DNA from: Candidatus Poribacteria bacterium
Lineage (GTDB): Bacteria > Poribacteria > WGA-4E > WGA-3G
DNA length: 64,000 nt
Direction: 5' to 3'
Assembly: GCA_012267415.1 (NCBI GenBank)
Contig: JAAXGN010000084.1
Span: 1 to 64,000, forward strand
Part shown: positions 1 through 64,000 of the stretch, in pieces
Layout of the letters: every line of letters begins with the position of its first letter
How positions within the stretch are numbered: the first letter of the stretch is position 1
Notes under the pieces: model-generated
Databases searched by the model: none
The model's input: the letters and a program-made list of their open reading frames with translations, nothing else
What the model was told of the DNA's origin: nothing
Program-made: the position numbers and the translations under genes

Positions 1-2210
<2,210 letters not shown>

Positions 2211-2307
2211 TTAAGTTCTCCTGTCAGCATAACGCACTCCATATTTTCCCAATCAACGGTATGAATACCACTTACAGAAAAGGTGGTGGTTTATGTTCAA
2301 CCAACAC

Positions 2308-4866
2308 TTAACTCACAGAATCTTCAGCATCTTCGGATGCATCCGTGTTCTCAACATCTTCGGATGCATCCGTGTTCTCAACATCTTCGGATGCATCCGT
2401 GTTCTCAACATCTTCGGATGCATCTGTGTTCTCAACATCTTCAGAGGTATCCGTGTTTTCAACGTCTTCAGAGGCATCTGTGTTCTCTGTGCTTTCATAA
2501 GTGTCCACGTTGTCAAGATCCTCAGCGACTTCTGTGTTAGTGTTTTCTTCAGGGATTTCAGTATCTTGTGGTGTTTCCTCTGTAGTCTGAGAATTGAGTA
2601 GATTATCAACGTTATTTTTCCCCATTTCCTGCTTGAGGAGAGCCCCCATAATTGTTTCCTCTTCCTCTATAGGTTTGGGTTGTCTTGGTTCGCGTATTGG
2701 TGCTGGACGTTGTCTGCGCGGGCGTTCTTGTCGTTCTTCTGGTGGTGTAGATGCACGTTCTTGGTCAGCCTGTGCTGCTTTTAGGCTCAAACCGATACGT
2801 CGGTTTTTTGCATCAAGATTTATGACTTTAACATCCAGTTCATCACCGACTGTAACGACTTCTTCAGGTCGTTCAATTCTTCTGTCGGCGATTTCAGAAA
2901 TATGTATCAGCCCATCAATCCCTTCTTCGAGTTTCGTAAATGCCCCGAAACTGGTTAGATTCACGATTTTGCCTCGTACGACTGAACCGACTTTATATTT
3001 TTCTGGAACTTCATCCCATGGGTCTGGTTGTGTTTGCTTGAGTCCTAACGATACGCGGCGTTCGGATGCGTCAATCTGTAGTACGACGACCTCAACTTCT
3101 TCACCTTCTTTTAGTAATTCCTGTGGGTTGGAACCTCTATCTGTCCAAGACAGGTCTGATGTATGTATTAATCCATCAATCCCTTCTTCAATTTCAACAA
3201 AAGCACCGAAGTTGGTCAAATTTCGTATACGTCCTGTAATTTTTGTGCCGACAGGATATTTCTGTTCCAAGATTTCCCAGGGGTTTGGCTGCAATTGTTT
3301 GATTCCTAAAGATATTCGTTTATCTTCTTTAGAAATCTCAAGTACAATTGCTTCAATTTCATCACCCTTGCTCACTATTCTTGAAGGTGCGACGTTGCGT
3401 CTGGTCCAAGCCATTTCAGAGACGTGTATCAATCCTTCCACTGCTTCTTCCAGTTGAACAAAGACACCGTAATTAACGATATTTACGACATCGCCAGAGA
3501 CTCTTGAGCCGATAGGGTATTTTTCCTCAACATTTTCCCATGGGTCAGATGTCTTCTGTTTCAGACCTAATGATATTTTTTCGGTTTCTATATCAATAGC
3601 AATAACTTGGACTTCAATTTCGTCTCCCATTTCAACAATTTCAGATGGGTGATGAATTCGCTTCCATGCCATATCGGTTTTATGTAGTAATCCATCAACG
3701 CCGCCAAGGTCGACGAAAGCACCAAAAGTGGTGATGTTTTTCACGACACCTTTAACGAGTTGACCAACTTCAAGGGTTTTTAGCACTTCCTCTTTCTTTT
3801 CAGCCATCTCAGTTTCGAGCCACGCTCGGCGAGACAGAACAATATTGTTTCGACGTCTGTTCATACTGATGACCTTCATCTGGAATGTTTCACCGATGTA
3901 CTGGTCAAGGTTCTGAATTGGACGCATTTCAACTTGAGACGCTGGCAAGAAGCCGGGTAAAGAACCTACAGAAACACGTAGACCGCCCTTAATGCGTTCT
4001 GTGATTTGCCCTTCGACGGGGGTTCCGCTATCAAATGCATTGCCTATCTCATCCCAAATTAATGTTTGATCGGCAATTTTTTTAGATAGATTGATTTGTC
4101 CTTCAGAATCTTCACGACGGACAATATAGACATCTATCTGGTCGCCGACTTGTACCAAAGGGATGGAATCTTCACCAGATTCAAACTCGGAAGCTGGAAT
4201 GTACCCTTCAGATTTAAAGCCGATGTCAATCATAACTTCATCACGACTTACATCAACGACAGTGCCTTTAACGATCTCGCCATCTGTGAAGGCTTTCATT
4301 GAGTTATCATAAGCTTCCTCAAGAGATTCCTGACTCATTGTGGTAGCTTGCTCTTCTTCTGGTTCAATTGCAGGCTCATCAGTCGTGGATGGTTCCTCAG
4401 TATCGGATGCAGATACTTCAGTTTCGTCATCAGAGGGAGTAGTTATAGCGGGGTCTGTTTCTGATGTATCACTCTCAACTTCGGTAGCTTGCTCGTGATC
4501 TTCAGACATGGTTTCGGCAGAAGTGGTTTCAGCGGTCAGAGTCGTATCACTTTCATCAGGTTCGGTTTCTGATGTATCGCTCTCAGTATCGTTAGCAGGC
4601 TGGGATTTTTCAGAAGTATCGCTTTCGGTTGCTTCTTCATTTTCAGCAGTATCTCCTGCTTCATTGGTAGAATCAGCTTGATCAGAGTCGTTTTCATCGG
4701 ATTCCGACAACTCTGTTTCAGCATCATCAGTAGTTGTTTCAACTTCTGCCTCTGTTTCCGTTTCGTTTACTTCTTCGTGTGTAACTTCAGTTGCGTTTCC
4801 AACTGATTGTTTCTCTTCTTCCACATCAACTATGGAATGGATTGTGTGGGTTTGTTCATTATTCAT
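2308..4866 (-). CDS. rpsA: 30S ribosomal protein S1, six S1 domains, long acidic N-terminal extension and repetitive acidic C-terminal tail
   Basis: Six S1 units (e.g. GQLVKGVVKNITTFGAFVDLGGVDGLLHKTDMAW); N-terminal ~175 aa rich in E/D/S/T; C-terminal (ASEDVENTD)n. Confidence 0.93.
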   Translation of the reverse strand: MNNEQTHTIHSIVDVEEEKQSVGNATEVTHEEVNETETEAEVETTTDDAETELSESDENDSDQADSTNEAGDTAENEEATESDTSEKSQPANDTESDTSETEPDESDTTLTAETTSAETMSEDHEQATEVESDTSETDPAITTPSDDETEVSASDTEEPSTTDEPAIEPEEEQATTMSQESLEEAYDNSMKAFTDGEIVKGTVVDVSRDEVMIDIGFKSEGYIPASEFESGEDSIPLVQVGDQIDVYIVRREDSEGQINLSKKIADQTLIWDEIGNAFDSGTPVEGQITERIKGGLRVSVGSLPGFLPASQVEMRPIQNLDQYIGETFQMKVISMNRRRNNIVLSRRAWLETEMAEKKEEVLKTLEVGQLVKGVVKNITTFGAFVDLGGVDGLLHKTDMAWKRIHHPSEIVEMGDEIEVQVIAIDIETEKISLGLKQKTSDPWENVEEKYPIGSRVSGDVVNIVNYGVFVQLEEAVEGLIHVSEMAWTRRNVAPSRIVSKGDEIEAIVLEISKEDKRISLGIKQLQPNPWEILEQKYPVGTKITGRIRNLTNFGAFVEIEEGIDGLIHTSDLSWTDRGSNPQELLKEGEEVEVVVLQIDASERRVSLGLKQTQPDPWDEVPEKYKVGSVVRGKIVNLTSFGAFTKLEEGIDGLIHISEIADRRIERPEEVVTVGDELDVKVINLDAKNRRIGLSLKAAQADQERASTPPEERQERPRRQRPAPIREPRQPKPIEEEETIMGALLKQEMGKNNVDNLLNSQTTEETPQDTEIPEENTNTEVAEDLDNVDTYESTENTDASEDVENTDTSEDVENTDASEDVENTDASEDVENTDASEDVENTDASEDAEDSVS
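2328..2489. repeat. Six tandem 27-bp repeats inside rpsA 3' end
   Basis: Unit catcttcggatgcatccgtgttctcaa; units 1-4 nearly identical, units 5-6 diverged; encodes 9-aa ASEDVENTD repeat. Confidence 0.92.
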
Positions 4867-5017
4867 TAAGATACCTGGGTCTCCTCAAAACGCAAGACAG
4901 CGTTAAGTCCACCAGTTCCTCCTTGTTGCACAGTGCTGCTGGCACTTTCAAATCGGTTACTTAATAGTATATCACATTGCAAAGCGAATTGCAACAATAA
5001 TCTTAGAAACATTTTGG

Positions 5018-5047
5018 TTGACATTTTTGTGTGATGAAAGGTATAAT
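5018..5047 (+). promoter_or_regulatory. Consensus sigma-70 promoter for LamG gene
   Basis: TTGACA (5018-5023) - 18 nt - TATAAT (5042-5047). Confidence 0.75.
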
Positions 5048-5075
5048 CTCCCACAGAAGTTATAGGAGGGTTCTT

Positions 5076-5939
5076 GTGTCAAATAAATTTAAACTCCTGC
5101 TCAGTTGTATATTCATGTTAAACATAGTTCTTCCCGTTTTCTCCTTCAGTCCATCCGGTGGTGTTTTGGTGCTGGATGGTGAAGATGACTATGCAATACT
5201 TCCATTTGGGAAATATGGATATATCATTCCAAGAGACACCGATGCGTTTACCGTCGAGTTTTGGTTCTATCCGACTTCTGATAATCAACCAGAAGCAGGA
5301 AAATCAAATATTATTCTGAGTCAACAAGTTCGTTTTGCTTTAGGTACAAAAAACAGATGTATAGATCCAGTTAATGAGACGGATGAGTTATGTATCTTCG
5401 GTGCAGCGTACCTTGAGGGTGCTGCGAACGGTATCTCAGGTGTTCATGTTGTCATCAAAAAGAATGAATGGAATTATATGGCAGTTATATTCACGGACAG
5501 CACATTATATCTGGCTTATAACGATAAGATTTATAAAAAAAGGAAATTCACACCTATGAACGTCGTGGCTGGGGAACTGCGCCTACCTGAAGGGTTTAAG
5601 AACTTCTGTGTGGGTGGATATGCTGAAGACTTTTTGATCCCAAAACTTTACTTTCAAGGTGAAATTGATACGATAAGGGTATCCAATATTGCTCGATATG
5701 ATTTACCCATTGAAAAGGGAATTTCAGCCTTTGAACCACCGCACCGTTTCTCAAGTGATGCCAACACATTGGCACTCTGGAATTTTGATGAGCATGAAGG
5801 ATCAGAAACCTTTGAGGATGCGTCGGGGAATGGGTATACTCTAACTGGGATGAACGGGGCCACCACAAGCGGTACACTCGCTGTCCAACCTACAAGCAAC
5901 TCATTATCCACGACTTGGGCAAAAATCAAGTCAGAATAA
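5076..5939 (+). CDS. Secreted LamG/concanavalin A-like domain protein
   Basis: GTG start at 5076 with AGGAGG at 5064-5069; signal peptide VSNKFKLLLSCIFMLNIVLPVFSFS; GGVLVLDGEDDYAILPFG...FTVEFWFYP LamG hallmarks. Track start at 5031 lies between -35 and -10. Confidence 0.85.
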   Translation: MSNKFKLLLSCIFMLNIVLPVFSFSPSGGVLVLDGEDDYAILPFGKYGYIIPRDTDAFTVEFWFYPTSDNQPEAGKSNIILSQQVRFALGTKNRCIDPVNETDELCIFGAAYLEGAANGISGVHVVIKKNEWNYMAVIFTDSTLYLAYNDKIYKKRKFTPMNVVAGELRLPEGFKNFCVGGYAEDFLIPKLYFQGEIDTIRVSNIARYDLPIEKGISAFEPPHRFSSDANTLALWNFDEHEGSETFEDASGNGYTLTGMNGATTSGTLAVQPTSNSLSTTWAKIKSE

Positions 5940-6017
5940 TCCTGAGTCATATAATTCTAATTCTATCTGTTTTCTTTCATTCTGTTGTGGGATGGGTAAA
6001 GACACGAAAGCAGATGC

Positions 6018-8699
6018 TTACGACACATCCCACAACACTATGGTCCCATCTATGCAGCTGCCAGAAAGCAATTTACCATTCGAAGAAAAGGCGAGAGATG
6101 CGACTATATCGGATTGACCACTTAATACTGCAACCTGTTCACCCGTCTCAATTTCCCAAATAGACACGATGTCTTGTTCTGTCTGATACCACAATGCACC
6201 AGCAAGGTATTTACCACAATGTGAGAATGCAATCGTAACGCCATCACAGTTAGGTTTAGGGAGAAGTATTGTCTGCAGTGTCTTAAACGTGTGCGCATCC
6301 AGAATGCGGATCTCAGTATCAGAACGAGAAGCAATGAAATCTCCACAGGGAGAAAAGAAATACAGAAACCTTAATGTTGACTCTTTGATTTCTTGACAAG
6401 ACTCTAAGTCCCATATACACACTTTCTTGCTGTGATCAAAACTGAAAAGCCTTTGTCCATCCGGTGAAAACGTCACCGAAAAAACATCATCCTGATGTCC
6501 CTGCAGCACTGATGGATGCTTTGGGTCGTCGATATTCCATACATACACATTACCCGACTCACACCCACATGCAATCCGATCCCCCTGTGGTGAGAACCGT
6601 GGTCCACAGCTCCTATCAAATATCTCATCAGGGACAGGGATTTCAGCTATAGATCTTTCTTTTGACCTAAGTCGCCACACCTTAGTGCGACGATCATTAT
6701 GACAGTGAAGAACGGTTATCTCCCCTGAAGGCTTCACAATGAAATCAGCAATATAATCATTAAAAAACTGATGTTCTTTAACAGACCTATTATCAACATC
6801 CAACAGGACGATACCGTCCCAACAATCACACACAAGCGTGTGATTGTCTACCCAGACAGGGGGGATACGATTAAAAATGAAGTGATGTTCACGGACAACT
6901 TCGTAATTCGGTATTTCATCTGTTGTCTTGGTGTTTTCATTATCTGTCATTCCAGCTGCAAGCAGGTCTGTGTATGCTTTCGCTAAATCGATAGAAAACC
7001 AATAACCGCCTACACCTGAGCGGACTTCAAGCACCCTCCCATTAGTTTCAACATTCCATACATCAATTGCATAGCCATCGGGTCTTGTAACATCTCTGAT
7101 ACCGTATAGCTGCCCGTTGTTTGCATAGAAAGGTTCGTCCATATTAGGAGCAACCCTTTTGACAGAATTTGTAGCGATCTCCCATTCTATAAGGATGTCG
7201 TCGCTTGATGCGATGTATTTCCCACATGGCGAAAAAGTGATTGACATTATCTCATCATTGTGTTCAGTGAAGTATGCGATCTGTTCATTTGCGGTGATAT
7301 CCCAGACAGCGATATCGGAATAAAGCAGTTCATCATAGTGTAGTGTGCCATCAGTTGAACCACCTGCTATAAGCCGACTGTCATCTGAAATCGCAAAGGT
7401 TTCTCCTGGAAACTTGACAATTGGTTTACCTGTTTGCGGTTCCCAAACGTAGATCTGGGCATGTTCGTCATCAGGGTTGAGACACACATTCTCCTTTGAG
7501 TATTTTCTGTGATTTCCCACCATTGACGCAAGTCCTGCCCCATCCGGGGTGAATGTAAGTCCTTCAATGTCATTGGTTTTCCATTTGTGTTCTCCACGAT
7601 CCATCTGAGCGATCTGTTCACTTGTGTGAATGTCCAAGACTCTGACATGTCCTTCGTAATCAGCAATTGCGATCCATTTCCCATTTGACGAACAGGCAAG
7701 TCCAGCATAGGCACTCTGTTCCTCAATTTCCAATACACATTGACCACTTGTGACATCCATCACCTTGATCGTTGCATGTTTCGTAACGAGAATTACCAGC
7801 TTGCCATCAGGTGAGAACTCTATGTTGAAGACACACCCTTGCGAATCATCCCAAAATGAAATCGGTTGCATTGAAGCGACATCATACCACCATAATCCAG
7901 AGGTAGTTCCGACAGCAAAATGGACTCCATCTGGTGACAGTTTAACTGACTTGACTTCACCTTTACCAAATTTTGCGTAGACTCCATCGGGTAGTCTCCA
8001 ATTGTCGCCTGTTGCATCGTTGGGATCAACGTTGAAAATTGCTGGTTTAATAGTATTCTTTGCTTTTTCTATGATTCTCTTAGGCTGAACAGATTCTGAT
8101 TTCATTGCTGCTCCTTTTGTTTGTGCTGCTAATGGTGCGGGGTCAAATTCCTTTCGTAGTAGTGCTCGGATTTCACGTAATTTTGTTTTTACTGTTCCTA
8201 TCGGCATGTTGAATTCGGATGCGATCTCTTTGATTTGCCACGATTCCAGGTAGAAAAGTTTTGCGACTGAACGCAACTTCTGTGGTAGGTGATGGATTGT
8301 TTCTTTGATGTCAGCGATGAGTTGGTATTCTCTGAACCGTGCTGCTGCGTGTTCGTTCAACTGTTCTGCGATCACGGTTGCATCGTGCGGGATTTCGTTT
8401 CGGGTTTGTCGTCCGATAGTGTAATAGCGTTTACAGGCATTGTAGGCGATACGGTGAAGCCACGCACCGAAACTCTTTATGTTTCTGAGGTCTCTGATGT
8501 TCTTCCAGACAGCCATCCAGATGTCTGTGTGAATCTCTTCAGCATCTTGGTGTTGTCTTGCATTTGCGTGAATGACACCCCGGATGCGCGGTGTAAATCG
8601 CTTGATGAGCTCAGCAAACGCTTGCTGATCTCTTTTCTGGACAAGGTGGATGAGTTCTTCGTCTGTTAGGTTCTTTAGTGATTTATCGTCTTTTGACAT
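6018..8699 (-). CDS. ECF sigma-70 factor (regions 2 and 4) fused to C-terminal WD40 beta-propeller
   Basis: N-term LTDEELIHLVQKRDQQAFAELIKRFTPRI...DAEEIHTDIWMAVWKNI...FGAWLHRIAYNAC...LPQKLRSVAKLFYLESWQIKEIASEFNMPIGTVKTKLREIRALLRKEF; then WD40 repeats. Confidence 0.92.
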   Translation of the reverse strand: MSKDDKSLKNLTDEELIHLVQKRDQQAFAELIKRFTPRIRGVIHANARQHQDAEEIHTDIWMAVWKNIRDLRNIKSFGAWLHRIAYNACKRYYTIGRQTRNEIPHDATVIAEQLNEHAAARFREYQLIADIKETIHHLPQKLRSVAKLFYLESWQIKEIASEFNMPIGTVKTKLREIRALLRKEFDPAPLAAQTKGAAMKSESVQPKRIIEKAKNTIKPAIFNVDPNDATGDNWRLPDGVYAKFGKGEVKSVKLSPDGVHFAVGTTSGLWWYDVASMQPISFWDDSQGCVFNIEFSPDGKLVILVTKHATIKVMDVTSGQCVLEIEEQSAYAGLACSSNGKWIAIADYEGHVRVLDIHTSEQIAQMDRGEHKWKTNDIEGLTFTPDGAGLASMVGNHRKYSKENVCLNPDDEHAQIYVWEPQTGKPIVKFPGETFAISDDSRLIAGGSTDGTLHYDELLYSDIAVWDITANEQIAYFTEHNDEIMSITFSPCGKYIASSDDILIEWEIATNSVKRVAPNMDEPFYANNGQLYGIRDVTRPDGYAIDVWNVETNGRVLEVRSGVGGYWFSIDLAKAYTDLLAAGMTDNENTKTTDEIPNYEVVREHHFIFNRIPPVWVDNHTLVCDCWDGIVLLDVDNRSVKEHQFFNDYIADFIVKPSGEITVLHCHNDRRTKVWRLRSKERSIAEIPVPDEIFDRSCGPRFSPQGDRIACGCESGNVYVWNIDDPKHPSVLQGHQDDVFSVTFSPDGQRLFSFDHSKKVCIWDLESCQEIKESTLRFLYFFSPCGDFIASRSDTEIRILDAHTFKTLQTILLPKPNCDGVTIAFSHCGKYLAGALWYQTEQDIVSIWEIETGEQVAVLSGQSDIVASLAFSSNGKLLSGSCIDGTIVLWDVS

Positions 8700-8725
8700 T
8701 GCTACTATCCTGTGTTGGTTTTATA

Positions 8726-8754
8726 ATAGAGTAGCATATATGTCGGAAAGGTTT
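8726..8754 (-). promoter_or_regulatory. Candidate ECF-type promoter AAACCTTT-N15-CTCTAT
   Basis: Reverse complement of aaaggttt (8747-8754) and atagag (8726-8731), 27 nt before the start codon. Confidence 0.5.
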
Positions 8755-8798
8755 AAAAAAAATTATGTTGTCCAGTATGTGTATCCCAGAGATGAATT

Positions 8799-8972
8799 CA
8801 TAAGCGTCAATTTAGTGTGGTTTAAAAGTAGTAGGCACACGCCGTGTGCCGTCCATCTATAACTCATCTTGGCATGGGACACACCAAAATATATTCAAAA
8901 AGGCTCATGGTATACGGCACACGGAGTGTGCCTACTACTATGCATCTGAATGTCCTTAAATTGACGCCTATG
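8799..8972. repeat. MITE-like inverted-repeat element
   Basis: Outer IR CATAAGCGTCAATTTA (8799-8814) vs TAAATTGACGCCTATG (8957-8972), 1 mismatch; inner IR around AGTAGTAGGCACAC and GTGTGCCTACTACT. Confidence 0.75.
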
Positions 8973-8978
8973 GTGATT

Positions 8979-11672
8979 TCACGTCAGCTTACATTCCTCT
9001 AAATCCCACAGCATGACAGTGCCATTTCCACAGCCAGCTGCTAATAGTTTTCCGTTGGGGGAAAAGGAAAGAAATGATAACTTTGAAGTATGTCCTCGTA
9101 GATCGGCAACTTGTTCACACGTTTCAACATCCCATAGGCGTATTGCTAAACTGGCAGCATCATTCTCCCACCACGTCGCTCCAGCAAGGTAACGTCCACA
9201 AGGAGAAAACACGAGCGGAGATGTACGTGCAAACGGTGTTGGTTGCGGAATTGAACGTAAGTGTGTCAGATTATCCGCACACCAAAAACGTATTTCGGTA
9301 TTTAGATCAGCAACGATGCGTTCACCGTTGGGAGAGAATACCATCGCTAACGGTTCACACGGTGTGTCCATCGGTAACCTACTGATTTCCTTGTTAGCTG
9401 CTACATCCCATATACGTGCGGTTTCATCTTGAGCACCACTTACCAATCGCTGTCCATTGGGAGAGAATGCAATTGTTTGAATATAATCTGTGTGTCCTTT
9501 CAGCACTGATGGAGTCTGTGGTTGCTCAAGATTCCATAGAAAGATATTCCCCAGTCTACAACCAGCAGCGATATGATCACCAATAGGTGAAATTGCGGTT
9601 TGAATTACCCAAATGAATGCCGTTTCAGGTACATTGAATTCTGCGATAGGTTTGTCAGGTGTTTTCAAATCCCACACTTTACTCTCCTGAGAAAAATGTG
9701 AAACCAGTACCCTCTCCGAAGTGAGTTTCGTTATTGAACTTACCCAATCATCAAATAACATTCTCTCTTTGAGGCATTTCTGTTCAACATCCCAAAACGC
9801 AACTCCACGAATAGTATTCGTTGCTATTGTCTTGTCATCTATCCAGACAGTTTGCGCTGCGGGCCAGGGAAACACAATCTCACGTGCAATCTCATACTTC
9901 GGTATATTCGCATTTTTTGTTTTGTCAGTTGGTCTATCTACCAATTGGTGCGTATATGCCATCGCTAAAGAATATGCGAAAGCGAAACTGCCAATACCCG
10001 CTTGTATCTGAAGTATGCTTTCTCTTGCTTCAACATCCCAAACATCTAAACTGCTGGTAGCTCCATCGTATTTAATAGCGTATAGGTGTCCTGTATTAGA
10101 ATAGAAAGGATCAGTGAAGTTAGGATATACCTTCAGTTCAGAGCTTGTTTCGATATCCCAAATCCGCAAAGTTTCATCGCTTGATGCGATGTATTTTCCA
10201 CAAGGTGAAAAAGTGAGTGAATCTATCCACTCAGTATGTTCGGTGAAGTAGGCAATTTGTTCACCTGTAGATATATCCCATACTGAGATGTTGCTATCAA
10301 CGCATTTTTCATTTGTTGACGTTTCGTCAGGAGAAGACCCGGCAACTAAACGACTGTCGGAGGAAAGTGCAAATCGATGTCCAGCGAACTTGACGAGTTT
10401 CTTCCCTGTCGTTGGGTCCCAAACATAGATTTGACTACCTTCTGAATCGGGATTCAGGATTTCATCGTATGTTTCCTTTTTACCTGAAGAATGAAAAGGA
10501 TTACCAGCAATCGCTGCAAGTAGCGTTCCATCAGGTGTAAATTGAAGATCATAGATATCGTTTGATTTCCATTTATGTTCTCCCCGATCCATCTGTGCAA
10601 TCTGTAAGCCGGTTTCAATATCCAATACGTTCACAAATCCTGAACCACCGGAAATCGCTGCCCATTTTCCATTTGACGAACAAGCCAGACCGCCAAATCC
10701 ATCCTGATCCTTTATTTCTCTGATGCATTCGCCAGTTTCAACATCCATTATCCTGATGATAGAACCTACGGTATTCATAATAATCAGTCTGCCATCAGGT
10801 GAGAAGTCGATGGTATTGACATCACCACCGGCGACCTTCCATAAAGAGATGGGTTGCATTGTTGTGACATCATACCACCATAACCCAACCCCTGTTGCGA
10901 CGGCGAAATATGTACCATCGGGGGAGAGTTTGACATCACTGATATTTCCTTTGCCGAATCTTGCGACGATGCCATCAGGTAGTCCCCAACTGTCACCAGT
11001 GGGATCATCTGCATTCACATTTAAGAGTGCAGGTTGTCTGTTATTCTTGGATTCATTATTGAGCGTTCGTAAAGCAACTTCAGATTGTTTCGTTTCTTTT
11101 GCCATGATTGCTCCTTTTATAGGTGCTGGGTCAAATTCACTTCTTAGGATTTCTCGGATTTCACGTAATTTCGTTTTAACTGTACCTATCGGCATGCTTA
11201 ACTCTGATGCGATCTCTTTAATTTTCCACGATTCCAGATAGAAGAGTTTTGCGACTGATCGCAACTTCTGTGGTAGGTGATGCACTGCTTCTCTGATGTC
11301 TGCAATGAGTTGAAATTCTCTATATCGTGCGGCAGCGTGTTCGTCTATCTGTTCAACGATCTCATCAAATTCGTGTGGAATTTCGTTTCGCGATTGGCGT
11401 GCAATTGTATAGTAGCGTTGACATGCGTTGTAGGCGATACGGTGAAGCCACGCACCGAAACTCTCAACGTTTCTGAGATGGTTGATGTTGTTCCAGACTG
11501 CCATCCAGATGTCTGTGCGTATCTCTTCTGCGTCCAGTCGGTGTCTGGCATTGGTTACAACGACACCCCAAATACGGGGTGTAAATCGGTTGATGAGTTC
11601 AGCAAAAGCTTCTTGGTCTCTGTTTTGAACCCTGCGGATGAGTTCTTCATCTGTGAGTTGGTTAATTTTCAC
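8979..11672 (-). CDS. ECF sigma-70 factor fused to WD40 beta-propeller (paralogue of 6018-8699)
   Basis: Same architecture; LTDEELIRRVQNRDQEAFAELINRFTPRIWGVV...IGTVKTKLREIREILRSEF then WD40; GTG start at 11672. Confidence 0.92.
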   Translation of the reverse strand: MKINQLTDEELIRRVQNRDQEAFAELINRFTPRIWGVVVTNARHRLDAEEIRTDIWMAVWNNINHLRNVESFGAWLHRIAYNACQRYYTIARQSRNEIPHEFDEIVEQIDEHAAARYREFQLIADIREAVHHLPQKLRSVAKLFYLESWKIKEIASELSMPIGTVKTKLREIREILRSEFDPAPIKGAIMAKETKQSEVALRTLNNESKNNRQPALLNVNADDPTGDSWGLPDGIVARFGKGNISDVKLSPDGTYFAVATGVGLWWYDVTTMQPISLWKVAGGDVNTIDFSPDGRLIIMNTVGSIIRIMDVETGECIREIKDQDGFGGLACSSNGKWAAISGGSGFVNVLDIETGLQIAQMDRGEHKWKSNDIYDLQFTPDGTLLAAIAGNPFHSSGKKETYDEILNPDSEGSQIYVWDPTTGKKLVKFAGHRFALSSDSRLVAGSSPDETSTNEKCVDSNISVWDISTGEQIAYFTEHTEWIDSLTFSPCGKYIASSDETLRIWDIETSSELKVYPNFTDPFYSNTGHLYAIKYDGATSSLDVWDVEARESILQIQAGIGSFAFAYSLAMAYTHQLVDRPTDKTKNANIPKYEIAREIVFPWPAAQTVWIDDKTIATNTIRGVAFWDVEQKCLKERMLFDDWVSSITKLTSERVLVSHFSQESKVWDLKTPDKPIAEFNVPETAFIWVIQTAISPIGDHIAAGCRLGNIFLWNLEQPQTPSVLKGHTDYIQTIAFSPNGQRLVSGAQDETARIWDVAANKEISRLPMDTPCEPLAMVFSPNGERIVADLNTEIRFWCADNLTHLRSIPQPTPFARTSPLVFSPCGRYLAGATWWENDAASLAIRLWDVETCEQVADLRGHTSKLSFLSFSPNGKLLAAGCGNGTVMLWDLEECKLT

Positions 11673-11700
11673 AACACTCTTCCTGAGTTGGTTTTAATTT

Positions 11701-11729
11701 ATAGAGAAGGAACAGTTTGATAAAGGTTT
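11701..11729 (-). promoter_or_regulatory. Candidate ECF-type promoter AAACCTTT-N15-CTCTAT
   Basis: aaaggttt (11722-11729) and atagag (11701-11706) on + strand; same spacing as at 8726-8754. Confidence 0.5.
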
Positions 11730-11929
11730 AAAAAAGTTCAAGTTAAAATATTGACTGACTTCACAACGGGCGAGGAGACCTCGCCCCTACGCTGTGTAGT
11801 CTTCTTCATCGGTGTATGGGGTGAAATGTCTCATAAGTTATTTAATTGACTATAATTAACTTCATATTCTACTATAAATATGATAATATTGGTTAGGATT
11901 ATCCATAAAAACACATAAGGAGACTAATC

Positions 11930-13804
11930 ATGAAACAGATAAACAGAGTTATATTCGTGATAACATTATTCATTCTCGCTGCAACAGTCAGCGATTCCCA
12001 AGTAAAGACTTACAAAATTGAGCTTCCCGATGGTGCAACAGCACGTCTCGGTAAGGGACGTATCCACGACATGCAATATACCGAAGATGGATCTCGCATC
12101 GCTGCATCAACTTCTATAGGAATTTGGATCTATGATGCGACGACATTCAATCCGTTATATCTGCTAAGAAAACACACCAAACATGCAGATCATCTCTCAT
12201 TTAGTCCAAATGGGAAGATACTCGCAAGCGCAGATTTTCTCGGAGCAATACATATCTGGGATATTGAAACGGGAAAACATAAGAAAAAACTCAAGAATCA
12301 GTTGTCTGTGCTTAGCATGACTTTTAATAAAAATGGAGACACACTCGGGGTTGTTACCAGTTATAATACTGTGCTGCTATGGGATACGAACACCTGGGAT
12401 ATAAAACAGGAATTCAGAGGAGTTCTTAAGATGATGGAACAGTCTGCTATGTCTGTAGCCATCAGTCCGGACAACTTTCTGGTTGGAACAGGTAATTTGG
12501 ACAGCAGCATCACCCTTTCTGATCCAGTCAGTGCAGTAAACAGACAAATGAATAAGACACACGGTGACAGTTATACCAGATCCGTGGCATTTAATCAGGA
12601 TGAGACATTACTCGCAAGCGCAAGTTCTGGGGACATCCGGATATGGAACACCAAGACTGGTGAACAGAAGCAACGTATTCGAGGCATCAGGGGTATTGGA
12701 CGTCTTGTCTTTAGTCCAGATGGAAACCTGTTAGCGTGTGCAAGTCTGTTGGGTAAGATACACCTGTTTCATGTTGATACGGGTAAAAAATTCAGAGTGT
12801 TTACGGGACATAGTGGGGGTGCACTTAGAATTGTCTTCAGTTCTGATATGCGCACGATTTCAAGTGCCGGCTTAGATGGGAGTATAAGAATTTGGAACGT
12901 CCTTACCGGTGAACAGATACACGCTATTGAGGAGCATTTCGGCAATTTTTCCTGTTTTGATGTGAGTCCAGATGGCAAAACAGTCGTCGCACCGACTCAT
13001 GACTTAACCGTCTGTAAATGGAATCTTACATCAGCAAAAGTTGAAAAAACTTTCAACAAAGAAGGTCATTTTTCTGTTGCTGACGTTGCATTTGATCCTA
13101 CAGGAAGTATCATCGCGACCGCGAGTCATGGCAAGTTTATCAGTCCATGGGACAGTGAAACGGGTAAACTCTTAAAGATCTTGCGTGGACATGATGATCA
13201 CCTATCCTCGGTTATGTTCAGTCCAGATAGCAGAACCATCGTAAGTGGAAGTGATGATACCACGGTTCGCCTTTGGGATACCGAAACATATAAAAAGAAG
13301 CAGGTGCTAATCGGACATGAAGAAGCGGTTACATGTGTTGCATACAGTCCAGATGGCACGATTATCGCGAGCGGCAGTGTGGATGACACGATCCGTCTCT
13401 GGGATGCCGATACGGGTGAGGAGAAAGATGTCTTAGCCGGTCATGAATCAGATGTCGTAGACCTTGCGTTCAGTCCGACAGGTGATAAGATCGCAAGTGT
13501 TGCACTTTCATCAGAAATTTTTGTTTGGCATGTAGGTCCAAATGAACTTGATAAGGTTATTCATGCTGGTAATTCTACAATTGCATCCGTTGTGTATCAT
13601 CCAAATGGAAGAGTCGTTGCGATTGGATGGAAAACAGGTGATGTTGAACTCATATCTGTGGAGTCTGAGCAGTCGTTGCACAAATTCTCTGGACATTTGA
13701 AGCAGGTAACGGATCTTGGATTTGCATCAGATGGGAACAGGCTTGTCAGTCGGAGTAGTGATGGTGTCTTGTATGTCTGGGACGTATCGGGTGTAGTGAA
13801 ATAG
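11930..13804 (+). CDS. Secreted WD40 repeat protein
   Basis: Signal peptide MKQINRVIFVITLFILAATVSDSQ; repeated LSFSPNGKILASA...IHIWDIETGK units; SD aaggag before ATG. Confidence 0.9.
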   Translation: MKQINRVIFVITLFILAATVSDSQVKTYKIELPDGATARLGKGRIHDMQYTEDGSRIAASTSIGIWIYDATTFNPLYLLRKHTKHADHLSFSPNGKILASADFLGAIHIWDIETGKHKKKLKNQLSVLSMTFNKNGDTLGVVTSYNTVLLWDTNTWDIKQEFRGVLKMMEQSAMSVAISPDNFLVGTGNLDSSITLSDPVSAVNRQMNKTHGDSYTRSVAFNQDETLLASASSGDIRIWNTKTGEQKQRIRGIRGIGRLVFSPDGNLLACASLLGKIHLFHVDTGKKFRVFTGHSGGALRIVFSSDMRTISSAGLDGSIRIWNVLTGEQIHAIEEHFGNFSCFDVSPDGKTVVAPTHDLTVCKWNLTSAKVEKTFNKEGHFSVADVAFDPTGSIIATASHGKFISPWDSETGKLLKILRGHDDHLSSVMFSPDSRTIVSGSDDTTVRLWDTETYKKKQVLIGHEEAVTCVAYSPDGTIIASGSVDDTIRLWDADTGEEKDVLAGHESDVVDLAFSPTGDKIASVALSSEIFVWHVGPNELDKVIHAGNSTIASVVYHPNGRVVAIGWKTGDVELISVESEQSLHKFSGHLKQVTDLGFASDGNRLVSRSSDGVLYVWDVSGVVK

Positions 13805-13941
13805 ATATAATAAAAGAGCAGACACCGATATTTGTGGAACACTATGATAACTATGGTGTAACTTTAAAATATCAGGGCACTTGTGAGTGGATAAGTGTTA
13901 AATCAATTCTATGTTTTGCTATAAAATAAAGGAGAAATGGG

Positions 13942-14595
13942 ATGTCAATTAAGTCTATTTTCAATCTGTATTCTATCATCATACTGGGTGTCATTATTTC
14001 TGCTATCTCCATATTTGCTTATGTAAGATATCAGAATAATATAAATCAGGCAGCTGAGATAAGGTATAATCCTTTGACTGAATCAGAAAAAGCTATCGTA
14101 GATAAAAACATTAAGGATACAATTGCACAGCAGAAGCAGAAACGCCTATCTGAAGCACAGAAGCAGAAAGAGGACAATGATAAACATGCTTCTGTTGATG
14201 AAACAACTGTAGTTGACGGCGAATTCAATCCAGATAGGATAAAAGCTGAATATATGAAGAAACGGCCAGAGTTTGTTGAAGAGGGATCAAATGATATTAA
14301 CGTGAAAAAGAGTAAGCAACAAGCAGAAGAAAAATTTGATTTTGATGTACATTCTGCTGGCAAAATACCAGAGGGACTCCCATTTGATCCACGTGATCTC
14401 TCCAATTTAGCACCGAATTTAAATGTGCCTGGTCGTGAATTCAAGGTTAGTTCCAAGGAGGAATTAGTAAGGTTAATTGCAGAATGGGAAAATAGCGATG
14501 ATCCGAAAATGAAAGCGATGGCAAAATCGTTGAAAGAACAAGTTGACAATCTGGGTGATAATGTTGAGATGAAAATTGTGATTGCTACTGATTAG
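13942..14595 (+). CDS. Hypothetical protein with N-terminal membrane anchor
   Basis: SIKSIFNLYSIIILGVIISAISIFAYV hydrophobic segment then charged region; ggagaa upstream. Confidence 0.7.
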   Translation: MSIKSIFNLYSIIILGVIISAISIFAYVRYQNNINQAAEIRYNPLTESEKAIVDKNIKDTIAQQKQKRLSEAQKQKEDNDKHASVDETTVVDGEFNPDRIKAEYMKKRPEFVEEGSNDINVKKSKQQAEEKFDFDVHSAGKIPEGLPFDPRDLSNLAPNLNVPGREFKVSSKEELVRLIAEWENSDDPKMKAMAKSLKEQVDNLGDNVEMKIVIATD

Positions 14596-14762
14596 ACTGA
14601 ACCTGAAGACAATCCCTATGTCTTGTAGTATCGTTGCCCCAACATACAGTATTTTTGGTAAGAATAGGTTTCAAACGTTGATAACGTATACCGTTTAAAA
14701 CGTGACTATCGTAGATTTGAAGTGTTTAAGTATCAAATACTTTGACAAATTGGAGATACGAA

Positions 14763-15191
14763 ATGAAACTTTATGTACCAAAAACGCGACAACGTAGAAC
14801 ACTGAAGTTGAATATGGCACCGATGATTGATTGTGTGTTCCTATTGCTAATTTTCTTTATGGTATCAACAACTTTTGTCCCGATGCGTGGTATCCGAGTG
14901 AAACTTCCTCCGCCTATGCATCATACGCCTGATCAGACACCGAAGGGGATGATTATCAAAATACAGGATCCAATCGGTGATGATTCTACAGGGACTATGC
15001 TGTTAGATGGCACGGTTGTACTTTTTGATGAGTTGTTCACGCTTCTGTTGAATGCTACTGATGAGCAACGCGCAAGGTTAATTATCATGGCGCAACGGGA
15101 TGTGTATCATGAACAGATAATTCGCGTAATGGATACTGCTAAAGATGCTGGGATTGATAGTATAGACTTTGCCAGAGTCGCACATAAGTGA
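14763..15191 (+). CDS. ExbD/TolR family biopolymer transport protein
   Basis: KLNMAPMIDCVFLLLIFFMVSTTFVPMRGIRVKLPP; start moved to ATG 14763 after ggaga. Confidence 0.88.
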   Translation: MKLYVPKTRQRRTLKLNMAPMIDCVFLLLIFFMVSTTFVPMRGIRVKLPPPMHHTPDQTPKGMIIKIQDPIGDDSTGTMLLDGTVVLFDELFTLLLNATDEQRARLIIMAQRDVYHEQIIRVMDTAKDAGIDSIDFARVAHK

Positions 15192-15209
15192 ATGTTAGAG
15201 AATCCTATA

Positions 15210-15815
15210 TCAGAACGGTAGAATGATGTAAAACAGCATAGTGTTTATTGTCGCCACAACGGTTCCGGCAAGCGTCTGGAGGAGTGTATGTCGTTTCCTG
15301 TATATGCGTGCCCACGTTATGATTGGAATAATCAGAAATAACCAGACCAGCTTCACATTTAGCAGTAATACTAATACAAGTATGCATCCTGTAGCAACAC
15401 TGGTATGAAAACTGATTTTCCAGAAAGGTGTAATAATTGAGAATACGACACTGTTAACGATAAATGCTAAACATACCCAAACGATTTTCCAACTTGCACC
15501 AATGTTGTAAAGAACTATTGCACCTAATCCCATACTGACACATGTGATACAGAGCGGTAATAGACGTTCATCCTTATCAGGCAGATGAACATTGCTGACT
15601 TTAGAAAATCGAAACAGCAGAAGAACTGATAGAATAGGTAAGATCGTTACAAAAACTGCAATGACAGCGACCGTTATGTAAACTTCATGTGAAGAACTTG
15701 CATGTTTTTGGACAACAAAGACAGCAGTAACAATCGGTACAATGAATGGACTAAAAAACACAGAAATACATAACGCAACCCGAGCTGGTATCGCTGAAGA
15801 AGTCTTTTGTTTCAT
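15210..15815 (-). CDS. PAP2-like multi-pass membrane protein
   Basis: Multiple hydrophobic segments with DKDERLLPL, FHTSVATG, WARIYRKRHTLLQTLAG; start overlaps upstream TAA (TAATG). Confidence 0.55.
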   Translation of the reverse strand: MKQKTSSAIPARVALCISVFFSPFIVPIVTAVFVVQKHASSSHEVYITVAVIAVFVTILPILSVLLLFRFSKVSNVHLPDKDERLLPLCITCVSMGLGAIVLYNIGASWKIVWVCLAFIVNSVVFSIITPFWKISFHTSVATGCILVLVLLLNVKLVWLFLIIPIITWARIYRKRHTLLQTLAGTVVATINTMLFYIILPF

Positions 15816-16834
15816 TAATTTTCTTCGGTAGTTTCAGTGTTTTTGAAGAAATCTATCAGATCTGTCCCGTGGGTACTTGGGTTAACTTCTTTGTCAATTT
15901 TAACGATTTTTCCACTCTTATCTATAATGATCGTGATTCTCTTCAATCTTTCATCAGTCGGTTTCTTAGCTGCACCGTATAGTAATGCAAGGTTTCTCTG
16001 TGTATCTACGAGAAGTGGGAAGTTGAGTTTATTTTTCTCTGAAAACTTCTGACGTGACTCTTTATCGTTTCCTGTTATTCCGAAGACTTGAACATCATGA
16101 CTTGCAAATGCACTCGACTCATCACGGAGTGAGCATACTTGAGCCGTTCAGCCACGTCCAAAATCTCTCGGATAAAATGCTAAGACGACGTTTTTCTTTT
16201 CACGTAATTTGCTCAGTTGATGTTCTTTACCTTCACCATCTACAGCAATAAAGTCAGGCGCGTTTTCCCCAACCTTTATCTTTGGTAGGACACTCTTTAG
16301 TGTCTTTACGACATCTTCACCATGCGTTTTAAACTTAACATTTCTATCTATACTTCTAATGTACCCCGCCTTGTCAATCACAAAAGTAACGCGATTTGAT
16401 GCATTAAATCTCTCCATGATACCACTGTACCTTTTGCTTACATCAAACGTTGTATCAGCTAACAGCGAGAAACCGAATTGATTTTCATCAACAAACTTTT
16501 TGTGAGATTCGACGGAGTCAACACTAACACCGAGTAGTGTTGTCTCTTGTTCTTCTATTTCGCTCAATTTATCCCGGAGCGACTTGAGTTCAGTTGTTCA
16601 TCCACCGGTAAAGTCTTTGGGATAAAATGCCAAGACAACATTTTTCTTTCCCAGAAATTCATTCAGGGTGCGTTCAGTGCCTGTTTCGTCTTTCAATTTA
16701 AAATCTGGTGCGATCATACCTACTCTAAGTTCTTTCGATTCTTCCACTTTTTTCTCCGCTATTGCTGTTGGTATAGTTAGAGTTGCTATCATACAAGCAG
16801 CTACAACATAAGCTATCATTGATAATTTGTTCAT
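15815..16834 (-). CDS. Exported tandem peroxiredoxin with two in-frame UGA codons at catalytic Cys positions (candidate selenoprotein, Sec79 and Sec229)
   Basis: One continuous frame 16834->15815 joins ORFs 16598-16834 and 16148-16567 and a third segment: signal peptide, ...FYPKDFTGG[UGA]TTELKSLRD...FYPRDFGRG[UGA]TAQVCSLRDESSAFASHDVQVFGIT...STHGTDLIDFFKNTETTEEN-TAA. Confidence 0.85.
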
Positions 16835-16948
16835 ATTTTACCTCTGTATGAGTGTGTACGTGTTTTGTTGTCTTTTTTTTGAAAAGACGGTACTCGGAGA
16901 GTGCCTACTACTTCCGAAGAGACGGCACTCGGAGAGTGTCTACTACTA

Positions 16949-17902
16949 TTAATCGGGTAAGACACCTTCAATCTGATCAACGAGATGCATAGAATGAATG
17001 ACATCGCGCACGTCTGTAAGTGGCACTTCTTTTTTTGTGACACAATCAACAAAATGACGGTGCATTGTGAGTGCCCCTTCGTAACTGGGTGAGTCGTTCT
17101 GGTCTACACCATCAACTTCCCAGCCGCCCATCACACTTCTACTGTTGTTCTCGTATATTTCGATTTCTTCAGGGATTTTCATATAACATCCAATTCCGAC
17201 TCCATGCAATTCAGATCTCAGTACGCGTCCACCGGATGCTCTATTACCGAATACGACTCCAGTGGCATTATTGTCAAAACGAACAAATGCAGTATAGAAG
17301 TTACGCGCTTCAGACTTAAAAGAGTCCTGGTGTGCGGTTACCTCAGTAGGTTCGCCTCCCGCCATAAAACGGAGTAGGTCTACAACATGACACACGTCAT
17401 TCCAGAGCGTTGTGGTAAATTCTCGGTTACTTCCTAATATCTGCTTATTAAATGTAGTGACAGCTAATGAAACGGGGCCCTTTTGCGAAACTCTCCGGAC
17501 TGCTTCTTGTGTAACGGCTGCAAATCTCCGCTGAAATCCGACCATACAGTAGACATCATTGGCGATTGCCGTTTCTACCAGTTGTTGTGTTTCATCACTA
17601 TTTGCCCCTGGTGGTTTCTCAATAAAGAGATGTTTGCCAGCATTTAGACAATCTAATGCGGGTTGCAGTAACCATCTTTCGTTCATGATGCAATAGACGA
17701 CATCTAAATCCAGGGAATCTAACATCTTCCGATGGTCAGTAAAGGTCTGTGGAAATTCATACTTTTGTGCGACTTGTGCAAGTTTTCCTTCATCCAGTTC
17801 ACATGCAGCGCACATTTCAACATCATCTTCAAGTCGATTTACACTTGGATAATGTGCACCTTGTGCCCTTCCCCCAGCACCTATAAATCCTGCTTTAAGC
17901 AT
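16949..17902 (-). CDS. Gfo/Idh/MocA family oxidoreductase
   Basis: MLKAGFIGAGGRAQGAHYPSV...HLFIEKPPGANSDETQQLVE. Confidence 0.9.
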   Translation of the reverse strand: MLKAGFIGAGGRAQGAHYPSVNRLEDDVEMCAACELDEGKLAQVAQKYEFPQTFTDHRKMLDSLDLDVVYCIMNERWLLQPALDCLNAGKHLFIEKPPGANSDETQQLVETAIANDVYCMVGFQRRFAAVTQEAVRRVSQKGPVSLAVTTFNKQILGSNREFTTTLWNDVCHVVDLLRFMAGGEPTEVTAHQDSFKSEARNFYTAFVRFDNNATGVVFGNRASGGRVLRSELHGVGIGCYMKIPEEIEIYENNSRSVMGGWEVDGVDQNDSPSYEGALTMHRHFVDCVTKKEVPLTDVRDVIHSMHLVDQIEGVLPD

Positions 17903-18023
17903 TGAAACTTCTCCTGACTTTTCGTTCTTGATGTGTATTTTACACTATAGTTCATTATATTGCAAGCAGTTTCTGACTTTTGAGGTGTGTGAAGTTATGG
18001 TTATAAGTCCCAAAAACACGCTG

Positions 18024-18080
18024 TAGGAGGGAACTCCGATTCCCGACAGGTCGCGATTCGGAGATCGCTCCTACAAGTTC
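18024..18080. repeat. Palindromic repeat gtaggagggaactccgattcccgac
   Basis: Imperfect palindrome; related copy at 51275-51340. Confidence 0.7.
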
Positions 18081-18191
18081 TATCTGCATTTTTCTACATA
18101 AATATTACACACCCCTGACATAAGGAAAAACTTGTCTTTTTTGTGTTTGTGTGTTATTTTATGAAGAATCATTTGCAGATCAGATCTCGTT

Positions 18192-18305
18192 TATAGTGTA
18201 ATTCAGAATTAATGAAATACTCCGCAGCGGGCGAGGAGACCTCGCTCCTACGCGGGTGGTCTCCGCAAACACTCAAATGTCTCTTTTATTCTTAACTCTA
18301 CTATA
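18192..18305. repeat. MITE-like element, TATAGT terminal inverted repeats, core gcgggcgaggagacctcgc
   Basis: Left TATAGTGTAATTCAGAATTAATGAAA, right reverse complement TATAGTAGAGTTAAGAATAAAAGAGA. Confidence 0.65.
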
Positions 18306-18323
18306 TATAAACTGGGGGCATGT

Positions 18324-19994
18324 TTGAATAATAATTATAAAGCACTCATTTGTATTCCTCTGTTCATAATCATAAGTATCATGCTGATGTGGCAATTACC
18401 GAGTGCTATATCAGATGATGGCAGTGTTGTCTGGTGGTATAGTGTCATACCCCCTTTGATTGCTATCACTTTAGCGGTTATTACAACGAAGTTGTTCTTG
18501 AGTCTCGGCATTGCAGTTGGGGCAGGAATCATCTTGTCTTGGTTTCAGCATGAAGTTTCTATAAAGTCGTTTGTATCTGAAGCAGTCTGGTTTGCGCGGG
18601 CAGTAACGATTGGTAATGATGGAATTGACCTCTTTAATATATGGGTAATTCTTTTTGTCCTTTTTATGATGTCGATGATATCCGTGGTTATTGCTTCTGG
18701 AGGCATTGCAAGTGCAATCTCTATATTATCTCATTTTGCCCGAGGTCCTCGCTCAACACAATTTATCACGGGTTTGATGGGAACGCTTATCTTCATAGGA
18801 GATTATAGTAATGCGATGCTTGTTGGACCTACGATGCGTCCAATTATGGATCGTTACAAGGTCAGTCGTGAAAAACTGGCATATATCGTAGATTCTACAA
18901 GTGCTCCTATTGCTGGTCTTGCCTTTGTGAGTACCTGGATCGGTTATGAGGTAGTGCTTTTCAACTCTGTTGCAGAGAACATCGGTTTAGCGAGTGATGG
19001 ATATTCTATGTTCTTTGATGCGCTTCCTTTTAGATTCTACTGCATATTAACTATCCTTTTTGTTCTTATCAATAGTGTTAGTGGTCAGGACTATGGACCA
19101 ATGCGACGGGCACAACTACGTTCGCGTAACACTGGTGATGTCTCTGCAGCCGATGCGAAAGTAATGGGTGGAATCGCAACAGAAATAGCTGATGGTCAGA
19201 ACAGAATTCAGATACTCTCTTCAGTGATCCCTCTCACGCTCCTGTTTAGTCTGATTCTTGGGGGTTTATGGGTGGACGGTAACGGATCAGGATCAGTCTT
19301 TTCGCTTACTTCATGGAGAAACGCTTTATCAGAAGCGAATAATGTGAAAGTGCTTGCGTCAGCTGCGATCACTTCCTTTGCTGCTGCGATTATCTGTGGA
19401 TTTGTCTTCTCAAGGATGTCCCACTCAGAAATTTGGAAAGCAGTCAAGGGTGGATTAACTGGAACACTGTTACCACTTGGTATCATTTTATGTGCTTGGG
19501 GAATTAAAGCCAGTTGTGATAAGCTGATGACGGGACAGTATATTGCATCGATTCTGAGTGATGTCGTTTCTCCGTTATGGTTCCCCGCACTTGTGTTTAT
19601 TGTAGCATCTCTTACCTCTTTTGCCACAGGAACAAGTTGGGGTACGATGGCAATTCTCATACCGACTGCGATTCCTGTTGCATTCTTACTTGATGACAAT
19701 ACTTATGGGATTACGACTATTATCTGTCTTGGTGCTGTTCTGGATGGTGCGATCTTTGGCGATCACTGTTCGCCTATCTCTGATACGACAATACTGAGTG
19801 CGATTGTCAGTAGTTGTGATCCGATGCATCATGTGAGAACACAGATGCCTTATGCTCTTACTGTAGCCGCAATTGCTTTAATGTGTGGGTATCTACCTGC
19901 AGCCAGCAGTTTACCGTCGTGGATCGGTATTTTATGTGGTGTGGGTGTAATAATCCTCTTGTTTGCGTTTTTGTCAAGATTGAGACAGGAATAA
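18324..19994 (+). CDS. Na+/H+ antiporter, NhaC family
   Basis: Multi-pass protein with FATGTSWGTMAILIPTAIP and GAIFGDHCSPISDTTILSA motifs; TTG start apparent. Confidence 0.88.
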   Translation: MNNNYKALICIPLFIIISIMLMWQLPSAISDDGSVVWWYSVIPPLIAITLAVITTKLFLSLGIAVGAGIILSWFQHEVSIKSFVSEAVWFARAVTIGNDGIDLFNIWVILFVLFMMSMISVVIASGGIASAISILSHFARGPRSTQFITGLMGTLIFIGDYSNAMLVGPTMRPIMDRYKVSREKLAYIVDSTSAPIAGLAFVSTWIGYEVVLFNSVAENIGLASDGYSMFFDALPFRFYCILTILFVLINSVSGQDYGPMRRAQLRSRNTGDVSAADAKVMGGIATEIADGQNRIQILSSVIPLTLLFSLILGGLWVDGNGSGSVFSLTSWRNALSEANNVKVLASAAITSFAAAIICGFVFSRMSHSEIWKAVKGGLTGTLLPLGIILCAWGIKASCDKLMTGQYIASILSDVVSPLWFPALVFIVASLTSFATGTSWGTMAILIPTAIPVAFLLDDNTYGITTIICLGAVLDGAIFGDHCSPISDTTILSAIVSSCDPMHHVRTQMPYALTVAAIALMCGYLPAASSLPSWIGILCGVGVIILLFAFLSRLRQE

Positions 19995-20038
19995 GACGGT
20001 TGGAAGAGGGATGGAGGGGTGGTGCAAATACCCTCTGC

Positions 20039-20067
20039 TTGACACACGCTGGACAATGCGTTAAAAT
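20039..20067 (+). promoter_or_regulatory. Sigma-70 promoter for fumC
   Basis: TTGACA (20039-20044) - 17 nt - TAAAAT (20062-20067). Confidence 0.65.
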
Positions 20068-20114
20068 TGAACTGCTAAGACAGAAGATATATCTTTCAAT
20101 AGAAGAGGAATTTG

Positions 20115-21506
20115 ATGAAAACACGATTAGAAAAAGATAGTTTGGGTGAGGTTGCGGTTCCTGAAGATGCATATTGGGGCGCACAGACACAACGCGCTTA
20201 TCACAATTTTAATATTGGTGACGAACGTTTTCCACCTACTTTCATTCGCTCGCTTGCTATAATCAAACATGCAGCTGCGACTGTCAATGCAGAACTGGAT
20301 AGCATTACGCCAGAAATAGCAAACCTTATCTGTCGCGCAGCGGATGAAGTCGCTGATGGTAAACTTGCCAACCAGTTTCCACTTAGGATCTGGCAGACAG
20401 GCAGCGGAACACAGACCCACATGAATATTAATGAGGTGATTGCGAACCGTGCAAATGAACTTGCTGGAGAGAAACGTGGTGTGAAATCCCCTGTTCATCC
20501 GAATGACCATGTAAATCGATCACAGTCAACGAACGATGTTTTTCCGACGGCAATACATGTGTCAGTTGTGACTGAGTGTGTTGAACGGTTGTTACCTGCT
20601 GCGGCAGCCTTACAAGGTGCGTTGGAAAATAAATCACAAGATTTTTCAGATATCGTAAAGACGGGTCGTACACATCTGATGGATGCGACACCTTTGACAT
20701 TAGGACAGGTATTTAGCGGGTATGCCCATCAAGTGGCACATGCACAAGAGGCGATTAGAAATACATTAACACATCTGTATGAACTTCCGATTGGTGGGAC
20801 AGCGGTTGGCACAGGTTTAAACACACATCCTGAGTATGCAGATGCTGTCGCGTTTCGTATAGCTGCACGGACTGGACATCCTTTTGTGAGTGCGCCGAAT
20901 AAATTTGAGGCGTTAGGAAGTCGAGACGCACTCGTATCCGCAAGTGGCGCGATGAAACGTCTTGCTTGTGCTTTGTACAAAATTGCTAACGATATCCGTT
21001 GGTTAGGCAGCGGACCCCGGTGTGGTATAGGTGAACTGATTCTACCGGAAAACGAACCGGGGAGTTCTATCATGCCCGGAAAGGTCAATCCGACACAGTG
21101 TGAAGCGATGACGATGGTCTGTGCACAGGTGATTGGCAATGATACAACGATTTCTTTGGCTGGGAGTGCTGGGAATTTTGAGTTGAACGTATTTATGCCT
21201 GTGATCGCATTCAATTGTTTGCAGTCTATTAGATTGCTATCGGATGCATGTGGTGCATTCCGAGAACATTGCGTTGTTGGGATTGAAGCGAATAGGGCTG
21301 CTATTGCTGGTTATCTTGAAGCGTCGTTGATGTTAGTAACAGCCTTGACGCCACGCATAGGTTACGATGCTGCGGCAAAACTTGCACAAAAGGCACATAG
21401 GGACGGATCAACACTGCGGGACGTTGCGGTTGAAGAAGACGTATTGACAGGGGAAGAGTTTGATGAATTGGTTGTGCCAAGTGAGATGGTGGAGCCAAAC
21501 TTATAG
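20115..21506 (+). CDS. fumC: Class II fumarate hydratase
   Basis: [49 protein letters not shown] signature. Confidence 0.96.
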
Positions 21507-21529
21507 TTGCTTGAGGACTTACACATAAC

Positions 21530-21624
21530 GACGGGCAATAAATTGCCCTACTACAAACGGACAGGTTCGTAGTAGGGCAATTCATTGCCCGTTGATATTA
21601 CCCAATTTTATTTTTAATCTTCAT
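21530..21624. repeat. Palindromic repeat (gacgggcaataaattgccctactac ... gtagtagggcaattcattgcccg) with right terminal AATCTTCAT
   Basis: Long inverted repeat; related copy at 52547-52675. Confidence 0.7.
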
Positions 21625-21664
21625 AACCTCGCCCCTACGATCATGTTTTAGGCATTCAACGGGT

Positions 21665-24600
21665 TTAGTCTTCAACGGCGTCCGAGAGTGGTTCTGCAAG
21701 TTCCTCAAGTTCAGGCAGTTCTTCTGGTTCTAAGTCTATGGTGGCATCGCTGGTTACATCAAGTTCGCGCCACTCAGAGAATCCTGTGCCTGCTGGTATG
21801 AGTCGTCCGAGGATTACATTTTCCTTCAAACCTCTTAGCATGTCAGTCTGTCCTTCAACGGCGGCATCCGAGAGTACTTTCCGCGTTTCTTGGAAACTTG
21901 CAGCGGAGATGAAACTTTCGGTACTTAGCGATGCTTTGCTAATACTTTGCAGGACAGGTTTGCCGGTTGCCGGTGTTCTTCCCTCTTCTTCAACCCGTCT
22001 ATTTTCAGCGTGGAATCTGTGTCGAGGCACCTCATCATTTGCATAAAACTCTGTATCACCGACGGTCAGGATACGTATCTTTTGAAGCATTTGTCGGACG
22101 ATAACTTCAACGTGCTTGTCGTTGATACTGTTTGTTTCATATACAGTCTGTACTTCATCAACGAGATATGTCCAGACAGCCTCTTCACCTTCTATTGAGT
22201 GCCCGTTGATGGTAGTCCTGCCGATGGCAAGGATGTCGTGTGGGTTTAGGTATCCATCTGTGAGGGGTTGCCCAGCTTCTACCTTGTCCCCATCGTCGAC
22301 CCGTCGTTTTTCATCCGGGATGGCATAGAGGCGACTCTTTGTTTGACCATCAACGATTCGGTATTGCGGTACACCAGCCTTCTGTCCGGTGAGTTGGACG
22401 ACTCCCTCAATTTCAGCGATTTCTGCTGCATCTTGCCGTTTGGGGGGACGTGCTTCAAACAGACCGGTCACTCTTGGGATACCGGCAACGATGTCAAGGT
22501 TTGTGGTTTTCTCGTGCAATTCAGCCAATGGCTGTTGTGCTTTCACCTTATCTCCCGGCTTGAGTGAACCGGAATAACCGTTGGGTATAAGGTGAGAAAC
22601 TTTTGCACCACTTGCGGTTTCTATATCGATTCTGAATCGTTCTTCCAGACCATCCACTTCTACACCTGGGTATTGTTCAAGAGCGGTTGCATATTCCCAA
22701 TCTTTTAATTCTTCTCCTATCTTAAGCGGACAACTTGGGTGTATAATCTTGGTAACCTCATAATTGTTCTTTGAAGTTAATGCAGATTTTTCCTTATACT
22801 CAACTTCATTTAGTATTTCGCCTACCTTAACATCAACTTCCTTTGAGATGACTTCTGTCACCTTGAATACCCTTTCGGTATCAAATCCCTTGTAGAGTCG
22901 TAGTGCGCGTTTGTATTCGGTTTCATCAATCTGCTGTCCGGGAGTAAGTTCACATTCATCATGATGCACTTCAAGGATATGATACACCAATTGTGTCTCA
23001 GGTGGTGGTGTATCCGTTTCTCTGTGCTGTTTGAGGAGTGCTTTGTGGTCCTTTTCAGTCATGATGTGCTCTTCTTCACTACCTTCGGAAGTATGAATAT
23101 ATAGTTTTTCATAGTCAAACCCTCTGTGGCTTCTTCTGTAACGACTCGATTCGGATTGTGTGATGAGTTCTCCGATAGCAACTGGGAAGTCGTCATGATG
23201 GATTGTAGCGATTCGGTAGAGTCGTTCCACCTCAAAAGCACTGTCATTTTTCATGACATTAACTTCAAAACCGGGATATGCTTTTGTGACCGCTTTTTTC
23301 TCATTTTCAGTGAGTAGTGTACCTGTCTCTAAACCACAGTCTGCATGATGTACAGCAGTGACTCGGAACTTGAGTCTATCCTCTGTTACACCGGGGAACT
23401 TATCCCGAAGTGTCTGTAAATTATCAACTTCAATGATATCCCCACGTTCTAGTGGACACTCAGGATGATTTACCTTCAAGACACGACAAATGGCGGGTGA
23501 AGGTCGTTTAACTTCAAAGGCTTTATTCTCTTCTTGTGCACGTTTGTATTCATTCGCTGTCAACTCTTGACCGAGTGTTAGGTCTACACCTTCACTCACT
23601 TCGGTTACTATATAAAACGGTTCACTGAGTTCCAGGTGGTATTGACTCTCTTCCTCTTGTGAGAGCAGATCGCCAACTTTAAATGGACAGTCGTCATGGG
23701 TTACCTCCTGAATTCGGTATCGCGGTGGAATGTCATCCTGCATCTTACTGTATTCTTCTTTATATTCAGTTTCGGTAAGTATGTCACCCGCTTTGGTTTG
23801 GTATACCCATTCACCGGCGAAGGGTCGAATTTCAGCACGCCATGTTTCTGCTTCACTTTCAGTCAATCGTTTTCCTTGCTTCAGCGAAGTACCTGGATGT
23901 TTCACGGTTTCCACACGATAGTGTGCTTCCGAGCATCGGAATAAGGAATATTTGTATGAAAGCATTTGGTATTCCTGTTCTGTAAGAGGTTGTCCTACGT
24001 TGAGTGGCGAATCTGTCCCTGTGTTTGCTTCAACTGCATCCGGATGGTTTACTGCTGTAATTTGGTATGAGATAGGTTCTACCTCAAATCCAGGGAATTT
24101 CTCAAGGTATTCCTGATACTGTTTTTCGGTGAGGAATTCATCAGGTTGCAGCTTACATTTGGGATGCTGCACTGTTATGACCTTGTATTTTGGTTGATCA
24201 AGGTGTTCAGCAACCTGTTGTGCGATCCAGAGTCCACTTTCTTCTCTGACAGTTCTGCCGGGAATATAATCACGGAATTGGACTGTTCCTGTCTCTTTAG
24301 CGAGGATTTTACGTGCGAGTCGTTCACTCATATCTTCAACGACGCCACCCGTATGGAATGTCCGCATCGTTAACTGTGTGCCGGGTTCACCGATGGATTG
24401 TGCAGCGATAATACCGATAGCTTCACCGACATTGACGCGGTGTCCTGTTGTTAGGTCAGCACCGTAGCACATTGCACATGCGCCTTTCTCTGCTTCACAC
24501 GTAAGTATGGAGCGGACACGCACGCTGGGGACTTCTGTTTGCTCAATCGCCTGTGCCATTTGTGGTGTAATCAACGTATTACTTTCCGCCATTGTCTCCT

Positions 24601-27289
24601 TAGTTTCTGGATGGACGACAGGTTCAACTGTAACACGGCCACTAATCTTGAAACTGATGGAGCCGGCATCTGTTGTGAACTTCAGGATGCCGTGGGTTGT
24701 TTCGCAATCCTCTTCTGTAATCATGACATCTTGTGCAACATCAACGAGTTTCCGCGTAAGGTATCCTGATGCGGCAGTTTTCATTGCGGTATCAACCAAC
24801 CCCTTACGTGACCCGTAGGTTGAGGTGAAGTAGTCAAGTACATCCAATCCTTCCCGATAGGAGGATTGAATGGGGGTGGATAAAATTTCACCGCTCTGCT
24901 TTGACTTTAAACCGACAATTGCACTGATCTGAATGAATGGATTTTTGCGAGCACGCGCGCCACTATCCGCCATCAGATGCACCGGACTGAAACCTTCTAC
25001 CTCTTCATCCTGTTCTATTAGATAGGTTTCGGTTTCAGGAAGCACATGAAAGAGCGTATCTTCTATTTTCGTAACGGTATCATACCATATCCGAATTTTC
25101 TCATTCTCTAATTCCTCAGCTTCAAGGTTTTTCTGCTTGTCTAGCTGTTCAATCTTTTTCCTTGCTTCATTGAGGATCTCGTTTTTTTCGGGTGGTATCA
25201 AGTAGTCTCGGATACCGGGGGAGATACCGCTGCGCGTTGCGTATTCAAAACTGAGTTTCTGCATGCGATCCAGCAGCGAGACAGTTTCTGCTGTCCCGAG
25301 TTCATTGAAACATCGTTTTACAAGTTGTGATAGTCTTCTACCGCGCGCTTCTTCATTAAAGAATGGCAATTCGAGTCCCGTTATTTCATCCTTCCAACTC
25401 AGTGACGAAGTGCCATTTATAAAGGGAAGCACTTCGTTGAATATCACGCGTCCGACGGTTGTAAGGATCGGTTCACGGTGTCCTTTAAAAAAGAGTAGCA
25501 CAGAATCGTGTAGTTTCAAGGTACCGCATCCGTGTGCATGTGTTATCTGGTCAAGAGACGTGAAGCGACGTTTCGCCCACGGTTCGTCTTCTAATGTTGC
25601 GAAAATATCTCTCTTCTTGCCATCTTCCGTTTCTTCTGCATACGCAGCATGAAGTAGTTCTGCCCTCTGTTGATGTTCTGGTAAAGCCTTTGTTAGGAAA
25701 CTTGCGCCTAAGACCATATCAAGCTCTGGGACTGTAATCGGTTCACCGTGTGAAGGTTTGAGAATGTTCCCACTGCTAAGTAGTAACATTTTAGCTTCTG
25801 TGCGTGCTTCAATAGAAAGTGGCACGTGAACTGCCATCTGGTCACCATCAAAATCCGCGTTGAATGCTTTACAGACGAGTGGTGGAATACGGATGGATTT
25901 ACCTTCAACGAGGACAGGCATAAACGCTTGAATGCCGAGTCGGTGGAGTGTCGGTGGACGATTGAGTAGAACGGGATGATCAGCGATAACTTCCTCCAAC
26001 GCTTCCCAGACAGGAGAATCAGGTGTTGTGTTTTCGGTCATGTGTTTACCGCGTTTGATGGTCTGGACATGTCCGGCTGCCAAGAGTTTTTCAATAATGA
26101 AAGGTTTGTAAAGTTCAACCGCCATCAATTTCGGCAAACCACACTGATGCAGTTCAAGTTCGGGTCCAACGACGATGACACTTCTACCGGAATAATCAAC
26201 GCGTTTTCCGAGTAGGTTCTGACGGAATCGTCCGACTTTGCCTCTAAGAATATCAGATAAGGATTTGAGCGCGCGTTTACCTGGACCGGTGACCTGTCGT
26301 CCATGTCTACCGTTGTCCAGAAATGCGTCGACAGATTCCTGAAGCATCCGTTTTTCATTTCTGAGGATAACTTCAGGAGACCTCAGGTCAATAAGTTTCT
26401 GTAAGCGGTTGTTGCGGTTAATGACGCGACGATACAGATCGTTGAGGTCACTTGTTGCGAATCTACCACCTTCCAAAGAGACCAGAGGACGTAGGTCAGG
26501 ACTGATAACAGGTAAAACATCAAGTATCATCCATTCAGGTTGCATCTGTGTTTTATTGAACCCAGCCACCATCCTGAGTTGCTTTGACAGTTTCATTTTC
26601 TTTTGTCGGCTTGATGTTGCTTCTAGTTCTTCAGTCAGTTTTTCCACATCATCAGGGAGACTTATTTTTCGTAGCAGTTGTTGAATTGCCTCTGCTCCTG
26701 TTCCCGCTTTGAATGCGCCTGGATGCTCTTGCATCTTACTGATCACTTCTGTCTCGGTGAGAATGTCTTTCTCATTCAACCCACAACTTTCATCGGTGAC
26801 TTCTATTACGATAAACGCTTCAAAATAGAGGACCCGTTCGACTTGACGTGATGCCAGTTCAAGGAACGTCCCAATACGGGATGGGATTCCTTTAAAAAAC
26901 CAGATATGGGAGACGGGGGTTGCGAGTCTGATGTAACCGAGTCGTTCACGTCGGACTTGTGATTTCGTTACTTCAACACCACACTGATCACAGATAAGTC
27001 CTTTGTGTTTAATCCGCTTGTATTTCCCGCAACTGCATTCAAAGTCTTTCTGTGGTCCGAATGTCGCTTCACAGAATAGTCCTTGGTGTTCGGGACGAAA
27101 ACTTCGGTAGTTAATCGTTTCCGCTTTTTTGATTTCTCCACAGTCGCATGTATCTTTTTCGGGGCATGACCATGTGCCGCTTGCGGGATTCCTATTCTTA
27201 CAGGATGTCCGTTTTGCCCAATCTCTAATCTGTTCAGGTGAGGCGATGCTGATAGATATACGATTGAATTGCTGTTCATTGTCTGCCAT
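21665..27289 (-). CDS. rpoC: DNA-directed RNA polymerase subunit beta', with very large trigger-loop insertion
   Basis: CSCGKYKRIKHKGLICDQCGVEV, NADFDGDQMAVHVPLS, VNVGEAIGIIAAQSIGEPGTQLTMRTFHTGG, GIPRVTGLFEARPPK; 1874 aa. Confidence 0.97.
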   Translation of the reverse strand: MADNEQQFNRISISIASPEQIRDWAKRTSCKNRNPASGTWSCPEKDTCDCGEIKKAETINYRSFRPEHQGLFCEATFGPQKDFECSCGKYKRIKHKGLICDQCGVEVTKSQVRRERLGYIRLATPVSHIWFFKGIPSRIGTFLELASRQVERVLYFEAFIVIEVTDESCGLNEKDILTETEVISKMQEHPGAFKAGTGAEAIQQLLRKISLPDDVEKLTEELEATSSRQKKMKLSKQLRMVAGFNKTQMQPEWMILDVLPVISPDLRPLVSLEGGRFATSDLNDLYRRVINRNNRLQKLIDLRSPEVILRNEKRMLQESVDAFLDNGRHGRQVTGPGKRALKSLSDILRGKVGRFRQNLLGKRVDYSGRSVIVVGPELELHQCGLPKLMAVELYKPFIIEKLLAAGHVQTIKRGKHMTENTTPDSPVWEALEEVIADHPVLLNRPPTLHRLGIQAFMPVLVEGKSIRIPPLVCKAFNADFDGDQMAVHVPLSIEARTEAKMLLLSSGNILKPSHGEPITVPELDMVLGASFLTKALPEHQQRAELLHAAYAEETEDGKKRDIFATLEDEPWAKRRFTSLDQITHAHGCGTLKLHDSVLLFFKGHREPILTTVGRVIFNEVLPFINGTSSLSWKDEITGLELPFFNEEARGRRLSQLVKRCFNELGTAETVSLLDRMQKLSFEYATRSGISPGIRDYLIPPEKNEILNEARKKIEQLDKQKNLEAEELENEKIRIWYDTVTKIEDTLFHVLPETETYLIEQDEEVEGFSPVHLMADSGARARKNPFIQISAIVGLKSKQSGEILSTPIQSSYREGLDVLDYFTSTYGSRKGLVDTAMKTAASGYLTRKLVDVAQDVMITEEDCETTHGILKFTTDAGSISFKISGRVTVEPVVHPETKETMAESNTLITPQMAQAIEQTEVPSVRVRSILTCEAEKGACAMCYGADLTTGHRVNVGEAIGIIAAQSIGEPGTQLTMRTFHTGGVVEDMSERLARKILAKETGTVQFRDYIPGRTVREESGLWIAQQVAEHLDQPKYKVITVQHPKCKLQPDEFLTEKQYQEYLEKFPGFEVEPISYQITAVNHPDAVEANTGTDSPLNVGQPLTEQEYQMLSYKYSLFRCSEAHYRVETVKHPGTSLKQGKRLTESEAETWRAEIRPFAGEWVYQTKAGDILTETEYKEEYSKMQDDIPPRYRIQEVTHDDCPFKVGDLLSQEEESQYHLELSEPFYIVTEVSEGVDLTLGQELTANEYKRAQEENKAFEVKRPSPAICRVLKVNHPECPLERGDIIEVDNLQTLRDKFPGVTEDRLKFRVTAVHHADCGLETGTLLTENEKKAVTKAYPGFEVNVMKNDSAFEVERLYRIATIHHDDFPVAIGELITQSESSRYRRSHRGFDYEKLYIHTSEGSEEEHIMTEKDHKALLKQHRETDTPPPETQLVYHILEVHHDECELTPGQQIDETEYKRALRLYKGFDTERVFKVTEVISKEVDVKVGEILNEVEYKEKSALTSKNNYEVTKIIHPSCPLKIGEELKDWEYATALEQYPGVEVDGLEERFRIDIETASGAKVSHLIPNGYSGSLKPGDKVKAQQPLAELHEKTTNLDIVAGIPRVTGLFEARPPKRQDAAEIAEIEGVVQLTGQKAGVPQYRIVDGQTKSRLYAIPDEKRRVDDGDKVEAGQPLTDGYLNPHDILAIGRTTINGHSIEGEEAVWTYLVDEVQTVYETNSINDKHVEVIVRQMLQKIRILTVGDTEFYANDEVPRHRFHAENRRVEEEGRTPATGKPVLQSISKASLSTESFISAASFQETRKVLSDAAVEGQTDMLRGLKENVILGRLIPAGTGFSEWRELDVTSDATIDLEPEELPELEELAEPLSDAVED

Positions 27290-27326
27290 TATTTTGCTCC
27301 TTTAATGATTGTAGATAGGCTGATAA

Positions 27327-30300
27327 CTATTCGGAATCGTCTGTGTTCCATGCCAGTTTCAGCGGTGGTTCTTCATCTATGGGTTCTACTGTTTCCACTG
27401 TGTGCAAAAGCGGGAATCCGATGTCGTGTAGTCCTTGCTGTGCTGAATCGACATCTGAGGGATCTCCTTCAGTGAGTTCAACATTTAGACCGAGGCTCTG
27501 TAGTTCTCTGACGAGTACGTTGAAGGATTCAGGTGTTCCTGGTTTCAATGGACTTTGTCCCTTCACAATAGATTCGTATATTTTGGTTCTACCCTTGACA
27601 TCATCGGATTTGATTGTTAACATTTCTTGAAGTGTATGTGCTGTGCCGTAAGCTTCAAGTGCCCATACTTCCATCTCTCCGAGTCGTTGTCCGCCGTGTT
27701 GTGCTTTACCCCCAAGTGGTTGCTGTGTGACTAAGGAGTATGGACCTGTAGAACGTGCGTGCATTTTATCTGCGACGAGGTGGTTCAGTTTAAGGAAATA
27801 GACATATCCTACAGTGACCTCTTGTCCGAACGGATCCCCCGTGCGTCCATCATAGAGGACACTTTTCCCGGTCTTCTTGACGTTATCGGGTAATGTTGTA
27901 TCATCTAACATATCAAAGATCTCTTTCTCCGTCGCACCGTCAAATACAGGTGATGCGATGTGCAATCCGTGTTCCTTGCAAGCCAAGCCTAAATGGATTT
28001 CAAGGATTTGACCAACGTTCATACGAGATGGTACACCGAGCGGATTTAGGACGATATCGACCGGGGTTCCATCGGGTAGATATGGCATATCTTCTTCGGG
28101 TAGAATTTTTGCCACGACACCTTTGTTTCCGTAACGTCCTGCCATTTTATCTCCGATTGAGATAGGACGTCGACTTGCTACATAAACTTTCACGAGTTTC
28201 AAGACACCTGGTTTGAGTTCTTCGCCAGCATCAAGTTTCTCCAGTGCTTCATCTTTCTCCCTTGTATAATCTGTGATGCGACCAGAGGCGATTTCTTGAA
28301 GGCTCTTAATGTAGCTCATGGCTGCATCATCGGTAATTTGAAGCGATTCAAGTTGATCTTGTGAGAGTGTTTCCAGATATTCTCGGGTCAACACATCTCC
28401 TGCTTTTAGCTGCTCAGGTGCATCAGTGCTGTCTCCGTCTGCGGTGTCTTTATCGCTTTTGAAGGTTGTGGGATATACGAGTTCTTTGTTAGCCAATGTT
28501 TCCCGCAATTCTTCAGTCAACCGTTCGGACACCTGTTCTCGCTGTTCAAGCCATTTCTGCTCAATTTGTTTTCGTAGTGAGTCTTGTCGCCATGCGGTTT
28601 TTTCACTATCAGGTGTCGCTTGTCGAGAGAATACCTTAACATCAATGACAACGCCTTCTACGCCGGGTCGGGTATAAGCGGAAGCGTCCTTCACCTCTTT
28701 AACCTTTTCACCGAAAATAGCGCGAAGTAGTTTTTCTTCGGGTCCATATTCGCTTTCTCCTTTCGGTGAGATTTTTCCGACGAGGATACTGCCCGTTCCG
28801 ACAACACTCCCGACTCGGATGATACCTTCATCATCAAGTTGTGAAAGACTTCGTGCGGACATGTTTGGAATATCCTTTGTGATCTCCTCATCTCCCATTT
28901 TTGTTTGCCTTGCTGTGACTTCAAACTCTTCAATATGAATTGAGGTGAATGTATCATGCTTGATAAGCGATTCGCTGATGAGTATGGAGTCTTCAAAGTT
29001 ATGTCCACCCCAGGGCATATATGCACAGAGTATATTTCTGCCGAGCGCGAGTTCTCCGCCTTCTGTGGCTGTTCCATCTGCGATGACATCACCCGCGTCA
29101 ACGACATCTCCGATATTTACGCGTGGACGTTGATGTATGCATGTCCCGCTGTTGCTGCGTTTGAAGTTTTTCAATTTGTAGACATCGTATCCCATTTCAC
29201 TGAATCCGTGTTCACCTTCTTCAAGGTAGAGTGCTTGTCCTGTACGGATTAGGATTTCTTCTGCGTCAACACTGGATACGACACCACCTCTCTGTGCAAC
29301 GACCATTGCATTTGCATCGCGTGCGGCGCGATGTTCCATACCTGTGCCAACCCATGGTGCTTCGGGTCTGACCAATGGGACTGCTTGTCGTTGGTGGTTT
29401 GCTCCCATGAGTGCTCGGTTAGCGTCTTCGTGTTCTAAGAATGGCACGAGTGAAGCGGACACACCCACGATCTGTTGTGGTGCAATACCGATATATTCAA
29501 TTTCATTCAGATCGCGTTCAAGAACTTCTTCACCTTTACGACTCCGTAGTGTTTTAGGTTTATCGTTTGACTTGATAGCATCTGCAGGTGCGATGTGGTA
29601 TCTGTCCTCTGCATCCGCTGTTAGATATTCTACGTTTTTGGTTATCTTACCATTCCGTATTGCTCTATAGGGAGTTTCCAAGAATCCGTAAGGATTAACA
29701 CGAGCAAATGTTGCTAAGGAGACGATAAGACCGATTGAGGGACCTTCAGGTGTTTCTAACGGACAAACGCGTCCATAGTGTGTCCGATGGACATCGCGCA
29801 CCGCTGCAGTTGCCCGGTCACGATGGAGTCCCCCCGGACCAATTGCTGAGATACGACGTTTGTGTGTGAGTTCATCTAAAGGGTTGATCTGTTGCATGAA
29901 TTGGGAGAGTTGGTTGGAACCGAAAAACTCTCGGAGTGCCATCATCAAAGGTTTTGGATTAACCACATTTTTGGGATTCTTCAACTGTGAATCTGTCGTC
30001 GTACTGAGTTTTTCACGTGCTGCCCGACGTATCTGAAGCAGTGCAATCCGGAACTGATTTTCCAGAAGTTCTCCGATGACACGTACCCGTCGATTACCGA
30101 GATGGTCTAAATCATCAACGTCTTTAAGTCCATTTCGGATGTCCATGAGATGTTGCAGGGTAGCAGCAATATCCTCTTTTCGGAGTGTCCGCATATCTTC
30201 TGATGGCATCTCACCGGATTCATCAAGATAGACAGGCATGTCACCGAATTTTGAGTTGCATTTGTATCGTCCCACAGTGCCTAAATCGTATCGTGCGCCG

Positions 30301-31415
30301 TCAAAAAAGAGTCGTTCCAGACTTGCCAGGGCACCTTCGCGTGTTGGGGAGTCACCGGGGCGCAGGTTGCGAAAGATCTCAATCAACGCTCCTTCTTTCA
30401 GTGTACCGCCACTATAAGCTTTTACGGTATCACGGGAAAGTGTGTTACGCAAATATCGAAGTTTCTGTTCATCCGAGTCTACCAATACTTCAACTTCTGT
30501 GACCTTTGCATCTGTGAGTCTGTCATATTCTAACTCAGACAGTTTTGTGTTTGCTTCAAGGAGCACTTCACCCGTTTCTTGATTGACGATGTTTTTCGCG
30601 ATGACTCGTCCGACAACATCCTGTTCCAACGGAATAGTTTCAGTACGACTGAAGAGTTTTAGGATTTCCTCATCTGTTTCCCAACCGAGTGCGCGTAAGA
30701 GGACGGTTGCTAATATTTTCTTTTTCCGATCTAATCGGACATGGATGCAGTCTTTTGAGTCGAATTCAAACTCTATCCATGCCCCTCTATAAGGGATAAT
30801 TTGTCCTGTAGGGAGTTTCTGTGTACTTGTTGCGTGTGACTTGTCAAGGAAAATCACGCCAGGCGATCTCTGCAACTGGTTGACTATGACCCGTTCGGAC
30901 CCGTTGATAATAAACGTGCCATTTTCAGTCATGAGAGGGATGTCACCAAGATAGACATCAGATTCTGTGATGTCTAAAACGCGTGTTTGTTCTGTGTCAT
31001 CATCTTTTTCTCGTTCAACACACATAAGCCGTGCTTGTAGCCGCATCTGATAGTTGAGTCCACGGGATTCACAGTCAGACAGATCGTGTGTTGGTGCGCT
31101 AAGTGTGTAACTGACGAATTCGAGACTTGTAGTTTCTTTAAAGTCATAAATCGGAAAAACTTCCTCAAACAGAGCCTGAAGTCCTTTTGACTCTCGCTGT
31201 TCACCATCTTCAATATCCCGTTGCATAAATGCTGCATAGGATTTTTTTTGAGTCTCAATTAAGTCTGGCAGATCAAGAACTGAGGGGGTTTTTGCAAAGG
31301 ATTTACGTTCTCTTATTGCTGCTGAATTCCTCTTATTTTTATCATTACTTTTTATTTTTTTTGGCATAAGATTATTCACCTTGCGCGGGTCGCTGATGGG
31401 TTGAAGGTTTTGCAA
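27327..31415 (-). CDS. rpoB: DNA-directed RNA polymerase subunit beta
   Basis: RRISAIGPGGLHRDRA, LETPEGPSIGLI, GGKAQHGGQRLGEMEVWALEAYG; true start may be slightly internal (MPKKIKSND). Confidence 0.97.
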   Translation of the reverse strand: MQNLQPISDPRKVNNLMPKKIKSNDKNKRNSAAIRERKSFAKTPSVLDLPDLIETQKKSYAAFMQRDIEDGEQRESKGLQALFEEVFPIYDFKETTSLEFVSYTLSAPTHDLSDCESRGLNYQMRLQARLMCVEREKDDDTEQTRVLDITESDVYLGDIPLMTENGTFIINGSERVIVNQLQRSPGVIFLDKSHATSTQKLPTGQIIPYRGAWIEFEFDSKDCIHVRLDRKKKILATVLLRALGWETDEEILKLFSRTETIPLEQDVVGRVIAKNIVNQETGEVLLEANTKLSELEYDRLTDAKVTEVEVLVDSDEQKLRYLRNTLSRDTVKAYSGGTLKEGALIEIFRNLRPGDSPTREGALASLERLFFDGARYDLGTVGRYKCNSKFGDMPVYLDESGEMPSEDMRTLRKEDIAATLQHLMDIRNGLKDVDDLDHLGNRRVRVIGELLENQFRIALLQIRRAAREKLSTTTDSQLKNPKNVVNPKPLMMALREFFGSNQLSQFMQQINPLDELTHKRRISAIGPGGLHRDRATAAVRDVHRTHYGRVCPLETPEGPSIGLIVSLATFARVNPYGFLETPYRAIRNGKITKNVEYLTADAEDRYHIAPADAIKSNDKPKTLRSRKGEEVLERDLNEIEYIGIAPQQIVGVSASLVPFLEHEDANRALMGANHQRQAVPLVRPEAPWVGTGMEHRAARDANAMVVAQRGGVVSSVDAEEILIRTGQALYLEEGEHGFSEMGYDVYKLKNFKRSNSGTCIHQRPRVNIGDVVDAGDVIADGTATEGGELALGRNILCAYMPWGGHNFEDSILISESLIKHDTFTSIHIEEFEVTARQTKMGDEEITKDIPNMSARSLSQLDDEGIIRVGSVVGTGSILVGKISPKGESEYGPEEKLLRAIFGEKVKEVKDASAYTRPGVEGVVIDVKVFSRQATPDSEKTAWRQDSLRKQIEQKWLEQREQVSERLTEELRETLANKELVYPTTFKSDKDTADGDSTDAPEQLKAGDVLTREYLETLSQDQLESLQITDDAAMSYIKSLQEIASGRITDYTREKDEALEKLDAGEELKPGVLKLVKVYVASRRPISIGDKMAGRYGNKGVVAKILPEEDMPYLPDGTPVDIVLNPLGVPSRMNVGQILEIHLGLACKEHGLHIASPVFDGATEKEIFDMLDDTTLPDNVKKTGKSVLYDGRTGDPFGQEVTVGYVYFLKLNHLVADKMHARSTGPYSLVTQQPLGGKAQHGGQRLGEMEVWALEAYGTAHTLQEMLTIKSDDVKGRTKIYESIVKGQSPLKPGTPESFNVLVRELQSLGLNVELTEGDPSDVDSAQQGLHDIGFPLLHTVETVEPIDEEPPLKLAWNTDDSE

Positions 31416-31798
31416 ATAGACTGCTATGACCGAGTCGTTAAATAGAAAGATAGTTTCAATTAGTCGGGGAGTGGACGCAAATAACCCGCTTGCACGACAC
31501 CGTATTTTATGAGGTGTAGCAAGTGGGAAGCGCGACTAATTTGGGTGCTACACTGAACTTCCATGAACACCTTTTATTTAATGCAAAAACATTTGCCTAT
31601 TTCTTGAAGAAGTTATATACTTCATTAAAGCGAAAAAACAACATAACGTACACTTTTATAACTTCATACCTTTATAACTTCTTGGCGTAACGTAGAATTA
31701 TACATCAAGTTTCATAAGAATGTCAAGGAAAAATGCATATTTTTTGTAAATTTCCCAAATTATTTGTAGTTAATTTGTAGTCGGTATATTTTCACCTT

Positions 31799-32338
31799 AT
31801 GAAGACATTATTAGAGCAATTTCCTGTCAAAGCAATTATCGGTGTTTTAGCAGCGGAACCGTCTATTCTGCCAACTGTCTATCAGGAATTGTCTGAACAC
31901 TTGGGTACTATTGACTTTACCAGTGAACTTTTGACTTTTGATAGCACAGATTACTACGAAACTGAAATGGGGAAAGACCTTAAAAGACAGTTTATCAGTT
32001 TTGAGAAATTGATTGATGCGGGAACTTTATCAGATAAGAAACTATTGACGAACCGAGTGGAACAGCACTATGCGCGTGAAGGCACCTCACAACGTCGTGT
32101 GAATTTAGATGTAGGTTATGTCTGTTTGGCAAAGCTGGTGCTTGCATCTACCAAGGACCACGCGCATCGCATCTATCTGCGGGATGGTATCTATGCTGAA
32201 ATGACACTCCGTTACTATCATAAAACTTTTCAACCGTGGGAATGGACGTATCCGGATTATCGTTCTCCTACCTACATTGCAATTTTCAATCATATCCGGA
32301 TGATCTATAAAGAGCAAATTCAAGAAAGAATGTGCTGA
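31799..32338 (+). CDS. DUF4416 family protein
   Basis: VKAIIGVLAAEPSILP...FTSELLTFDSTDYYETEMGKDLKRQFISFEKLI...REGTSQRRVNLDVGYV pattern. Confidence 0.8.
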   Translation: MKTLLEQFPVKAIIGVLAAEPSILPTVYQELSEHLGTIDFTSELLTFDSTDYYETEMGKDLKRQFISFEKLIDAGTLSDKKLLTNRVEQHYAREGTSQRRVNLDVGYVCLAKLVLASTKDHAHRIYLRDGIYAEMTLRYYHKTFQPWEWTYPDYRSPTYIAIFNHIRMIYKEQIQERMC

Positions 32339-32663
32339 TATTGTTGACTTGTTTTGCTGTTCCTACTTAGGTGCTTCCGTATGCACTATAACTTTCATTA
32401 TGATGTTTTTCAGTCCCGTAGGGACGATATGTTTATAGAAAAAATGTGGATGACCCCTCTTGAGTTCCGTAGGAACGGCATAGAAGATAAACATTCCGTC
32501 CCTACGGGACTAAAAAGTACTACACATATCCTGCAATTCACCATAATGTCAGACATTGTGCCAAGAACTTTACACACCCTACGGAAGAGTGGAAGCAACA
32601 ACTCTAATCATGAATGAATCTATAGAATGAAAGGGCGGAAGAACGGAAGGAGGAATTCTTAGC

Positions 32664-33896
32664 ATGAATAAATTTGTAGTGGAAATAATTGGTCGGAGAA
32701 ACGGTATAATCGGGCGGGGAAACGGTATAAACGGGCGGGGAAACCCCGCCCCTACGGAAGCGAATAGGTGTAGAGTCTTCGCTTTTTTGAGTATCTGTGT
32801 ATTACTGTTACAGTTCGCGAGTTTTTCTTGGACTGAGGAGGGGAAAGAACAGCGGATGCGAGCGCGTGACATCGGCATCACTATCGGTTCGCTTCCTACA
32901 GGTAAACTCAACGCTATCACGGATGTGCCAGGAGTTAAAGTCGGACACGTTACCTTGAACGAAGGGGAATCTATCCGGACCGGTGTTACGGCTATCCTTC
33001 CGCATGAGGATATCTGGAAAAGGCGATACTTTGGGGCGGCACATACCATCCATGGCAACGGTGAAGCCACCGGTATTGCACGGATAAATCAGGCAGGATG
33101 GATTGAGTCGCCAATTCTGCTAACCAATACGTTAAGTGTTGGTGCTGTCCACGACGGTGTCGTGCGATATATCGTGAAACGATATCCGAACGACAATATT
33201 ATTCTTCCCATTGTTGCAGAATGTTATGATGGTGGTTTGAACGACATAAGCGGTCTCCATGTCAAACCGGAACATGCGATTGCAGCGATTGAAAAAGCAG
33301 CATATGGTCCGGTGGCTGAGGGAAGTGTCGGTGGTGGGACAGGTATGCGGTGCTACGGTTTCAAAGCAGGTATTGGTACTGCTTCTCGTGTGTTATCAGA
33401 AGATATCGGTGGATGGACAGTAGGTGTATTGGTAAATTCTAACGGTGGCAGGCGACATCAGCTGCGTATTGATGGTGTGCCAGTCGGTAAGGCTTTGACA
33501 GAAGATCAGGTGAAACCGGGTAGGGATGGATCGTTTATTATTGTTATCGCAACGGATGCGCCTTTATCGCATCGTCAGTTGAAACAGGTGGCGATGCGTG
33601 CGACACACGGACTCGCACGTACAGGGACTCCGAGTACTGATAGCAGCGGTGAATTCGTGATTGCGTTTTCGACTGCTAACGTTTTTCCGGGTAATACGGA
33701 GAACGGTACTTTTCAGATTGATATGGTCGTCAATAGACGTTTGAGTTCACTCTTTCAGGCGGCTATTGAGGCGACCGAGGAGGCAGTTATCAATTCTATG
33801 ACGATGGCAACGACTACGACTGGACGTAATGGTCGGACGATGCCTGCGATTCCGTTGGATCGATTGAGACAGGTAATGCGGCAGTACGGACGTTGA
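32664..33896 (+). CDS. P1 family peptidase (DmpA/S58-like), repeat-encoded N-terminal extension
   Basis: GKLNAITDVPGVKVGHVTLNEGESIRTGVTAILP; SVGGGTGMRCYGFKAGIGTASR; GGAGG upstream of ATG. Confidence 0.88.
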   Translation: MNKFVVEIIGRRNGIIGRGNGINGRGNPAPTEANRCRVFAFLSICVLLLQFASFSWTEEGKEQRMRARDIGITIGSLPTGKLNAITDVPGVKVGHVTLNEGESIRTGVTAILPHEDIWKRRYFGAAHTIHGNGEATGIARINQAGWIESPILLTNTLSVGAVHDGVVRYIVKRYPNDNIILPIVAECYDGGLNDISGLHVKPEHAIAAIEKAAYGPVAEGSVGGGTGMRCYGFKAGIGTASRVLSEDIGGWTVGVLVNSNGGRRHQLRIDGVPVGKALTEDQVKPGRDGSFIIVIATDAPLSHRQLKQVAMRATHGLARTGTPSTDSSGEFVIAFSTANVFPGNTENGTFQIDMVVNRRLSSLFQAAIEATEEAVINSMTMATTTTGRNGRTMPAIPLDRLRQVMRQYGR

Positions 33897-33929
33897 GTGT
33901 TTAGTATGTCTTTTATTGAGAGGTGATAC

Positions 33930-35321
33930 ATGGAATTTCGTTATCTTTTTTTGGATCTGCAACATATTACTCGGATTGGGGGACTTTATCGCCGGATGCA
34001 CCAACCGCAACGGCACCCAGAAAATCCCATCTTACGAGGTGAGAACCCGTGGGAGCGCGTTGCATCCCTTTACGGCACAGTGCTTTACGACCCACATGAT
34101 TCGCTCTTCAAAATGTGGTATCTCACGGGTCCTTATGTAGATGGTATGGTAATGGTGCGTCAACGTAAGGCACTTGGTAACATTACACTGCTTGCTTATG
34201 CGACTTCAATTGATGGTGTGTATTGGGAAAAACCGATTCTTAATCAGATCGATTTTGAGGGCAGCACTGCGAACAATCTTATTGATGTTGGACGCACAAA
34301 CTGTGAAGGCATGGCTGTCATCTACGATGAGAACGAAACGGATCCTGATCGTCGTTACAAAGGTTTTTATTGGGAGCACGGTGGAATTGATACGTTCATT
34401 CAGCACGAAGGACGAACAATCTGGGGACAGGGTGAAGGAGACGGTATGTGGATGTCTTTTTCACCCGATGGCGTTCATTGGACAGACTACGAGAACAACC
34501 CTGTCATCTCGCTTGGTAGTGATACAACGCAATCGCTGGTTTGGGATCCGAAAATAGAAAAATACGTCGTGTTCGGTCGATTTGGTGCAGGTGGACGCAG
34601 AACGGCACGGACTGAAAGTAGTGACTGCATCAACTTTAGTAAGCCAGAACTGGTTCTCGGATGCGATGAATTTGATGAAGGTGGTACGCAAATTTACGGT
34701 ATGCCGATTAACATCTACGAAGGTGTTTATCTCGGTATGATTTGGATTTATAGAGAGGGTGTTGATGGTACTATTGACACATCGTTGGCTACCAGTCGAG
34801 ATGGAATTAAATGGGAGCGGGTTTTAGATCGACAAACTTTCTTGACGCTCGGAGAGAAAGGGAGTTGGGAAGACGGTATGGTACGCATCAGTCAGAATTT
34901 CATCACATATAACGACCAACTCTATTTCTATTATGGTGGTGTGAACGGACCGCATACCGGTCATAAGTTCAAACAGGTTGAACGAAAATATCAATCCATG
35001 CTGGGACTTGCGACATTAAGACGCGACGGTTTCGTATCGCTTGATGCTGGTGAAGTGGAAGGATTCATGTTGACGAAACCTTTGACGTTGAATGACAAAG
35101 ACTTATACCTAAATGTTGATGCAAGTCAAGGGTATGTTATCGTAGCAGTGACCGATGATTTGGGAATACCATTGGAGAATTACACTTCTCAACGAATTGT
35201 CGGTGATGAATTGGAGACACGGGTGAGTTTTGAAGGTTCGTTGGAAGCTTTAGAGGGGAGAGAAGTGCGATTACGGTTTCAGTTGAAAGAGGCGAGCCTG
35301 TTTTCTTATTGGTTTGTTTGA
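33930..35321 (+). CDS. Glycosidase-like beta-propeller protein (GH43/GH32-like fold)
   Basis: LYGTVLYDPHDSLFKMWYLTG; ATSIDGVYWEKP; SFSPDGVHWTDYENNPVI; SLATSRDGIKWERV. Confidence 0.7.
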   Translation: MEFRYLFLDLQHITRIGGLYRRMHQPQRHPENPILRGENPWERVASLYGTVLYDPHDSLFKMWYLTGPYVDGMVMVRQRKALGNITLLAYATSIDGVYWEKPILNQIDFEGSTANNLIDVGRTNCEGMAVIYDENETDPDRRYKGFYWEHGGIDTFIQHEGRTIWGQGEGDGMWMSFSPDGVHWTDYENNPVISLGSDTTQSLVWDPKIEKYVVFGRFGAGGRRTARTESSDCINFSKPELVLGCDEFDEGGTQIYGMPINIYEGVYLGMIWIYREGVDGTIDTSLATSRDGIKWERVLDRQTFLTLGEKGSWEDGMVRISQNFITYNDQLYFYYGGVNGPHTGHKFKQVERKYQSMLGLATLRRDGFVSLDAGEVEGFMLTKPLTLNDKDLYLNVDASQGYVIVAVTDDLGIPLENYTSQRIVGDELETRVSFEGSLEALEGREVRLRFQLKEASLFSYWFV

Positions 35322-35698
35322 CGAATCTCCAAGCTCATAAGAAAAACAATAGATGAGATTTCTGAATCGTTGTGTTTTGGTTGATTTAATTTGACATTTC
35401 ATTTTTCAAAAGTGTACCATACGGTACGAAATTTCGTACCGTGGTACATTTTTGTATTTTGTCTATTAATTCAGTCTGTGTAAGGTATTGTAGGCTGTCT
35501 TTATGTGTGTGAAAAATTTTAAATTTGCCCAAACGGTACGAAACCAATTGTCAAATATATTTTACGTTTTTTGCGGTTGAAGTCCAATTTGAAGTCTCTG
35601 ACATTTTTTTAATTTTCATTGTATTCTCCTTATTAACTGATGTTACTTGAATTGTAACTTATATTTTCGTATTTGTCAAGTGTAATTTCAGTGTGGGT

Positions 35699-35815
35699 GT
35701 AAAGTAATTGTCACCGTTTTTTATCTGAATCGCGGAATACGCGGAGAACACGGAAGACGCGGAAGGTGATCTTGCACAAATCAGGGTTACTTTTTCAGAA
35801 GAAACAAGCACCAGC
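35699..35815. repeat. Direct repeat copy A (cgcggagaacacggaagacgcggaagg)
   Basis: Aligns with copy B at 37401-37510. Confidence 0.75.
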
Positions 35816-35878
35816 GGTGCGAAAGGTATATAGAACGTATGTATTCAATTCCGTAACATGATACACCTTTCGCCCCTC

Positions 35879-35996
35879 ATGAAGATTAAATAAATAATCA
35901 GGTAATTCTACTAATAAGACTCATCATAGGAGTAAAGTTTCGTAGGGGCGGGGTTTCCCCGCCCGCGTATTACCCAATTAATAACTTAATCTTCAT
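35879..35996. repeat. 118-bp MITE-like element with ATGAAGATTAA terminal inverted repeats and cgtaggggcggggtttccccgcccg core
   Basis: Near-identical 118-bp copy at 60585-60702. Confidence 0.88.
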
Positions 35997-36127
35997 CTGG
36001 GGTTTGGCATTTTACAAAAACCTTATTCATGTGTTTCTACAAAAAATTTACACACCTTAAGTTATTAATTCAATCTTGAAATTTAGTTTAAAATATGCTA
36101 TCCTATAATCACTGAGACAACGAGAAG

Positions 36128-36475
36128 ATGATATCGGGAAGGAACAAGATGGCACAAAACAACGTACAATATCAGAACTACGACTGGGCACAAGAACACA
36201 TGGACGAAGCAGAAGTTTGCCTTTTAGCGACTATCCAAGTTAATTCGCAATTGCCGGAAAAAGAACAGCATCGGTATCAAGAATTATGGCATAAATGTGA
36301 ATATGGAACTTTAACCGAAATCGAACTTGCAGAATATCAGACATTGGTCAACAAATTAGACACTCGGAATCTGAAACGTCTTGAAGCAATTATCGCTTTA
36401 GCAGAGCTCAGAGGAAAAACAATAGATGAGATTATTGCAGAGGTCGGAGTAAAAGAGAAAATTAGTGTCACCTAA
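36128..36475 (+). CDS. Hypothetical small protein
   Basis: Open frame; likely start ATG 36149 (MAQNNVQYQNYDW). Confidence 0.65.
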   Translation: MISGRNKMAQNNVQYQNYDWAQEHMDEAEVCLLATIQVNSQLPEKEQHRYQELWHKCEYGTLTEIELAEYQTLVNKLDTRNLKRLEAIIALAELRGKTIDEIIAEVGVKEKISVT

Positions 36476-36511
36476 TTATACTCCAAATTGCTTTGACAAC
36501 AGGAAATTGTT

Positions 36512-36724
36512 ATGCAAGCGTACTATACTGCACAGATCCAACGCCGCGGTGAGCGGTGGATCGGTTGGATACGAGAAGTATCCGGAGTCACTTGTCAAGA
36601 AAGAACACGAGAAGAATTGCTTGAAACACTGAAGATTACACTTCTTGAGGTAATAGAATATGACTCGCAGGAAGCAGTTCTCCGAGCCGAAAGCGAGTAT
36701 GAGATAATAAAAATTGCTGTATGA
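36512..36724 (+). CDS. HicB-like small protein
   Basis: YYTAQIQRRGERWIGWIREVSGVTCQERTREELLETLKITLLEVIEY. Confidence 0.6.
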   Translation: MQAYYTAQIQRRGERWIGWIREVSGVTCQERTREELLETLKITLLEVIEYDSQEAVLRAESEYEIIKIAV

Positions 36725-36739
36725 AACGGATAGGAATGG

Positions 36740-36973
36740 TCAGTCTTCTGTCAGTAGTCGAAAATATTCGTCCCTATGCATATTGACAGTTCGCATGTTG
36801 TTTCTAATGATCGAAACTGGTACTTCGCCATAGCGCGGAATAACCACAGCCCGTTTAGCATCAGGATGGTGATATATGAGATGTGATCCTTTTTGTCGCA
36901 CAAAACTGCACCCGAAATTTTCAAAAATCTTAACTTGGGTTCGCCAGTCTGTCGACGAAAGTTTAGGCATCAA
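36740..36973 (-). CDS. hicA: HicA-like toxin
   Basis: FGCSFVRQKGSHLIYHHPDAKRAVVIPRYGEVPVSIIRNNMRTVNM; 4-nt overlap with upstream HicB. Confidence 0.8.
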   Translation of the reverse strand: MMPKLSSTDWRTQVKIFENFGCSFVRQKGSHLIYHHPDAKRAVVIPRYGEVPVSIIRNNMRTVNMHRDEYFRLLTED

Positions 36974-37266
36974 AAGCCTCCAAGGGGAACTGTAAGTTGA
37001 TTAAAGGAGACTACTTGTTTGTCAAGTTGAAGGATCAGTTGTGACGCACTCAAATCATAACCTGCTTCTTCTAAAAAAGCCTTAAGTGTTCCGAGTTTTG
37101 CTGTTTCTTCTAACTGAATTTCAATAACTTCAATCAAGTTTTTTCGCGCTTCTTCAATGTCCCTTCCACAACTTACAACGTCTAATTCTGGGCAATAGGC
37201 GGTGTACATATTGCCTTCTTTCCAAATTTCCTCTGTTACTACTAAATTTTTCATTTTACTCTCCAA
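36970..37266 (-). CDS. hicB: HicB-like antitoxin
   Basis: EEIWKEGNMYTAYCPELDVVSCGRDIEEARKNLIEVIEIQLEE. Confidence 0.8.
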   Translation of the reverse strand: MESKMKNLVVTEEIWKEGNMYTAYCPELDVVSCGRDIEEARKNLIEVIEIQLEETAKLGTLKAFLEEAGYDLSASQLILQLDKQVVSFNQLTVPLGGF

Positions 37267-37400
37267 TTTTTACCATTGATGTTGTATAGAATGTTAATAA
37301 GAATTGTACACAATTTTGCCGAAATTATCAAGTAATCTTGATAATTGAGAAGTTTAAATTGAATGTGAATCTTACCTTCTAGTAGAGAACATATAGGGGA

Positions 37401-37510
37401 TGTACAAAGTTATTGTCACCTTTTTTGTCAGAATCACAGATTACGCGGAGAACACGGAAGACGCGGAAGGTGTTATTGAGGATCACAGTGTTACTTTCAC
37501 AGAATTGGAA
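37401..37510. repeat. Direct repeat copy B
   Basis: ttattgtcacctttttt...acgcggagaacacggaagacgcggaaggtg...gtgttactttcacagaa aligns with copy A. Confidence 0.75.
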
Positions 37511-37676
37511 TTGTATGCATATATCCCTTTTCCGTGTTGAGAAAGTTATTAGAAAATGCAGGTAAACATCCGTCTACATAAGCTGCGTCTTGTCATTCTC
37601 TTTTTTCTATTTGGTTGGTTTAAGTGGGTTGAAAATAGTTTTGCATCCAATATGATTATATGTTAAAATTCGTTCT

Positions 37677-39422
37677 ATGAAACGTAAACTTATAGATAAT
37701 AGCAATATCAAACTTCTGGATGTCGTTGCGCTTGCTGAGGATGTCCCTGAACACAATCTTAAGCGTGGAGAGGTTGGTACAGTCGTTGAAATCCTTTCGT
37801 ATGGAGAAGCGTTTGAAGTTGAATTCAGTGATGACAATGGACAGATGTATAAGTGTCTTAGTTTTCTTGCCTCTCAGCTCCAGGTAATTCACGACAAACA
37901 GATGGTTACAAATCCGACAGAACAAGTAAACATTGGACGTTTAGAGGAATACAGAAGAGCTGCTATCCGCGCAGCTAATTTGGATGATTGGAAGAAAGCA
38001 GCAACCTTCTTTGAAGAAGGAGCAAAAAAGACTCAGCAAATTGAGAACATTGAAAGATATATTGGCGAAAGATATATCGGATTATACGCAGATGCAGGAT
38101 TTGCATACTTTAAAGCAGGTAATATGTTGAACTGCATAAAGTTTCTGCATCTTGCGTTGCGAGATTTTGAGAACCGTCCTCAAGACAACACAGACCTTCA
38201 GTATTTCACTTTAAAGAAACGTTTGGAACACATCATAAAATGGATATGGGGGATATGGTGTGGACTTGAAAATAATTCTTCATTACTTTCTGAACCTCCT
38301 GCGGGGTTCTGTAACAATCCGGATACTAACGAAAAAGTCTTAGAATTATCTGATTCTCCGATAGGGTACTCTTGGCTCTACCTTGCACAAATTGAGTACA
38401 GATTCGGGCATGAGACGACAGTTTTACAACATGCTTTACAAACCACAGATAAAAACACATATCCAGATTTAAGTTTCTTTCTCTCTCTACTCAAAATACA
38501 ATACGATTTTAGAAACAAAACCTTTGATGAACTGCCAGCACGTATACAGGAATTGGCAAATGCTTGCGACTCAATACAGAAGCACCTCCAAAGTGGAAAA
38601 GGGATCGGAGAAGAGGGAATTGGCTTTATACCTATTGAAAACGTTCCCAACTTCACAACTGTTGAGAACATCACTGTTATGTTAGTAGCAGCCCTTGTTA
38701 TGCAATCATCAGCAGGTGCAAATACAGATGCAATTCTGTCTATATGGCGAGAAAACTCAAAAGAACTACCTATAAAAGAAAATATGACAACTGTTCTTAA
38801 TCAGATTGACAGGATATTATCTGCAGATCAGGATAATGCGCTAAAAATGATGAAAAAACATGATGTTAAACCTGAAGAGAGGGTAACAGCAGCATTAAAG
38901 GTCATTCATAATATTGAAACGAGTCCAAAAGATCTTTTTCATGCACATATACTCATTTCAACTTATCTTGTTGATAGTTTAATATGGTTAGATCCCTTCT
39001 TGACAGGTTTAGCAAGACTACTTTCAGCACAGTGGCTTGAAAAGATAGAGCAAATACCTTTAAGATCAGCGTCCCAAGTAGGACAAGCATGTATAAGTAG
39101 TGAAACCGGCAAGAAAAAAATCGGTCAGATTCTACTCGCGGTACATACTGCTGTTTCAGTCAGAGTTACACCTGATACATTGAAACAGTTCCGCATCTGG
39201 ACAGAATCAGAACCGAAACAGGAACATAAGATAGGAAAAAATCCCGCAGCGCAACGCCTCATCAAAGCAATGGAAAAACCACCACATCTCACTGATGAAG
39301 ATATTGAAACACTGAATCAGTCCATAAAAGAGGGGAAAATACCTATAAAATTTGATTCGCCCTTTGATTCGGATGAAAGAATAATTGAATTAGGGATCCG
39401 TTTGGAAGATTGGAAAAAATAA
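37677..39422 (+). CDS. Hypothetical protein with N-terminal DUF4926-like domain and helical-repeat-like C-terminal region
   Basis: IKLLDVVALAEDVPEHNLKRGEVGTVVEILSYGEAFEVEFSDDNGQ; upstream TTGCAT-N17-TAAAAT; 45 nt from mod. Confidence 0.65.
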   Translation: MKRKLIDNSNIKLLDVVALAEDVPEHNLKRGEVGTVVEILSYGEAFEVEFSDDNGQMYKCLSFLASQLQVIHDKQMVTNPTEQVNIGRLEEYRRAAIRAANLDDWKKAATFFEEGAKKTQQIENIERYIGERYIGLYADAGFAYFKAGNMLNCIKFLHLALRDFENRPQDNTDLQYFTLKKRLEHIIKWIWGIWCGLENNSSLLSEPPAGFCNNPDTNEKVLELSDSPIGYSWLYLAQIEYRFGHETTVLQHALQTTDKNTYPDLSFFLSLLKIQYDFRNKTFDELPARIQELANACDSIQKHLQSGKGIGEEGIGFIPIENVPNFTTVENITVMLVAALVMQSSAGANTDAILSIWRENSKELPIKENMTTVLNQIDRILSADQDNALKMMKKHDVKPEERVTAALKVIHNIETSPKDLFHAHILISTYLVDSLIWLDPFLTGLARLLSAQWLEKIEQIPLRSASQVGQACISSETGKKKIGQILLAVHTAVSVRVTPDTLKQFRIWTESEPKQEHKIGKNPAAQRLIKAMEKPPHLTDEDIETLNQSIKEGKIPIKFDSPFDSDERIIELGIRLEDWKK

Positions 39423-39467
39423 TGAAAGAGGCGTTTCACGTCAATAACACAGATAATCCGAAAGGAA

Positions 39468-41087
39468 TTGCCCATGCCCACTCTTGAATTCAAAGGAAAG
39501 CAACATATCTATGCACACCACCTCACCGTTCCCTACCGACCCCTTGAAACAGACGAATCCCGATCCTGCAACCCAACCGGAGAAGATGACAACCTTATTA
39601 TCCACGGCGACAACCTACACGCCTTAAAAGCACTACTCCCTCACTACGCAAACCGAATTAAGTGTATCTACATTGACCCGCCGTACAACACTGGCAATGA
39701 AGGATGGGTTTACAACGACAATGTGAACAGTACATTGATGCAGCAATGGCTAAATGAGAACACTCCTGTTGATAATGAGGACTTAGAGAAACATGATAAA
39801 TGGCTCTGTATGATGTGGCCAAGGTTACACTTGCTAAAGGAATTACTGGCTGAAGACGGTGTAATTTTTATCTCTATTGATGATAACGAACAACACCGTT
39901 TGCGGATGCTGATGGATGATATCTTTGGAGGAAAAAACTTTGTCACAAACATAATTTGGCAGAAAAAATTTAGTCCGCAAAATGACGCAAAATACTTTTC
40001 CGATAACCACGATTTTGTGGTATGTTATGCAAAAAACAAAGAGACATGGAGGCCAGTTTTACTGCCGCGAACCGAAGAACACGACAAGCGATATTCTAAT
40101 CCTGACAACGATCCCAGGGGACGTTGGAGTTCAAGTGGGTTGGATGTTAAAACCTATCAAGAAGAATATGATTATCCAATTACCACTCCATCAGGACGAG
40201 TTGTAAACCCTCCACCAAGTAGATGTTGGAGGTGTAGTAAAGAGAAATTTGATGAATTAATCAATGATAATCGGATCTGGTTTGGTGAAGAAGGAAATAA
40301 TGTGCCGCGTGTAAAACGATTTCTATCGGAAGTAAAACAAGGTATCACACCTCTAACTGTATGGCTACACAAAGATGTTGGACATACCCAGAGTGCAACA
40401 CAAGGACTCAATAAAATAGGTGTTGCTTTTTCAAACCCTAAACCGCATACATTGATAAAACACATATTGCAAATCGGTACTGATCCAAATTGCATCGTCT
40501 TGGACTCCTTCGCCGGCAGTGGCACAACTGCCCACGCCGTACTCGCCTTAAACAAAGAAGATGGTGGCAACCGCAAGTTTATCCTCATAGAATGTGAAGA
40601 GTATGCAGATACCATCACCGCAGAACGTGTACGTAAGGTTATCAAAGGTGTTCCCGATGCAAGTGATGCTACACTACAAGAAGGTTTGGGAGGTACTTTT
40701 ACCTACTGCACTTTAGGTAAACCCATTGAAGTCGAAACGATGCTGACTGGAGACGGTTTGCCCGAATTCTCGGTACTTGCCGCAAATCTATTGTTAACAA
40801 AGTCTGGGAATGCTATAGGATCGGATACGTTAGAGGCACAGAACAGTGATGGACTTTTTCATAGCGATGACGAATATGACTACTACCTACTCTATAAACC
40901 TAAGCTTGAATATCTCCGCAGCGATGATGCAGTATTCAACTTGGAACGCGCGGAACGTATCCGAGATGTTTGCAGTGAGAATGGTAAAAAGGCGATTGTT
41001 TACGCGGCAGGATATATCGGGCAACGTGAACTCACGGGGATGGGTATAATTTTCTGTCAGCTTCCCGATGCCCTGCATGAAAGGTAG
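39468..41087 (+). CDS. mod: Type III restriction-modification methyltransferase (Mod)
   Basis: IDPPYNTGNEGWVYNDN and LDSFAGSGTTAHAVLALNKEDGGNRKFILIE. Confidence 0.92.
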   Translation: MPMPTLEFKGKQHIYAHHLTVPYRPLETDESRSCNPTGEDDNLIIHGDNLHALKALLPHYANRIKCIYIDPPYNTGNEGWVYNDNVNSTLMQQWLNENTPVDNEDLEKHDKWLCMMWPRLHLLKELLAEDGVIFISIDDNEQHRLRMLMDDIFGGKNFVTNIIWQKKFSPQNDAKYFSDNHDFVVCYAKNKETWRPVLLPRTEEHDKRYSNPDNDPRGRWSSSGLDVKTYQEEYDYPITTPSGRVVNPPPSRCWRCSKEKFDELINDNRIWFGEEGNNVPRVKRFLSEVKQGITPLTVWLHKDVGHTQSATQGLNKIGVAFSNPKPHTLIKHILQIGTDPNCIVLDSFAGSGTTAHAVLALNKEDGGNRKFILIECEEYADTITAERVRKVIKGVPDASDATLQEGLGGTFTYCTLGKPIEVETMLTGDGLPEFSVLAANLLLTKSGNAIGSDTLEAQNSDGLFHSDDEYDYYLLYKPKLEYLRSDDAVFNLERAERIRDVCSENGKKAIVYAAGYIGQRELTGMGIIFCQLPDALHER

Positions 41088-41096
41088 CGTAACATC

Positions 41097-43655
41097 ATGA
41101 TGGAATTGAAAATATACCAACGCAACGCGCTTGACGCGTTTACCCGTTGGTTAGAAACACTTGAAGAAACACAACGTGAATTAGAAACTGCAATTGCGGC
41201 ATTAGAGCAGACATCAGTCGATATTTCTATCCCCGATGCGTTACGCAATTATCCGACAGCTGCATGGCAAAAACTAAAAGAAAACGGTGACGTTGCAGCA
41301 ACTGCAGGTGAATACGTTGAAAGGACCGATGAAGCAGACCGACCAATTCCACATATCTGTTTTAAAGTACCGACAGGTGGCGGTAAAACGCTACTCGCTG
41401 CCGCTGCATTAGAACATGTCCCTTGGCAAAGAGGTTTAGTGTTGTGGATTGTGCCAACTAAAGCAATCTACGCGCAAACGAAAGCTGCTTTGTGGAATAA
41501 GGAACACCCATACCGAATAATGTTGCAACGGGCAGGTGCAGGTAGAGTCAAGATGCTGGAAAAAGAGGATACCTTCAGCAGAGACGATATAAACAATTAT
41601 CTGTGTGTTATGCTGTTGATGTTGCCAGCAACGAATCGACAGAGAGGGAGAGAGTTTCTGCGTATGTTTAGGAACACCGGACGTTATATGAGTTTTTTTC
41701 CTGACGGTGACGATATCTTCGGTGATGCTCGCTTGCGTAACGAATATCCCGATCTGGAAACTGAAGGTAATGATAAATATGTCAAACAGAGTCTGTTTAA
41801 TGTGTTCAAAATGGTGCGTCCTATCGTTGTTTTAGATGAAGCACATAAGGCTTACGGTGCAAGAAGTCGCGATGCCAATGTCCAATTCGCCCAATCCATC
41901 AGTCGCCTTGATCCGCGTATGGTGATTGAACTTTCCGCGACACCGAACCGTGGCATTAGCAATCTGCTTGTTGATATTGACGGACCTGACCTTAAAAAAG
42001 AGGAAATGATAAAGTTACCGGTACAGGTAACTTCGTTTCCAAACGCTGAATGGCAACTGACGTTAAGTCAAGCAGTTGATGAACTTGAACGGCTTGATGT
42101 AGAAGCAAAGGCATTGGAAAACAACACGGGACGGTATATCCGTCCGATTGCGGTTGTCCGTGTGGAGCGAACAGGTAAAGATCAACGAGATAATGAACAT
42201 ATTCATGCTGAAGATGTCCGCGAATATCTCACACAGACATTGCATGTACCGTCCGATGCAGTGCGTGTGAAGTCTGCTGAGAACGATGAACTCGGACGTG
42301 AAGATCTACTATCGGAGTATTCACAGGTGCGGTGGATAATCACTAAATCTGCACTTATGGAGGGTTGGGATTGTCCGTTTGCATATCTGTTAGTGATGTT
42401 GGACAATACACAAGCGCAAAGGGCAATTACGCAACTCGTTGGTCGGGTGATGCGACAACCGCACGCGCAGCTTACCGGTAATGAATTATTAGATCAATGT
42501 TATGTCTACTGCAATAACACTGAAGTCGGTACTGTCGTGGAGCAGGTTAAGCATGGTCTGGAATCGGAAGGACTTACAGGTTTGAGTGATGAAGTTATGA
42601 GTCCTTCAGGAACAACGCAGCAAGAAGGTTCACAACCCCAAAAAGTTAAACGGCGTCAAGAATTCAGAAGTAAAGATATCTATTTGCCAATTGTACTGCA
42701 TAAAGATAGTGATGAGTGGATTCATCTTAATTATCACGCGCATATTTTACCTTGTATAGATTGGGCTGCAATTGAACCGCCCGATCCGAACGCCTCCGCT
42801 CCTCAAAGCGTCCGAAGACAATCAGCAACGGTTGATGTGGGTGAGGAATTACTTGTCTTTCATACCGAGCAAGAACCCTACATTGAGAAGAAAGTCAGCA
42901 TCTCCGATTTTGCGCGACGCTTATCGGATATTGTGCCGAATTTGTGGCAAGCAGCACGTATTGCACATGAAATGATCAAACGGCTTATAGCAGACGGTGA
43001 AACCGAGGCGGATATTTACGACAGACGTTCTTATCTTGCGCACATGTTGCGAGAACATGTAAAAAGTGAAGTTGAGAAGCAAGCGGAACAGGTCTTTCGT
43101 AAAAAACTTGAACACGGAGAAATCCGTTTTGACTTGGAAACACAAGATTTCAATTATCGGATGGTAGACAAATATGAGATACAAGTCAATCCCGATAATG
43201 ATAGACCGCTTTTGAATAATTTTGAGCCAGTGCGATTAAGCCTATTTGAGCCAGTATTTGAGAAACAGTTTGATAGCGAATTAGAAAAGAGATTTGCCTA
43301 CTATCTTGATGAGGAGCGCGCATTGCAATGGTGGTATCGTGTGGCAGCACGCCAACGGGGTGAGTATTACTTGCAGGGGTGGAAACGGGCACGTATCTAT
43401 CCTGATTTCGTAGCAATGACAAACGAGGTAAATGGTTTGACGCGCGTGTTGATTTTTGATACAAAGGGACAACATCTCAGCGGTAATCTTGATACCGAGT
43501 ATAAACGTAAAGTATTGGAAACCCTTGAAGGAGCGTTTAATGCTGCTGGAACTATGGTTGTACGGGATAGTTCCAAATGGGAAGGTATTTTTCAATTGGT
43601 ATTTAATGAGCACGATTGTTTGGAAATAACTGATCGGTTAAATGATGGAGGGTAA
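41097..43655 (+). CDS. res: Type III restriction enzyme (Res), helicase plus PD-(D/E)XK-like C-terminus
   Basis: FKVPTGGGKTLLAAAALEHV, VVLDEAHKAYG, ELSATPNRG, C-terminal YPDFVAM...VLIFDTKGQH. Confidence 0.9.
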   Translation: MMELKIYQRNALDAFTRWLETLEETQRELETAIAALEQTSVDISIPDALRNYPTAAWQKLKENGDVAATAGEYVERTDEADRPIPHICFKVPTGGGKTLLAAAALEHVPWQRGLVLWIVPTKAIYAQTKAALWNKEHPYRIMLQRAGAGRVKMLEKEDTFSRDDINNYLCVMLLMLPATNRQRGREFLRMFRNTGRYMSFFPDGDDIFGDARLRNEYPDLETEGNDKYVKQSLFNVFKMVRPIVVLDEAHKAYGARSRDANVQFAQSISRLDPRMVIELSATPNRGISNLLVDIDGPDLKKEEMIKLPVQVTSFPNAEWQLTLSQAVDELERLDVEAKALENNTGRYIRPIAVVRVERTGKDQRDNEHIHAEDVREYLTQTLHVPSDAVRVKSAENDELGREDLLSEYSQVRWIITKSALMEGWDCPFAYLLVMLDNTQAQRAITQLVGRVMRQPHAQLTGNELLDQCYVYCNNTEVGTVVEQVKHGLESEGLTGLSDEVMSPSGTTQQEGSQPQKVKRRQEFRSKDIYLPIVLHKDSDEWIHLNYHAHILPCIDWAAIEPPDPNASAPQSVRRQSATVDVGEELLVFHTEQEPYIEKKVSISDFARRLSDIVPNLWQAARIAHEMIKRLIADGETEADIYDRRSYLAHMLREHVKSEVEKQAEQVFRKKLEHGEIRFDLETQDFNYRMVDKYEIQVNPDNDRPLLNNFEPVRLSLFEPVFEKQFDSELEKRFAYYLDEERALQWWYRVAARQRGEYYLQGWKRARIYPDFVAMTNEVNGLTRVLIFDTKGQHLSGNLDTEYKRKVLETLEGAFNAAGTMVVRDSSKWEGIFQLVFNEHDCLEITDRLNDGG

Positions 43656-43687
43656 TCTACAGGAATTAGCATTGTAATGTATATACA

Positions 43688-43825
43688 TGAAGATCAAGTT
43701 ATTAATTCTCAATATCCCAAACCCGGTAGGTGCGATTTCCTAATCGCACCGGACCTTGCCAAAGGCGGTCTGTATCGGGATTCGGTGCGATTAGGAAATC
43801 GCACCTACCCGACCTACAAAATAAA
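43688..43825. repeat. Inverted repeat gtaggtgcgatttcctaatcgcacc with left ATGAAGATCAAGTTATTAATT end
   Basis: Paired copies in opposite orientation at ~43729-43753 and ~43779-43806. Confidence 0.75.
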
Positions 43826-43840
43826 ATTGGACAGAACACT

Positions 43841-44248
43841 ATGAAATACATATACCATAAAGAGGATGCCGAAGTCGTCCGAATTGAAGGAGATGCACCC
43901 CGAACACTATACACACTCATTGAACCGAATACCCGAAACACTGAACACTTCGCTATGGGTTTAGAGGAGATTGATCCGCATAGCGAAATTCCGATGCATT
44001 CACACAGTGAAGCGGAGGAAATTATCTTCGTGTTCAGTGGAAAAGGAAAGGCGTATGTCGGTGATGAAGTTGCTGACCTGAAACCGGGTGCTGTGATCTA
44101 CCTTCCACCGAATGTTGAACACCGCTTTGTCAATACTGGCGATGAACCGCTCTGGATTACTTGGACTCTATCCCCTCCCGGATTCGAGAAGCAGATTCGC
44201 AAAATTGCGGATGGGTCTGCAGGGATGGAAGTATTTAGCGAATCTTAA
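43841..44248 (+). CDS. Cupin domain protein
   Basis: EEIDPHSEIPMHSHSEAEEIIFVFSGKGKAYVGDEV...VEHRFVNTGDEPL; start moved to ATG 43841 because the track start is inside the repeat. Confidence 0.85.
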   Translation: MKYIYHKEDAEVVRIEGDAPRTLYTLIEPNTRNTEHFAMGLEEIDPHSEIPMHSHSEAEEIIFVFSGKGKAYVGDEVADLKPGAVIYLPPNVEHRFVNTGDEPLWITWTLSPPGFEKQIRKIADGSAGMEVFSES

Positions 44249-44249
44249 A

Positions 44250-46379
44250 TTAAGGGGTCCTTGATGCGGTGATGGATGATGGTGCTACATCGTAGTGCGA
44301 GAACTCTAATGTGAACGCACCACGACCTTGTGTCATAGAACGAAGATTGGTTGTATATTGAAAGGTCTCTGCCAACGGAATGATGGCATTGATGATGTTA
44401 GATGTATCTTGTATGGTCGTCTCGTTGATTTGCGCGCGACGGGAATTGAGGTCACCGATCACTTTTCCCACATGCTCATCTGGGACAGTGATGTGTATGT
44501 GCATAATCGGTTCAAGGAGTAAAGGGTTCGCCTGTCTGACAGCTTTTTCAAAAGCCAATACAGCCGCCGCTTCATAAGCGACCTCCGATACATCTGTGGG
44601 ATGTGTGGAGCCGCCGGTCAATGTTACCTTAATATCTTGCAATGCGTATCCCATCAGTGCGCCAGACCCCATTGCACCTTCAAGTGCACTTTCAATAGCT
44701 GAGATAAACTGTCGTGGTATCTGTGTTTCATCTGTTCTGTCCTCAAACTGAAAGCCTTCTTCGCGTTCTAATGGTGCTACAGAGAGTTCCACATCCCCAT
44801 AAATCCCTTCCTCTTCTGTCTTATGAGCATGGGTTCCGCGTGCTTTCGCGGTGGCGCTGATCGTCTCACGATAGGCAACTTGTAGTTTGCTGACGCGTGC
44901 ATTCACTCCGAATTCTCGGATCATGCGGTCCGTGAGGATTTCTAAGTGCAGTTCTCCCATACCAGAGATAATCCGTTGTCCTGTTTCTTGGTCAATACCG
45001 ACGGTAAACGTTGGGTCTTCGTCCATAAGTTTTTCGAGTGTTTCTTCCAATGCGTCTGTATCGCTGGCACGTTCGGGTTCAATCGCAACGGAGATAACGG
45101 GTGGCGGAAATTCAATTGATTCTAAGAGTAGTGGATTGTTTATATCGCTCAGTGTATGTCCAGTTTTCGTTGTTCGCATCCCAACGAGAGCAACGATGTC
45201 CCCTGCATAAGCGGCATCGCAGCTTGCCTCTTTGTTTGCATGCATCTGTAGGATACGGTTGACACGTTCCCGTTTTTCTGTTGCAACGTTATAGACGACC
45301 GCGCCGCGTTTGAGAGTCCCGGAATAGACTCGGCAGTATACAAGTTTATCCACATTTTCATGGCTTGCGACCTTGAATGCTAAAGCAGAAAACGGTTCGG
45401 AGTCATCTGCATGACGGACAACCTTTTCTAATGTCTGTGAGGTATCACGTCTGGAAGATTTACCCTTTGTCGGTTTCGGTATTTCACCTTCAATTGGGGG
45501 CACTTCGACCGGTGAAGGCAGAAACGAAACGACTGCATCAAGGAGCGGTTGGACTCCCTGATTTTTCAGTGAACTTCCACAGAGTATAGGGATTATGGTT
45601 CCATTAAGTGTCAAACTTCGGATGCCTGCGATTAATTCGGAAGATGTAATCTCCGTGCCTTCAAGGTATTTCTCAAGGAGCTCATCGTTCTCAGAGGCGA
45701 CATTCTCCACAAGTGATTCTCGTGCTAACGTTGCTGCATCTTGGAATTCTGATGGGATTTCAATCTCTTGAAATGTCTTTCCTTGGTCTGCTTCATCCCA
45801 TTGGATTGCTTTCATTTCAATAAGATCAACGACTCCAGCAAAATCGCGTCCTTCACCAAGTGGTATCTGTAACGGCACAGGATTTGTTCCGAAACGTTCG
45901 CGCATCATCTCAAGGACACGTGTAAAATTTGCACCGACCCTATCCATTTTATTGACAAATGCGATACGGGGTATCTGATAGCGTTCGGCTTGATTCCAAA
46001 CCGTTTCAGATTGCGGTTCCACGCCACCAACAGCGCAGAACAGCGCGATCACGCCGTCCAAAACACGTAATGAACGTTCTACTTCTACAGTGAAATCGAC
46101 GTGTCCGGGGGTATCAATCAGATGTATTGCGTGGTCTTGCCAGAAGCATGTTGTTGCGGCGGCAGTGATTGTTACGCCGCGTTCACGTTCCTGTACCATC
46201 CAATCCATTTCGGTAGTGCCGTCGTCTACCGTTCCGAGTTTATGTTTTTTACCGGTATAGAAAAGAATTCGTTCGGTAGTTGTTGTTTTGCCTGCATCAA
46301 TGTGTGCGGCAATCCCGATGTTGCGTACTTTTTCTATTGGATATTCGCGTGGCATGTATTTCCTTATATTGCTGAACAA
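44250..46379 (-). CDS. fusA: Elongation factor G
   Basis: [65 protein letters not shown]. Confidence 0.95.
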
Positions 46380-46402
46380 ATGGGCAAGAACTAATCAGCT
46401 TT

Positions 46403-46651
46403 CTAATCGGCTGCTTGAACTTTAGTAGTATCTGCAGGGGTGGTATTCTTTTTCGCAGATTTCGATTTAGCAACTTTGTATTTACCAGACTCCCGCCATT
46501 CTTTTTCTAATTCTTGGCAGTGCGCTATGAACTTTGCATGGTCATGATCAAACTCTTCTGCAATTTTCTTTCGCATTTCGCGAACTTCTTTAATGACTTC
46601 ACCTATTTCCTGAGCATCCTTTTCCATGAGTTCTTTAAATTCTTTTTCCAT
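46403..46651 (-). CDS. Small charged coiled-coil-like protein
   Basis: MEKEFKELMEKDAQEIGEVIKEVREMRKKIAEEF; ORF downstream of EF-G start region. Confidence 0.5.
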   Translation of the reverse strand: MEKEFKELMEKDAQEIGEVIKEVREMRKKIAEEFDHDHAKFIAHCQELEKEWRESGKYKVAKSKSAKKNTTPADTTKVQAAD

Positions 46652-46882
46652 ATATTCATTCTCTCATATATTTACGTTTTTTCTATATTTCCATAAACAA
46701 ATCGTCACTAATGAAGATTCAGTAATTGAAAGAGTAAAACCGATTTTTCCCAGTCCGGTGAATCAACGCCAAATGCGCGTTTGGCATTTGGCGGGTGCGA
46801 TTTCCTAATCAATGCAGAATACCAAACACGTATTCTGCCATAAGGGTCAATTTAAGAAAATAAATCTAATCTAATAGTCACC

Positions 46883-47056
46883 TCAGTCCCGTAGGGACGA
46901 TATGTTTATAGAACACGGTTGAACAAGGTCTCTTTAGTCCCGTAGGGACGATATGTTTATCTAACGTCTTTGTTCTACACATATCGTCCCTACGGGACTA
47001 AGAGGGTGGTGTTAATGTTTATCTATAAACATATCGTCCCTACGGGACTAAAGACA
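46883..47056. repeat. Four copies of agtcccgtagggacgatatgtttat, two forward then two inverted
   Basis: Forward copies near 46886 and 46934; inverted copies near 46980 and 47030; same family at ~32410 and ~32490. Confidence 0.85.
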
Positions 47057-47135
47057 CACCAATAACAAACTAATTCCTTCTTATCTGTCACTTCAGATAG
47101 CATTGAAAATCAGGAACATCATTAAGCAGATATAT

Positions 47136-48149
47136 CTACATCTCAGTGTTCCACTGAAGAACAACACCGAGTAATTCAGGATTCCATTCCATGAGTAGTT
47201 GATACGCTTTCGGTGCCTCGTGTCCTGGCACACGATGACTTATCAACGGTGTAACGTTAAAACGTCCCATTGCGATAAGGGATAACATTAATCGTCCATC
47301 ATCTTCGCTTGTCCAGAAGTTCGGTGACGATTCTTGCCGCGGACGAATGGAATTGTGTGCACCATAGAGAATAAGACCTTTCTTATGCACATCACGATAG
47401 AAATTGACTTTCGGTGTTTCACCGCGAGTACTTGCTAACAATACGACTCGCGCACCCCAACCTGCTACGTCTAACGCGGTGGTAATCGCGTCAGGATGTC
47501 CCGTTGCTTCTATGACTACAGTAGGCCCCTTCCCCATAGTTGCATCGGCTAACTGTTTTGAGAAATCCGTATCTTCAGGATTTAACGTGAAGTCTGCGCC
47601 GATGTCTTTAGATAGTTCCAAGCGACTATCTGTTAAATCTGCTGCAATAACAGGGACTGCTCCGCTCAGTTTTGCGAGTTGCAGTGCAAGCGAACCGATG
47701 AGACCTTGTCCTATAACAATGGTCGATTCACCCAATTCAATCCGTGCTTTTCTCACACCTTGTAAGGCTATAGCACCGAGATTAAAGAAAACCAACTGTT
47801 CAGATGGCGCGTCAGATGGTTCTATCTTGAGTAAGCGGCTCGGTGATGTGACAAAGTGACTGGTGTGTCCATGCGTTGATGCGACACGGTCACCTTCCCT
47901 ATAACCACTGACTTTTTCTCCAACCGCTACCACTTTGCCGATATTGCTATAACCCGGTCGTGATGGATAGCCGCCGCGTGCGTTAGGAAGTGATAGCAAA
48001 AATGCACGTTCCGTGCCAGGACTGATCAGTGTGCATTCGGTTGCTATTAGAATTTCGTCATCCTTGATATTAGGTAGTTCAAACGCCTCAATGTCAACCA
48101 TTGCACGTTCTGGCCAAATAACTCTTTGTCCTTTCATACAATATATCAC
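47136..48149 (-). CDS. Zinc-type MDR alcohol dehydrogenase-like protein
   Basis: CTLISPGTERAFL, VVIGQGLIGSLALQLAKLSGAVPVIAADL. Confidence 0.85.
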   Translation of the reverse strand: MIYCMKGQRVIWPERAMVDIEAFELPNIKDDEILIATECTLISPGTERAFLLSLPNARGGYPSRPGYSNIGKVVAVGEKVSGYREGDRVASTHGHTSHFVTSPSRLLKIEPSDAPSEQLVFFNLGAIALQGVRKARIELGESTIVIGQGLIGSLALQLAKLSGAVPVIAADLTDSRLELSKDIGADFTLNPEDTDFSKQLADATMGKGPTVVIEATGHPDAITTALDVAGWGARVVLLASTRGETPKVNFYRDVHKKGLILYGAHNSIRPRQESSPNFWTSEDDGRLMLSLIAMGRFNVTPLISHRVPGHEAPKAYQLLMEWNPELLGVVLQWNTEM

Positions 48150-48264
48150 ACCTTAAAAAATGAAGGATAGTCGTTTTTCAGAAGTATATCAAAAAAACGA
48201 CTATCCTTCAAGAATTTTATAACGAGTCAATACTCAACACCGTTCACGGTATGTCCACACCCAC

Positions 48265-49848
48265 CTATCTATCTGACGGTGCTACATTGGGTGCTATATT
48301 GAGTGTAACATACCCTGTACCTTCTCGGTAGGGAGATTTGACATAGAGTAGAATACGCGTTTCATTATGTTTCCTGATTTTACTGAGGATATTAGCGTAT
48401 TTCTTAAAATTCTCTATCGTTGCATATTCCATCTCTTGAATGAGGTAACCAGGTCTGATACCTTTCCGTTCTGCCTCACTACCTTCTCTTACTTGTGTAA
48501 TAATAACACCCGTTTCATCTTCTGAATATCCGAACTGTTCAGCGAGTGCAGGTGTTAATTCTTGAGCTTTAAGTCCAGCAAAATCGAATTCTGGTTCCCG
48601 CTCAAGCGAAGTAACTACTTCCTCTGTGCGTTTACCCAACTTAATAGTCAGTTGTTTTTCTTTACCATCTCGTAAGACTTCTACCTTAACAGATTTTCCG
48701 ACAGGTGTTGCCGCGACGGTATGCCTCAAGTGTGACATGTTCTTCATCTTCATTCCATCAAACTTGATGATAATATCGTCTTTTTGCAAGCCACCTTTAT
48801 GAGCAGGACTATTTGTACCGACGAAATCGACTAAGACTCCTTCGGTTGAATCAAGATTATACTTATCGGCTAATTCCTGGTCAATGGTTGCCATTGAGAT
48901 TCCGAGCCATCCGCGTTCAATCTTTCCTTTCTCAATGAGTTCTGGTAGAAGTTGTTTGACGAGATTGCTTGGGAGTGCGAACCCTAAACCGATATTACCA
49001 GATGACAATCCACCTGTTGCGATATAGGTATTTATCCCAACGAGTTCCCCGCGGATGTTAATCAATGCACCGCCGCTGTTTCCACGATTGATTGGTGCGT
49101 CTGTCTGAATGAAGTTGCCATAAGCGGTAATACCTGGCCGTTCTTTCGCACTTACAATACCACGTGTTACAGTTTGTGATAAGTTTAGCGGTGTTCCGAT
49201 GGCGATCACCCATTCTCCAACTTCAAGCATATCTGAGTCACCGAAGGGTAGTACAGGTAGACCACTTTCATCAATTTTGATGACCGCTAAGTCGGTACCA
49301 CCGCCATCCTCTCTTGCGTCATCATGCCCGACTAACGTTGCTTCATAGTCCTTACCATCTGCCAAGGTGACAGTGATTTTATCGGTACCCTTTATCACAT
49401 GATTATTGGTGAGGATATAACCGTCTTCACTGACTATTACACCGGAGCCTACACCTGTAGTAGGTCTTGGAGGCATAGGTTCAGGAAAGCGGAATCTGAA
49501 CCAGGGTTCTACATCAAATTCGCGTCTATATTCTTCCCTGTCCATTCCTTCAGGCGGGATTACCTGTGTTCTGGGTAATGTCTGTTCCTGATTTCGTTCT
49601 ATTTTTGTTGTTATTTGCACCACAGAAGAACGTGTACGTGCTACCAAATTAATAAACGCACGATTAGCACGTTCCAGATATTGAAAATCTTCAGTCTGTT
49701 CGAAAGTTTCGTTTGTTTGACCGGTAGCGGTTGGCACGACAAACTCGTTTGCACCTTGATTGATAACAAGTCCTGCTGCAACAGCAAGTCCGGCTACTAC
49801 TAACAGAATTACGACGCGTCTGCGGTGTATGTGTCCTATATTTAACAT
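48265..49848 (-). CDS. HtrA/Do family serine protease with PDZ domains
   Basis: GSGVIVSEDGYILTNNHVI, TDLAVIKID, INRGNSGGALINIRGELVGINT. Confidence 0.95.
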   Translation of the reverse strand: MLNIGHIHRRRVVILLVVAGLAVAAGLVINQGANEFVVPTATGQTNETFEQTEDFQYLERANRAFINLVARTRSSVVQITTKIERNQEQTLPRTQVIPPEGMDREEYRREFDVEPWFRFRFPEPMPPRPTTGVGSGVIVSEDGYILTNNHVIKGTDKITVTLADGKDYEATLVGHDDAREDGGGTDLAVIKIDESGLPVLPFGDSDMLEVGEWVIAIGTPLNLSQTVTRGIVSAKERPGITAYGNFIQTDAPINRGNSGGALINIRGELVGINTYIATGGLSSGNIGLGFALPSNLVKQLLPELIEKGKIERGWLGISMATIDQELADKYNLDSTEGVLVDFVGTNSPAHKGGLQKDDIIIKFDGMKMKNMSHLRHTVAATPVGKSVKVEVLRDGKEKQLTIKLGKRTEEVVTSLEREPEFDFAGLKAQELTPALAEQFGYSEDETGVIITQVREGSEAERKGIRPGYLIQEMEYATIENFKKYANILSKIRKHNETRILLYVKSPYREGTGYVTLNIAPNVAPSDR

Positions 49849-49978
49849 GGTTTAATACCTCCTAAGTTAATTTTAAAATGTAATATTGCGATTAGTCTTT
49901 ATCTGTTTTTTATGTTTTCATCAAAAAACACACCTATTAAGATTTAAAGTTGCAAAAAAAGTTCGTTAAAACAGTGTC

Positions 49979-50404
49979 TTATTCACCACGAGCGATTCTG
50001 TCTACATGTTCGCGTACAACGTTCTGAGGACAGGATTTGATAAATAACCATGCTCCCGGCACGAGGATTACAAAGGCTCCAATGAAAATGTCGTCCAAAC
50101 GACCAATAATTGGTAGTATGAAATCTGCATCGAATGGATACACAAAGTATGCAATAGCAAAAGCAGCTGCGAGGATTTCAAAAACGACAAGGATCGCCTT
50201 ACGATAGATAGGCACGCGCTTGTCACGGAATAGTCGCAACGTCAGCTTTATGAAGTTCGGAAAATGGAGAAAGATGCGTAAAAAACGAAATATACCTCGT
50301 CCTCTACTGCCAAAGAAAAATGGATTGATCATACTGTGTATATTAGCAAATATCTTATGTTTTATGCAAACGAATTTTTCTTTGCAGAATTTATTCCTTG
50401 ACAT
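49979..50404 (-). CDS. DUF1232 (YkvA-like) membrane protein
   Basis: VPIYRKAILVVFEILAAAFAIAYFVYPFDADFILPIIGRLDDIFI. Confidence 0.75.
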   Translation of the reverse strand: MSRNKFCKEKFVCIKHKIFANIHSMINPFFFGSRGRGIFRFLRIFLHFPNFIKLTLRLFRDKRVPIYRKAILVVFEILAAAFAIAYFVYPFDADFILPIIGRLDDIFIGAFVILVPGAWLFIKSCPQNVVREHVDRIARGE

Positions 50405-50461
50405 TAGCGATGCTTGTCATTATACTTGCACAAACTGATTTTAGAAATAAAAGGAGCGAAT

Positions 50462-51229
50462 ATGGGAACGCAACTCGCAGCACAACTCTATACGGTTAGG
50501 GAATTTACAAGAACAGAGGAAGACATTGCGAAGACGATGAAAAAGGTTCGAGAGCTCGGTTACGAGGCTGTTCAATGTTCAGCACTTGGACCGATTGAAC
50601 CTGAAGCGTTGAAAAACATTGTTGATAATGAAGGTATTACAATTTGTGCTACACACACAAGTTACGCAAAGATGCAGGATGATCCGCAAGCAGTGATTGA
50701 TGAACATAATCTGTGGGGATGCAAACACGCAGCAATCGGTGGACTTCCCGGTGAATATCGCAGCACCGAAGGTTATTCCAAGTTTGCCAAGGAAGCTTCT
50801 GATGTTGCGAAACGTCTTGCTGAAGGTGGCTTGACCTTCTCGTATCACAATCACAGTTTTGAGTTGGAACGTTATGATGATGGACGTACTGGACTGCAGA
50901 TCTTATATGAAGATAGCGATCCTGCGTATTTTAATAGTGAGATTGACACGTATTGGATTCAACATGGTGGTGGTGACCCTGCGGAGTGGATTCGCAAGTT
51001 GAAAGGTCGCGCGCACATTGTCCATCTCAAAGATATGGCAGTCGTCGGGAACTCGCAACGATATGCTGAAGTCGGTGAAGGGAACCTTAACTGGACTGCT
51101 ATTTTGGATGCATGTGAATATGCTGAAGTAGAATGGTATATTGTTGAACAAGACTCCTGCTATGAACGTGACCCGTTTGAGAGTTTAGGTATTAGCCTAA
51201 AGAACCTGCAGGAGATGGGACTTTCGTAG
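50462..51229 (+). CDS. Sugar phosphate isomerase/epimerase (TIM barrel)
   Basis: MGTQLAAQLYTVREFTRTEEDIAKTMKKVRELGYEAVQ; HNHSFELE; EIDTYWIQHGGGDPAEWIRKLKGR; aaaggagcgaat before ATG. Confidence 0.88.
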   Translation: MGTQLAAQLYTVREFTRTEEDIAKTMKKVRELGYEAVQCSALGPIEPEALKNIVDNEGITICATHTSYAKMQDDPQAVIDEHNLWGCKHAAIGGLPGEYRSTEGYSKFAKEASDVAKRLAEGGLTFSYHNHSFELERYDDGRTGLQILYEDSDPAYFNSEIDTYWIQHGGGDPAEWIRKLKGRAHIVHLKDMAVVGNSQRYAEVGEGNLNWTAILDACEYAEVEWYIVEQDSCYERDPFESLGISLKNLQEMGLS

Positions 51230-51234
51230 TATAT

Positions 51235-51372
51235 TATAGTGAAATATGTAATTATGTTTACACATCTTCTGTTAGGAGGGAACTCCGATTCCCGACTATC
51301 AAAACGTTCAGTCGGGAAGCGGAGTTCCCTCCTACAGAAAAGAATGTAAAATTAATTCTATGTTCTACTATA
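51235..51372. repeat. MITE-like element, TATAGT terminal inverted repeats, core gtaggagggaactccgattcccgac
   Basis: Left TATAGTGAAATATGTAATTATG, right reverse complement TATAGTAGAACATAGAATTAATTTTAC. Confidence 0.7.
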
Positions 51373-51478
51373 AGTAGCATAGTACCTTTTCTTTCCTAAT
51401 TAATCCACTATGGGTTGTTGATAAGAGAGGATTGGTTTCAAGTCTTGGTGTTCTCTACACTAAAAAAGAGGAGATAAT

Positions 51479-52495
51479 ATGAAAGTAGCAGCAATGTTTG
51501 GTGAAGGCAAAGGTGGATTAGTTGACAAACCCGATCCTAAAGCTGGTGGAGATGTTGTTGTCGTTAAAATCCATGCTGTGCCGATGTGCACTGAATACAA
51601 AGGATTCAAAGCCGGAAATTCTGGTGAACACTTCGGACACGAAGCAGCAGGTGAAGTTGTTGAAGTTGCACAACCCGGTCGCGTAAAAGTAGGAGATAGG
51701 GTTGTTGTGCAACCACAAAACGCCTGCGGTAAGTGCAATATGTGTGTTATCGGTGAACATATTCACTGTATGGGTGGACGCAACATACGTGAAATGGTAG
51801 AAGGAGATGTTTTCGGTGCAACTTATGCACAATATATGCACAAGATGGAGGACCTCCTGTTTCCTATCCCAGATGACATGAGTTACGCACACGGTGGGAT
51901 GGCGTGTTGCGGACTCGGACCTACATTTGGCGCGATGGAACAGATGGAGGTAGACGCTCTTGATACTGTCATGGTAACGGGTCTGGGACCTGTGGGGTTA
52001 GGTGGTATCATCAATGCGAGTTATCGTGGCGCACGTGTCATCGGCGTGGAGAGTCATCCGTATCGCGCAGAACTCGCCAAAAAGTTAGGGGCTGAGGTCG
52101 TCTTTGACCCTAATGATGAAGACATTCTCGGTCAAATACGAGAGCTGACAAAAGGAATCGGTATAGACAAAGCTGTTGACTGCTCAGGTGCATCTGCAGC
52201 ACACCGCTTGATGGTTGATGCTGCCCGCAGAAAAGGACAAGTCACATTTGTTGGTGAAGGTGGGGAATTCCCGCTTGCAGCCAGTAGAGATATGATACGC
52301 AAAGGTTTGGTTTTGCGAGGTAATTGGCACTATAACCTCGGTTTCTATCCTAAATTAATGAAGGTGATTAAAGAATCCGCAGATAAGATTAACACATATA
52401 TCACACATACCTTCCCGATGCGTGATGTTCAGAAAGCCTGGGAATTACAAGCGACAGGTGAGTGTGGTAAGGTTGTCTTAGAACCGTGGGCGTAG
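51479..52495 (+). CDS. Zinc-dependent MDR dehydrogenase
   Basis: GHEAAGEVVEVAQPGRVKVGDRVVVQPQNACGKCNMCVIGEHIHC; VTGLGPVGLGGI. Confidence 0.88.
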   Translation: MKVAAMFGEGKGGLVDKPDPKAGGDVVVVKIHAVPMCTEYKGFKAGNSGEHFGHEAAGEVVEVAQPGRVKVGDRVVVQPQNACGKCNMCVIGEHIHCMGGRNIREMVEGDVFGATYAQYMHKMEDLLFPIPDDMSYAHGGMACCGLGPTFGAMEQMEVDALDTVMVTGLGPVGLGGIINASYRGARVIGVESHPYRAELAKKLGAEVVFDPNDEDILGQIRELTKGIGIDKAVDCSGASAAHRLMVDAARRKGQVTFVGEGGEFPLAASRDMIRKGLVLRGNWHYNLGFYPKLMKVIKESADKINTYITHTFPMRDVQKAWELQATGECGKVVLEPWA

Positions 52496-52546
52496 TCTTA
52501 GAAAATCTTTGTTTGGTTGTAGGTCAGGCAAAGCGAAGTGAAACCT

Positions 52547-52675
52547 TATGAAGATTAAGATATAAATTGGGCAATATTTCGACGGGCAATGAATTGTCCT
52601 ACTACGAACCAACCCGTTTGTAGTAGGGCAATTCAGTGCCCGTCGATTACCCCAAGGATTTTTTAATCTTCCTAT
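52547..52675. repeat. MITE-like element, (T)ATGAAGATTAA ends, core gacgggcaat...attgcccgtc
   Basis: Left TATGAAGATTAAG, right reverse complement ATAGGAAGATTAAAAA; inner long palindrome. Confidence 0.7.
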
Positions 52676-52701
52676 GTATAAACAAGTATCAAAGAAAATG
52701 A

Positions 52702-52720
52702 ACAGTGGCACCGCCACTGT
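52702..52720 (-). terminator. Strong hairpin ACAGTGGC-GGT-GCCACTGT (terminator or SECIS candidate)
   Basis: 8-bp perfect stem, 3-nt loop, followed by T-rich CATTTTCTTTG. Confidence 0.6.
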
Positions 52721-52742
52721 GTTAGCCTCCTCAGCCTCAGCC

Positions 52743-53228
52743 TCAGCCGCCAGAAGCCTGCTCAATTTCACGGATTTCAGGTTCTGGGGGTGCAACAGTG
52801 CTATCCGGATCTCCGAAGAGTAGCGCATACCCACCCTTACCAAACCATGAACCTAACGACAGGTGATAATCATCAATATCGTCGTGTGCCAAGAAATCTC
52901 CGCGTAATTTGTGGTCGTGCCTTGCGAAAAAATAGTGACGATCACCGTTCCAATACAGTTCTCCGTTCATTGAGATACGATATGCGGTATTCGGGATTGG
53001 ATCCATATCGTCCGGATGGACATACTCAAGTGGTATCTTTAGAGCTTCAATGAATTCATCTACTGAACCACCTGCTTCAATGTATGCAAGGACATCGTTC
53101 CAGTCAGCAAGACGAACACCTTCTCCCAATTGCTCTTGGCATTCGGCTTTAAGATCTTCGGTCTCATCTAAATCGTGAGCCATGACGTGGAATTGTTTGT
53201 AACTTGCTGCGATTTTTTGTTTTGACAT
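52743..53228 (-). CDS. Hypothetical protein; frame may continue through three UGA codons to UAA at 52722
   Basis: 161 aa ORF; ...EIEQASGG then UGA GGC UGA GGC UGA GGA GGC UAA. Confidence 0.7.
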   Translation of the reverse strand: MSKQKIAASYKQFHVMAHDLDETEDLKAECQEQLGEGVRLADWNDVLAYIEAGGSVDEFIEALKIPLEYVHPDDMDPIPNTAYRISMNGELYWNGDRHYFFARHDHKLRGDFLAHDDIDDYHLSLGSWFGKGGYALLFGDPDSTVAPPEPEIREIEQASGG

Positions 53229-53319
53229 TATGTAAATCTCCTTTTCTGTGTTGTATGAAATCGTTGATTTCAGTATAAATTATTGTTAGAATAACGAAGT
53301 GTGCCTACTACTTTTAATT

Positions 53320-55458
53320 TTACTTCCCTGCAGGAACAAATTCCAGATCATCATAAGGGTTGCCATCTTTGTCCGTAATCCGTAGATAGAAACCCCATCC
53401 ACCGGTTACTTCACATACCTTTACGAGTATGATGTTTCTTCCCTTTTTTAGGTTTGCATGAAAGTCGAAAAAATCAATCTGAGCAGTAAAAACTTTGGTA
53501 TGCTCAAATATCGGCTTACCGTTTAACCAGACTTTACCCTGGTCGTCTGAATCAAAGCGAAAGTCGACGTGTCGGTCTTCAGGAGAGATGACAACTGCAT
53601 ACGCATAACCGGTTGCCCAGTCTTCATCGTCGCCGAGTCCGATGTATCCGTTTAGGACTTCATCCATGTATTTTTTCCATCTAATCTTGCCATGTTTTCC
53701 ATCATATTCTGTTTTGGTGTCAATCGTGAGCACATTTTCATCAATAAACTTAGTATCAAAACCGTTACCTTGTATATTTTCAAATGGTGTCAGAACCATC
53801 CATGCATCTTCTGAGACAAATCCTGTTTTCTTGATTCGTTCATTTGCCTGCTCTTCAAGGTCATTTTCCATGTAGAACTGTGCTAAGGCAAACACTGCAT
53901 TGAAATAATTAGGTGAATCAGTCGGCATAACATCTACGAGACGTTCCAGCACCTCTATATAACCGACTTTATCTTTAACATATCTTCCTGCTTTGGTGAT
54001 ACGACGGAACCATCTTCGTTCCATAAATGGGAACGGTGCTGCGTTTAGGCTTGCTTCAATGAGTTGATATGCTTCCCCATACAGTTCATTGACAAGCAGT
54101 GCGTATCCGAGTGTCATAACATAGTTTGAAGTTGCGGAACTTTCAGTTGAGTCTATTACAATATCCAGAGCATCTTCAGGGAAAAGGTTCTTGTTTAGGA
54201 GTTTCTCAGTTAGATGGGTAGATTCCTCAAATATATTAGCAGGATCAACATCTCTTTGCTGTATCCGTAGCCATTGCTTATATGCCATTTGCGCCTTTTC
54301 TTCGTTCCCAGTCTCCTTGTATGCATCGCCTAACAACTCGTGTAGTATTGCGCTATCTTCCATTCTCGGTTTCAGTTCTTCAAGCAGTTTAATGAACGGT
54401 TCGTTTGCATTTCTGAGATTAAATAGTTTCTGGAGTTCGGTAATTACAACGTCTTGCTCATATTTTGAGAGTTCCAGGTCCAAAGCACTTAGATACATCT
54501 TTTCAGCGTCTGCATATCGGTTTTTTCTCATGTGTATTTCAGCTAAAGATAGATATGCACTTAAGTTGTCTGTACCTTCCTTAATTCTCTCTTCAAAGAT
54601 ATTGGCTGCTATATCCAGTTGTGCATCATTCAGTGTTGAAACTTGACGTATGTAATCAGCAATTTTTGCATTACCAATCAACCGACCGTGGCTTTTATTC
54701 GGTGAAAGATCAGAGACAATGTCATCTGTTACCTTATCAAAATTCCAGTAAGCAACTAACCCTTTTTCTTTACCGGTCAATTGTTTGTTGATACTTTCTT
54801 TTATCTGTTTGTCAGTCAGTGCAATATTCCAAACACAAACCTCATCAATTTGTCCGATAAACAGGGAAAGCGTTGGTCTTTCTTCCTCGTGTGAGTTCCC
54901 TATCCTAAAAGGAAGGAAACTCTCATATATACCATTTGCCCCTGGAAAAAATGAAAAATTCGATAAGGTACCGTCAATATATATCTTCATTAGATTGTTT
55001 TTAGAATCAATGACCCCTGTGATATGATGCCACCGATTAGGCGTAATTGACCCAGAGTGTGAAAAGACATAATACTCGCTCATTCCCTTTGGGGATGAAG
55101 CTAATTGGACTGCTCCATCTTCTCGTAAGAAGAGTAAGAAACTGCGGTTGGTAATGTCAGGTGTTCGTGGATCGCCTTTATATAGGATTGATGAATATCT
55201 GTCGGGATAGGTGCTTGTTTTTATCCAAGCGGATACTGTCAATTGTGTGTTTAGTGTGTTCAATATATCGCTGTCCAGGATTTCTACGTAACCTCTCTCA
55301 CCGTCTAGTTCAAGCGAAGATCCTACGATGGATGCATCTATTTCTTGTAGTGCTGTGTCCTCTCTGTTTTGTGCGAATGTGGTATTAGCATTATATAAGT
55401 TAAACATCAATACAGATACCGTACAGAATACGAATAATTCGTTACAAAGTTTGTTCAT
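53320..55458 (-). CDS. Secreted LamG domain plus TPR-like protein
   Basis: Signal peptide; GSSLELDGERGYVEILDSDILNTLNTQLTVSAWIKT; YLSLAEIHMRKNRYADAEKMYLSAL. Confidence 0.85.
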   Translation of the reverse strand: MNKLCNELFVFCTVSVLMFNLYNANTTFAQNREDTALQEIDASIVGSSLELDGERGYVEILDSDILNTLNTQLTVSAWIKTSTYPDRYSSILYKGDPRTPDITNRSFLLFLREDGAVQLASSPKGMSEYYVFSHSGSITPNRWHHITGVIDSKNNLMKIYIDGTLSNFSFFPGANGIYESFLPFRIGNSHEEERPTLSLFIGQIDEVCVWNIALTDKQIKESINKQLTGKEKGLVAYWNFDKVTDDIVSDLSPNKSHGRLIGNAKIADYIRQVSTLNDAQLDIAANIFEERIKEGTDNLSAYLSLAEIHMRKNRYADAEKMYLSALDLELSKYEQDVVITELQKLFNLRNANEPFIKLLEELKPRMEDSAILHELLGDAYKETGNEEKAQMAYKQWLRIQQRDVDPANIFEESTHLTEKLLNKNLFPEDALDIVIDSTESSATSNYVMTLGYALLVNELYGEAYQLIEASLNAAPFPFMERRWFRRITKAGRYVKDKVGYIEVLERLVDVMPTDSPNYFNAVFALAQFYMENDLEEQANERIKKTGFVSEDAWMVLTPFENIQGNGFDTKFIDENVLTIDTKTEYDGKHGKIRWKKYMDEVLNGYIGLGDDEDWATGYAYAVVISPEDRHVDFRFDSDDQGKVWLNGKPIFEHTKVFTAQIDFFDFHANLKKGRNIILVKVCEVTGGWGFYLRITDKDGNPYDDLEFVPAGK

Positions 55459-55671
55459 TTTGTCCCTCCAAACATGATTAAAGATAGGTTCTGATACTTG
55501 AGAATGAACGATTCACCTATACACTTTTTTGGATGCACTTTTGCACGTTGTTGCAGAAAGAAACACAATCAAGGATGAATTCGGAAGGCAAACAGACTTG
55601 CTCTGTTTAGGACGAAACGGAATCGCAATGGTTACGTAACATTCGCTAATGATGTCAACCTCCACTAAATT

Positions 55672-56460
55672 CTACCTATGTTTTATGGCACTCCAAGTAG
55701 TTGTCAGTTTTCTGTTTGGTCCCACAGCAAGTGTGTCCTCAACCAAGTTTCCAATTTCATCTTCGTTTAGGACAGCATTGTAGATTCTGGCATCTTCAAC
55801 ACGAGCAATAACCCAACCATGAGCAGTTCCACCTATATAAGCACGTGGACCAAATATCGCCTCAACATCACCTTCTACCCAAGACACAATTGGTCCGTGT
55901 GTGTAGTTACCAATGATGTCTCCATTGCGGTATATCACAATTTTTGCAGTGCCACCATCATCTTCATAAGATATTGCTAACTGGATGAGTTTACCAGTCT
56001 CTTTCTCTTCAAAACCGGGAACAGCATCTTGTGTCCGTCTAAAGAAACTGCTACCTGCCATCCACCGTTTCGGTTGTCGTTCTGCATAGACAATTGCATC
56101 AAAAGTATCTCCACTACTTTTATTTACCGCAAGAGGCGCACCGTGTGTTACATTAAGGTTATCAAGGTAAATCCAAGCTACTAACGTTTTGTCGGGTCCA
56201 ATTCTTGATCCTTTGTATCCGGTGGTAATCGCCCATTTGTTATCACCGAGATGCAATTTCCCATCCTTAACTTCAGCACCTCTGAATTCTATATCGCCAA
56301 AATGACTGGTTAGGTCTTTTTGTTCTACCCCATTTTCAAATGTCCAGTGTCCAATTAAGTCATCTTCCTTCTCGTTCTACCCAATTGCTGGAGACGACAA
56401 GAATGAAAATAGACATAATACTAAGAAGAGTGCCATGGATGCGTTTCGTTTATATTTCAC
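55672..56460 (-). pseudogene. Secreted LamG-like protein interrupted by in-frame TAG after signal peptide
   Basis: Frame from GTG 56460: MKYKRNASMALFLVLCLFSFLSSPAIG-TAG(56379-56377)-NEKEDDLIGHWTFENGVEQKDLTSHFG...; GGAG upstream. Confidence 0.75.
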
Positions 56461-56496
56461 AGTTGATTCTCCTTTATATTGATTTAAGGAACAATA

Positions 56497-56688
56497 CAGT
56501 CGGGCGGGGAAACCCCGCCCCTACGAAGGTGCAATTTCGGCAGGGGAGGAGAGAACTCGCACGGACGAAGATACAACATAGGCGGGCGGGGAGACCCCGC
56601 CCCTACGAAGGAATAATATAGACGGACAGGGAAACCCCGCCCCTACGAAGGAATAATCGAATCGGGCGGGGAAACCACGTCCCTAAGT
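56497..56688. repeat. Cluster of about five degenerate gggcggggaaaccccgcccctacgaag repeats
   Basis: Direct visual repeats, some mutated. Confidence 0.8.
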
Positions 56689-56692
56689 CAAG

Positions 56693-57442
56693 TTATTTAA
56701 GTGCTGCCCACGTAGTCGTGAGTTTGCCTTTGCTTTGAACAGGAAGACCACCAGCTGCTAAATCCGTGATTTCATCTGCACTTAACGTGCGATCAAAAAT
56801 CATGACATCGTCTATGATACCTTTGAAATACCTTGCTCCACAGCATTCATCCCATCCGAATTTCAGATTTACGACTGTCTGCTCAACGTGTGGTATTTCA
56901 TTGTCTGCGGAATCAAGATTTCCGCTGTCTCTGTCGTAGACATAACTCGTAGCCTTGTCTGCAGAAATGGCAATTGCAATCAAAGACCATTTATCTTGTG
57001 GGAATGCGGGTGCACCTTTCCATGCCCACGTCTGATTAGAGTTATTATTCCAAACATAGGTCAATGTCTCGTTGTCTGCAATACCCATCCAGAACGTTGT
57101 ATCACTACGACCGACGACAACGCCTGACCAATGGATGGTTCTCCACCCGTTTACTCTTGCTGCAACTGTAATTTCTGTGGTAACCAGTTCAAATCCAGAA
57201 TCAACTACGGCATGTCCACCATTGCCATCGACTTCCATGGCCCCGTTGATCCATCCATCAGGCACCCATTTCGCGCCAGCTTCCAATGTTGCATCATTGC
57301 CATTACCTGATTCGTCTTTACCATTACCATCCAGAGGCCAATATCCCACAAGACTGTCCGACAGACCGGCTGCCATCACGGCACTTGGGAAGAGTATAAT
57401 GGTTAAGACTATCACCTTCATAAATATCATTCTATAAGCCAC
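56693..57442 (-). CDS. Secreted LamG domain protein
   Basis: GGAGGAAAAAGTG start; signal peptide; LVGYWPLDGNGKDESGNGNDATLEAGAKW...DDVMIFDRTLSADEI. Confidence 0.9.
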   Translation of the reverse strand: MAYRMIFMKVIVLTIILFPSAVMAAGLSDSLVGYWPLDGNGKDESGNGNDATLEAGAKWVPDGWINGAMEVDGNGGHAVVDSGFELVTTEITVAARVNGWRTIHWSGVVVGRSDTTFWMGIADNETLTYVWNNNSNQTWAWKGAPAFPQDKWSLIAIAISADKATSYVYDRDSGNLDSADNEIPHVEQTVVNLKFGWDECCGARYFKGIIDDVMIFDRTLSADEITDLAAGGLPVQSKGKLTTTWAALK

Positions 57443-57766
57443 TTTTTCCTCCTTTTTTTATATTACCTCCATCAACTAAGATGGAGAATTGAGATGTGAT
57501 TTCTCTATCAGAAAACATCAAACAATGTTATACTTAAAAGAAAAACGCTATCACCAATTATGTGGGTATCATACAATAAAGATGAATTCCACGCAAGAAA
57601 AATCATCTTGGTTTGTTCTGGTTAAGCAATATTAAATAATGAATTATCAATTTTCCGCTAAGCCTGCAGGCACTGAACCCGTAGGGGCGGGGTCTCCCCG
57701 CCCGTCATCAATGTGCCACCTGCATATTTAATATTCAAACTTGCTTAAAATTTGGATGCCTGTACT

Positions 57767-58711
57767 ATGCATAAGGATTTTGTTCAAGCACTCTCAAACG
57801 ATGACATTGAGGGTATCAAGTCATATCCCAAAACAGATGTTCACAGTCATGTGATGCTTAGTACGCGCAGACAGAATGTGGAACGTTGGCTTGGACATTC
57901 TCTGGCAAAACCTGCATCCAAAATGGATGGTCTTGAGGGTATGCTCACTTATGTTGGGAAAATACTGATTCCGCATATAAGAAATCAACACGGTTTTGAG
58001 TTTGTCGCAGATTCAGCAGTAAACGATGCTATACTGGATGGTGTTGTCGTACTTGAAATGAGTTTTGATATTCGTATAGCGGAGTATTATGCCGATGGTC
58101 CTTGTCCTTTCTATACGTATATTCAGACTTTAGTTGAAGAGTACCGTCCGCAGATTGATGTGCGACCAGAATTAGGTTTGTCAAGGAAGTGTGCTGATGA
58201 TGCCAACTTAGTGAATTTAATGTATCATGCTATTGAATCTGGGTTATTTCAATCAATTGACCTTTATAGCCATCAGGATGCATGTCAGCCTGAAGCAGTG
58301 AAGCCGCTATATACTGAAGCGGGTGAACGGGGCATGAAACTGAAAGCACATGTCGGTGAATTCGGTGGTGCTGAAGAGATCAGAAGAACCGTTGAAGTGC
58401 TCGGTTTAGACGAGGTGCAACACGGCATTGCCGCTATAGAATCAGAAGAAGTCATGAAATGGCTTGCTGAGAACAAGATACAGTTGAATGTTTGTCCAAC
58501 CAGTAATGTGATGTTAAGTGCAGTGCATGACATTGCATCCCATCCAATTCGCGTCCTTTTTGACAACGGTGTTCCTGTGACAATCAACACTGATGATCTG
58601 ATGATTTTTGATCAGACCGTATCAGATGAGTATCGAAATCTATATCAAGCGGGTGTCTTGAGTGCAGAAGAATTAGACAGTATTCGTATAGCATCGTTCC
58701 GTTCATTATGA
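57767..58711 (+). CDS. Adenosine deaminase-like amidohydrolase
   Basis: PKTDVHSHVMLS, LKAHVGEFGGAEEI, LDEVQHGIAAI, LNVCPTSNVML, VTINTDDLMIF. Confidence 0.88.
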   Translation: MHKDFVQALSNDDIEGIKSYPKTDVHSHVMLSTRRQNVERWLGHSLAKPASKMDGLEGMLTYVGKILIPHIRNQHGFEFVADSAVNDAILDGVVVLEMSFDIRIAEYYADGPCPFYTYIQTLVEEYRPQIDVRPELGLSRKCADDANLVNLMYHAIESGLFQSIDLYSHQDACQPEAVKPLYTEAGERGMKLKAHVGEFGGAEEIRRTVEVLGLDEVQHGIAAIESEEVMKWLAENKIQLNVCPTSNVMLSAVHDIASHPIRVLFDNGVPVTINTDDLMIFDQTVSDEYRNLYQAGVLSAEELDSIRIASFRSL

Positions 58712-58970
58712 AAATTAAATAGATTAACAGGTAATCTTGATTTCCCCAGGCCGGTAGGTGCGATTTCCTAATCGCATCATAGGCGTCAATTTAAGGATAT
58801 ACGTAAGCGATAATGCCCTCAGGCCGGTAGGTGCGATTTCCTAATCGCACCGGATTAGTCCAAACCAGTTCCATATAAGGTTTCCGCGCAGGATCCGGTG
58901 CGATTAGGAAATCGCACCTACCGGCCTGGGAAAAAATCGGTTTTTACGCTTTTAATTACTTTATCTTCAT
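58708..58970. repeat. MITE-like composite element, ATGAARATWAA ends, gtaggtgcgatttcctaatcgcacc cores
   Basis: Left ATGAAAATTAAATAGATTAACAGGTAAT; right TTTTAATTACTTTATCTTCAT; contains an internal cataggcgtcaatttaagg segment. Confidence 0.75.
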
Positions 58971-59000
58971 TTTGAAAAAGTAAGACCTTGAATTTTTGCT

Positions 59001-60380
59001 CTACCGTAAATCTGCAAGTTTTTTCAAGACATTGTGTGTAATCCTTTCAACGATAGCGTCACCACCTGCTAAGCCGTGCGACCAGTCAGTTGTAGCGGCG
59101 GTAAAGACAGTGCCACCCTTTGTGTAGATACCCATCGTTGCTGCGCCTGTATGACCTTTCTCCCATCGTTCATACCATTCACAATCATCTGGATGCCATC
59201 GGACAGGTGCAGTTGCGAGTATCGTAAAACCTTCTGGTGTACCGTCTTTATAGGTCGGTACCGGCAATCCATCTTTAATTGTAAATTCACATCCATCACA
59301 CTCGTACCCCACGATGGTATTCTGTCCACCAAATTTTTCGTCTCTTTTCAAGTCTGTTCCTTCAAACACCCAGTGTTCTGGACGGTGTGCCGTATAAGCT
59401 CCGTCACCGTCCATAAATTGTCCATGACTCAGGTGATATCCTCCTTGAAGGAAACCGACACCTGTCAAATGATTTTCGGGACGATCCACCAAATGATGGC
59501 TCCACAAGGTGCTTAACGTACTGTAGTCATCGGTTTTGTAGATAGGGTCTAAGTTGAAACTCTGTTTCCAGCAGACTAACGCACGTCCTTCATCTTCTGA
59601 ACGGACCTGCCAACAGACTGAATTTCCGCTGAAGAACGCTGCGTTACCGCCATTGGCAACATAAGCCTCAAGATTATCACGCATCGGTGCTGACCAGTAT
59701 TCGTCATGACCAACGCTCAATACCAGTTTATAATGTGCCAGTATCTCTGGATGAAACTCCAGATCACTATTCGCAGCATAGTCGAGTGTATATCCGTTTT
59801 GCTCTGCCCAAACAATGAAGGGTAATTCCCAATTTCTGAAAATACCGCCAGTGGGTCTGTTAAATGAAACGCGGTTACCCTGTAGTGTGTTCTGCCCGTG
59901 ATATCCATAAAGACTGAAACCACCCCAATTGTTATATGCATTGTAGGTATTTGTAGAAAGTTGGAGCAAAATAGGTGTCTCTGTGCCGGGTGCTGCGGCA
60001 CGTACAATAAAAAATAGTGAACTTTCTGCGGTACGATGATTTCTATAGATAGTATCACCTCCACCATCTGATGCCCGAAGTATTCCCTCATAGTATCCGC
60101 TTTGCCAAGTTTCTGGTACTTTGAGCTGATAAGTAGGTTCCCACCCACACCCATGAGAAGAAGCATTGATAGGAATGGGTTGTGCCTGTCCAGGAATTCC
60201 TGATTCGTTGAATACCACTTCACGCGTCGCTCCGATTCGTGCTATCTCCAGTGAATATTGTCCAGCACTCGTTGACACGTTAAAGGCGATTTCTTCTCCA
60301 GGTGCATAACTGAGTTGATCTGTGTATCCATCTATGTAAAGTGGTCTGATTTGATTTTCGGTTTGTGATAGTGTTGCCAT
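59001..60380 (-). CDS. N,N-dimethylformamidase large-subunit-like protein
   Basis: PILLQLSTNTYNAYNNWGGFSLYGY...LVLSVGHDEYWSAPMRDNLEAYVANGGNAAFFSGNSVCWQVR; GGAGG before ATG 60380. Confidence 0.8.
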   Translation of the reverse strand: MATLSQTENQIRPLYIDGYTDQLSYAPGEEIAFNVSTSAGQYSLEIARIGATREVVFNESGIPGQAQPIPINASSHGCGWEPTYQLKVPETWQSGYYEGILRASDGGGDTIYRNHRTAESSLFFIVRAAAPGTETPILLQLSTNTYNAYNNWGGFSLYGYHGQNTLQGNRVSFNRPTGGIFRNWELPFIVWAEQNGYTLDYAANSDLEFHPEILAHYKLVLSVGHDEYWSAPMRDNLEAYVANGGNAAFFSGNSVCWQVRSEDEGRALVCWKQSFNLDPIYKTDDYSTLSTLWSHHLVDRPENHLTGVGFLQGGYHLSHGQFMDGDGAYTAHRPEHWVFEGTDLKRDEKFGGQNTIVGYECDGCEFTIKDGLPVPTYKDGTPEGFTILATAPVRWHPDDCEWYERWEKGHTGAATMGIYTKGGTVFTAATTDWSHGLAGGDAIVERITHNVLKKLADLR

Positions 60381-60584
60381 GTTCCGTCCTCCTTGTTTTT
60401 GTAATGTATCACTTTCAAGTAAAAAAGTCAATTGCTATCAAAAGAGTCGTCATTTATCTAAAAAAATGCTATAATACCCATGTTCATTACGGTATATGGA
60501 GGAAACACCTATATAATACCATTTCTATCAGATTTTCTCTCATTACGGACTTTTAGATATGAAACGGAGAACAGCACAATCTGA

Positions 60585-60702
60585 ATGAAAATCAAATAAA
60601 TAATCAGGTAATTCTACTAATATGACTCATCGTAGGAGCAAGGTTTCGTAGGGGCGGGGTTTCCCCGCCCGCGTATTACCCAATTAATAACTTAATCTTC
60701 AT
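60585..60702. repeat. 118-bp MITE-like element, second copy of 35879-35996
   Basis: Near-identical over full length with inverted termini. Confidence 0.88.
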
Positions 60703-60785
60703 ACAGATTGTGCTACAATAAAGCGGCATTTTAAATTAAGAATGGTATAAGAATCTATTAAGAAAGGTTGAGACGAAAAAGAAAA

Positions 60786-61643
60786 ATGGAAATAGAAGCA
60801 AAACAACCTACTCCGCTATCTTCTGAACAGATGGCACAATGGGAGAATGACGGTTACCTCCTATTGAAAGATGTTGTCCCTAGGTCGGAAATCAATGGTG
60901 TCCGTGATAGATTTAACCACGTCGTTGATGGCATCATTCAGCAATTGAAAGAGCAGGATTTAGTTAAGGACGAAGGTTCAGAACTTCCATTTGAAATAAG
61001 GTATTGGAAGGTGGCAGGTGAACATGCGAATCGTTTTGGTCGTTCGTGGCGTGGTCAGATTGCTACATCTGAGATATTCGATCTACACTACGCAGGTCCG
61101 CTTGTTGATGCTATCGGTCAACTGACAGGAACAGATGTCATCGGACACCCAGTTTTCAATGCGCGTCCGAAACTCCCAGGACAACAATTAACTGTTGTTC
61201 CATGGCACCAAGATAGCGGTTATTTCGGTACTGTGAGTGAACAATCGCTTATCCCTACAGCTTGGATACCTCTCGTTCCTGTGGATGAGACGAACGGTTG
61301 CCTTCAGGTTGTTGCAGGTTCACATAAGTTAGGTGTGGTTAATCACCATACAGAAAATCGTGAAGGCAAATTTCTTGAAGTATTGGATAGTCTTATAGAT
61401 GCGGAAAAGATTGTAACATGTCCTATGGAAATTGGAGATGCTCTGGTATTCCATAACCTTACACTTCACCGCTCTCTACCCCACACGACAAGTGAGATTA
61501 TCCGGTGGGCAATTGACATCCGATATTTACGTGATGGTGACCATCCAGGATCAATCTATTGGAAAGACCCTGACTTCAAATGGGTTATTCGTAGTCAAAC
61601 TGACCCACTTACAACGGTTGAAGAGTGGATTAAAATGTGGTAG
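60786..61643 (+). CDS. Phytanoyl-CoA dioxygenase (PhyH) family protein
   Basis: WENDGYLLLKDVVPRSEINGVRDRF; VPWHQDSGYF; WIPLVPVDETNGCLQVVAGSHK; HRSLPHTTSEIIRWAIDIRY. Confidence 0.9.
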   Translation: MEIEAKQPTPLSSEQMAQWENDGYLLLKDVVPRSEINGVRDRFNHVVDGIIQQLKEQDLVKDEGSELPFEIRYWKVAGEHANRFGRSWRGQIATSEIFDLHYAGPLVDAIGQLTGTDVIGHPVFNARPKLPGQQLTVVPWHQDSGYFGTVSEQSLIPTAWIPLVPVDETNGCLQVVAGSHKLGVVNHHTENREGKFLEVLDSLIDAEKIVTCPMEIGDALVFHNLTLHRSLPHTTSEIIRWAIDIRYLRDGDHPGSIYWKDPDFKWVIRSQTDPLTTVEEWIKMW

Positions 61644-61687
61644 CGTGTCTATTTGCGTTTAGTCGAACAGACCAATTAACGAGCATT

Positions 61688-61847
61688 TATAGTGAACTTC
61701 AGAATTAATGCCAGTTAAAATATTGACTGGTTTCACAACGGGCGAGGAAACCTCAACAACAGGCGAGGAAACCTCGCCCCTACTGGGTGTTGTTCGTCAT
61801 CGGTGTATGGGGTGAAATGTCTCATTAATTATTAACTTTAACTATAG
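61688..61847. repeat. MITE-like element, TATAGT ends, core gggcgaggaaacctcgcccc
   Basis: Left TATAGTGAACTTCAGAATTAATG; right reverse complement CTATAGTTAAAGTTAATAATTAATGAGAC; related sequence at 11741-11866. Confidence 0.65.
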
Positions 61848-61861
61848 TGAAAGAGAATTGC

Positions 61862-62869
61862 ATGATCCGTGTTCCATTTCAAGAATTATGTGATGCGTTC
61901 TATCGTGTGCTTACGTCTGTAGGTTTTACCGGTGAGAATGCCAAATTATGTGCCCAGTTATTTGCGGAGAATCAACGCGATGGTGTTTATTCTCACGGTC
62001 TGAACCGCTTCCCAGGATTCGTGTCAAGACTGCGTAACAAACAGATTGATTTCCGTGCAACACCTGTGAAAATAGAGAGTTTCGGTGCATTGGAACGATG
62101 GGATGGTAAGATGGGAGTTGGTCTTGTGAATGCACATTTCTGTATGGACCGCACTATGGTGTTGGCAGAAAAACACAGCATAGGTTGTATTGGATTGTCC
62201 AACACAAATCACTGGATGCGTGGCGGTGCTTATGCACTTCAAGCTGCGGAAGCGGGGTTTATCGGTATATGTTGGACAAATACCACGAAACTCATGCCAC
62301 CCTGGGGTTCTGCTGAGAAAGGCATTGGAAATAACCCTATGGCTATTGCTATTCCACGGGAGGAGGGACACATCCTGCTTGATATGGCGATGAGTCAGTA
62401 TTCAAACGGAAAATTAGAGGTACTAAAGATACAGAAGAAAACATTGCCTCTCCCTGGTGGTTATGATACTGATGGTAGACTTTCAGTTGACCCGGCAGAA
62501 ATACTTGAATCAAGAAGAGCACTCCCAATCGGTTATTGGAAAGGTTCAGGTTTAGCCTTAGTGCTTGATACGCTGGCAGCCGTCATCTCAGGGGGACAAG
62601 CCACACATCAGATAGCAGAACAGCAATCCGAATATGCTGTTTCACAGGTCTATATCGCCATTGATGCTTCTGGTATGATGGGAGCTGGGATGTTGAACGA
62701 GACTGTAGAAGCAATAATTAAAGACTTTCACAGTGCAGCACCTTTAGACGAAAACGAAACAGTCCGACATCCAGGTGAAGGTATGTTACGAACCCGTCTG
62801 GAGAGTCTTGAAAAAGGGGTGCTTGTGGACGAAAAACAGTGGCAGCAATTGTTGGAAATGAATAGGTAA
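61862..62869 (+). CDS. Ldh family (malate/lactate/ureidoglycolate) dehydrogenase
   Basis: DGVYSHGLNRFPGFVSRLRN; GIGNNPMAIAIPREEGHILLDMAMSQYSNGKL. Track GTG at 61847 lies in the repeat end, so ATG 61862 preferred. Confidence 0.85.
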   Translation: MIRVPFQELCDAFYRVLTSVGFTGENAKLCAQLFAENQRDGVYSHGLNRFPGFVSRLRNKQIDFRATPVKIESFGALERWDGKMGVGLVNAHFCMDRTMVLAEKHSIGCIGLSNTNHWMRGGAYALQAAEAGFIGICWTNTTKLMPPWGSAEKGIGNNPMAIAIPREEGHILLDMAMSQYSNGKLEVLKIQKKTLPLPGGYDTDGRLSVDPAEILESRRALPIGYWKGSGLALVLDTLAAVISGGQATHQIAEQQSEYAVSQVYIAIDASGMMGAGMLNETVEAIIKDFHSAAPLDENETVRHPGEGMLRTRLESLEKGVLVDEKQWQQLLEMNR

Positions 62870-62914
62870 TATCCATTCAATCCTTAACGTTACAATATAG
62901 GAGCAAACTACTGC

Positions 62915-63763
62915 ATGAAATTTGCATTCTTTGATAATTACCAACTTGGTGTTATAACCGATGATGGAATTGTTGACATAAGCGAGACTTTATCAGAAAT
63001 CTCATATCATTCACCTCAAGAACTGATTCAGACTGTGATTGTGGACTATCACAACCTTCTTCCGAAGATAGCGGATGCAGTCAGGAACGGTTCACCAAAA
63101 TCCTTAGATAGTATCAATCTTAAAGCACCCTTACCACAACCCGGACAACTTGTTTGTCTTGCGGGGAATTATATTGAACCTGATAGTCCTTCTCGGGGTG
63201 AGTTTAACGCATTTTTAAAATCACCTACCAGTGTTATCTCAACGAAAGAAACAGTGCAACTCCCTGAAGCAGATGTTACTGTTTTTCACTTTGAACCTGA
63301 ATTAGCAATTGTAATAGGGAAGACTGCAAAACATCTAACTGAAGAAAACGCGCTTGATTGTGTATTTGGTTACACACAATTCATTGATGTCTCTGCGCGG
63401 GGATTGCCAGGAGGATTCTTTTTAGGGAAGAGTTGGCACACATTTGCACCGATGGGACCCGTTCTCGTCACAGCAGATGAGGTTGCAGATCCGAATGCGC
63501 TTGATGTCCATCTCTGGATAAATGATAGGCTTCAGCATGATTTCTCTACGAACTCAATGGCACGATTTGTCCCTGAGTTACTTGCTGAGGTGACGAACGT
63601 ACTCACGCTTCAGCCGGGGGATGTTGTTTCTACGGGTACACACCATGAGGCACTGACAGCAGTCGGTGATGGGGATACAGTGCGCTTAGCAATTGAAGGA
63701 TTCGGTCCGGAGTTATGCGTTGATGTCTACGATCCCTTAAAGCGAACAACTTGGCGCGGATGA
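62915..63763 (+). CDS. Fumarylacetoacetate hydrolase family protein
   Basis: FEPELAIVIGKTAKHLTEENALDCVFGYTQFIDVSAR; LQPGDVVSTGTHHE. Confidence 0.88.
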   Translation: MKFAFFDNYQLGVITDDGIVDISETLSEISYHSPQELIQTVIVDYHNLLPKIADAVRNGSPKSLDSINLKAPLPQPGQLVCLAGNYIEPDSPSRGEFNAFLKSPTSVISTKETVQLPEADVTVFHFEPELAIVIGKTAKHLTEENALDCVFGYTQFIDVSARGLPGGFFLGKSWHTFAPMGPVLVTADEVADPNALDVHLWINDRLQHDFSTNSMARFVPELLAEVTNVLTLQPGDVVSTGTHHEALTAVGDGDTVRLAIEGFGPELCVDVYDPLKRTTWRG

Positions 63764-63934
63764 TAAAATAGTTGACAATGAAGATACTTTGCAGGTATAA
63801 TTTTAAAAAAGTCGGGATTTATGATATAAATTGCATGCACACATCTTTAGAATTTCGCAATACAAGATATTGCAGCTAAACACGATTTGTTCAGTTGGAA
63901 CAAACGCTGTTCCTGAGATAAGGAGAAGGGATAA

Positions 63935-64000
63935 ATGAATAATCACAGCAGAATTGTCTTTCATACAATTTTTGCATTTGTCTGTATATGGATCATGGGG
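63935..64000 (+). CDS. Start of a protein with probable signal peptide, cut by right edge
   Basis: aaggagaagggataaATG; MNNHSRIVFHTIFAFVCIWIMG. Confidence 0.55.
   Translation, partial: MNNHSRIVFHTIFAFVCIWIMG

Follow-up and report, generated by a model that had tools for sequence, protein, structure and literature searches.

A 2026 catalogue of prokaryotic selenoproteins comprises 119 families; its bacterial members mostly contain one selenocysteine (Sec), a few contain two or three, and bacterial SECIS elements are placed inside the coding regions (PMC13188914). By motif, the selenobacteriocins (TIGR04081, SGUG, two Sec) are nearest to the gene described here, sharing with it a short Gly-Sec motif and the presence of more than one Sec. 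They have a RiPP leader, whereas our gene encodes a domain of about 140 residues for which NCBIfam gave no match, and maturases of the TIGR04082 class stay below the cut-off; the poribacterial family instead carries up to three Sec in strict alternation with Gly at the extreme C-terminus. The UGC-motif selenoproteins (DUF1573 UGC and the UGC-containing TlpA family) have Sec-Gly-Cys in common with our family, and thiol/selenol redox chemistry is likely in both. By profile search they are separate families, and one Sec is catalogued there, in contrast to the repeated C-terminal motif here. Arsenite methyltransferase/AhpD (three Sec) and MbdU (two Sec) likewise contain two or three Sec per protein, but the multi-Sec motifs of the catalogue (UxxG/CxxU, CU) form no Gly-alternating tail, whereas here up to three UGAs, all inside 15 nt, have one hairpin in common. 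Judged by name, UXX-star, KCU-star and SaoC have Sec near the C-terminus, as in the poribacterial family, so that part of their SECIS must be located past the stop codon; they are unrelated by NCBIfam scan and have mostly one Sec, in some cases in a CU pair. In eukaryotes, several Sec are found in the C-terminal region of Selenoprotein P, and thioredoxin reductase has a flexible Gly-Cys-Sec-Gly (GCUG) redox arm. These are different proteins with a eukaryotic 3'UTR SECIS, and their likeness to the poribacterial tail is one of principle only.

The gene is located on the minus strand of a 64,000-nt stretch of DNA, referred to as the window, from a Candidatus Poribacteria MAG (GCA_012267415.1, contig JAAXGN010000084.1, positions 1 to 64,000, forward strand). 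Up to the first UGA, the reading frame has 161 amino acids (52743-53228, -) and ends with ...QASGG. The tail reads ...GCT TCT GGC GGC TGA GGC TGA GGC TGA GGA GGC TAA C ACAGTGGC GGT GCCACTGT TCATTTTCTTT on the minus strand. With UGA translated as Sec, the full selenoprotein ORF predicted from the reading frame and the homologues has 168 residues (52725..53228, -) and the C-terminus SGGUGUGUGG. A Shine-Dalgarno-like AAAGGAG region lies 5' of the ATG (53230..53245, -), and AGGAG-type sites are found in the 20 nt compared upstream of most homologues. A folded domain of about 138 amino acids (52794..53207, -) is delimited by its recurrence in relatives and by AlphaFold2 models, whose confidence is low to medium; it is connected to the tail by a Pro/Glu-rich linker, APPEPEIREIEQAS (52752..52793, -). 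This linker is probably flexible, with pLDDT below 50 over residues 155-168.

The three UGAs (52743..52745, 52737..52739 and 52731..52733, all -) are predicted to encode Sec162, Sec164 and Sec166, and the true stop codon is TAA (52722..52724, -). One base past it begins a hairpin with a perfect 8-bp stem, ACAGUGGC-GGU-GCCACUGU (52702..52720, -), the predicted SECIS, which lies entirely 3' of the stop; its GGU loop is 30, 24 and 18 nt downstream of the first, second and third UGA. Re-reading of the DNA confirmed exactly the ORF coordinates, tail codons, hairpin position and spacings of an earlier, sequence-only reading of this stretch, which had proposed the Sec-containing tail. The pattern TGA-N3-TGA-N3-TGA occurs only twice in the window, both strands counted; together with the same in-frame tail and hairpin in 30 homologous genes, this argues against a tail formed by chance. 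Just downstream of the gene there is a long inverted repeat, GACGGGCACTGAATTGCCCTACTAC...GTAGTAGGACAATTCATTGCCCGTC (52580-52645), which is probably a dispersed element, either MITE-like or palindromic.

In 30 distinct homologous genes, ...SGG is followed by an in-frame UGA, Gly, Cys or UGA alternating with Gly, TAA and the hairpin. The tail types are UGCGC (the commonest), UGUGC, UGUGG, UGUGUGG (the window gene), UGUGCGC, UUCGC, UGCUGCGC, UGUGUGS and UGUGUSS. Every one of the 30 genes has a UGA whose distance to the GGU loop is 24 nt, or 23 nt in a single case. Additional UGAs stand 30, 33, 21 or 18 nt before the loop, and at tail positions other than 24 nt UGA and Cys codons exchange between homologues. 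The number of UGAs per family member is 0, 1, 2 or 3, mostly at 6-nt steps. The homologue without UGA, found as L024 and L061 in genome G007, has the all-Cys tail RGCGCGC in an uninterrupted frame. Tails with GGUGU or GGUGC, an all-Cys GCGCGC and a varying UGA count had thus been correctly anticipated from the window alone. Two features expected of a bacterial selenoprotein gene are thus present: UGA codons align in frame with Cys codons of homologues, and coding conservation extends past the UGA. On a quick maximum-likelihood tree, in which many forks are weakly supported, at least nine changes in Sec number are required, and UGUGUGG appears at three separate places. This pattern is consistent with gain of a GGCUGA unit together with swaps between Cys codons and UGA.

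These tails bear directly on the alternative that translation ends at the first UGA as an ordinary stop, and that (GGCTGA)3, a microsatellite prone to slippage, precedes an intrinsic terminator. The six-base repeat unit does vary in copy number, and the hairpin with its T-rich stretch scores as a terminator. Most homologues, however, contain no repeat and read TGA GGC TGC/TGT GGA TGC TAA in frame; beyond the first UGA, TGC/TGT and GGC/GGT vary synonymously while the TAA is invariant, and the uninterrupted all-Cys version exists. The exchange of Cys codons and UGA in frame rules out a microsatellite past a normal stop. In addition, the GGU loop and the hairpin arms are conserved beyond the needs of termination and disappear together with the last UGA as well as in the tail-less relatives. 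We therefore regard an ordinary stop at the first UGA as very improbable.

The hairpin is almost invariant in the family (GCARUGGC-GGU-GCCAYUGC). Its 19 non-coding nucleotides show 93% pairwise identity. For fourfold-degenerate sites of the gene body the value is 51%, and for the 20 nt that follow the hairpin it is 44%. Of the stem cells, 98.6% are paired. Compensatory or one-sided changes are few (G-C/A-U and G-U/A-U/G-C exchanges), the modest covariation being due to five of the eight stem pairs that never vary. According to published rules, a bSECIS has a loop of 3-9 nt with an early G, a stem of 4-16 bp, a UGA spacing of 16-37 nt and an MFE of -7.5 or below (PMC13188914). With a 3-nt loop starting with G, an 8-bp stem, -11.5 kcal/mol and spacings of 18, 24 and 30 nt, the window hairpin falls within this model for each of the three UGAs; the relative L140 has a weaker hairpin of -7.1. 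In the all-Cys gene, the TAA is followed by GGCAATTGC and the hairpin core is gone; only TAAGGCAATTGC is retained, which reads as fused outer hairpin arms. The genome of this gene still has SelB and tRNA-Sec. The tail-less relatives fused to WD40, TPR or TM segments have no such hairpin either. This retention with UGA and loss without UGA is the strongest evidence for the predicted SECIS function of the hairpin.

An Rfam search gave no match to the hairpin. A chance or dispersed-repeat hairpin was considered and rejected: the core pattern occurs once in its own genome, and the other matches examined in 18 genomes of the genus are in unrelated contexts without such a tail. As an intrinsic terminator, the window hairpin scores on consensus alone, with one found versus 0.8 expected. 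A T-rich stretch often lies 3' of the hairpin, so that part of the hairpin conservation could reflect termination, and the hairpin may double as an intrinsic terminator. Of the rival explanation raised by the sequence-only reading, the terminator thus survives as a possible second role, whereas the microsatellite does not.

The Sec machinery is complete in the source genome, as the Sec-tail reading requires. Profile searches detected SelA (590 bits) and SelB (353 bits versus a cut-off of 242). The tRNA-Sec (77.7 bits) is located on contig C142, 16 bases downstream of the SelB profile match. The SelD gene itself has an internal in-frame UGA, and all four components score above the curated cut-offs. 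The SelD locus (L186, G000:C157:17766-18692) is itself a putative selenoprotein gene, in which the hairpin UUAGCUC-CGGGU-GAGCUAG lies 16 nt downstream of the UGA. Throughout the phylum, SelB exceeds its cut-off in 77 of 85 genomes and tRNA-Sec in 75 of 85. The Sec peroxiredoxin that had been invoked in support of UGA decoding is present in the window (15818-16837, -). It is a tandem two-domain AhpC/TSA protein with a signal-like N-terminus and one in-frame UGA per domain (16600 and 16150), and thus a putative double-Sec peroxiredoxin; the catalogue table gives Prx (TxxU) with one Sec (PMC13188914).

From the in-frame coding past the UGAs, the UGA/Cys exchange, a SECIS that is conserved but disappears once no Sec is left, and the Sec machinery, all compared in MAGs, we conclude with a probability of about 0.93 that the gene encodes a selenoprotein with a post-stop GGU-loop SECIS. 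Its family appears to be undescribed and restricted to Poribacteria. According to the proposed mechanism, the GGU-loop hairpin that closely follows the UAA would be bound by SelB with Sec-tRNA-Sec, and Sec would be inserted at the UGA 24 nt upstream of the loop. Where present, UGAs 30-33 and 18-21 nt upstream would also be decoded as Sec before the UAA terminates translation. The product would consist of a compact domain, a Pro/Glu-rich linker and a C-terminal Gly-Sec/Cys arm. In the window gene, the invariant UGA at 24 nt is the second of three, so the first must be read through.

The third UGA allows a different outcome, in which Sec is inserted at the 24-nt UGA and any upstream UGA while the 18-nt UGA mostly terminates, leaving a product that ends with ...SGGUGUG. 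Only the 24-nt UGA is invariant, and in several genes with an 18-nt UGA the last Cys codon is now Gly or Ser, a replacement that could arise if this UGA sometimes terminates. Against such partial decoding, most relatives have a Cys codon at the 18-nt position, and a UGA is therefore the expected replacement by Sec at this place. Moreover, the two-codon spacer and the TAA are still in frame after the 18-nt UGA in every case, and two genes (L064 and L114, tail UGUGC) keep Cys beyond it. The distance of 18 nt also falls within the bSECIS range of 16-37 nt (PMC13188914). Termination at the third UGA therefore appears unlikely, and we infer that all three UGAs of the window gene are decoded as Sec. 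The tail SGGUGUGUGG of the sequence-only reading is accordingly supported by the homologue tails, the Sec system and the association of hairpin and UGA, with decoding at all three positions deduced from these comparisons.

Of 85 genomes from the phylum, 36 contain the protein family, and all 36 fall in two genera of one taxonomic family. All 50 confirmed loci (50/50) in a GTDB-based contig collection belong to Candidatus Poribacteria MAGs. Searches of the protein against Pfam and NCBIfam profiles gave no match, including the named models of catalogued selenoprotein families, which cover only families having such models; a PDB sequence search found no credible relative. By these comparisons, the gene appears to be a member of an undescribed, Poribacteria-restricted protein family. 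A plasmid or phage origin was also considered, and no match was found. A mobile tail cassette carried by other proteins was likewise rejected, as the four pattern matches elsewhere are short out-of-context frames. One locus, L155 (G063:C106:67425-67511), is what is left of a decayed tail gene (...TVAPPEPDTTEPVQTSGGUSCGC); its hairpin stem is mutated, and acetyltransferase-like ORFs lie beside it.

In the relatives, the domain occurs alone, in tandem, or fused to WD40, trypsin-like/TPR or membrane-anchor segments. Three proteins (L094, L095 and L096) have the domain once or twice between N-terminal and C-terminal membrane segments, a layout which suggests an extracytoplasmic or membrane-tethered use of the domain. 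Tail-less WD40-fused relatives (L074, L078, L088 and similar ones) end with ...LLD and two adjacent stops, for example TGATGA or TAATGA, and have no SECIS-like hairpin; the doubled stop codon is recurrent among them. Two AlphaFold2 models reached a pLDDT of 59 and 64. The Foldseek lists from both models contain mostly C-type lectin folds, none of them significant (E >= 0.3), and a sequence profile search for a C-type-lectin-like domain gave no match. We take a C-type-lectin-like fold as a tentative lead; in such a fold, Cys30 and Cys137 could form the canonical lectin disulfide. Cys137 is nearly invariant in the family; the window gene and its closest relative, L047, each with three UGAs, carry Leu instead.

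The tail itself may be a redox arm. In U-G-C or U-G-U, the two outer residues can be linked by a selenenylsulfide or diselenide bond, which makes a flexible redox pair our first choice and a metal ligand the second; Cys-Gly-Cys arms are comparable. We hold the redox function at roughly even odds. Alternatively, the tail could store selenium or bind a metal or metalloid (Cu, Hg, Cd, As). Each tail offers two to five closely spaced Se/S ligands, and metal binding is proposed for some Sec proteins, SaoB, SaoC and UXX-star among them, in a 2026 review (PMC13188914). Among the neighbours, which were clustered and only partly annotated, no conserved gene points to metal handling, however, and the GU/GC alternation would also suit a U-x-C redox pair. 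A selenium store fits poorly with Cys as an acceptable substitute. We consider metal binding or selenium storage less likely than a redox arm.

A third proposal for the tail is a RiPP-like precursor, with the domain as leader and GG-UGUGUGG as a core with cyclised Gly-Sec/Cys units, as in selenobacteriocins. The double Gly before the tail and the Gly-alternating Sec/Cys resemble the SGUG selenobacteriocin entry (PMC13188914). Yet no NCBIfam model, including TIGR04081, matched a query containing the tail at E up to 10, and the best TIGR04082 maturase score in the genome is 74.8 bits versus a cut-off of 350. The best weak radical-SAM match is located on a different contig and has no precursor of this kind next to it. 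In the gene neighbourhood of the family, clustered and only partly annotated, no conserved partner or modification gene adjoins; the commonest neighbour is a convergent zinc dehydrogenase. The domain also occurs without tail in WD40, TPR and TM proteins, and a RiPP-like precursor is improbable.

No such motif or entry is found among the 119 families in Table 1 of the catalogue (PMC13188914), in agreement with the sequence-only reading, to which an alternating Gly/Sec tail was new. We class the gene with a new family of bacterial selenoproteins, in which Sec is coded in an unusual way, and do not claim a novel type of decoding system. It is likely that one post-stop SECIS serves three Sec (at 30, 24 and 18 nt) in an all-selenium redox or metal arm, and that the Sec number has shifted repeatedly between close relatives by gain of a six-base unit and Cys/UGA swaps.

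Within the literature collection covered, no paper combines 'selenoprotein' and 'Poribacteria', and the family adds a Sec-rich protein to this lineage of sponge symbionts. Because standard gene callers end these proteins at SGG, annotation would lack the part that is likely to be functional. With a hairpin past the stop codon and zero to three UGAs, the family provides a natural test of how far from the UGA a bacterial SECIS works, and it allows one to ask whether a single SECIS-SelB complex serves consecutive UGAs.
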